Virus record (IMG/VR): IMGVR_UViG_3300027963_000198
Coordinates: 1-33,202 of that record
Strand: one strand, 5' to 3'
DNA: 33,202 nucleotides
Source of the DNA: a virus
Below are positions 1-33,202 of the stretch, in pieces. A program made the position numbers and the translations under genes. Numbering within the stretch: position 1 is the first letter of the stretch; each line of letters begins with the position of its first letter. Below the pieces are notes generated by a model. The model was given only the letters and a program-made list of their open reading frames with translations. It was not told the DNA's origin and made no database searches.

Positions 1-378
1 ATACGAGTTTATCCCAAACACCCTGGAATACATACGAATGTGTCTGAAAATTATAATGAAAAAATGGGGGAGATATACGGCAATCGTTTATCTAACTTAC
101 TTGATCTTAATACATTAAAATTAAACATAACAATATATGGTAGAACCGATATTGAAGCTGGTAGATTAATGAATATTAAATTTCCAGACATTTCGCCTGT
201 AGCATCAGAAGATAAAACAACAGAACATTTGGACAATAGATATAGCGGCACATACTTAATAACATCGTTACACCATAAAATTAATATTGTTAAACATATG
301 ATATCAATGGAAGTTATTCGGGATTCAATTGCTCCAGATAATCCTAATTTTAAAATTGATACTTTGCCCGAAGGTTAA
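1..378 (+). CDS. Baseplate hub subunit, gp27-like (C-terminal part, 5' end outside window)
   Basis: The reading frame is open from base 1 and ends at TAA 376-378, so this is the last 125 codons of a longer gene; the GTG at 40 is internal, not a start. The visible part has the pattern of the gp27/VgrG-type hub domain: a glycine-led strand (ITIYGRTDIEAGRLMNIKFP), then an acidic loop, then SGTYLITSLHHKI and a final strand MEVIRDS. Such hub domains form the trimeric cup that joins the tail tube to the central spike. The next gene is a gp5-like spike, the natural partner of gp27, which supports the call. T4 gp27 is about 390 residues, so roughly a third is visible. Identity rests on fold-like pattern and context, not on a strong signature. 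Confidence 0.5.
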   Translation: MRVYPKHPGIHTNVSENYNEKMGEIYGNRLSNLLDLNTLKLNITIYGRTDIEAGRLMNIKFPDISPVASEDKTTEHLDNRYSGTYLITSLHHKINIVKHMISMEVIRDSIAPDNPNFKIDTLPEG

Positions 379-379
379 T

Positions 380-2461
380 ATGAAGAATATATACGGAAAT
401 CAAAATTTTATTTGGTGGTTTGGAGTTGTTGAAGATAGAAAAGACCCTGAAAAATTAGGTAGGTGCAGAGTAAGGATAATTGGTTATCATACTGAAGATA
501 CAAAATTATTGCCAACTAAAGACCTTCCTTGGTCATTACCTATTACGCCTATTACCTCAGCAAGCACATCTGGAGTAGGTTCAACCCCGGTGGGACCTGT
601 AGAAGGTACTTGGGTAGTAGGGTGGTTCCTTGATGGAGATGAAAAACAACAACCTATAATGATGGGAACCCTAACGGGTAAGCCTGAAAAAAATCCTGCG
701 GCCGATAAAATAGAAACTGCTAAAAAAGTTGCATCTGGAGAAATATTAACTTCTAGTTCAGGCAATCCGGTATATGATTCATCGGGAGCTCCAGTATCAA
801 CAGGTACAGCTACTACAGATGAGTATGGTAATCCTACACAAATAGATTCTAATTATACACAAGATTCTGCCGTGGCAGGACACCCATCTAACCCAAAAAA
901 TAATGCGAGCGGCGCATTAAACGATCCTGCGTTATCGCAACAAAAAGGATTCCAAGATCCAAATAAAATATATCCCAAAATTGATTATAACGGAAAACCT
1001 GATACAAATAAATTAGCAACAGAAGATAGAACACATAAGTATTTTGCACTAAAGAAAAAGAATAGAAAAACATCAATTAAAAAAGCAGGATCTGGTACTT
1101 GGAGCGAACCAGAATCTGCGTATAACGCAAAATATCCATTTAATCAAGTTGTTGAAACTGAGGCGGGTCACGTGGTTGAATATGATAGTACTCCTAATGC
1201 AGAAAGAATACACATATATCATAAAAAAGGAACCTACATAGAAATAGATGTGAACGGTACAATGGTGAGGAAGGTTGCAGGGGATAATTATGAGGTAGTT
1301 GACAGAAACGGATATGTATATGTGAAGGGCGCATATAGTTTAACGGTTGGCGGCGCAACAAAAATTTTAGTAGAAAACGATGCGGACATTGAAGTTAATG
1401 GTAGTACAACACTTACCACTCATGGTTCAACATTAGTTCAATCTGCAACTACGGTTCAAGTTGTAGCAGAAGATATAAAGATATCCGGAAAATCTAGTAT
1501 TCAATTGACTAGCGACGGCCCTGTTAATATACAAGGAAGTAGTATTACATTAAATGCAAAAGCTGGCGCATTTGCGGCTAAGGCAAGTAAGGAAGTTGCA
1601 ATCCAATCAGGTTCTGCCTCGACTGCAAGTATTAAAGGCGGTTTAGAATTATTACTAGATGCAACTATCGTTAAAACAAAAATGGGGTCTTTAACAGTAT
1701 CTTCATCAAAACTTCCAGTATATGATCCACCCGAGGCAAAAACAGTAGACGCAAATAATGCATCTTTGAAAAATCTTGTTCGACCAGATGCACCTGCCGA
1801 TATATTCCTTGGAGATGGGTTGGAAACAGAAGCAGGGGATCTTGCAAAGAAACGTGTGGCCGGCGGTAGCATTGTTGAAAATACATCTTTAACAAGATCG
1901 GGCACAGCTGATACAACAGTTGATAATAAAGTAACACCTACAAAAGTTGATACTTCAGAATTTAATAATTATGACGATTTCCCAGATTCTTTAAAATTAT
2001 CGAAATATTATACACTAGGAGATGTATCTACAAGAGCCAGCGCGTCTTCATATGCGGTTCAAGATCAAAATGGACTAACAAAGAAAGATATTGTTGGCAA
2101 TTTAAAGCATTTGGCAGTAAATGTACTAGACCCGGTAAAAGACAAATATTCAGATGTTGTTATAACAAGCGGATTCCGAGGTGGAGTATCCGGATCCGAC
2201 CATAATAAAGGGCAAGCGGCAGACCTACAATTTACGGGTCGTTCTTATTCTGAGTATTATGAAATTGCAGAATGGATAAAGAATAATACTCCGTACAAGC
2301 AGGTTTTATTAGAATATGCCACGCGGCCGAGCGGGACAATTGCTTGGATACACGTTGCTGCAGCACAAGATGGTAGTAAATCTCCTATGCCTATAGGAAC
2401 TCTTGCAAATCATAGTATAAATTCGCCAGGCCAACGTAATGCGTTGGTAAATTTGCTGTAA
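380..2461 (+). CDS. 5: gp5-like central spike protein with C-terminal M15-type peptidase domain
   Basis: A 693-residue baseplate spike. The ATG at 380 is chosen over upstream in-frame starts because it follows the previous stop by one base and has AAGG at 371-374. The N-terminal ~130 residues are a gp5-type OB fold (FGVVEDRKDPEKLGRCRVRI, then WVVGWFLDGDEKQQPIMMG). A low-complexity Ser/Thr/Pro/Asn linker follows. Residues ~250-450 are strand-rich and repetitive, as in the triple-stranded beta-helix needle of gp5/VgrG. The C-terminal ~150 residues hold a peptidase M15-like signature: SGFRGG, then SDHNKGQAADLQ, then WIHV, giving probable zinc ligands His608, Asp615 and His658. T4 gp5 instead has a lysozyme domain between OB fold and needle; no such domain is seen here. 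Likely role: piercing the envelope and cutting peptidoglycan cross-links at infection. The spike call is firm and the catalytic domain call fairly firm; the bond cleaved is not known. Confidence 0.85.
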   Translation: MKNIYGNQNFIWWFGVVEDRKDPEKLGRCRVRIIGYHTEDTKLLPTKDLPWSLPITPITSASTSGVGSTPVGPVEGTWVVGWFLDGDEKQQPIMMGTLTGKPEKNPAADKIETAKKVASGEILTSSSGNPVYDSSGAPVSTGTATTDEYGNPTQIDSNYTQDSAVAGHPSNPKNNASGALNDPALSQQKGFQDPNKIYPKIDYNGKPDTNKLATEDRTHKYFALKKKNRKTSIKKAGSGTWSEPESAYNAKYPFNQVVETEAGHVVEYDSTPNAERIHIYHKKGTYIEIDVNGTMVRKVAGDNYEVVDRNGYVYVKGAYSLTVGGATKILVENDADIEVNGSTTLTTHGSTLVQSATTVQVVAEDIKISGKSSIQLTSDGPVNIQGSSITLNAKAGAFAAKASKEVAIQSGSASTASIKGGLELLLDATIVKTKMGSLTVSSSKLPVYDPPEAKTVDANNASLKNLVRPDAPADIFLGDGLETEAGDLAKKRVAGGSIVENTSLTRSGTADTTVDNKVTPTKVDTSEFNNYDDFPDSLKLSKYYTLGDVSTRASASSYAVQDQNGLTKKDIVGNLKHLAVNVLDPVKDKYSDVVITSGFRGGVSGSDHNKGQAADLQFTGRSYSEYYEIAEWIKNNTPYKQVLLEYATRPSGTIAWIHVAAAQDGSKSPMPIGTLANHSINSPGQRNALVNLL

Positions 2462-2467
2462 TAAATA
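2460..2467 (+). promoter_or_regulatory. Possible variant late promoter box (AATAAATA) before gp25
   Basis: AATAAATA differs by one base from the T4 late consensus TATAAATA and starts at the stop codon of the spike gene, about 60 bases before the gp25 start. A second copy at 2515-2522 lies only 5 bases before the ATG, too close to serve gp25. The gap is very A+T rich, so chance is a real alternative. Confidence 0.25.
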
Positions 2468-2527
2468 AAAAGGATAGTATTTATAGTGTTTCAATTCTAG
2501 AACATTAAAATAATAATAAATAATAAA

Positions 2528-2929
2528 ATGGCCATTATAAACAGAGTTGTTAGGCGTTATACAGATTTAAATCTGTTATTTACACCACACCCGTATTCAA
2601 AAGATGTACTTACTAGAAAAAACATTGACGCAGTTAAGACATCTGTACAAAATCTCATTCTAACAAAAAATTATGAGCGGCCGTTTCACCCGGAAATAGG
2701 AAGTCAAGTTAATAATTTAATGTTTGAAAATATGATGCCGTCTACTATGGCGGCACTTGAGAAAAGTATAACAGATACTATAGATAAATTTGAACCAAGA
2801 GCTAAAATTTTAAAAATTAATATAATAGATAACTCCGATACTAATGCAATTGATATTGAAGTCTTGTTTTCTCTTAATAATGTCTCGGAACCAGTAACAG
2901 TAACCACAACTATTAATAGAGTAAGATAA
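2528..2929 (+). CDS. 25: Baseplate wedge subunit gp25
   Basis: A 133-residue protein with the GPW/gp25 family pattern: NYERPFHPEIGSQV followed by a long helix and a final beta section ending in TTTINRVR. T4 gp25 is 132 residues, so the length matches. In the T4 baseplate gp25 sits at the inner wedge core with gp6 and gp53 and contacts the first sheath ring. The gene overlaps the gp6 start by one base (TAATG at 2927-2931), so the two are probably translationally coupled. In T4 gene 25 lies in a different cluster; here it sits between the spike and gp6. No good Shine-Dalgarno precedes the ATG at 2528, which lies in an A/T run. Confidence 0.92.
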   Translation: MAIINRVVRRYTDLNLLFTPHPYSKDVLTRKNIDAVKTSVQNLILTKNYERPFHPEIGSQVNNLMFENMMPSTMAALEKSITDTIDKFEPRAKILKINIIDNSDTNAIDIEVLFSLNNVSEPVTVTTTINRVR

Positions 2930-4800
2930 TGGCAAATTTACGAATTGCGGAACTAGATTTCGATACCATAAAAGATAATCTAAAAGAATTTCTAAAGAAT
3001 TATACTGCGGAAGATGGTGCACCGTATTTTACCGATTTTGATTTTGAAGGTTCCGGCATAGCAATTCTACTTGACGTGTTGGCATATAATACACACTACA
3101 ATGCTTATTTGGCAAGTATGGTTATTAATGATATGTTTTTAGATTCTGCAGTCAAACGTGCATCTGCAGTATCAATTGCAAAACATCTAGGATACACTCC
3201 GTTATCTACAAAAAGCGCCAGAGCAAAATTAACATTTAATGTAACATCTCCTACAAATACTCCAAACTTTTTAACTCTGCAAAAGTATACACCATTTACT
3301 ACAACAATTGATGAAACAGAATTTACCTTTGTAAATTTAAATGCAGTAACAATAGAACCCAATGTAGGATATTATAATTTTGCAAATGTTGAAATCGCAG
3401 AAGGAATTCCGTTAGAATATACTTATAGTGTAGATGTACCAGGGCCTGCTGAAAAGTATGTGATACCAAACAATAATGTAGATACATCAACAATACAAGT
3501 TGTAGTACAAAATTCTTTTGCAGATACAACACAAGCAGTTTATACTTTAGCAGAAGATACTATTGGGGTTGAAGGCACGGATACTGTTTATTTTATAGAA
3601 GAAACTCCTGCCGGATTTTTTCAAATATATTTTGGCGACGGAGTAATTGGTAAAAAATTAGATAGAAACAATTTAGTTACAATATCTTATTTAATTAGTA
3701 ATGGTACTCTTGGTAATGTTTCGGGAAATATTGTCCAACAATTTACATGCGGTTCTCAGATAGGCGGCGGTTCAGTTGACGGTAAAATTACTGCAGCTAC
3801 AAATTCTCACGGTGGATTATCTAAAGAAGATATAGATAGTATTAAATTTAGAGCCCCTAGATATCTGTCATCTCAAAATAGAGCCGTATCTGCTTCTGAT
3901 TACAAAGCATTAATTGAAAAGAATTATCCTTTAGTAGAATCAGTTGCGGTATGGGGAGGCGAAACTAATAATCCTCCGATGTATGGTAAAGTAATTGTGT
4001 CGTTAAAACCATACGATGGATATGAAGTAACACAAACTACAAAAGATGATATTAAAAATTTAATTTTACAATCTAAACAGGTAATATCAATAACACCCGA
4101 ATTTGTAACTCCGGATTATTTTTATATTAATTTAACGGTTAATGTAAAATATGAAGGTGTAAAGACATCTCTTTCATCTACAGATATTAAAAATTTAGTA
4201 ATTGCAGAAATACAAAATTATTTTACTACAGATTTACAAAAATTTGATAAAGATTTTGTATTTTCAAAATTATCAAGACAAATTGACAACGTGCAAGAAG
4301 ACATTATTCTTGGCAACTTAATGACTGTTAAACTACAGAAAAGAATTGACCCTGTTTTAAATAGTACGGTAAACAATTATACCAGCGGCAATATTATACA
4401 ATTTAAAAACGGATTAGAACCGGGTTCGTTTGAATCCTCAAGATTTATTGTTTCGATTGATAGTGTTGCTGTAGAATGTATTCTTAAAGATACTCCAAAC
4501 GATATAACTCCTAATAGAATTGGGACGGGAAAAATAAAATTAGTAAACGGTGATTCTGGTGCGGTAATTACTGATAATTATGGCGTGATTGATTATGGTA
4601 CTGGTGATATTTCCATTGATAGTTTATCTTTAATAGGATATCCTGCGGATGGTGTAGATGTTAGATTGACAGCAACCGTGCAGGATAGTTATTTAGATGT
4701 CACTGTGGATAAAAATCAAATTATATTATTGGATGATAGCACACTAAATTCTAATGCAAATAGATTACAGGGGTTAACTGTTAACGCCATCTCAATATGA
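2929..4800 (+). CDS. 6: Baseplate wedge subunit gp6
   Basis: A 623-residue protein (T4 gp6 is 660). The N-terminus has the typical gp6/baseplate J-like opening: FDTIKDNLKEFLKNY, then SGIAILLDVLAYNTHYNAYL and AVSIAKHLGYTPLS. A conserved central motif FFQIYFGDGVIGKKL sits near residues 225-240, and RAPRYLSSQNRAVSASDYKA near 305-325 is a hallmark of the family. gp6 dimers form the continuous inner ring of the baseplate, holding wedges together and transmitting the change that starts contraction. The gene starts inside the gp25 stop (TAATG) and ends with an ATGA overlap (4797-4800) into the next gene. Assignment is firm. Confidence 0.93.
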   Translation: MANLRIAELDFDTIKDNLKEFLKNYTAEDGAPYFTDFDFEGSGIAILLDVLAYNTHYNAYLASMVINDMFLDSAVKRASAVSIAKHLGYTPLSTKSARAKLTFNVTSPTNTPNFLTLQKYTPFTTTIDETEFTFVNLNAVTIEPNVGYYNFANVEIAEGIPLEYTYSVDVPGPAEKYVIPNNNVDTSTIQVVVQNSFADTTQAVYTLAEDTIGVEGTDTVYFIEETPAGFFQIYFGDGVIGKKLDRNNLVTISYLISNGTLGNVSGNIVQQFTCGSQIGGGSVDGKITAATNSHGGLSKEDIDSIKFRAPRYLSSQNRAVSASDYKALIEKNYPLVESVAVWGGETNNPPMYGKVIVSLKPYDGYEVTQTTKDDIKNLILQSKQVISITPEFVTPDYFYINLTVNVKYEGVKTSLSSTDIKNLVIAEIQNYFTTDLQKFDKDFVFSKLSRQIDNVQEDIILGNLMTVKLQKRIDPVLNSTVNNYTSGNIIQFKNGLEPGSFESSRFIVSIDSVAVECILKDTPNDITPNRIGTGKIKLVNGDSGAVITDNYGVIDYGTGDISIDSLSLIGYPADGVDVRLTATVQDSYLDVTVDKNQIILLDDSTLNSNANRLQGLTVNAISI

Positions 4801-6578
4801 GTAGAATAACACAAAAATTATCTAAGATATTTGACGCGCAAATCCCCGAGTTTATTCGGGTAAGTGAAGCGACAATTACTAATACTGAAGTAATATCCAC
4901 AACTGCATCTTCAAAAAATGTTACTGTTGGGTCAACATTAAATTTACTTGCAGGGGATAGATTATCACATCCATCAATAACAAATACAGTTTTTGTAACT
5001 AAAATTTTAACTTCTACTAGTATTGAAGTAAGTACCAATATTACTGTTACATTGACTAATCAATATGCTAGATTTATTAGAGCAGACGGCACATCTAATT
5101 TTGTAAAATTCTTAGAAGCATATTATAAATTTTTAGAACAAGATCAATCACCGCAAGAATTATTACAAAATTCAAGATTATATGCGGATAGCGACTATAC
5201 CACTGATAATTTACTTGAACAATTCTTTAAAAATTACGGCAATGATATTCCAAGAAATATTATAGCGGATAAGCGTACTTTTATAAAGCATTTTAAAGAC
5301 ATATACAAAACAAAAGGAACTGAAGAAGCATATCGTATATTATTCCGAATAATGTTTGGAGAAAAGATAGAGTTTTTCTATCCCGATTCAGTAATATTAA
5401 AAGCATCTGACGGCATTTGGACAAAAGATTATACTATTATAGTAACACCGGTTAATCAATCAAACCCTTATGATTTAATAAACACTAAAATTATAGGCAA
5501 TCGATCAGGTGCATCCGCGGTTGTTAATAGTGTTGTTAAAGTATACCAAAACAATAATTACAACGCCGAATCATATGAGTTATCTTTAGAAAATATAAAG
5601 GGTAATTTTTTAGTAGAAGAAATTACTGCGTCTAAATTACTAAATGCAACAACAGGTAGTCGGCAAACAATTGTTGCATCAACCATACCGCAACTAACAA
5701 ATTTAACAATTACTAATAGCACACCCGGATATCAGGCCAATGCCGAGATTAGAATAAATGGAGCAAATGTTGCAATTGATTATATAACTAATACTGGAAA
5801 AATTAAAACTATTAGGATTATAAATTCTGGTATATTTTTAGGAAGAACTATCGTAGATGGTGTTGTACTGGCATCATCTTTTGAACCGGTGTATATTGAT
5901 CCGCCAACTCGCAATATATTAGGCAATGTAACAATTACATCAAATATAGCGACGTTTGTATCAGACACCCCGCATGGATTTAGTAAAAGTAATTATGCCA
6001 ACGTATATTTTTATGGAAATGCTGCAAGTTCGGTAAATGGTTTAGTTTCAAATGCAATTGTATATACCGTATTAGACGATAAAAGATTTAGATTTCAATA
6101 TGTTGCTGCAGCCACAAATACTAAGGCAAATTTAATTTATACTCAGCCTGCAATATTACAAAGTAATTTGGGGATATTACGGGAAAGTTCTGGATATTGG
6201 AAAAATGGTCAAGGTAAATTGTCCAGTACAATTTATATTCAAGGTCCAGCAGTTGATGCGCCTGATCCTAGGAAAATATATTATCAACCATTTTCATACG
6301 TTGTTAAAAGTCAAGTATCAATTGATAATTGGGCAAATGTTGCTGCATCCACGGTACATCCTGCGGGTATGCAATTTTTTAGTGAAATAGATACCACAAA
6401 TAAAGTACTTTCAAACATTAGTACTACTGTAAATAATGAGGTTTGGGATTATTTAGGAATAACGGCAGATATGTCTTTGCCTCAGTTTAATGCAAGTATG
6501 ACAACTTATTCAAATAGCAGAGTCGCTAATTTAAATATTACATCAGATCATGTTTTTTATCTGTTCAGTTATCTATAA
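4797..6578 (+). CDS. Baseplate wedge protein, gp7-like (tentative)
   Basis: A 593-residue protein starting within the gp6 stop (ATGA). The most family-like part is near residues 100-200: FVKFLEAYYKFLEQDQSP, KRTFIKHFKDIYKTKGTEEA, YRILFRIMFGEKIEFFYPDS. This block recurs in T4-like environmental phages in the gene directly after gp6. The rest is strand-rich with many Asn/Thr/Ser, as in baseplate beta-domains. T4 gene order is 6-7-8 and a clear gp8 follows, so gp7 is the best positional candidate, but T4 gp7 is much larger (1032 residues) and I cannot show homology over its length. It could equally be a baseplate wedge protein special to this phage group. Structural role is likely; the exact T4 equivalent is uncertain. 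Confidence 0.6.
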   Translation: MSRITQKLSKIFDAQIPEFIRVSEATITNTEVISTTASSKNVTVGSTLNLLAGDRLSHPSITNTVFVTKILTSTSIEVSTNITVTLTNQYARFIRADGTSNFVKFLEAYYKFLEQDQSPQELLQNSRLYADSDYTTDNLLEQFFKNYGNDIPRNIIADKRTFIKHFKDIYKTKGTEEAYRILFRIMFGEKIEFFYPDSVILKASDGIWTKDYTIIVTPVNQSNPYDLINTKIIGNRSGASAVVNSVVKVYQNNNYNAESYELSLENIKGNFLVEEITASKLLNATTGSRQTIVASTIPQLTNLTITNSTPGYQANAEIRINGANVAIDYITNTGKIKTIRIINSGIFLGRTIVDGVVLASSFEPVYIDPPTRNILGNVTITSNIATFVSDTPHGFSKSNYANVYFYGNAASSVNGLVSNAIVYTVLDDKRFRFQYVAAATNTKANLIYTQPAILQSNLGILRESSGYWKNGQGKLSSTIYIQGPAVDAPDPRKIYYQPFSYVVKSQVSIDNWANVAASTVHPAGMQFFSEIDTTNKVLSNISTTVNNEVWDYLGITADMSLPQFNASMTTYSNSRVANLNITSDHVFYLFSYL

Positions 6579-6584
6579 TAAATA
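6577..6584 (+). promoter_or_regulatory. Possible variant late promoter box (AATAAATA) before gp8
   Basis: AATAAATA overlaps the stop of the gp7-like gene and lies 25 bases before the gp8 ATG, a spacing like that of the exact TATAAATA boxes further on. It is a one-base variant in an A/T-rich gap, so the evidence is weak. Confidence 0.25.
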
Positions 6585-6609
6585 ATAAAAAATTAGTTGG
6601 AAAAAAGTA

Positions 6610-7917
6610 ATGGCGCAAATTATCACAGAAAATTTTAGAGTTTTTAGCGCGGCCCAATGGATAGGGTCGGTTAGCGACACTAATAGTTTATACTTATTTG
6701 TAGGTAGACCACAAAATTGGCCTAGTGAACCAACACCTTCGACTCCTATTAATAATGAATATCAAGATTTAATATACTGGTCAGAAACAATTGCATTAAA
6801 AAGAATATTACCAACAGATTATAAACAGGTAGTAAAAAGATATGATTGGTCCGCAGGAGTAGTATTCACTCAATACGATAATTTATCATCTAATATATAC
6901 GGATCAAATTTTTATGCATTAACTGTAGACAACAATGTATATAAATGTATATCAAATAATTATGGTGCGGTTTCAACAACTAAACCAACTGGAAAACTAA
7001 CTTCTATAATTACAACTGCTGATAGTTATAGATGGAAATATTTGTATTCTTTAACAGATAGCGATTTACTAAAATTTTTAACAGTTGATTATATGCCTGT
7101 TAACATTGATAATGATGTAACATCTACAGCAGTAAAGGGTACAATTGATAATATTATAGTAACGAATGCAGGCAATCTGTATTCTACAAATTCAAATATT
7201 ATAATTTCTATATCAGGAGATGGAGCAAGTGCAGAAGCAGGCCAAGTATTGTTAACCGGCGCAAATACAATTAATAAAATTGGGATATCCTTAAACGGAA
7301 GCAATTACACATATGCAACCGTGGCAATTTCTGGGGGCGGCGGCAGTAATGCAACGGCAAGAGCAATCGTATCGCCTAAGAACGGACATGGGTCAAATGT
7401 GTATTCTGAATTAGGTGCAAGATATGTCATGATTAATTCGAGATTAAATTATGCAGAAGGATCTGGTGATTTTCCTGTTATAAATGATTATAGACGAATT
7501 GGAATTGTTAAAAACCCAATATCAAATACTACATCTACAGTTGCTACAGAAACAACATTAAATAGTACATATACGTTGGCAGTATCAAATATTACTGGAA
7601 CATTTACTATAGATGAAAAGGTGTATGGTAATAATACCAATGCTAATGGATTCATTGTTAGCGCAAACGCAAATGTTACTACTGGTAATGGCATAATTAG
7701 ATATATTACTCCGATAGAATTATATTCTGGCAATGTTACTTTTCAGATTGGCGAAACAATACAGGGTAGTAATTCTTTTGCAACAGGGAGAATTACAGGA
7801 ATAACTGTTCCGGAAGTAAATAAAAATACAGGTCAAATTTTATATGTGGAAAACCGCACTAAAATAACAAGAAATTCTGACCAAGCAGAAAATATTCATA
7901 TAGTTATAGAATTCTAA
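6610..7917 (+). CDS. 8: Baseplate wedge subunit gp8
   Basis: A 435-residue protein (T4 gp8 is 334). The N-terminal part has the gp8 layout: a strand ending LYLFVGRPQNWP, a Pro-rich loop, then LIYWSETIALKRILPTDYKQ and a Tyr-Asp-Trp segment. The end YVENRTKITRN...AENIHIVIEF closely parallels the T4 gp8 C-terminus (MENRP...Q.EEINILFTF). gp8 is a dimer in each wedge that binds gp7 and gp10. The added length lies mainly in the C-terminal half, residues ~180-400, which contains Gly/Asn/Thr-rich strand repeats (TGNGIIRYITPIELYSGNVT). Arginine codons here are almost all AGA (12 of 14), unlike the capsid gene. Confidence 0.88.
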   Translation: MAQIITENFRVFSAAQWIGSVSDTNSLYLFVGRPQNWPSEPTPSTPINNEYQDLIYWSETIALKRILPTDYKQVVKRYDWSAGVVFTQYDNLSSNIYGSNFYALTVDNNVYKCISNNYGAVSTTKPTGKLTSIITTADSYRWKYLYSLTDSDLLKFLTVDYMPVNIDNDVTSTAVKGTIDNIIVTNAGNLYSTNSNIIISISGDGASAEAGQVLLTGANTINKIGISLNGSNYTYATVAISGGGGSNATARAIVSPKNGHGSNVYSELGARYVMINSRLNYAEGSGDFPVINDYRRIGIVKNPISNTTSTVATETTLNSTYTLAVSNITGTFTIDEKVYGNNTNANGFIVSANANVTTGNGIIRYITPIELYSGNVTFQIGETIQGSNSFATGRITGITVPEVNKNTGQILYVENRTKITRNSDQAENIHIVIEF

Positions 7918-7926
7918 GGTAAACAA

Positions 7927-10900
7927 ATGGCTGTAAATTTAACATCAAATCCATATTATGACGATTTTGACAGTACTAAGAATTTTTATAGAATTCTTTT
8001 TAAACCCGGTACTCCAGTTCAGGCAAGAGAATTAACACAAATACAATCAATTCTGCAAGATCAGATTAAGAAATTTGCGAATCACATATTTGTAGATGGT
8101 AGCAGAATATTAAGTGATGATCCTGTATCAATTACAGTTAATGATAAAGTCCGCTCAGTTAAATTGCAACCAGATGTGAATACAGCAAATTTACTACCCT
8201 ATTTAAATAAATTTGTTTCAGGCGTAACATCTAATATTATAGGTCGAGTTAATTTTGTATTTGATGCAGATAACCCTACCGTAACTGATCCTCCTACATT
8301 AGTTATATCTTTAATTAAGAGTGACGGACTAAGTGAATTTAATTCAGCAGAAACATTATATTTTTATGACACAATTGCTCAAGCAAACGCAAAAGCGGCG
8401 GCCGCATTAACTGTAACTACCGCAGGAGATAATTTTGTGTTTGCGGTTGCAACACTTGACGCATATTCTGATACAATCACTCTTATTTCTTCTACGGGAA
8501 CAATTCGTGTAGGAGATCAAATTGTAAATACTCCTAGTATAGAAGACGATGTATTTGTTACTAAAGTAAATTCTGCTACAAGTGTTACTGTGAATAAGAA
8601 TGTGGGTGTTACAGACACAAATTTTAATCTACAATTTAAATCAAGAAACACAAGCCCAACATTAATTCTTAATAGCAGTTCTGGTGTATATTATAAAAAC
8701 GGGTTCTTTATTAGAGTACCAACACAATCAATTGTGCCACAAAAATATACAGCATACCCTACAAAATCTATAGTCTTAAAATACGAAGAATCTATTGTGA
8801 ATTATAATGACGATAGTTCTCTATTAGATCCTGCATTTGGTAGTTCAAATTATTTAGCACCAGGGGCTGACAGACTAAAAATTAATTTAGTTTTAGATAG
8901 TGTAGATTTGACAAGCGACAATAAACCAGATATTACTGGAGAATATGTCGAAATTGTTAGATACAAAAACGGCAATGCGGATTTTATTGAGTCTGGATCT
9001 GATTCAAAATATGCAGATCTAGCAAGAACATTAGCTGATAGAACTTATGCGGAATCTGGTAATTATATTGTTGATCCATTTGAATTAGAAAGTGCAGGAA
9101 GTAGTTCTGATGGTAATTCTGTAAAGTTTTTTGCAAATCCTGGCAGAGCATTTGTCGGAGGATATGATGTTGCAACATTAGGAAAAACAGAATTAGATAT
9201 CCCAAAAGCAACAACAACTAATTATGCAAATACGTTTAATATTAATACTTTCTTTGGAACATATGTTTTAATAGATTCGCCGCAATTTGGATTGCCCGCA
9301 TTAACAGATATAGATTTTGCAAATTTCTATGCATGTCATAGTACAACAGATAGAACTGCAATGAATAATAATACAATTGTGGGGTATGTTATACCTAAAC
9401 ATATTGAATATGAAACTGGAACAAGCACAAGTGCTGCCTATAGATTTTATTGGTACTATTATGAGCAGGCCTCCACAACACTAACACCTGATAATATTAG
9501 ATCTGTGATTGGAGTACAAAATCCAATTTCAACCGATTATGGCAATACTGGAACATATAACGCACCTACATTTTTTGCAAATATACATCCTACGTTAGGA
9601 TTGACAGGTGGGCCTACAAGTAATAGTTATTTAAGATATTATGATGTTTCTCAAAGTAGAAATGTTTTTAGAATTGGTAAAACCAATGTAAAAAGCGTAA
9701 CTAATAATAGAGTAGTATACTCTAAATTATTTGCAAGTCAAGCAGTTACTGGAAGTACTGCAACCTTAACTTTAATTGCTCCTAATAAATTTGTAGGTGC
9801 GTTAGGCGCAACTGTTTCTAGTACACTAAAAAGAGATTATTATACAATAGTTGTAAAGTCTGCATCTTCCGGTACATATAGCACCGGCCGGTTTGTTCCA
9901 ACTGAAGATGTCACTATGACAGTTGATTCTTCCGGAACACAATTATCTATTTCGTTTGGCGGAAATTTAGTTACAGGAACAATTGATGTAATTGCTTCTG
10001 TTGAAAACGACATACTACCAAGAAGAACAAAAACATTAGTTGAAAATCAATCATATGTAGCAAATATAAATGTTGGCAAAGCAGATTATTCTGTATTAAA
10101 ATCTGACGTATTCAACTATAAAGGTATCTATAAAGTTGGTTCAAGTAATGTATTTGTGGGTAATTACAGTTCCGGTACTGTATATGTGGCAAATAATTTA
10201 GTTCAGGCAAACGGATTAATATATTATGCAAATGCTGGAAGTACTGGCCAATCTTTAACAAATACCGCTTATTGGAAACCTGTTGCAAAAGAATCGTTCT
10301 TAAAATATTATTTAGATTCGGGTCAATCTGATAATTGGTATGACCATGGCAAAGTTCGATTCTTAAATGACACTGCGCAAACTCCGGGCAATGTTATAAT
10401 TGTTTTTGATTATTTTACACATTCCGGTGAGGGAGCTATAGATGCAGAATCATATCCCGCGTCATTATATTCAAAAATTCCAACGTATACTTCTACGCTA
10501 GATGCGCAACAGTTTGTGTTAAGGGACTGTTTAGACTATAGACCACGCAGACAAGACGATACCTCAATTCCTCCGAATGGAATATATGCTAATCGATTAT
10601 CCAATATTTTCTATTTTGATAATTACATAAAACCAAATCCAACAGAAGTTCCTGGTACAGAAGCAGACATTGAATTTTATTTGGGCCGCATAGATAGATT
10701 ATATGTACAAAATAGAGATGCGAGTGCAGATGGTTCAAGAAATAAATTTAAAATTGATTATGGAATACCTGCAGTTAACCCCGTAGCTCCCCCAGATAAT
10801 ACAGATAGCACTCGTCAATTAATTGCAACTTTAAATGTTGCTCCGTATACTGCTGGCGCCTCAGACGTAAAAGTTGTTTCTAATGATGCTCCTAGATATA

Positions 10901-11445
10901 CGATGAAGGATATTAATGTTATTGATAAAAAACTTGCAGCATTAGAAAAACGAGTTAAAAAACAAGGATTGGATATTATAGCATTAAATAATGTTGTATT
11001 TGATAGAAATGGATCTAAAGGGAATGTGTTATATAAAACAGGTATTCTTGTAGATAATTTTTCTGATTATGGTTCAGGATATGTTAACAAGCCGGAATTT
11101 ACAGCTGCTATAGATACTGCTAGACAAGAATGTAGACCAGCGTTTGCGGCAATTCAACATAATTTGTTTTTTGTAACTGATCCTGATGTTGCAGTATTTA
11201 ATGATTTTATTACTATGAAATACACTGAGGAAGAATTTATAAGTCAAACAATAGCAAGCGGTACAAATGTAAATCCAAATCCATCAGGAATTACTGCAGA
11301 TAATGGAAGAGCAGTTATTTATCCTCCAGTTATTCCTCGGGTTGTTCCTCGCGTAAATGAGCCAGGTCAAATATTAGCATGGGGGCTTTCTAGAAATAAT
11401 CCAAATGATCGAAATGTAGATGCAAGTGAACAAGGCGGTGAGTAA
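7927..11445 (+). CDS. Large baseplate/virion structural protein, DUF4815 type
   Basis: An 1172-residue protein. The N-terminus NPYYDDFDSTKNFYRILFKP followed by GTPVQARELTQIQSILQDQI and IFVDGSRI is the hallmark of the DUF4815 family found in myoviruses of environmental bacteria. The middle is strand-rich with small repeats. A block around residue 870 (QQFVLRDCLDYRPRR) and a Lys/Arg-rich helix near residue 1000 (IDKKLAALEKRVKKQG), which looks like a short coiled coil, follow. The C-terminus is Pro/Val-rich. It follows gp8 and has AAGGT before its ATG. By position it stands where T4 has gp9-gp10, so it may link wedges to fibres; this is inference. The family name rests on the N-terminal motif. 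Confidence 0.75.
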   Translation: MAVNLTSNPYYDDFDSTKNFYRILFKPGTPVQARELTQIQSILQDQIKKFANHIFVDGSRILSDDPVSITVNDKVRSVKLQPDVNTANLLPYLNKFVSGVTSNIIGRVNFVFDADNPTVTDPPTLVISLIKSDGLSEFNSAETLYFYDTIAQANAKAAAALTVTTAGDNFVFAVATLDAYSDTITLISSTGTIRVGDQIVNTPSIEDDVFVTKVNSATSVTVNKNVGVTDTNFNLQFKSRNTSPTLILNSSSGVYYKNGFFIRVPTQSIVPQKYTAYPTKSIVLKYEESIVNYNDDSSLLDPAFGSSNYLAPGADRLKINLVLDSVDLTSDNKPDITGEYVEIVRYKNGNADFIESGSDSKYADLARTLADRTYAESGNYIVDPFELESAGSSSDGNSVKFFANPGRAFVGGYDVATLGKTELDIPKATTTNYANTFNINTFFGTYVLIDSPQFGLPALTDIDFANFYACHSTTDRTAMNNNTIVGYVIPKHIEYETGTSTSAAYRFYWYYYEQASTTLTPDNIRSVIGVQNPISTDYGNTGTYNAPTFFANIHPTLGLTGGPTSNSYLRYYDVSQSRNVFRIGKTNVKSVTNNRVVYSKLFASQAVTGSTATLTLIAPNKFVGALGATVSSTLKRDYYTIVVKSASSGTYSTGRFVPTEDVTMTVDSSGTQLSISFGGNLVTGTIDVIASVENDILPRRTKTLVENQSYVANINVGKADYSVLKSDVFNYKGIYKVGSSNVFVGNYSSGTVYVANNLVQANGLIYYANAGSTGQSLTNTAYWKPVAKESFLKYYLDSGQSDNWYDHGKVRFLNDTAQTPGNVIIVFDYFTHSGEGAIDAESYPASLYSKIPTYTSTLDAQQFVLRDCLDYRPRRQDDTSIPPNGIYANRLSNIFYFDNYIKPNPTEVPGTEADIEFYLGRIDRLYVQNRDASADGSRNKFKIDYGIPAVNPVAPPDNTDSTRQLIATLNVAPYTAGASDVKVVSNDAPRYTMKDINVIDKKLAALEKRVKKQGLDIIALNNVVFDRNGSKGNVLYKTGILVDNFSDYGSGYVNKPEFTAAIDTARQECRPAFAAIQHNLFFVTDPDVAVFNDFITMKYTEEEFISQTIASGTNVNPNPSGITADNGRAVIYPPVIPRVVPRVNEPGQILAWGLSRNNPNDRNVDASEQGGE

Positions 11446-11477
11446 TGGATCGTACTAATATCAAAGGAAACAAATGA
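11445..11477 (+). other. 10-codon mini-ORF bridging two structural genes
   Basis: The ATG at 11445 shares a base with the stop of the preceding gene (TAATG), and its TGA at 11475-11477 overlaps the next start (ATGA). It encodes MDRTNIKGNK. An AGGCGGTGAG-like ribosome site precedes it, and the AAAGGA for the following gene lies inside it. It could act as a coupling mini-cistron rather than as a functional peptide; chance is possible. Confidence 0.3.
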
Positions 11478-12157
11478 GTTTTTTAAAAAATTTTATTAAA
11501 GGGGTTACAACGCTTGCGAAAATATCTGCCAAACTAATTCCAATCGCAATAGATAACCTAACAATCCCAGGTGTGACTAGAGGAGCTATCAAGTTATTTG
11601 GCGCATCTGCTAGAGCAACACAAATAACGGCAGGACTAACCCCAACCGGATGGGTACAAACAGTACAAGATATTAATACTTTAGCATTGGCAGATAGAAT
11701 GCGAAGTATTGTGTTAAAAGATACAATAACAATAAAAAATTCTGTAGATATTATTGTTAGTAATGGTGCAGGAAATGTTGTAAATCAAGCAACTGTTGAA
11801 ACTTTTAATGGTGGAGTTCCTTCAAATTTCGCGTCATCAAATAGTATTGTAAGAAATAGTTACAATGTAATATTACCTGAAAAGAAATTTTATAGTAACA
11901 CCCAAAGTAATACTGCCAATGTTAATAATTTTGATTCGTATGTAACAAATATATTAGATAATAATGCGGTGTATGCTGCTGCAAATGTTAGATCATCAGT
12001 AGAATATGCAATAAACAAAGGGTATACTGCAGATTGGACAAATTTAAACGCTTCAAGTTTTGATGTTAGTATGAATACATTAGATGTACAAGACCTTGCA
12101 GAATTAAATATAGCAAGAATAAAAACATCATTCTTAAACAATAAGTATTTCGGATAA
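11474..12157 (+). CDS. Unrecognised protein in the baseplate/fibre block
   Basis: 227 residues with AAAGGA eight bases before the ATG. I do not recognise a family. The first ~80 residues form a likely helical, mildly hydrophobic and basic section (FLKNFIKGVTTLAKISAKLI) without a clear signal peptide. Residues ~80-140 look strand-rich with Asn/Ser/Val. The C-terminal ~90 residues are helical, with alternating Asn and Ala, ending LNIARIKTSFLNNKYFG. No cysteines are present. It lies between the DUF4815-type protein and another structural protein and shares their AGA-rich codon use, so a virion role (connector, minor baseplate protein or fibre-assembly factor) is plausible. No function should be assigned on present evidence. 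Confidence 0.7.
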   Translation: MSFLKNFIKGVTTLAKISAKLIPIAIDNLTIPGVTRGAIKLFGASARATQITAGLTPTGWVQTVQDINTLALADRMRSIVLKDTITIKNSVDIIVSNGAGNVVNQATVETFNGGVPSNFASSNSIVRNSYNVILPEKKFYSNTQSNTANVNNFDSYVTNILDNNAVYAAANVRSSVEYAINKGYTADWTNLNASSFDVSMNTLDVQDLAELNIARIKTSFLNNKYFG

Positions 12158-12162
12158 TTAAA

Positions 12163-13878
12163 ATGACTATTGCAACTCGTACATCATCGTCGGTTATAAA
12201 TTTTGACGTATTTAATTTACCCCCATATACATCTTTAAGTATATGGGTAAATGGTACAAATCATACAGCAGTATCTTCCCCATTGAATGGATACATCGGG
12301 GATGAAATAATTACTGATGGCGCCGGCCGCGCAAGAGGCGCAATCATATTGAATGAGATGTGGACATCGTTTGATGGGGATATACAAATTTTGTTTAAAG
12401 ATGGATCTGAAAGAGACTCTATATCCAGCTCTCCAAAGAAATCAATTTTTGCAAGTGTGACTGCAAATAGAGCAGATGAGGCATTATCAAATGGAGGAAA
12501 CTCTGTTGTGCCAGGAGCAACAAATAGAGGTCAAGAAGCATCTACAACATTGACACCGCTTACTCAAACATTTTTTGTAGATGCCGGAAAATATCCGCAA
12601 GGGTTGGCAATTACTTCTCTTGAATTATATTTTTCAACTAAAGATTCAGAATTACCAGTATCAATTGAATTTAGGCGTGTTACAAATGGTGTCCCTTCTG
12701 CAGGAGATGTTATTCACGGAACTCCAGTCGCAAAACTTTCGTCTGAGGTAAATGTTCCCACAAATCCAAATTCTGGAATTGGCCCGTCGACAAAATTTAG
12801 TTTTAATCCAATGTATTTTTCACCTGGAGAATATGCATTCTCTGTTATATCAAATTCTCCTAATTACACATTATATTCTGGAAAATTGGGTGCAACAGTA
12901 TTAGGAACAGGTGAAATTGTTAATAAAGAACCGTATACCGGAAGATTATTTAAAGCACAAAATACAAATCTATGGCTTGAAGAAACAAATACAGATTTAT
13001 GTTTTAAAATTAATAAAGCAAAATTTGAAACCGGAACAGCAACTTTCGAATTACAAACTGCGGTAACACCTGAAATACAATTTGATAGTGTATATTTAGA
13101 TACCGCTAGTTATAATTTTGGAGATTTAACAAATATAAATTACACATTAAAAGGAACTCGCTGGCCAGATGGTGCGGTGCAACCATATGTTGATTTTAAA
13201 GAAAAAACTCCGTTTAATTTAGTTGCTCGTTTTAGAACAAGAGACGCAGGGGATACAAAGGTTGCCATAACATTTACAAATAACAATCCAGATATTTCTC
13301 CGTTTATTGACAAAGGAAGAACTGTATTATATTCATTTAAAAACTTAATTGACCCGTTTGAAGTAGATACACGCGATTCAGAATTATATTATGGAAACGG
13401 TGTAGCTGCTTCAAAATATATTAGTAAGATCATAACTCTTGAAGAAGGATTTGACTCTACAGGATTAGAAGTTAAACTGGATGTTAATAGAAGAACAGGT
13501 ACCGATATAGGGGTTTATTGCAGAGTTATTAGCGCTTCAGATAATGGAATAGATTCATCTATAGAAAAACGAGATTGGAGAATAATGCCGTTATTTAATC
13601 AAAATGCAACGGTATCAAATCAAGCTAGTTATAGTGGTAATATTGGAAAAACATTTGCTGGAGCAGAAACAGAATTTTATACTGAAACCTATAAGATTTT
13701 GGAGGGAGATTCTGCAGCAACAACTGGTACTGCTAATTTGTTATATACTGCAGACATTGGTGGAGTTAATACAACTTTTAATTCTTTCAATAAATTTCAA
13801 GTTAAAGTAATATTTTATGCAACGAATTCTACAATTGTACCTAAAATTAAAAATTTAATAGGAACAGCGGTAATTTAA
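12163..13878 (+). CDS. Virion structural protein, probable baseplate/fibre connector
   Basis: 571 residues, mostly predicted beta. The middle contains a pattern seen in cyanophage-type baseplate proteins: TPLTQTFFVDAGKYPQGLAI, then SLELYFSTKDSELPVSIEFR, then FNPMYFSPGEYAFSVISNS; this resembles a jelly-roll or carbohydrate-binding-like domain (residues ~125-240). The N-terminal ~100 residues (LPPYTSLSIWVNGTNH, DGAGRARGAIILNEMW) look like an Ig-like module. In some related phages a similar block is, as I recall, part of the DUF4815-type protein; here it is a separate gene two genes downstream. It starts 6 bases after the preceding gene with only a weak ribosome site. Likely role: periphery of the baseplate or fibre attachment. 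The function is inferred. Confidence 0.65.
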   Translation: MTIATRTSSSVINFDVFNLPPYTSLSIWVNGTNHTAVSSPLNGYIGDEIITDGAGRARGAIILNEMWTSFDGDIQILFKDGSERDSISSSPKKSIFASVTANRADEALSNGGNSVVPGATNRGQEASTTLTPLTQTFFVDAGKYPQGLAITSLELYFSTKDSELPVSIEFRRVTNGVPSAGDVIHGTPVAKLSSEVNVPTNPNSGIGPSTKFSFNPMYFSPGEYAFSVISNSPNYTLYSGKLGATVLGTGEIVNKEPYTGRLFKAQNTNLWLEETNTDLCFKINKAKFETGTATFELQTAVTPEIQFDSVYLDTASYNFGDLTNINYTLKGTRWPDGAVQPYVDFKEKTPFNLVARFRTRDAGDTKVAITFTNNNPDISPFIDKGRTVLYSFKNLIDPFEVDTRDSELYYGNGVAASKYISKIITLEEGFDSTGLEVKLDVNRRTGTDIGVYCRVISASDNGIDSSIEKRDWRIMPLFNQNATVSNQASYSGNIGKTFAGAETEFYTETYKILEGDSAATTGTANLLYTADIGGVNTTFNSFNKFQVKVIFYATNSTIVPKIKNLIGTAVI

Positions 13879-13879
13879 A

Positions 13880-14101
13880 ATGTTTGTCAAATTAGAAAAT
13901 GAAAATAGCTTTGTCAAAAGTACAAAAAATAATTCTTTGATCAATCAAGATTTTGCAGGATTAAAAGAATATAAGAATAAAAAAGAAACTGCTAATAAAA
14001 TGATACAACTCTCAGATGAAATAAATAATATGAAATCGGATATTTCTGAGATAAAATCATTATTACAACAATTAGTAAAACAGCCTCAGTCGGGAAAATA
14101 A
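13880..14101 (+). CDS. Small coiled-coil protein upstream of the long fibre
   Basis: 73 residues, starting one base after the preceding stop and ending immediately before the fibre ATG at 14102. The C-terminal half is a probable coiled coil (MIQLSDEINNMKSDISEIKS followed by LLQQLVKQ) with heptad-like Ile/Met/Leu spacing; the N-terminal part is Lys/Asn-rich and polar. Highly charged and lacking cysteine, it looks like a small oligomerising factor. The tight packing with the fibre gene suggests co-translation and a role as fibre chaperone, trimerisation helper or connector; this is inference. No family was recognised. Confidence 0.65.
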   Translation: MFVKLENENSFVKSTKNNSLINQDFAGLKEYKNKKETANKMIQLSDEINNMKSDISEIKSLLQQLVKQPQSGK

Positions 14102-17100
14102 ATGCCAACATATTCTGTAAGTAACGTAAACATAGGTACCACCGCAAATGATGGCAGTGGCGATCCAATACGCACCGCATTTTTAAAAATAAATCAAAAT
14201 TTTACAAATGTGTATGCGTATGCTAATTTAGCATACTATAATGGCGTAGGAGGTGGCAACGGCGGCGGCAACGGTACAACCATAATTAATAACTACGGCG
14301 GGTTTGAAGGTTGGCCAAATATAACAACAACTAATTTAGCAATTTTAACAACTAAATTGGCAACTGTTAACCCCACAAATCTAAGCGACCTTGCAAACGC
14401 ATTGTCAAATGTGCAGCCTGTTAATCTGGGACTACTAAATAATGCTTTAGCAAATGTATCTCCAGTATATTTGGGTAATTTACAAAATGTGTTGGCAAAT
14501 GTTGTGACCGTAAATTTAGGCAATTTACAAAATGTACTTGCAACAGTAAACGTAACATCTTTAACAAATTTCACAAACGTAATTAATTCTATAACAGCAA
14601 ATGCAAATGCTGCAGGCAGAGTTAGTTTAGTAAGTAATCTTTCAGCAAATGGTACTGCAAACGGTCAATCAGTCTATAATACTACAAATGGTGGATTGTA
14701 TATTTGGACTGGGAACGCTTGGGTAAGCCCGGGAGCATCATTTACCCCTACTGCAACATCATTGGCATCTATTGAAATTTGGACAACTACTCCTAAACCC
14801 ACTGCAAATTTATTTGAAGGTAGAACAATTTTTAATAATCCTGATAGTAATTTATACATCTATGTAAACAGTGCATGGACAAATTACAATACGTATATTG
14901 CAGGGTCTGGTACTCCTACAATTGCTGCAGACAGTATTGCAACAAATATGTTACAGGCCAATGTAATAACTGCAACTAAAATTGCAACAGGCGCAATCGT
15001 TGCTGGTAAAATTGCAGCTGGCGCTATAACTGCAACAGAAATTGCTGCAGGAAATATTACAGCTAGTTTATTAGCGGCAAATGCTGTTATTGCTGGTAAA
15101 ATTGCGGCGGGTGTTATTACTGCAGGCGAAATAGCTGCAGGTGCAATTACCGCAACTGCTATTGCTGCAAACGCAATTACAACTTTAAAAATTGAAGCGG
15201 GTGCAATTACATCAAATTTAATTCAAGCAAATGCAATTACATCTGTACAAATAGCAGCAAATTCTATATACGCAAACGCAATTCAATCGAATTCCATTGA
15301 AACGCGTATGCTAAGAGCGAATATAATTACCGCAGTAGAAATAGCGGCTAATTCAGTATACGCAAACGCAATTCAATCTAATTCTATTGAAACTAGAATG
15401 TTGCGTGCAAATATCATTACCGCGGTAGAAATAGCGGCTAATTCTGTTTATGCAAACGCAATTCAATCGAATTCCATTGAAACGCGTATGCTAAGAGCGA
15501 ATATTATTACCGCAGTGCAAATAGCTGCAAATTCTATTTATGCTGGTGCATTGATGGCAAATGTTATTACTGCAAACGAAATTGCAGCAAATGCTATTAC
15601 TGCTGTAGAACTTGCAGCAAATGCAGTATATGCCGAAGCAATCATGGCAAATGCAATTACAGCAAATAAAATTAGTGCTAACGCAATTACTGCAGTACAT
15701 GTCGGCGCAAATGTGATTACTGCGGGTATGATTGACTCCAGAGGATTATCAATTAGAGATAATAATGGTAATGTATTGTTTGCGGCGGGCACTGGATTAT
15801 TATCAGGCAACATATTGGTTAGTACTGCAGGCGGTACTCAAACTCTTGCTGCTCTTACTGCGAATGCAACTCCTAAATGGTTAGATTTAAAGAATGACGC
15901 TCCTGGGTTTGGAGTAGCAAATGGTACATGGACAAATCAGTCTAACATTTATTTTACTGCTAATTTAAATGGCATGACCGGCACACCTACCTTTACTATA
16001 ACAAATGGTACAGGCACTTTATCAACTACAACTTTAAGAGGTAGTGGTGCTGCACTACCATCAAATGCTAGAAAATTGTTTTTTGAGGATATGACGACTG
16101 ATTCATTGACTATTAAAGCAAATTTTACCGATAGTAGTACTGTATATGAAGATATAGTTAGTGTTTACAAAGTATATAACGGAAACACCACTCCGCTAAT
16201 GTATTTGACAGATGAGAATAGAACTTTGCCTGCAGACAATGGCGGCACCGTTAGTTCTTTTTCTGGAGTTGCAACTGAAGCAGTTGTTTATTTGGGATTG
16301 TTAAACGATACTAATAATTGGGCATTTAATTCTACAGCATCGGGATGTACTATTACACAGTCAGGTACAGGCAATAGAACAATCACAATTACCGCAATGT
16401 CTGCTGATACAGCAACTGTAACTGTTGTTGGATCAAGATCAGGATATTCTAATTTAACAAGAATATATAAATTATCCAAAGCAAAACAAGGTGCTCAAGG
16501 AACAAACGGAACAAATGGTACTAACGGAACATCTGGTACTCGAGGATCAATACAAACATCTGGAGTTGCATCATCTTGGACAGACGCTGCAGCATATGCT
16601 GCAATAGTTGCGAAGGGTGGAGTTACCCCTATTATAACAGACCAAGTTACTTTATCCAATGGCACAAATTTTTCGGAAACAAAGGTATGTAGTGCTGGCG
16701 GAAACCCTGGAACATGGACAACAGTTGTGGCAGTATTTAATGGTTCATTATTAGTAAACGGAACTGTAATTGCAGACAAAATTGCAACAAGTGCTATCAC
16801 CACAGACAAAATTGCAACAGATGCAATCACAACTGGAAAAATTGCAACAGGCGCTGTTACTGCAGATGAAATTGCGGTAGGTGCACTTACAGCTGACAAA
16901 ATTGCTGCAAGCTCTGCAACATTAGCATCTACTGGACTATTTGGATTTGGTACCGGATTTAATATAGCGGGCTTTGGTGCGGTTGGCGGATTTGAAAGCA
17001 TTTCCAATAGCCATTTTGGAGTGATAGGAGCAAGTAGTTCTACTCAACCAGGCGGGGTGTTTGCAAATAGAAACGTCAATGGGGACATAAGTACAGTTGG

Positions 17101-17935
17101 TATGTTTAAATTTAGAACTAGTTCATACCTTGGCGGCAGTCCTAATATGTGGACTTATGCTAGTTTTTGTACTTCCTCATTTTCTTATTATGGGGTAAGT
17201 TATTATCCAACGACGGGGTATGCAAAAACAAACGTACAACTTGATACAGCGAGCGCTGCAGGAGCTTTTAGCTATTCACCAAACAGTGCAACTGGTTTGC
17301 CCCAGACCTCCTCGGTTCAATTTGCACTGTCTGATGGTACAGCTGTTAGAGTATTCACTGGAACAATTAAAAATGCTGCAGGTGCAGTTGTTGCATTTAC
17401 AGGATCACATGATGGCTTAGTATTACCTACTGAAACTATTGAATTAGGTGACATTTTAGTTGACGTGGATATTATTGCAAAACGGGATATGAGCGATGCT
17501 ATAAGTACACTTACAAAATCAACGCAAATAAATCAAAAATCAGTTTTTGGAGTTTTACGACAATATGCCCAAGAAAATTATATTCCATATTGTCTAGCAG
17601 AAGAATATCAGGAAGAAGTGGTTGTGCAACAAGGCGAAGGTTCCACATCTTCATCAATTTGGAAAGAAAGATTAAATCCTATTCATCAAACAGTAGTGGA
17701 CAATCACAAATTTGTATTTACTAATAGTATAGGCGAAGGATTAATCAATGTTTGCGGTGAAAACGGAAATATTGAAATAGGTGATTTAATATCTTCATCG
17801 TCAATCCCCGGAAAAGGTATGAAACAAGATGATGATATAATTAGAAGTTATACTGTAGCAAAAGCTAGAGAAACTGTGACATTCTCATCACCAACAGAAG
17901 TTAAGCAAATTGCTTGTACTTATCACTGTGGATAA
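14102..17935 (+). CDS. Long tail fibre / adhesin with decapeptide repeats
   Basis: 1277 residues, the largest protein here. Residues ~5-45 (VNIGTTANDGSGDPIRTAFL then KINQNFTNVYAYAN) are a virion-anchor motif common on T4-like phage appendage proteins. A Gly/Asn linker (~55-70) and five 15-residue repeats (residues 90-164) follow, then a strand-rich part. Residues 284-543 hold 26 unbroken decapeptides of the IAANAITAVE type. Ig-like sections lead to a short collagen-like G-X-Y run (residues ~797-815), a module SGTRGSIQTSGVASSW, a second decapeptide set (~884-933), and a C-terminal domain. That last part (GDILVDVDIIAKRDMSDA; IGDLISSSSIPGKGMKQDDD; ending CTYHCG) resembles self-cleaving or chaperone-like ends of phage fibres. 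Likely role: receptor binding and host range. Domain names beyond the repeats are tentative. Confidence 0.8.
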   Translation: MPTYSVSNVNIGTTANDGSGDPIRTAFLKINQNFTNVYAYANLAYYNGVGGGNGGGNGTTIINNYGGFEGWPNITTTNLAILTTKLATVNPTNLSDLANALSNVQPVNLGLLNNALANVSPVYLGNLQNVLANVVTVNLGNLQNVLATVNVTSLTNFTNVINSITANANAAGRVSLVSNLSANGTANGQSVYNTTNGGLYIWTGNAWVSPGASFTPTATSLASIEIWTTTPKPTANLFEGRTIFNNPDSNLYIYVNSAWTNYNTYIAGSGTPTIAADSIATNMLQANVITATKIATGAIVAGKIAAGAITATEIAAGNITASLLAANAVIAGKIAAGVITAGEIAAGAITATAIAANAITTLKIEAGAITSNLIQANAITSVQIAANSIYANAIQSNSIETRMLRANIITAVEIAANSVYANAIQSNSIETRMLRANIITAVEIAANSVYANAIQSNSIETRMLRANIITAVQIAANSIYAGALMANVITANEIAANAITAVELAANAVYAEAIMANAITANKISANAITAVHVGANVITAGMIDSRGLSIRDNNGNVLFAAGTGLLSGNILVSTAGGTQTLAALTANATPKWLDLKNDAPGFGVANGTWTNQSNIYFTANLNGMTGTPTFTITNGTGTLSTTTLRGSGAALPSNARKLFFEDMTTDSLTIKANFTDSSTVYEDIVSVYKVYNGNTTPLMYLTDENRTLPADNGGTVSSFSGVATEAVVYLGLLNDTNNWAFNSTASGCTITQSGTGNRTITITAMSADTATVTVVGSRSGYSNLTRIYKLSKAKQGAQGTNGTNGTNGTSGTRGSIQTSGVASSWTDAAAYAAIVAKGGVTPIITDQVTLSNGTNFSETKVCSAGGNPGTWTTVVAVFNGSLLVNGTVIADKIATSAITTDKIATDAITTGKIATGAVTADEIAVGALTADKIAASSATLASTGLFGFGTGFNIAGFGAVGGFESISNSHFGVIGASSSTQPGGVFANRNVNGDISTVGMFKFRTSSYLGGSPNMWTYASFCTSSFSYYGVSYYPTTGYAKTNVQLDTASAAGAFSYSPNSATGLPQTSSVQFALSDGTAVRVFTGTIKNAAGAVVAFTGSHDGLVLPTETIELGDILVDVDIIAKRDMSDAISTLTKSTQINQKSVFGVLRQYAQENYIPYCLAEEYQEEVVVQQGEGSTSSSIWKERLNPIHQTVVDNHKFVFTNSIGEGLINVCGENGNIEIGDLISSSSIPGKGMKQDDDIIRSYTVAKARETVTFSSPTEVKQIACTYHCG
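14369..14593 (+). repeat. Five 15-residue (45-base) repeats in the fibre N-terminal region
   Basis: Five consecutive units start at 14369, 14414, 14459, 14504 and 14549 with no insertion or deletion. The unit is roughly (x)PVNLGNLQNVLANV, with Leu/Val at fixed places; units 3 and 4 share LGNLQNVLA. DNA identity is low apart from units 3-4, so the array is old and held by protein structure, probably a coiled coil or beta-helix stalk. Confidence 0.75.
14951..15730 (+). repeat. 26 in-phase decapeptide (30-base) repeats in the fibre
   Basis: From 14951 to 15730 the protein reads as 26 consecutive ten-residue units, pattern (I/L)xA(N/G)xIxxxx, with no frame or length slip. Typical units are IAAGAITATE, IAANAITAVE and LRANIITAVE. 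This type of repeat is common in phage central and side fibres and probably forms a trimeric shaft. A higher-order 90-base unit lies inside it. Confidence 0.85.
15251..15520 (+). repeat. Three 90-base higher-order repeats (30 residues each)
   Basis: Units at 15251-15340, 15341-15430 and 15431-15520 encode nearly the same 30 residues, each three decapeptides, including IQSNSIETRMLRANIITAV. Units 1 and 3 are identical over 53 bases (15272-15324 versus 15452-15504), while unit 2 differs from both by several synonymous changes (for example ACG CGT versus ACT AGA, and CTA AGA versus TTG CGT). This shows recent exchange or duplication between units 1 and 3. Confidence 0.9.
16490..16546 (+). repeat. 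Short collagen-like G-X-Y run in the fibre
   Basis: Six glycine triplets in a row (GAQ GTN GTN GTN GTS GTR) followed by GS. Such runs are frequent hinges or trimerising segments in phage fibres. Confidence 0.7.
16751..16930 (+). repeat. Second decapeptide repeat cluster in the fibre
   Basis: About six ten-residue units from LVNGTVIADK through IATSAITTDK, IATDAITTGK, IATGAVTADE and IAVGALTADK to IAASSATLAS, in phase with no gaps. Same repeat class as 14951-15730 but of the Lys/Asp-rich type; it lies after the collagen-like run and before the C-terminal domain. Confidence 0.75.
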
Positions 17936-17938
17936 TAA

Positions 17939-18703
17939 ATGGCAACAACTAAAAATTTAGTAATAGACCAAGGCGCAACATTTAGCGCCAATATCCAATT
18001 TTTGGATACTAGCAAAAATCCAATCTCATTGGCAGGTTATAGTGTTCGTAGTAAAATGCGAACATCTTATGATGCATCAAATGCTGCAATTTTAACCGCA
18101 AATATTGTTAATGCAACAACAGGAAATGTTAATTTATTTTTAACTGCAGCAAATACATCATTATTACCGCAAGGTAGGTATGTATATGATGTTGAAGCAT
18201 ATTCAGGCAATATTGTTGTTAGAATTGTTGAAGGATCTATTACAGTAATGCCGGGAGTTTCTGGAGATTCTACAGGATCAATTTTAAAACAAACTATCAA
18301 TAGTTTAGTCAATGGCAGTAAAATAGTTAGCTTAGATATTATTGGTAACGTAACATTTCCTACTGGTAGTAAAATATTAAATGGTTATCCAGGGCCCGCC
18401 GGATCATCTGGGGACGGGCAAAGTTGGTTTGTAACATCCAACATTGGTGGCGGAGTTGCTAGTACAGATGGCAAAAATTATGTACAGGTAGATACTAACG
18501 GTTTATATATCGGTACCAATTATACTGCTAATACAGGAAATACGTGGGTCTTTAGTACAAATGGTGGGTTAACATTCCCAGATAGTACTTCTCAATCTAC
18601 AGCGTTTATTTCAAATAACTATATTAGTAAATCATTGTTTAAATCTATTGTTGCTAATAGTAATTCGTGGGCTAATTTCCAAGCAAACATTGCGGCGCTA
18701 TAA
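17939..18703 (+). CDS. Small fibre/appendage protein with BppU-like N-terminal domain
   Basis: 254 residues, ATG three bases after the fibre stop. The N-terminal ~105 residues (LVIDQGATFSANIQFLD, then SLAGYSVRSKMRTSY, then LPQGRYVYDVEAYSGNIVVR and VEGSITVMPGVSG) have the layout of the beta-sandwich adaptor domain seen at the start of BppU-type and many cyanophage appendage proteins. A short collagen-like patch GYPGPAGSSG sits near residue 150. The C-terminal part carries a fibre motif TWVFSTNGGLTFPDSTSQST, which recurs in environmental phage fibres. It ends in a short helix. Likely role: minor fibre or a tip/adaptor partner for the 1277-residue fibre. The family match is by pattern, not certain. 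Confidence 0.65.
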   Translation: MATTKNLVIDQGATFSANIQFLDTSKNPISLAGYSVRSKMRTSYDASNAAILTANIVNATTGNVNLFLTAANTSLLPQGRYVYDVEAYSGNIVVRIVEGSITVMPGVSGDSTGSILKQTINSLVNGSKIVSLDIIGNVTFPTGSKILNGYPGPAGSSGDGQSWFVTSNIGGGVASTDGKNYVQVDTNGLYIGTNYTANTGNTWVFSTNGGLTFPDSTSQSTAFISNNYISKSLFKSIVANSNSWANFQANIAAL

Positions 18704-18706
18704 ATA
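18699..18706 (+). promoter_or_regulatory. T4-type late promoter box (TATAAATA) before gp13
   Basis: Exact match to the T4 late consensus, overlapping the stop codon of the appendage gene and 17 bases before the gp13 ATG. A start 5-7 bases downstream of the box would put the ribosome site AAAGGA (18711-18716) at the very 5' end of the transcript, leaving a leader of about 10 bases. That shortness is a caution. Confidence 0.5.
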
Positions 18707-18722
18707 CACAAAAGGATAACAA

Positions 18723-19466
18723 ATGGCATCTGTAACATCTAGAGAACAATTAAAAGATTATTGCCTAAGGCAATTGGGTGCTCCTGTAATTGAAATAAAT
18801 GTGGATGACGATCAAGTTGAAGATCGTATTGATGATGCTTTCCAATTCTATCGTGAGTATCATTTTGATGCTGTAGAAAAAGTTTACCTAAAGCATGAGA
18901 TGACTGCTAACAATATTTCGGCACAATATGTAGAGCTACCTGACGCAATTGTGGGCGTTGAACGAATATTTCCCTTTATGAACAAGTCTACGGGAACCAA
19001 CATATTTGATATTAAATACCAAATTCTAATCAATGATCTATACACCCTAACATCAACTGATTTGATTTATTATACATCAGTAAGACAGGAGTTGGAACTA
19101 ATTAATCAATTGCTTGTGGGACAAAAACCCATAAGGTTTAATAGACATATGAATAGGTTAATGATTGACATGGACTGGAGCGCAGATGTTGCTCAGGGTA
19201 CATATATTATTGTAGAATGCTGGAGAATATTAGATCCAGATGTTTATACCGATGTATATAACGATATGTTCTTAAAAAGATATGCTACTGCTCAAATTAA
19301 AAAACAATGGGGTAATAATTTGAAGAAGTTTGCAGGTGTACAACTTCCCGGAGGAGTAACACTAAACGGTGAGATTGTGTATCAAGAAGCAGTGGAAGAA
19401 ATAAGACAAATTGAAACAGAGATTCAATCTAGATTTGAATTACCTGTAGATATGTTTGTTGGATAA
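18723..19466 (+). CDS. 13: Neck protein gp13
   Basis: A 247-residue protein of the gp13 head-completion family. The N-terminal signature is among the best conserved in T4-like phages: LKDYCLRQLGAPVIEINVDD, then DDQVEDRIDDAFQFYREYHF. A central segment LMIDMDWSADVAQGTYIIVE and a late helix FLKRYATAQIKKQWG are also typical. T4 gp13 is 309 residues. gp13 binds gp14 and seals the portal after packaging, making the site to which the finished tail attaches. AAAGGA precedes the ATG, and a late box lies directly upstream. Starts the neck-packaging run gp13-17. Confidence 0.95.
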   Translation: MASVTSREQLKDYCLRQLGAPVIEINVDDDQVEDRIDDAFQFYREYHFDAVEKVYLKHEMTANNISAQYVELPDAIVGVERIFPFMNKSTGTNIFDIKYQILINDLYTLTSTDLIYYTSVRQELELINQLLVGQKPIRFNRHMNRLMIDMDWSADVAQGTYIIVECWRILDPDVYTDVYNDMFLKRYATAQIKKQWGNNLKKFAGVQLPGGVTLNGEIVYQEAVEEIRQIETEIQSRFELPVDMFVG

Positions 19467-19509
19467 TTAATGCTTCTTATCACTGAGCCTCATAGCATAT
19501 ACTAACATC

Positions 19510-19531
19510 TTGTCAATAGATTGTCAATAGA
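19510..19531 (+). repeat. Perfect 11-base tandem repeat in the gp13-gp14 gap
   Basis: TTGTCAATAGA occurs twice head to tail (19510-19520 and 19521-19531) in the 78-base gap before gp14. The gap has no Shine-Dalgarno motif next to the gp14 ATG and no terminator. Confidence 0.7.
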
Positions 19532-19544
19532 AACATAATATAAA

Positions 19545-20297
19545 ATGGCAACCGTAAATCCATATTTTCACTCCGGCGTACCCATGGGACGCGGATCGGA
19601 GCAAAACCTATATGAAGACTTAATCATAGAGTGCTTGAAGATTTATGGTTTCGAATTGTATTATCTGCCTCGCAAGGCCTACAATGAAGATCGTATTTTG
19701 GGTGAAGATCCGTTAAACAATTACGAACATGCTTATCCAATTGAGATGTATTTGGAAAGCAATACAGGATTTGAAGGCCAAGGCGAGTTCTTATCTAAGT
19801 TTGGTGTTGAGACAGTTGAGAATGCTAATTTCGTAGTCTCAAGAAAACGTTGGTTAGAGATTGCTGGCAATACCGGCAATACTGTTTTGGCAACCAGACC
19901 AGCTGAAGGTGACATCTTATTCTTCCCATTAACGAAATCATATTTTGAAATACGCAAGGTAGAAGGAGATAAACCGTTCTTTCAACTTGGTAAATTATAT
20001 GTCTACAGATTAACTTGCGAATTGATGCAGTTCTCAAGCGAAGTTATTAACACGGGTATTGCTGAAATTGATACTTATCCAGATGGTATAAATGAAGATA
20101 TTCGCAACTTTGGTTTACTACAAGAAAATGGCGATGAATTATTGTTTGAATACAATACAGAAACTCCAATCGTCAACGAATCATATTCTATAATACACGC
20201 CGATGATGGTGGCGCACGAAACGAAGATTTTGATACTAACATTACAGACATTTTAGATTTCAGCGAAAGAAATCCTTTTGGAGAGGCATTTAAATAA
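19545..20297 (+). CDS. 14: Neck protein gp14
   Basis: A 250-residue protein (T4 gp14 is 256). The N-terminus NPYFHSGVPMGRGSEQNLYE followed by CLKIYGFELYYLPR and the repeated acidic ILGEDPLNNY are gp14 signatures. gp14 sits below gp13 in the neck and closes the channel. It overlaps gp15 by one base (TAATG). Upstream of the ATG at 19545 there is only an A/T run (CATAATATAAA) and no purine-rich ribosome site, so start efficiency may be low or depend on coupling; no better in-frame start is near. This gene and its neighbours have a somewhat higher G+C content than the fibre block. Confidence 0.95.
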   Translation: MATVNPYFHSGVPMGRGSEQNLYEDLIIECLKIYGFELYYLPRKAYNEDRILGEDPLNNYEHAYPIEMYLESNTGFEGQGEFLSKFGVETVENANFVVSRKRWLEIAGNTGNTVLATRPAEGDILFFPLTKSYFEIRKVEGDKPFFQLGKLYVYRLTCELMQFSSEVINTGIAEIDTYPDGINEDIRNFGLLQENGDELLFEYNTETPIVNESYSIIHADDGGARNEDFDTNITDILDFSERNPFGEAFK

Positions 20298-21049
20298 TGT
20301 TAGATCAACGATTTTACTGGGGAACAATTCGTAAATCAATTATTGCTTTTGGCAATATGTTCAACGATATTAATGTTGAACGCCGAGATGCCGACGGAAA
20401 TATTGTTCAAATATTAAAGGTACCTTTATCTTATTCAGGTAAGGCAAAAGCCCTTGCACGAATTCAGCAACGACCCAATGTTGACGATAGAAACGTGCAA
20501 ATAATTGTACCGAGAATGGCGTTTGAGATGTCAACTCTTCAATATGATTTTAATCGTAAAATAAGTCCTTTACAACAAAGCAGATCAGTAAATACTACAA
20601 GTACAACTCTTGATTCACAGTATGCTCCTACTCCGTATAATATTAATGTGCAATTGTATATATACGTTAAGAATCAAGATGATGGATTACAAATTGTAGA
20701 ACAGATTTTACCTTATTTTAATCCTGACTATAACTTAACAGTGAAGTCAATTCCACAATTAAATATTATGAATGACTTGCCCATAATTTTGGATTCAGTT
20801 AATTTTGAAGATAATTATGAGGGTGAGTTTGACGATAGAAGAACTATCATATGGACATTATCGTTTACTATGAAACTTAATTTTTATGGCCCGGTTAACA
20901 AACAAGGTGTTATTAGAAAAGTTGTTACTAGTACATATAATGATGTTGCATTGTCGCAAAAACAAACAACACTTACTGTTGAACCTGATCCATTGACAGC
21001 AAAACCGGGCGATGATATTGGATTTATTGATACATTTGAAAACTTTTAA
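20297..21049 (+). CDS. 15: Tail completion / sheath stabiliser gp15
   Basis: A 250-residue protein (T4 gp15 is 272). The signature opening FYWGTIRKSIIAFGNMFNDI, then RRDADGNIVQILKVPLSYS and IVPRMAFEM, matches the gp15 family. A central part (YNINVQLYIYVKNQDDGLQI) and RRTIIWTLSFTMKLNFYGP complete the usual layout. gp15 forms a hexamer on the tail top that fixes the last sheath ring and joins tail to neck. The ATG shares a base with the gp14 stop, and its stop shares a base with the gp16 start, so gp14-15-16 are coupled. Confidence 0.95.
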   Translation: MLDQRFYWGTIRKSIIAFGNMFNDINVERRDADGNIVQILKVPLSYSGKAKALARIQQRPNVDDRNVQIIVPRMAFEMSTLQYDFNRKISPLQQSRSVNTTSTTLDSQYAPTPYNINVQLYIYVKNQDDGLQIVEQILPYFNPDYNLTVKSIPQLNIMNDLPIILDSVNFEDNYEGEFDDRRTIIWTLSFTMKLNFYGPVNKQGVIRKVVTSTYNDVALSQKQTTLTVEPDPLTAKPGDDIGFIDTFENF

Positions 21050-21480
21050 TGAAAAATATACCTGAACTTGATAAAATATTTGATATTAGCCCAGTTGATG
21101 AGGTAGATTTGCCTACGACATTACCCGTAGTTAGTGATGCACAATCTAAACAATTAGATCAAGAAGATGATTATCAATTAGCAAGAAACACTTTGCGTAA
21201 TTTAATAGTAAAAAGTGAAGATACTCTAGATCAAATGATAGATCTTGCTAAAAATTCTGAGCATCCTAGAACATATGAAGTTGCTGGCCAACTAATTAAA
21301 ACAGTCTCCGATGTAGCAAAAGATTTAATGGAACTTCAAAAGAAGGTCAAAGATCTGAAAAAAGATGAACCGGATAACATTAAAAACATTACAAATAATA
21401 ATGTAGTGTTTGCAGGATCTACCGCAGAGTTAATGAAAATGCTTGGCAAAAAAGACGACGGTAAAACAATTGAGCAATAA
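21049..21480 (+). CDS. 16: Terminase small subunit gp16
   Basis: A 143-residue, mostly helical protein (T4 gp16 is 164). The central part LARNTLRNLIVKSEDTLDQM, then HPRTYEVAGQLIKTVSDVAK and DLMELQKKVKDLKKDEP, is the coiled-coil oligomerisation core typical of the family. gp16 forms rings, recognises or regulates DNA at packaging start and stimulates gp17 ATPase. It overlaps gp15 by one base and its end overlaps the start of gp17 in another frame. The acidic N-terminus and short C-terminal tail (LMKMLGKKDDGKTIEQ) are as expected. Confidence 0.92.
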   Translation: MKNIPELDKIFDISPVDEVDLPTTLPVVSDAQSKQLDQEDDYQLARNTLRNLIVKSEDTLDQMIDLAKNSEHPRTYEVAGQLIKTVSDVAKDLMELQKKVKDLKKDEPDNIKNITNNNVVFAGSTAELMKMLGKKDDGKTIEQ

Positions 21481-23137
21481 ACAAATATCATATAACGGCA
21501 ATCCCAATCTTAAACCAATTGGTACCGTAGAATCATACTCAGCTGAGCAAGTTAAAGAACTTATGCGCTGTATGAGCGATCCCATCTATTTCATAGAAAA
21601 CTATTGTAAGATTGTATCATTAGATCGTGGTTTAATAGATTTTAAGCTTTATGATTGCCAAAAAGAAAAAGTAGATGTTATACTGAATAATCGTAAAGTT
21701 ATTTTGATGGAAGGTCGCCAACAGGGCAAAACTATTACCGCTGCCGCATGTATTCTTTGGTACACATTATTTCAAGAAAACAAAACGGTTGCTATTCTGG
21801 CAAACAAATCATCGGCCGCGCGCGAGGTTCTTTCTAGATATGAACTAATGTATGAGATGCTTCCTATGTGGATGCAACAAGGTGTTAAAACATTTAACAA
21901 GGGCGACATTGAACTTGAGAATGGTTCTAAAGTATTTACTGCAGCAACAAGCTCATCTGGTATTCGTGGTAAATCTGTAAACTGGTTATACATTGACGAA
22001 GCTGCTATTATTCCAAATAATGTTGCTGAAGATTTCTTCACATCTGTTTATCCAACAATTTCTGCTGGCAACACAACAAAGATTTTACTCACATCTACAC
22101 CGCTAGGATATAATCACTTCTGGAAGTTCTGGAATGAAGCGGAGCAGGGACTAAATGGGTTTGTTCCATTGTTTATCCCGTATAGCAGAATTCCGGGTAG
22201 AGATGAAAAATGGGCCAATGAGCAAAAATCAATGTTAGGTGAATTAAAGTTTAACCAAGAGGTTTTATGTAGATTCCTTGGTTCTTCTAATACTTTAATT
22301 AATCCCGACACTATTGGCAGAATGTCTACAAAGCAGTTTGTATATACAAAAGATGGATTAGATATTCTTCAAGAGCCAGAAGAAGACCACGTATATATGC
22401 TTGTGGCAGATACTTCGCGCGGTGTAGGTGGGGATTACTCAGCGTTTGCAGTAATGGATATCACATCTTATCCATTTACAGTAGTTGCTAAGTATCGAAG
22501 TAACAGAATAAGTCCGTTGTTATTTCCCAACATTATAGAAAAAGTAGCTAAAGATTACCACAAGGCATACTGCTTGGTAGAAATCAACGATAACGGGCAA
22601 CAGGTAGCAGATTCCCTATATACTGATCTGGAATATGAGAATGTATTCTTTGTGGGAAGCAGTAGCAAATCTGGTCAATATTTGTCCGGAGGATTTACCC
22701 CAGGGGCAACACTGGGTGTTAGAACTACGAAACAGGTAAAACGACTTGGATGTACGACATTTAAGAGTTTAGTAGAAGGAACAAAACTTCTAATACATGA
22801 CCCAGAAATAATCGAAGAAATTTCCACATTCATTGAAGTCCGGGGAACGCATAAGGCAGACGAAGGATATCATGACGACCTAGTAATGTGTTTGGTATTA
22901 TTCTCTTGGGCAACAAACGAACCGTTCTTCAAAGATTTAACAGATTCAAATCTCAGAAAAGCTTTGTATGAAGAACAATTTAAGCAAATCGAGGAGAATC
23001 TAACTCCTTTTGGTATAGTAAATGATGGACTTCCTCAGAAGGAAGAACCGGTAGTAATGGGTGACGATCTTTGGTTTTCAGCAGATCCGGCAAAAGAAAT
23101 GGAAAAACTTAAAACTAAATGGATGGAAAATGTCTAA
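21443..23137 (+). CDS. 17: Terminase large subunit gp17 (packaging motor and nuclease)
   Basis: Up to 564 residues (T4 gp17 is 610). N-terminal ATPase: Walker A GRQQGKT (~91-97), Walker B YIDEA (~183-187), coupling motif LLTSTPLG (~216-222). C-terminal RNase H-type nuclease: Asp323 in VADTSRGVGGDYSAF, Glu380 in LVEINDNGQQVAD, and Asp478/479 in DEGYHDDLVMCL. All key residues are present. There is no ATG start before the conserved domain: the frame offers TTG at 21443 or TTG at 21470, the latter ten bases before the gp16 stop; the conserved YNGNPNLKP begins a few residues later. The 21470 start would give 555 residues and is equally likely or better. Neither has a clear ribosome site, so coupling to gp16 translation is probable. 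Confidence 0.95.
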   Translation: MAKKTTVKQLSNKQISYNGNPNLKPIGTVESYSAEQVKELMRCMSDPIYFIENYCKIVSLDRGLIDFKLYDCQKEKVDVILNNRKVILMEGRQQGKTITAAACILWYTLFQENKTVAILANKSSAAREVLSRYELMYEMLPMWMQQGVKTFNKGDIELENGSKVFTAATSSSGIRGKSVNWLYIDEAAIIPNNVAEDFFTSVYPTISAGNTTKILLTSTPLGYNHFWKFWNEAEQGLNGFVPLFIPYSRIPGRDEKWANEQKSMLGELKFNQEVLCRFLGSSNTLINPDTIGRMSTKQFVYTKDGLDILQEPEEDHVYMLVADTSRGVGGDYSAFAVMDITSYPFTVVAKYRSNRISPLLFPNIIEKVAKDYHKAYCLVEINDNGQQVADSLYTDLEYENVFFVGSSSKSGQYLSGGFTPGATLGVRTTKQVKRLGCTTFKSLVEGTKLLIHDPEIIEEISTFIEVRGTHKADEGYHDDLVMCLVLFSWATNEPFFKDLTDSNLRKALYEEQFKQIEENLTPFGIVNDGLPQKEEPVVMGDDLWFSADPAKEMEKLKTKWMENV

Positions 23138-23148
23138 AAACTTATACT

Positions 23149-23156
23149 TATAAATA
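23149..23156 (+). promoter_or_regulatory. T4-type late promoter box (TATAAATA) before gp18
   Basis: Exact late consensus 11 bases after the gp17 stop and 51 bases before the gp18 ATG. The expected transcript start, near 23162, lies just before a 16-base palindrome. Sheath is needed in large amounts, which fits a dedicated late promoter. Confidence 0.7.
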
Positions 23157-23167
23157 AATAGTAATCA

Positions 23168-23183
23168 ATAGTTATATAACTAT
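23168..23183 (+). repeat. Perfect 16-base palindrome in the gp18 leader
   Basis: ATAGTTATATAACTAT is a perfect inverted repeat with no spacer, located between the late box and the strong ribosome site TAAGGAG of gp18. It could be an operator-like site or a short hairpin at the 5' end of the gp18 mRNA; being almost all A/T, chance is possible. Confidence 0.55.
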
Positions 23184-23207
23184 ATAAAAATCTTTAAGGA
23201 GAATAAG

Positions 23208-24908
23208 ATGGCATTTCAGCTTTCACCCGGCGTACTAGTACAAGAAAAGGATTTAACTGCAATAGTCCCTTCTGTTGCTACTTCAGCTGGCGCATTCGCT
23301 GGCGCCTTCCAATGGGGACCTGTTGGAGAAGTTACCACCGTCGATTCAGAAAATAATTTAGTAAAATATTTCGGCGGACCCACTGATGCTACATATATAT
23401 CATTTTTTACTGCAGCAAACTTTTTATCATATGGTAATAATCTACAGTTAGTTCGTGTTGTTAACGAGGCCGAAGCTAAAAACGCTGTCGCAAATGCATC
23501 AGCAACTAGCGCAGTATTAATTAAAAATTTAGACGACTATTTAAACACTAGATCTAGTGGAAATTATAATCTAGGTGAATTCGCAGCAAAATATCCAGGG
23601 GAATTGGGAAATTCATTGAAAGTTTCAATGGTAGATGCCAATACCTGGCCAAATTGGGCAAACACATATCAGGCAGATTTCAATTCTGCTCCAGGTACAT
23701 CCACATATGCTAGTTCATTAAATGGTGTAAACGATGAGTTGCACGTTGCTGTTATTGACGAAGACGGACTATGGACCGGCGTTAGAGGAACGGTAATAGA
23801 AAAGTTCCCATATGTATCTAAAGGTTCAGATGCAAAGAATTCTGACGGATCATCTAATTATTATAAAGATGTACTTAATAAAAAATCAGAATATATTTGG
23901 TCTATAGATCATCCAACGCTTGGCACAAATTGGGGAACTACTGTTCAAAGTAAAACATTCGCAAATTTAAGTTCAAATGTACAAGTCTCTTTATCAAACG
24001 GTAGAAGCGCAGCTGCTAATATTACCGCCGGTAATGTTATTGTAGGATTTAACTTATTCTCAAATGACGAGTTGTATGATGTTAGTTTAATACCATTGGG
24101 CGAATGGGGAAATGCAACCTCAGTTGTTAGCTCTGTTGTAAATATCGCAGAATCAAGAAAAGATTGTGTAGTATTCATATCTCCAGATATTACAGACGTA
24201 GTAAATGTATCCACCGCCGTACAAGCAAGCAATGTTGTTGATTTTAGAAATAACCAAATTAACGTAAATTCAAGCTATGCTGTTTTAGATTCAGGTTGGA
24301 AATATCAATATGACCGTTACAACGATAAATATCGTTGGGTACCGCTGAATGGTGACATTGCAGGGATATGCGCAAGAACAGATACAGTAGCAGAACCTTG
24401 GTTCAGCCCAGGTGGTTTTAATCGCGGCCAAATTAGAAATGTTGTTAGATTGGCATTTAATCCTTCAAAAACTGACAGAGATACTCTATACAAAGCAGGC
24501 GTCAATCCTGTTGTAGCGTTCCCGGGTCAAGGCACAGTATTGTTTGGCGATAAAACATTGCAAACAAAGCCTAGTGCATTTGATAGAATCAATGTTCGTA
24601 GATTGTTTATTGTATTAGAAAAAGCAATTGCAACCGCATCAAAATTCCAATTATTCGAGTTTAATGATCCTTTCACAAGAGCACAATTTAGAAATCTAGT
24701 TGAACCATTCTTAAGAGATGTTCAAGGCCGTAGAGGCATTACAGATTTTAAAGTTGTTTGTGACGAAACAAATAATACAGGCGACGTAATAGATAGAAAC
24801 GAATTTAGAGCTGATATTTTTATCAAACCTGCTCGTGCTATTAACTTTATATCGTTGACATTTGTTGCCACACGCTCTGGCATTTCATTCGAAGAAGTCG
24901 GCGCTTAA
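23208..24908 (+). CDS. 18: Tail sheath protein gp18
   Basis: A 566-residue contractile sheath protein (T4 gp18 is 659). N-terminal signature LSPGVLVQEKDLTAIVPSVA followed by GAFAGAFQWGPVGE. The C-terminal sheath domain is clear: NPVVAFPGQGTVLFGDKTL, then DRINVRRLFIVLEKAIATAS, then FEFNDPFTRAQFRNLVEPFL and the terminal strand AINFISLTFVATRSG, which forms the inter-subunit mesh in sheaths. It is shorter than T4 gp18, probably from loss or shrinkage of an outer variable domain. A very strong ribosome site (TAAGGAG) and a late promoter precede it; gp19 follows by 18 bases with its own GGAG. Confidence 0.96.
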   Translation: MAFQLSPGVLVQEKDLTAIVPSVATSAGAFAGAFQWGPVGEVTTVDSENNLVKYFGGPTDATYISFFTAANFLSYGNNLQLVRVVNEAEAKNAVANASATSAVLIKNLDDYLNTRSSGNYNLGEFAAKYPGELGNSLKVSMVDANTWPNWANTYQADFNSAPGTSTYASSLNGVNDELHVAVIDEDGLWTGVRGTVIEKFPYVSKGSDAKNSDGSSNYYKDVLNKKSEYIWSIDHPTLGTNWGTTVQSKTFANLSSNVQVSLSNGRSAAANITAGNVIVGFNLFSNDELYDVSLIPLGEWGNATSVVSSVVNIAESRKDCVVFISPDITDVVNVSTAVQASNVVDFRNNQINVNSSYAVLDSGWKYQYDRYNDKYRWVPLNGDIAGICARTDTVAEPWFSPGGFNRGQIRNVVRLAFNPSKTDRDTLYKAGVNPVVAFPGQGTVLFGDKTLQTKPSAFDRINVRRLFIVLEKAIATASKFQLFEFNDPFTRAQFRNLVEPFLRDVQGRRGITDFKVVCDETNNTGDVIDRNEFRADIFIKPARAINFISLTFVATRSGISFEEVGA

Positions 24909-24926
24909 TAACGGAGAATAACAAAA

Positions 24927-25490
24927 ATGGCAACAATAGTATCCCCTTTCAGTATTAATACTTTTAAAACACAGCTAAAGAATGGTGGCGCACGTCCCAA
25001 TCAATTCCAAGTTACAATTAATTTTCCAGCATTAGTTGCACAAAATACGGTATTGAACAGAGCATCTTCATTTTTGGTAACAGTTGCAGAATTACCTGGT
25101 CAAACAATTGGAGTTACTCCTGTATATTACAGAGGCAGAGAACTTAAATTGGCCGGCGATAAAGTATTTGCTCCTTTTACTTGCACTGTGTTAAATGATA
25201 CAGATTTTACCATTAGACAAGGTCTAGAAGAGTGGATGAATCTTATTGAAAACAATGCAACTAAATTTGGTGCAACAAACCCAGCCAATTATCAATGCAC
25301 AATTAGTGTTGCACAATTGGATAGACAAGGTGCTGTATTAAGAGAGTATGAATTAACAGATGCTTTCCCAACAGATATCTCACCAATTGGTTTAGATTTC
25401 TCTGCAAACGATCAATTATCGACCTTTGGTGCAACATTTCAATATCAACAATTTGCTTTTAGAAATGTTTCTGTCGGAACTAGACTATAA
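24927..25490 (+). CDS. 19: Tail tube protein gp19
   Basis: A 187-residue protein (T4 gp19 is 163) of the gp19 family. Key features: NGGARPNQFQVTINFP at the start, ASSFLVTVAELPGQTIGVTP, VYYRGRELKLAGDKVFAPF, TVLNDTDFTIRQGLEEWMNL, and DAFPTDISPIGLDFSANDQL. Hexamers of gp19 stack into the rigid tube inside the sheath. Placed directly after gp18, as in T4, with ribosome site CGGAG before the ATG. Assignment is firm. Confidence 0.95.
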   Translation: MATIVSPFSINTFKTQLKNGGARPNQFQVTINFPALVAQNTVLNRASSFLVTVAELPGQTIGVTPVYYRGRELKLAGDKVFAPFTCTVLNDTDFTIRQGLEEWMNLIENNATKFGATNPANYQCTISVAQLDRQGAVLREYELTDAFPTDISPIGLDFSANDQLSTFGATFQYQQFAFRNVSVGTRL

Positions 25491-25496
25491 TAAATA
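25489..25496 (+). promoter_or_regulatory. Possible variant late promoter box (AATAAATA) before gp20
   Basis: AATAAATA overlaps the gp19 stop and lies 38 bases before the gp20 ATG. A 5-base inverted repeat (ATAGT...ACTAT, 25494-25507) follows, resembling the palindrome after the gp18 late box. The consensus differs by one base. Confidence 0.35.
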
Positions 25497-25534
25497 GTTT
25501 ATACTATGGACATTAACTTTTTGGAATTTAAATA

Positions 25535-27076
25535 ATGGCAATTAATTTATTTGGGTATACTATTACTCGAGGTGAAGATGTGAGTAAGATGGCACGGACA
25601 CAATCGTTTGTGCCGCCTACTACTGACGATGGTACAGCAACGGTTCAGGGCGGCGGCTATTTTGGCACATATCTTGAGATGGATGCTACTGCCAAATCAG
25701 AATCAGAGCTGATTACACGATATCGCGAAGCATCTATGTATGCTGATTGTTCTACAGCAATTGATGAAATTGTTACAGAAGCAATTGCAGCAGTTGACGA
25801 TGAAGCAGCAGTACAACTTAATGTTGATGCACTTGATTTGCCCGATAATATTAAAAAGGCAATGCAAGATCAATTCAATACTATTGTGAGATTGCTTGGA
25901 TTCAACCTTAAGGGGTTTGATATTTTTCGCAGATGGTATGTTGATGGTAGACTTTATTATCAAAAGATTATTGACGAAAAGAATCCAAAACGTGGTATTA
26001 TTGAGTTAAGACAAATTGATCCTCGTAAAATTCGCAAAGTTCGCGAAATTAAAAAGGATAAAGATCAAAAGACAGGTATAGATTTAATTAAATCAATTGA
26101 AGAATTTTTCATTTATAATGAAAAAGGTATTAATTATCAACCAAATTATACTACAACTTCTCCTGGTAGTAATCAGGGAATTAAAATTTCAACAGATTCA
26201 GTTAGTTATATTCCGTCGGGACTAAATGATTCTGAAAAAAATGTGGTACTGAGTTATTTGCACAAGGCAATTAAACCGGTAAATCAACTAAAGATGATGG
26301 AAGATGCTTTGGTCATTTATAGATTGGCTAGAGCACCTGAAAGAAGAATATTTTATATTGACGTTGGCAATTTGCCAAAGTTAAAAGCTGAGCAATATCT
26401 AAAAGATATTATGGCTCGGTATCGTAATAAGATTGTTTATGATTCTGCCACAGGCGAAATCAGAGATGATCGTAAATTTATGTCAATGCTTGAAGACTTT
26501 TGGTTGCCTCGTAGAGAAGGTGGGCGTGGTACTGAAATTACCACATTGCCAGGTGGCGAAAACCTGGGTCAGATTGATGATATTAATTATTTTCAGAATA
26601 AACTATATCAGGCATTGAATGTTCCCCTATCAAGAATGCAACCTCAACAGGGTATTTCATTTGGTAGAGCAACAGAGATTACTCGTGATGAATTAAAATT
26701 TGCTAAATTTGTAGGAAGACTTCGCAAGAAATTTAGCATGTTATTCAATGATATTTTAAAGACACAGCTAATCTTAACAGGTGTAATTACCGAACAAGAT
26801 TGGGTAGAGTTAAAAGAACATATTCAATATAAATTTGCTCAAGATCAGTATTTTGAAGAAATAAAAGATGCAGAAAATTTACGCAATCGTATTGATTTGG
26901 TAAATCAGATGCAACCCTTTGTTGGAACTTATTTTAGTAAAGCCTATATAATGAAAAGTGTATTGCGATTTACTGATGAAGAAATTGAAACAATGGAATC
27001 GCAGATTGAATCGGAACCTGCACCCGAAATTGGAGTGGACGGACAACCAGTTCAGCCGCCTATAAATAATCAATAG
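25535..27076 (+). CDS. 20: Portal vertex protein gp20
   Basis: A 513-residue portal (T4 gp20 is 524). Diagnostic segments: SELITRYREASMYADCSTAI, IDEIVTEAIAAVDDE, FDIFRRWYVDGRLYYQKIID, LRQIDPRKIRKVREI, LVIYRLARAPERRIFYIDVG, then MLEDFWLPRREGGRGTEITT and LPGGENLGQIDDINYFQNKL, and FGRATEITRDELKFAKFV. The dodecameric portal nucleates the prohead, is the gp17 docking site and the DNA channel. The gene has no strong ribosome site (TTTAAATAATG). A late box for the next gene lies in its last codons (27061-27068). Confidence 0.97.
   Translation: MAINLFGYTITRGEDVSKMARTQSFVPPTTDDGTATVQGGGYFGTYLEMDATAKSESELITRYREASMYADCSTAIDEIVTEAIAAVDDEAAVQLNVDALDLPDNIKKAMQDQFNTIVRLLGFNLKGFDIFRRWYVDGRLYYQKIIDEKNPKRGIIELRQIDPRKIRKVREIKKDKDQKTGIDLIKSIEEFFIYNEKGINYQPNYTTTSPGSNQGIKISTDSVSYIPSGLNDSEKNVVLSYLHKAIKPVNQLKMMEDALVIYRLARAPERRIFYIDVGNLPKLKAEQYLKDIMARYRNKIVYDSATGEIRDDRKFMSMLEDFWLPRREGGRGTEITTLPGGENLGQIDDINYFQNKLYQALNVPLSRMQPQQGISFGRATEITRDELKFAKFVGRLRKKFSMLFNDILKTQLILTGVITEQDWVELKEHIQYKFAQDQYFEEIKDAENLRNRIDLVNQMQPFVGTYFSKAYIMKSVLRFTDEEIETMESQIESEPAPEIGVDGQPVQPPINNQ
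27061..27068 (+). promoter_or_regulatory. T4-type late promoter box (TATAAATA) at the end of gp20
   Basis: Exact late consensus within the last codons of gp20, 19 bases before the ATG of the gp67-like gene. The ribosome site TAGGAG (27075-27079) would be close to the transcript start. It would drive the prohead core-protease group. Confidence 0.5.
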
Positions 27077-27087
27077 GAGTAAAAATT

Positions 27088-27258
27088 ATGGATACATCAG
27101 AAGTTCTTAGACACATGGTAGACGACATTCTTGCAGATCGCTCGAATGACGCTGTTAATAGATTCAACGATGCCTTGGGATTTAAATTATCCGCTGCATT
27201 GGATGATAAAAAACAAGAAATTGCCTCAAGCATAGGTAAGGAAAATGAAGAAGTTTAA
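27088..27258 (+). CDS. Small prohead core protein, gp67-like (by position)
   Basis: A 56-residue gene, short but well supported: the ATG at 27088 has TAGGAGT eight bases upstream, and the frame ends at TAA 27256-27258, overlapping the next start by 14 bases. The product (MDTSEVLRHMVDDILADRSN, then a helix rich in Ala, Asp and Lys, ending GKENEEV) is acidic-to-neutral and all helical. It lies between portal and gp68/gp21 positions, exactly where T4 has gp67, and short proteins beginning MDTS followed by a helix occur there in T4-like environmental phages. It lacks the long Asp/Glu tail of T4 gp67 (80 residues). The role in the prohead core is inferred from position. Confidence 0.7.
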   Translation: MDTSEVLRHMVDDILADRSNDAVNRFNDALGFKLSAALDDKKQEIASSIGKENEEV

Positions 27259-28516
27259 CTCACTAAGATTAGAATTAGCAGAAAAAACTCTTACTCCCGC
27301 TGAAAAGAAAAAGCGAGAGGAAATTGCCATGGCTATGGAGCGTGAGAATCCAGGTATGCCAATGGCTAAAAAGATGGCAATTGCCACGGCAGCTGCTAAA
27401 AGAGTTGCCGAAGAAAATCTTGATGAATTAAAATCTTCCACATTAACATCTTATATTGATAAAGTTGCAACAGGCCCTTCTAGAGGCAATAAGAACATAA
27501 AAGCAATTGGCGGAGTAACAACTGCTATTCGTAAAAGAGCTGAAAATGAAAATCCACCATTTGAACCAAATGTTCCTACCGGTGAAAGAAAAGATCAATT
27601 TGGAAATACTATTAAAAATGTAGCAAAACACTTGGCTAAACAAGGTATGAAAAGTGTTACTGAAGAAATTAAAACAACGCATGAAGATCCTTTAGTGGTT
27701 ACAAGAGATTCTGAGGGCAATATTCATACTCATGCCAATTTATCTGTTGCCAATGCTATTCATGGTACAGATGTTAAACATCAAGCCATTCATACCGGTA
27801 TGCCAGTACAAGCAGGTAAGTTCACATTTGAATTATCCAAGCATCATGCCGCAGAAGTTAAAGAAGCCAAAGAAAAAAGCGAATATGATTACGAAGGCGA
27901 CATGGCCCGTGGTCAATTACAAAGTATTATCATGAATGCTCAAAGAGTACATGATATGTTAAAAGACAATGACAATCTTCCTGAATGGGTTCAATCAAAG
28001 ATTACTCTTGCAGAAGATTATATTTCAACTGTTTCAAATTATATGGCGAGTGAAATTGATGAGATGCATTTATCTTTTGGTTCACATGATAAAAAGCCTG
28101 TTCCTGTAACATCTAAATTGGCAGATATGAAAAAATATTTTGCAACTAATGATAAAGATCAGATAAAGCAAAAAATTACAGGAAAAAAATTCCACGATAT
28201 GTCTGAATATGAGGCATGGATGAAATCAAATAAAACAAAGAGTGCAATGCAAGTTGCATCGTTTGAACAAGATGCAGACAAAAGTATTGAGGAAGCATCC
28301 CACACATTTGAACCGGTAAAAAATCAAGGTCTTGTAAAGAACAATCGAGGGCATTCTTTTGTAGGCAATACATATAATGCTAAGGGATTAAAAGGCGCAA
28401 GCATTTATAAGCATAAAGAAACAGGTAAATATTATGCTAATAAAGTAACATCAAATACTACGTATCACGATAGCGCTGAAAAAGCGGCCGAAAAATACCA
28501 TAGTAAAGCAAAATAA
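27245..28516 (+). CDS. Large prohead-core-region protein (gp68 position)
   Basis: 423 residues starting inside the gp67-like gene. T4 gp68 is only 141 residues, so this is either a much larger equivalent or an added protein. The N-terminal ~60 residues are a basic helix (TPAEKKKREEIAMAM, KKMAIATAAAKRVAEENL). Residues ~140-210 form a His-rich part (EGNIHTHANLSVANAIHGTD, FELSKHHAAE). Next is a conserved helical block EYDYEGDMARGQLQSIIMNA followed by LPEWVQSKITLAEDYISTVS (~220-270). The C-terminal ~65 residues (RGHSFVGNTYNAKGLKGASI; HKETGKYYANKV) look like a separate small domain. Codon use matches its neighbours. Related proteins are, as I recall, found in cyanophage-like genomes without clear function. 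A core/scaffold role is likely but unproven. Confidence 0.65.
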   Translation: MKKFNSLRLELAEKTLTPAEKKKREEIAMAMERENPGMPMAKKMAIATAAAKRVAEENLDELKSSTLTSYIDKVATGPSRGNKNIKAIGGVTTAIRKRAENENPPFEPNVPTGERKDQFGNTIKNVAKHLAKQGMKSVTEEIKTTHEDPLVVTRDSEGNIHTHANLSVANAIHGTDVKHQAIHTGMPVQAGKFTFELSKHHAAEVKEAKEKSEYDYEGDMARGQLQSIIMNAQRVHDMLKDNDNLPEWVQSKITLAEDYISTVSNYMASEIDEMHLSFGSHDKKPVPVTSKLADMKKYFATNDKDQIKQKITGKKFHDMSEYEAWMKSNKTKSAMQVASFEQDADKSIEEASHTFEPVKNQGLVKNNRGHSFVGNTYNAKGLKGASIYKHKETGKYYANKVTSNTTYHDSAEKAAEKYHSKAK

Positions 28517-28528
28517 TAAGAGGATAAA

Positions 28529-28948
28529 ATGCCGGTAACAAAAACAATTCTTAAGAATGTTAGACAACAAGCAGTTGTTAAATTTATAGGTAGCGGATAT
28601 GGCAATATAGATTTACGCGCAGACCTAACTCAAAATTCGGAAACATTCCAAGGGTTTGCTAACACCAATGTAACAATTAAAACTGTTATGTGGAGCACCA
28701 CAGATTCTGTAAGTTCACCTATTTTAATTCAACGTGGTGTTAATGCCACAGTTGCAACCAATGTAATGATATTGTACGGAGGCGCATCATCCTGGGACTT
28801 GGCACAAGAATCCGGATTTGTTGACAATGCAAATGCAGATTCAAATGTAACAGTGTTTATTCCCCCAGCTGGTGGAATGGTATATATGGTATTGGGTAAA
28901 ACATCAGGATATTTAGGTCCCCAATTAAACGCCCTATCACCTAATTAA
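28529..28948 (+). CDS. Unrecognised 139-residue protein between core and protease genes
   Basis: 139 residues, with GAGGATAAA just before the ATG, so well translated. The sequence is predicted all beta: VVKFIGSGYGNIDLRADL, NVTIKTVMWSTTDS, SPILIQRGVNATVATNVMIL, VTVFIPPAGGMVYMVLGKTS. There are no cysteines, no signal peptide and no membrane segment. T4 has no gene here (68 to 21). A small beta-sandwich encoded among head genes could be a capsid decoration or head-vertex protein, but this is a guess from position and composition. It is followed 14 bases later by gp21 in the same transcription unit. Confidence 0.7.
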   Translation: MPVTKTILKNVRQQAVVKFIGSGYGNIDLRADLTQNSETFQGFANTNVTIKTVMWSTTDSVSSPILIQRGVNATVATNVMILYGGASSWDLAQESGFVDNANADSNVTVFIPPAGGMVYMVLGKTSGYLGPQLNALSPN

Positions 28949-28962
28949 TACGGAGAAATAAA

Positions 28963-29613
28963 ATGAGATTAATTACAGAAGCCGCACACGATATTACGTA
29001 TATTGTAGAAGATAAACAATCTGGCGGCAAAAATGTCTTTATTGAAGGCATCTTTATGCAAACAGAAGTACCTAACCGAAATGGTCGTTTATACAAGCGC
29101 GACATTATGGAAAAAGAATTAACTCGTTATCAGAAATTGATTGACGAAAAAAGATCATTGGGTGAATTAGGTCATCCAGCAAATCCAACATTAAATTTGG
29201 ATAAAGTATCTCACCTTATTGAAAGCCTTCGATTCGACGGCAATAATGTAATTGGTAGAGCAAAGATTTTAGAAACTCCAATGGGCAACATTGCTCGCAG
29301 TTTGCTTGATGCAGGTGCGGGCCTTGGTGTTTCTTCTAGAGGTTTGGGTTCACTAAAAATGAACAAAGAGGGTGTTAATGAAGTTCAGGATGATTTTCAT
29401 CTTGCAACTGTAGACATTGTAGCAGATCCTTCCGCACATGATGCTTATGTCCAAGGCATTTATGAGTCTGCAGATTGGATTTGTGAAAATGGTCTGTGGA
29501 AAGCTGTTGATATCGAAAGAGCACAACAAACATTAAAGGGCGCATCTAAAGGACAGTTAGAATCTGTTAAACTAAAGATGTTTGAAGAGTTTATGTCTAG
29601 AATGTCTAGATAA
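28963..29613 (+). CDS. 21: Prohead core protease gp21
   Basis: A 216-residue protein (T4 gp21 is 212). Family signature: PNRNGRLYKRDIMEKEL, LGELGHPANPTLNLDKVSHL, GNIARSLLDAGAGLGVSSRG, then LATVDIVADPSAHDAY. Catalytic residues expected for this herpesvirus-protease-like serine peptidase are visible: His71 in GELGHP, Ser124 or Ser125 in GVSSRG, and an acidic residue, probably Asp151 in TVDIVADPS. It matures the prohead by cutting core proteins, gp23 and itself. ACGGAGA precedes the ATG. Confidence 0.96.
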   Translation: MRLITEAAHDITYIVEDKQSGGKNVFIEGIFMQTEVPNRNGRLYKRDIMEKELTRYQKLIDEKRSLGELGHPANPTLNLDKVSHLIESLRFDGNNVIGRAKILETPMGNIARSLLDAGAGLGVSSRGLGSLKMNKEGVNEVQDDFHLATVDIVADPSAHDAYVQGIYESADWICENGLWKAVDIERAQQTLKGASKGQLESVKLKMFEEFMSRMSR

Positions 29614-29620
29614 TCAAACT

Positions 29621-29628
29621 TATAAATA
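29621..29628 (+). promoter_or_regulatory. T4-type late promoter box (TATAAATA) before gp22
   Basis: Exact late consensus 8 bases after the gp21 stop and 30 bases before the gp22 ATG. TTAGGAG (29645-29651) lies within the expected leader. It would drive gp22 and gp23, the most abundant head proteins, as one unit. Confidence 0.7.
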
Positions 29629-29657
29629 ATTTGAAACAATCCATTTAGGAGACACTA

Positions 29658-30800
29658 ATGTCAGTAGAAAGCAAAATTAAACAATTGCTAGAGCGTGTAG
29701 ATGCGAAATCTAGCCTAGAAGAAGCAGACGCTATGGGTGCAGCTAAAGGTAAAGATACCTCTATCAAAGCAGCTAATGGCGGTGATGCTTCCCAACCAAA
29801 ACAAGGTAGTTCTGAAGACGCAAGTTACGAAGAGCGCCATGAAGATGATGAAAACCAAGGCGCTATTGCAGCCAAAGGTATTAATCAAAATACCATTAAG
29901 ATGAAGGGTCCTGTTGGTGCCGCCCCTAACTTCCAAACAGTTGGTGACCCTACTTCCGCAGTAAATCAACCCAACTCTTCAGGTAATGTTCCTGTTGGTG
30001 AAGAAGAAGAAGTTGACGGCGAAGTAATTGTAGAGGAAGATGAAGAAATTCAAGCTTCTACAGCAATTGACTTATCCCCAATTTTTGGCGATGATCTCTC
30101 AGAAGATTTCAAAGCTAAAGCAACATCTATTTTTGAAGCAGCAGTTATTGCTCGCGTAAATTCAGAAATGGATAAAGTCGCATCATCTCTAGAAGAGAAG
30201 TATGCCGATGATGTTGCAGAATACAAAGACGGTATCGTCGAAAAGATTGATTCATATCTCAACTATGTTGTTGAGAATTGGATGAAAGAAAATGAATTGG
30301 CCTTGGAAAATGGTCTTCGCACTGAGATTGCTGAAGACTTTATGTCTGGCCTAAAAGTACTATTCAAAGAGCACTACATCGAAGTGCCTGAAGAGAAATA
30401 CGATGTAATCGGTGAACTACAAGCCAAAGCTGCAGAACTCGAAGCAAAACTCGACGAAGCGATTGGCAGCAATGTAGACCTTAACAAAGAAGTCACTTCT
30501 TTAAAGCGTCAAGCAGTTGTAGAAGAATTGTCCAAGGATTTGGCTGATACAGAAGCTGCAAAATTGGGCAAGCTATTAGAGGGTGTTGATTATGAAAATG
30601 AAGATCTTTACAGAGAGAAAGTTTCTGTAATTAAAGATAATTATTTTCCAAAGAATGCAGTAACAGAAAGCGTATCGCAATCTGTTCAAGCACAACAGAC
30701 TTTAACAGAAGAGACAGATGTTCCAACTAACTTTACAGATGGTTCATCAGTAGTTTCTGCATATGCTAAAGCACTTTCAAGATCAATTAAAAGAGCGTAA
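29658..30800 (+). CDS. 22: Prohead core scaffold protein gp22
   Basis: A 380-residue protein (T4 gp22 is 269), strongly acidic and mostly helical. The N-terminal third is low in complexity (Ala, Gly, Asn, Asp, Gln), followed by a run of Glu/Val (EEEEVDGEVIVEEDEE). The conserved C-terminal two thirds begin DLSPIFGDDLSEDFKAKATS, then IFEAAVIARVNSEMDKV, then YLNYVVENWMKENELALENG and SGLKVLFKEHYIEVPEEKYD, a hallmark of gp22. A coiled coil (ELQAKAAELEAKLDEAI) follows. gp22 is the main scaffold and is cut up by gp21 during maturation. The extra N-terminal length is typical of non-enteric relatives. Strong ribosome site TAGGAG. Confidence 0.94.
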   Translation: MSVESKIKQLLERVDAKSSLEEADAMGAAKGKDTSIKAANGGDASQPKQGSSEDASYEERHEDDENQGAIAAKGINQNTIKMKGPVGAAPNFQTVGDPTSAVNQPNSSGNVPVGEEEEVDGEVIVEEDEEIQASTAIDLSPIFGDDLSEDFKAKATSIFEAAVIARVNSEMDKVASSLEEKYADDVAEYKDGIVEKIDSYLNYVVENWMKENELALENGLRTEIAEDFMSGLKVLFKEHYIEVPEEKYDVIGELQAKAAELEAKLDEAIGSNVDLNKEVTSLKRQAVVEELSKDLADTEAAKLGKLLEGVDYENEDLYREKVSVIKDNYFPKNAVTESVSQSVQAQQTLTEETDVPTNFTDGSSVVSAYAKALSRSIKRA

Positions 30801-30829
30801 TTTTACGACATTCCATCAAGGAGAAAAAA

Positions 30830-32143
30830 ATGTTTTTATCTGAAAACTTACAACAAAAATGGCAAGCCATTTTAGAGCACCCTGATCTTCCAGAGATCAA
30901 GGATTCATACAAGCGTGCAGTTACATCTGTATTGTTAGAGAACCAAGAGCGTTCACTACGTGAAGAGCGTAGCGCAATGTTTGAGGCAGCTCCAGCAAAC
31001 AACATTAGCGCAACAAGCGGTATTGACAAGTATGACCCGATCATGATCGGCCTAGTACGTCGTGCAATGCCTAACCTAATGGCTTATGACATCTGCGGCG
31101 TTCAACCAATGACTGGCCCAACAGGCTTGATCTTCGCAATGCGTTCTACATATGCAGGTGCTCGTACACCTTCAACAAGAGCAGAAGCATTGTTTAATGA
31201 AGCTAATACAGCATTCTCCGGTACAGGCGTTGCACAAACACCAGCACCAGGAACTACTTTAGATCCTACAGGTACATTCACTTCCACAACTGCTGGCGGT
31301 GTAGCAACAGCAGACGCTGAAGCATTGGGTACTTCTGGTAGCCCAGCATTTAACGAAATGTCTTTCTCAATTGACAAGACAACAGTTACTGCAAAATCAC
31401 GTGCATTGAAGGCTGAGTACACAGTTGAATTGGCACAAGACTTGAAGGCTATTCATGGTCTTGACGCTGAAGCAGAATTATCAAACATCTTGTCACAAGA
31501 ATTTATGTTTGAAATTAATCGCGAAGTTGTTCGTACAATTTACAAAGTTGCTAAGCCAGGTTCACCAGCTACAGCAACTGCAGGCACATTTGACTTAGAC
31601 GTTGACTCTAATGGACGTTGGTCTGTTGAGCGTTTCAAAGGTCTATTGTTTAACATTGAACGTGATGCTAACCACATTGCTCAAGACACACGTCGTGGTA
31701 AAGGTAACTTCATCGTTTGCTCTGCAGACGTTGCAAGCGCATTAGCTATGTCAGGTGTTCTAGACTACACTCCAGCTTTAAGCACAAACTTAAATGTTGA
31801 TGACACAGGCAACACTTTCGCAGGTGTATTGAATGGCCGTTATAGAGTTTACATTGATCCGTATTCCAGCAACCTAGGTGCAGCAAATCAGTTCTACATG
31901 GTTGGTTATAAGGGTTCTTCTCCTTATGACGCAGGTATGTTCTATTGCCCATATGTTCCTCTACAAATGGTTCGCGCAGTTGATCCTAACAGCTTCCAAC
32001 CAAAGATTGGTTTCAAGACACGTTATGGTTTAATTGCTAACCCATATGTTGTACAATCAGACGGTTATACAAATGATGCTGACACATTTACAGCTAACCG
32101 TAATCAGTACTATCGTCGTACACGCGTAGTGAACTTAATGTAA
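30830..32143 (+). CDS. 23: Major capsid protein gp23
   Basis: A 437-residue protein (T4 gp23 precursor is 521), with CAAGGAGAAAAAA before the ATG. Diagnostic parts: MIGLVRRAMPNLMAYDICGV, QPMTGPTGLIFAMRSTY, then KSRALKAEYTVELAQDLKAI and HGLDAEAELSNILSQEF, and the close FKTRYGLIANPY. A probable gp21 cut is after Glu52 (AMFE/AAP), removing the N-terminal delta region; the match to the T4 (I/L)xE rule is partial. The shorter length suggests a smaller insertion domain. Arginine is encoded by CGT in 20 of 25 cases against none of 14 in gp8, a sign of selection for high expression. A strong terminator follows. Confidence 0.97.
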   Translation: MFLSENLQQKWQAILEHPDLPEIKDSYKRAVTSVLLENQERSLREERSAMFEAAPANNISATSGIDKYDPIMIGLVRRAMPNLMAYDICGVQPMTGPTGLIFAMRSTYAGARTPSTRAEALFNEANTAFSGTGVAQTPAPGTTLDPTGTFTSTTAGGVATADAEALGTSGSPAFNEMSFSIDKTTVTAKSRALKAEYTVELAQDLKAIHGLDAEAELSNILSQEFMFEINREVVRTIYKVAKPGSPATATAGTFDLDVDSNGRWSVERFKGLLFNIERDANHIAQDTRRGKGNFIVCSADVASALAMSGVLDYTPALSTNLNVDDTGNTFAGVLNGRYRVYIDPYSSNLGAANQFYMVGYKGSSPYDAGMFYCPYVPLQMVRAVDPNSFQPKIGFKTRYGLIANPYVVQSDGYTNDADTFTANRNQYYRRTRVVNLM

Positions 32144-32177
32144 TTTTTATATTAGATAAGTCGGCATTAAGATCGGC

Positions 32178-32192
32178 ACAGTCATAGACTGT
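32178..32192 (+). other. Small perfect hairpin upstream of the terminator
   Basis: ACAGTC-ATA-GACTGT forms a 6-base-pair stem with a 3-base loop directly before the terminator stem. It may help RNA stability or termination; short size leaves chance open. Confidence 0.45.
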
Positions 32193-32194
32193 TT

Positions 32195-32223
32195 AAAAGG
32201 GGGAAGAAATTCCCCCTTTTTTT
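32195..32223 (+). terminator. Intrinsic terminator after gp23
   Basis: A perfect 11-base-pair stem, AAAAGGGGGAA with TTCCCCCTTTT, closed by a GAAA tetraloop and followed by a T run to 32223. It lies 51 bases after the gp23 stop. It is the only clear rho-independent terminator in the window and ends the gp22-gp23 unit. Confidence 0.93.
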
Positions 32224-32227
32224 GCCT

Positions 32228-32235
32228 TATAAATA
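32228..32235 (+). promoter_or_regulatory. T4-type late promoter box (TATAAATA) after the gp23 terminator
   Basis: Exact late consensus 4 bases after the terminator T run and 23 bases before the next ATG (32259); AAAGGA sits at 32247-32252. The terminator-promoter pair separates the capsid unit from the next genes. Confidence 0.7.
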
Positions 32236-32258
32236 TTAATGTTAGCAAAGGATGTTAA

Positions 32259-32843
32259 ATGTATACCTCAAACATAGATGTATTAGCAAACAATTATTCA
32301 GATTCTCTTCCAAAGACTTATAATTTTTTAAGACCGAACGCCTTTAAGTTCTCGGTTAAAGATTTGCCAAATACTTCTTTTACTTGTCAATCGGCAAATT
32401 TGCCACAATTGGCATTGGGATTTGCATCACAACCTACACCCTTTGTTGACGTTCCTCGTATTGGTGATAAATTGGAATTCGGAGAATTCACTATTAGATT
32501 CATTATAGCCGAAGATATGTCAAATTATTTAGAATTATATAGATGGTTGGTAGCACTTGGATTTCCTAAAGATTATTCGCAGTTTGGACAATTTGTTAAT
32601 AGTCGACCAAGTGCATTTCCAATGATCATGAATTCTAGAGGAGAGCAAGAGCTTTTGGCATACTCGGATGGTACTTTAACGATTTTAGACTCGACAAATA
32701 CCCCTAAAGTAAATATAATATATAAAGACATATTCCCAGTGTCTTTAGAAGCTTTGGATTTTGATATAGCTTCGGCAAGCGTTGAATATTTTACAGCAAT
32801 TGCTTCATTTAAATATACCCTGTTTGAGGTGGAGCAACTTTAA
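32259..32843 (+). CDS. Tail-tube-like virion protein (second gp19-fold protein)
   Basis: 194 residues, with AAAGGATG just upstream. Pattern: NAFKFSVKDLPNTSFTCQSA, then NLPQLALGFASQPTPFVDVP, RIGDKLEFGEFTIRFIIAED, NYLELYRWLVALGFP, and late LEALDFDIASASVEYFTAIA. This order (strand, Leu-Pro loop, Gly-Asp-Lys hairpin, central helix, final strands) is that of tail-tube proteins, but it is clearly distinct from gp19 at 24927. Such second tube-like genes near gp23 are common in T4-like environmental phages. It may be a tube initiator or junction protein (gp48/gp54-like role) or another tube component. Structural role likely; exact equivalent not settled. Confidence 0.6.
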   Translation: MYTSNIDVLANNYSDSLPKTYNFLRPNAFKFSVKDLPNTSFTCQSANLPQLALGFASQPTPFVDVPRIGDKLEFGEFTIRFIIAEDMSNYLELYRWLVALGFPKDYSQFGQFVNSRPSAFPMIMNSRGEQELLAYSDGTLTILDSTNTPKVNIIYKDIFPVSLEALDFDIASASVEYFTAIASFKYTLFEVEQL

Positions 32844-32860
32844 TTAACTATGGAGATTTT

Positions 32861-33202
32861 ATGGCAAATAATAAAACTGGATTGAAAAACATTCCAAAAA
32901 TTCCGGTACCAAAATTTAACAAACCGGTATCAACCTCAGCTGCCCCAGCAGCACCAGAAGGCGCACAACCCCAACCAGGTCAATTGCAAATTAATATTGA
33001 TGAATTGCGTAAAGAAAAAATCTTTGTTGCAACACCATGTTATGGTGGTATGTTAACAGAGGCATATTTTAGATCAATGGTTCGTACATTGACATTCTTT
33101 AATCAACACCAAATCCCAATCGCATTTGGTACGATTGCAAATGAGTCTTTAGTTACTCGTGCTCGCAATGTGTTAGTTGCTTATTTTCTACAAAGTAATT
33201 AT
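32861..33202 (+). CDS. Probable glycosyltransferase (N-terminal part, cut by window end)
   Basis: ATG at 32861 with TGGAG (32851-32855) upstream, open for 114 codons to the last base. The first ~45 residues are a Pro/Ala/Gln-rich linker (IPKIPVPKFNKPVSTSAAPA). Then comes a Rossmann-like start typical of GT-A glycosyltransferases: KIFVATPCYGGMLTEAYFRS, then IPIAFGTIANESLVTRARNV and LVAYFL. The family's metal-binding DxD would follow beyond the window and cannot be checked. Phage enzymes of this type modify virion proteins, DNA or host surface sugars. The low-complexity N-terminal extension is unusual. The GT-A call rests on CYGG and NESLVTRARN patterns. Confidence 0.65.
   Translation, partial: MANNKTGLKNIPKIPVPKFNKPVSTSAAPAAPEGAQPQPGQLQINIDELRKEKIFVATPCYGGMLTEAYFRSMVRTLTFFNQHQIPIAFGTIANESLVTRARNVLVAYFLQSNY

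Follow-up and report, generated by a model that had tools for sequence, protein, structure and literature searches.

The gp5-type central spike of a T4-like phage carries a predicted M15-type zinc peptidase C-terminal to its needle, at an enzyme site that varies among relatives independently of the site occupied by the lysozyme in T4. The gene lies in a 33,202-base IMG/VR virus fragment, referred to here as the window, and the source of the fragment is a T4-like phage with a contractile tail. We consider it probable, at roughly three in four, that the spike is a trimer in which each chain comprises a needle, a tether of ~100 residues, and an active M15A peptidase acting at entry, that the peptidase site is independent of the lysozyme site, and that a mid-slot domain has been lost. 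In the proposed mechanism the three chains of the spike would present three zinc peptidases, each following a needle and a flexible ~100-residue tether. Sheath contraction would drive the spike through the outer membrane and deliver the tethered peptidases to the periplasm, where they would cut peptide bonds of the peptidoglycan ahead of the tube and so allow the tail tube to pass. The window lineage would have retained its C-terminal peptidase, and a mid-slot domain would probably have been lost.

Gene neighborhood and domain layout

The plus strand of the window carries a run of genes for hub, spike, gp25- and gp6-type wedge proteins, gp8, neck, sheath stabilizer, tube, prohead protease, scaffold, and gp23. 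The spike gene, its neighbors, and its domains are as follows.

1 to 378, plus strand: tail hub protein in the gp27 position, C-terminal part, upstream of the spike (PHROG_350, tail protein)
380 to 2461, plus strand: gp5-type central spike gene, 693 amino acids, ATG start (open reading frame; PHROG_430, 5.8e-88; Gp5_OB, 1.5e-23)
380 to 715, plus strand: N-terminal OB-fold domain, residues 1-112 (Gp5_OB match; model strands 11-98)
716 to 949, plus strand: first linker, at the lysozyme position of T4 and relatives (no lysozyme match; mostly pLDDT <50 from residue 143; fast evolving)
950 to 1675, plus strand: needle, residues 191-432, comprising the pre-needle motif FQDPNKIYP..YPFN and a putative trimeric β-helix (weak Gp5_trimer_C match, 0.0072; PHROG_430; strands 255-432)
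1676 to 1978, plus strand: second linker or peptidase tether, residues 433-533 (low pLDDT at 427-484 and 503-511; 45-56% identity versus 68-83% for the M15 domain)
1979 to 2458, plus strand: predicted M15A-type zinc peptidase domain, residues 534-693 (Peptidase_M15_3; PHROG_894; AlphaFold2 pLDDT 97.3; Foldseek 1lbu, E 1e-4)
2528 to 2929, plus strand: baseplate wedge gene (gp25-type), downstream of the spike (PHROG_261, 2.5e-39)

No endolysin gene is present in the 33-kb fragment. A 1172-residue protein with matches to DUF4815 and PHROG_358 is encoded at window positions 7927-11445, adjoining the gp8 wedge gene.

The order of domains in the 693-residue spike is OB fold, disordered linker, β needle, second linker, and C-terminal M15A-type domain, placing the putative enzyme after the needle as the earlier note had proposed. 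The OB fold is that of gp5 (Pfam Gp5_OB, 1.5e-23). The β-helix needle of T4-type gp5 is represented by the PHROG_430 match, the regular strands at 255-432, and the weak Gp5_trimer_C match, and the needle is presumed to be trimeric. Between OB fold and needle neither the Pfam scan nor the single-chain full-length model revealed a lysozyme, again as the earlier note had read the sequence: residues 143-255 are modeled with pLDDT <50. Confidence is also low over most of residues 427-511, and the M15 domain is well folded in the model. A search for GH24 lysozymes was negative for the window and for two contigs (71 kb and 92 kb) from the same clade. Relative to five relatives, the amino acid identity of the M15 domain (68-83%) is comparable to that of the OB fold and needle, whereas both linkers have an identity of 37-62% and a much higher dN, evolving several times faster than the domains.

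The C-terminal domain and its putative active site

Profile and fold comparisons confirmed the assignment of the C-terminal domain as a predicted M15-type zinc peptidase. In a search with the whole spike, Pfam Peptidase_M15_3 matched residues 571-634 (1.7e-4) and scored 22.1 bits (cut-off, 23.2); the DNA-level search gave 25.2 bits, over the cut-off. The C-terminal domains of relatives match the M15 profile at up to 4e-11, and residues 536-665 of the spike match PHROG_894 (endolysin) at 7.9e-14. A single-sequence phmmer search of the C-terminal region against the PDB returned only an irrelevant pilin, and a profile of 63 relatives was required. AlphaFold2 modeled residues 534-693 with these 63 relatives at a mean pLDDT of 97.3 and a pTM of 0.92. 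The first Foldseek match in the PDB was the zinc DD-peptidase of Streptomyces albus (1lbu; E 1e-4, probability 1.00, TM 0.51), followed by Hedgehog signaling domains, which share the DD-peptidase zinc fold. The S. albus G enzyme (MEROPS M15A), a secreted, soluble protein, shares both the fold and the HxxxxxxD...H zinc motif with the spike domain, at 18% identity.

Residues R600, H608, G611, D615, W656, and H658 are invariant in the alignment of 63 relatives, putting the match far beyond chance. The residues of the putative active site are as follows.

2177 to 2179, plus strand: R600 of the TSGFR motif, probable substrate-binding arginine (invariant in 63)
2201 to 2203, plus strand: H608, predicted zinc ligand 1 (invariant in 63; aligned with a Hedgehog zinc histidine)
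2222 to 2224, plus strand: D615, predicted zinc ligand 2 (invariant in 63; aligned with the Hedgehog zinc aspartate)
2312 to 2314, plus strand: E645 of the LLEY motif, probable catalytic base (at least 90% conserved in 63; aligned with the Hedgehog active-site Glu)
2351 to 2353, plus strand: H658 of WIHV, predicted zinc ligand 3 (invariant in 63; aligned with a Hedgehog zinc histidine)

H608, D615, and H658 sit inside SDHNKGQAADLQ and WIHV and reproduce the H-x6-D ... H zinc motif of M15A (H608-x6-D615, then H658). A profile search gave weak matches to Hedgehog (E 0.012, near 0.01) in which H608, D615, and H658 line up with the Hedgehog zinc ligands and E645 with its active-site Glu. The geometry of the zinc site is predicted from the fold match together with this alignment. 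The same alignment and the invariance in 63 relatives indicate that the three ligands proposed in the earlier note are right; E645 and R600 were not named there.

M15 enzymes cut stem peptides or cross-links. The earlier suggestion of a cut in peptide cross-links was over-stated, as the choice between stem peptide and cross-link cannot be read from sequence. By likeness to 1lbu, D-Ala-linked bonds would be the most likely target.

In Hedgehog the M15-type fold is catalytically dead, and the spike domain could likewise be inactive, serving to bind the cell wall or a receptor or to cap the needle as it folds. We regard this as unlikely. Hedgehog domains do come next in the fold ranking, and C-terminal domains often aid fiber trimerization (PMC4576200). 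However, the best fold match is an active peptidase, and across 63 divergent sequences R600, H608, D615, and H658 are invariant and E645 is at least 90% conserved. Needles also occur in gp5 proteins that lack the M15 domain, and so do not require it.

Two enzyme sites on the spike

T4 gp5 consists of an OB fold (residues 1-129), a GH24 lysozyme (174-339), and a needle (389-575), with the PAAR protein gp5.4 as the tip (PMC4576200). The window spike resembles it in having an OB fold, a triple-stranded β needle, and a putative wall-cutting enzyme, but in T4 the lysozyme precedes the needle and only the PAAR tip gp5.4 follows it (PMC4576200).

A C-terminal M15 domain was also found in the gp5 proteins of Cr30, pf16, Melnitz, BUCT-ZZ01, and a Rhizobium phage. 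Many IMG/VR contigs encode it too, the arrangement being common to dozens of relatives. The M15 domain is present in 52 of 68 non-redundant spikes, a proportion that means little because M15 queries were among those used for sampling; it is coexistence that counts. The region from OB fold to needle holds an enzyme-sized insert in 27 of the 52 M15-tailed spikes, showing that the two sites vary independently. Pfam recognized in the mid slot of chains that also carry M15 a GH24 domain (L027, L034, L040, L043, L050, and L069), a GH19 domain (L052, L127, L121, L033, and BUCT-ZZ01), or Phage_lysozyme2 (Cr30), and the M15 position is therefore a second, independent site. The window, pf16, L024, L028, and others have M15 with no mid enzyme, and gp5 proteins with neither enzyme also occur. 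Mosig and HTVC008M, whose tail sheaths are the most similar among named phages, have such an enzyme-free gp5 and no M15 of this family in their complete genomes; a wall-cutting spike domain is thus not essential in all relatives.

These distributions bear on the reading of the earlier note that the peptidase stands in place of the T4 lysozyme, a single swap that shifted the enzyme from the middle of the spike to its C terminus. The absence of a mid lysozyme holds for the window and for the other M15 spikes with an empty mid slot. As a general rule, however, the swap is contradicted by the chains carrying both enzymes, and the mid inserts in about half of the M15 spikes and the gp5 proteins with neither enzyme make it decidedly improbable.

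The two named gp5 proteins nearest in design, those of the Pseudomonas phage pf16 (510 residues) and the Caulobacter phage Cr30 (701 residues), share with the window an OB fold, a needle, and a C-terminal M15 domain, which is 46 and 47.5% identical to that of the window, respectively. Unlike the window, Cr30 fills the mid slot with Phage_lysozyme2, and its gp5 gene is followed immediately by a PAAR gene; pf16 differs in its shorter linker, and its complete genome gave no PAAR match. The top fold matches in BFVD were A0A1S5R3Y7, named as pf16 gp5, and A0A067XR43, whose 701 residues equal the length of Cr30 gp5. Both gp5 proteins carry the public label "baseplate hub subunit and tail lysozyme."

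Milchi, two Vibrio phages, Aura, and PA5oct carry the M15 module as a fusion to PAAR. In the tree these fusions form one clade (98/100) apart from the spike M15 domains. The gp5 proteins of Milchi and the two Vibrio phages consist of OB fold and needle only, with neither enzyme. The PA5oct fusion, annotated "muramoyl-pentapeptidase," has virion detection by MS noted in its record, which together with the fusion itself links the module with the tail tip. In PA5oct, Milchi, Vibrio 1.244.A, and Aura the same module thus rides on PAAR rather than on the spike, presumably as one copy per tail. Fusions of this type lie at L006:7422-8444, L173:4455-5459, L174:4461-5450, L176:2446-3453, and L181:3464-4450, and the gp5 neighboring those of L173, L174, and L181 is enzyme-free.

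No PAAR gene was detected between the spike and gp25-type genes, elsewhere in the window, in the 71- and 92-kb clade contigs (L008 and L108 are in the clade), or in complete pf16; all but pf16 are fragments, and weak PAARs can escape detection. CIS_spike_tip (PF19267) revealed no alternative tip above cut-off. A first survey found no PAAR in any mid-empty record, most of these being fragments; the idea that PAAR and mid-empty spikes strictly exclude each other was dropped when a better PAAR profile detected weak PAAR genes adjoining mid-empty L028 and L128. The earlier note had placed the peptidase at the tip. It does follow the needle, but given the ~100 poorly conserved, low-confidence residues in between (433-533) and the separate PAAR tip of some relatives, we describe it as tethered near the tip and not as forming it.

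That the M15 domain is released or made separately as a lysis endolysin is very improbable, for although PHROG_894 bears the name endolysin and the M15 domain of L116 is in a separate overlapping frame, the window spike is a single continuous open reading frame with no ATG from residue ~436 to the catalytic core, its gene lies among baseplate genes, and elsewhere a tail-tip protein, PAAR, carries the same module.

In the evolved VgrG and specialized PAAR effectors of type VI secretion, an enzyme is likewise joined to the C terminus of the spike needle or of PAAR (PMC10210955). The likeness to evolved VgrG drawn in the earlier note is sound as an analogy of architecture, not as membership. Evolved VgrG kills rivals, whereas the window spike has a proposed role in phage entry, and in place of a gp27-gp5 fusion in a type VI secretion locus the window has a separate upstream hub gene among phage structural genes.

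The middle domain and other spike variants

In a tree of OB fold and needle, a 19-row clade (support 100/100) contains the window together with the mid-domain spikes L020, L117, L119, L133, L157, and L161. The window linker motif LTSSSGNPVYDSSGAPV matches the sequence directly before the mid-slot domain of these sisters; among 500 shuffles, none was as good for L020, L117, or L133, and 3, 7, and 15 were as good for L157, L119, and L161, respectively. In the flank alignment the first linker still carries GNPVYDSSGAPV, the motif flanking the mid-slot domain in sister phages. The right flank has no significant likeness to the window linker, and loss and gain are therefore inseparable on the flanks alone.

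The mid-slot domain of the sisters belongs to PHROG_27932, "tail lysozyme." In L020, L117, and L119 it matched no Pfam family and no PDB entry, and its designation as an enzyme relies solely on position and motif. Their Glu-bearing KESS motif is replaced in L133 (3021-5552), L157 (3776-6310), and L161 (2071-4602), in which the overall sequence of the domain is kept, and these domains are possibly decayed enzymes. Because sisters retain the mid domain and its flank motif survives in the window, the middle domain of the window spike was probably deleted and the M15 domain kept. Decay followed by deletion is the likeliest history, the direction of change being inferred.

More tentatively, and at somewhat less than even odds, T4-like tails in general may have two interchangeable spike sites, a mid slot for glycan cutters and a tip-side M15 module movable between needle and PAAR. 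Lineages of the window type would use three tethered peptidases alone after the mid enzyme had decayed, as in L133, L157, and L161 with their missing Glu motif, and then been deleted.

The arrangement, a variation on the T4 spike, is already in public records and UniProt-derived models, mostly labeled tail lysozyme. No description of gp5-M15 spikes was found in the literature searched, and the Melnitz paper does not mention the arrangement. Among the many genes so labeled are some that, like the window gene, have no lysozyme and a peptidase instead, and recognizing two independent enzyme sites alters the annotation of entry enzymes. It also allows one to ask directly whether a contractile tail can get through the wall by peptide cutting alone, and whether tether or PAAR tip is the better carrier, a question that parallels effector loading in type VI secretion.

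Several spikes depart further from the common layout. In L129 (3634-6492) and L138 (3649-6492) ~515 residues with a coiled-coil-like NPV_P10 match separate needle and M15 domain, suggesting a very long tether or an extra shaft. L116 (2956-5056) has spike and M15 domain in two overlapping frames, which suggests a frameshift, an assembly error, or a programmed slip. Melnitz-type phages encode gp5 as two proteins, OB-VanY and needle-M15; L004 (5482-8525) and L134 (587-3447) have this split form, OB fold with a VanY-type peptidase and needle with M15, and possibly carry two different M15-family enzymes on one spike.
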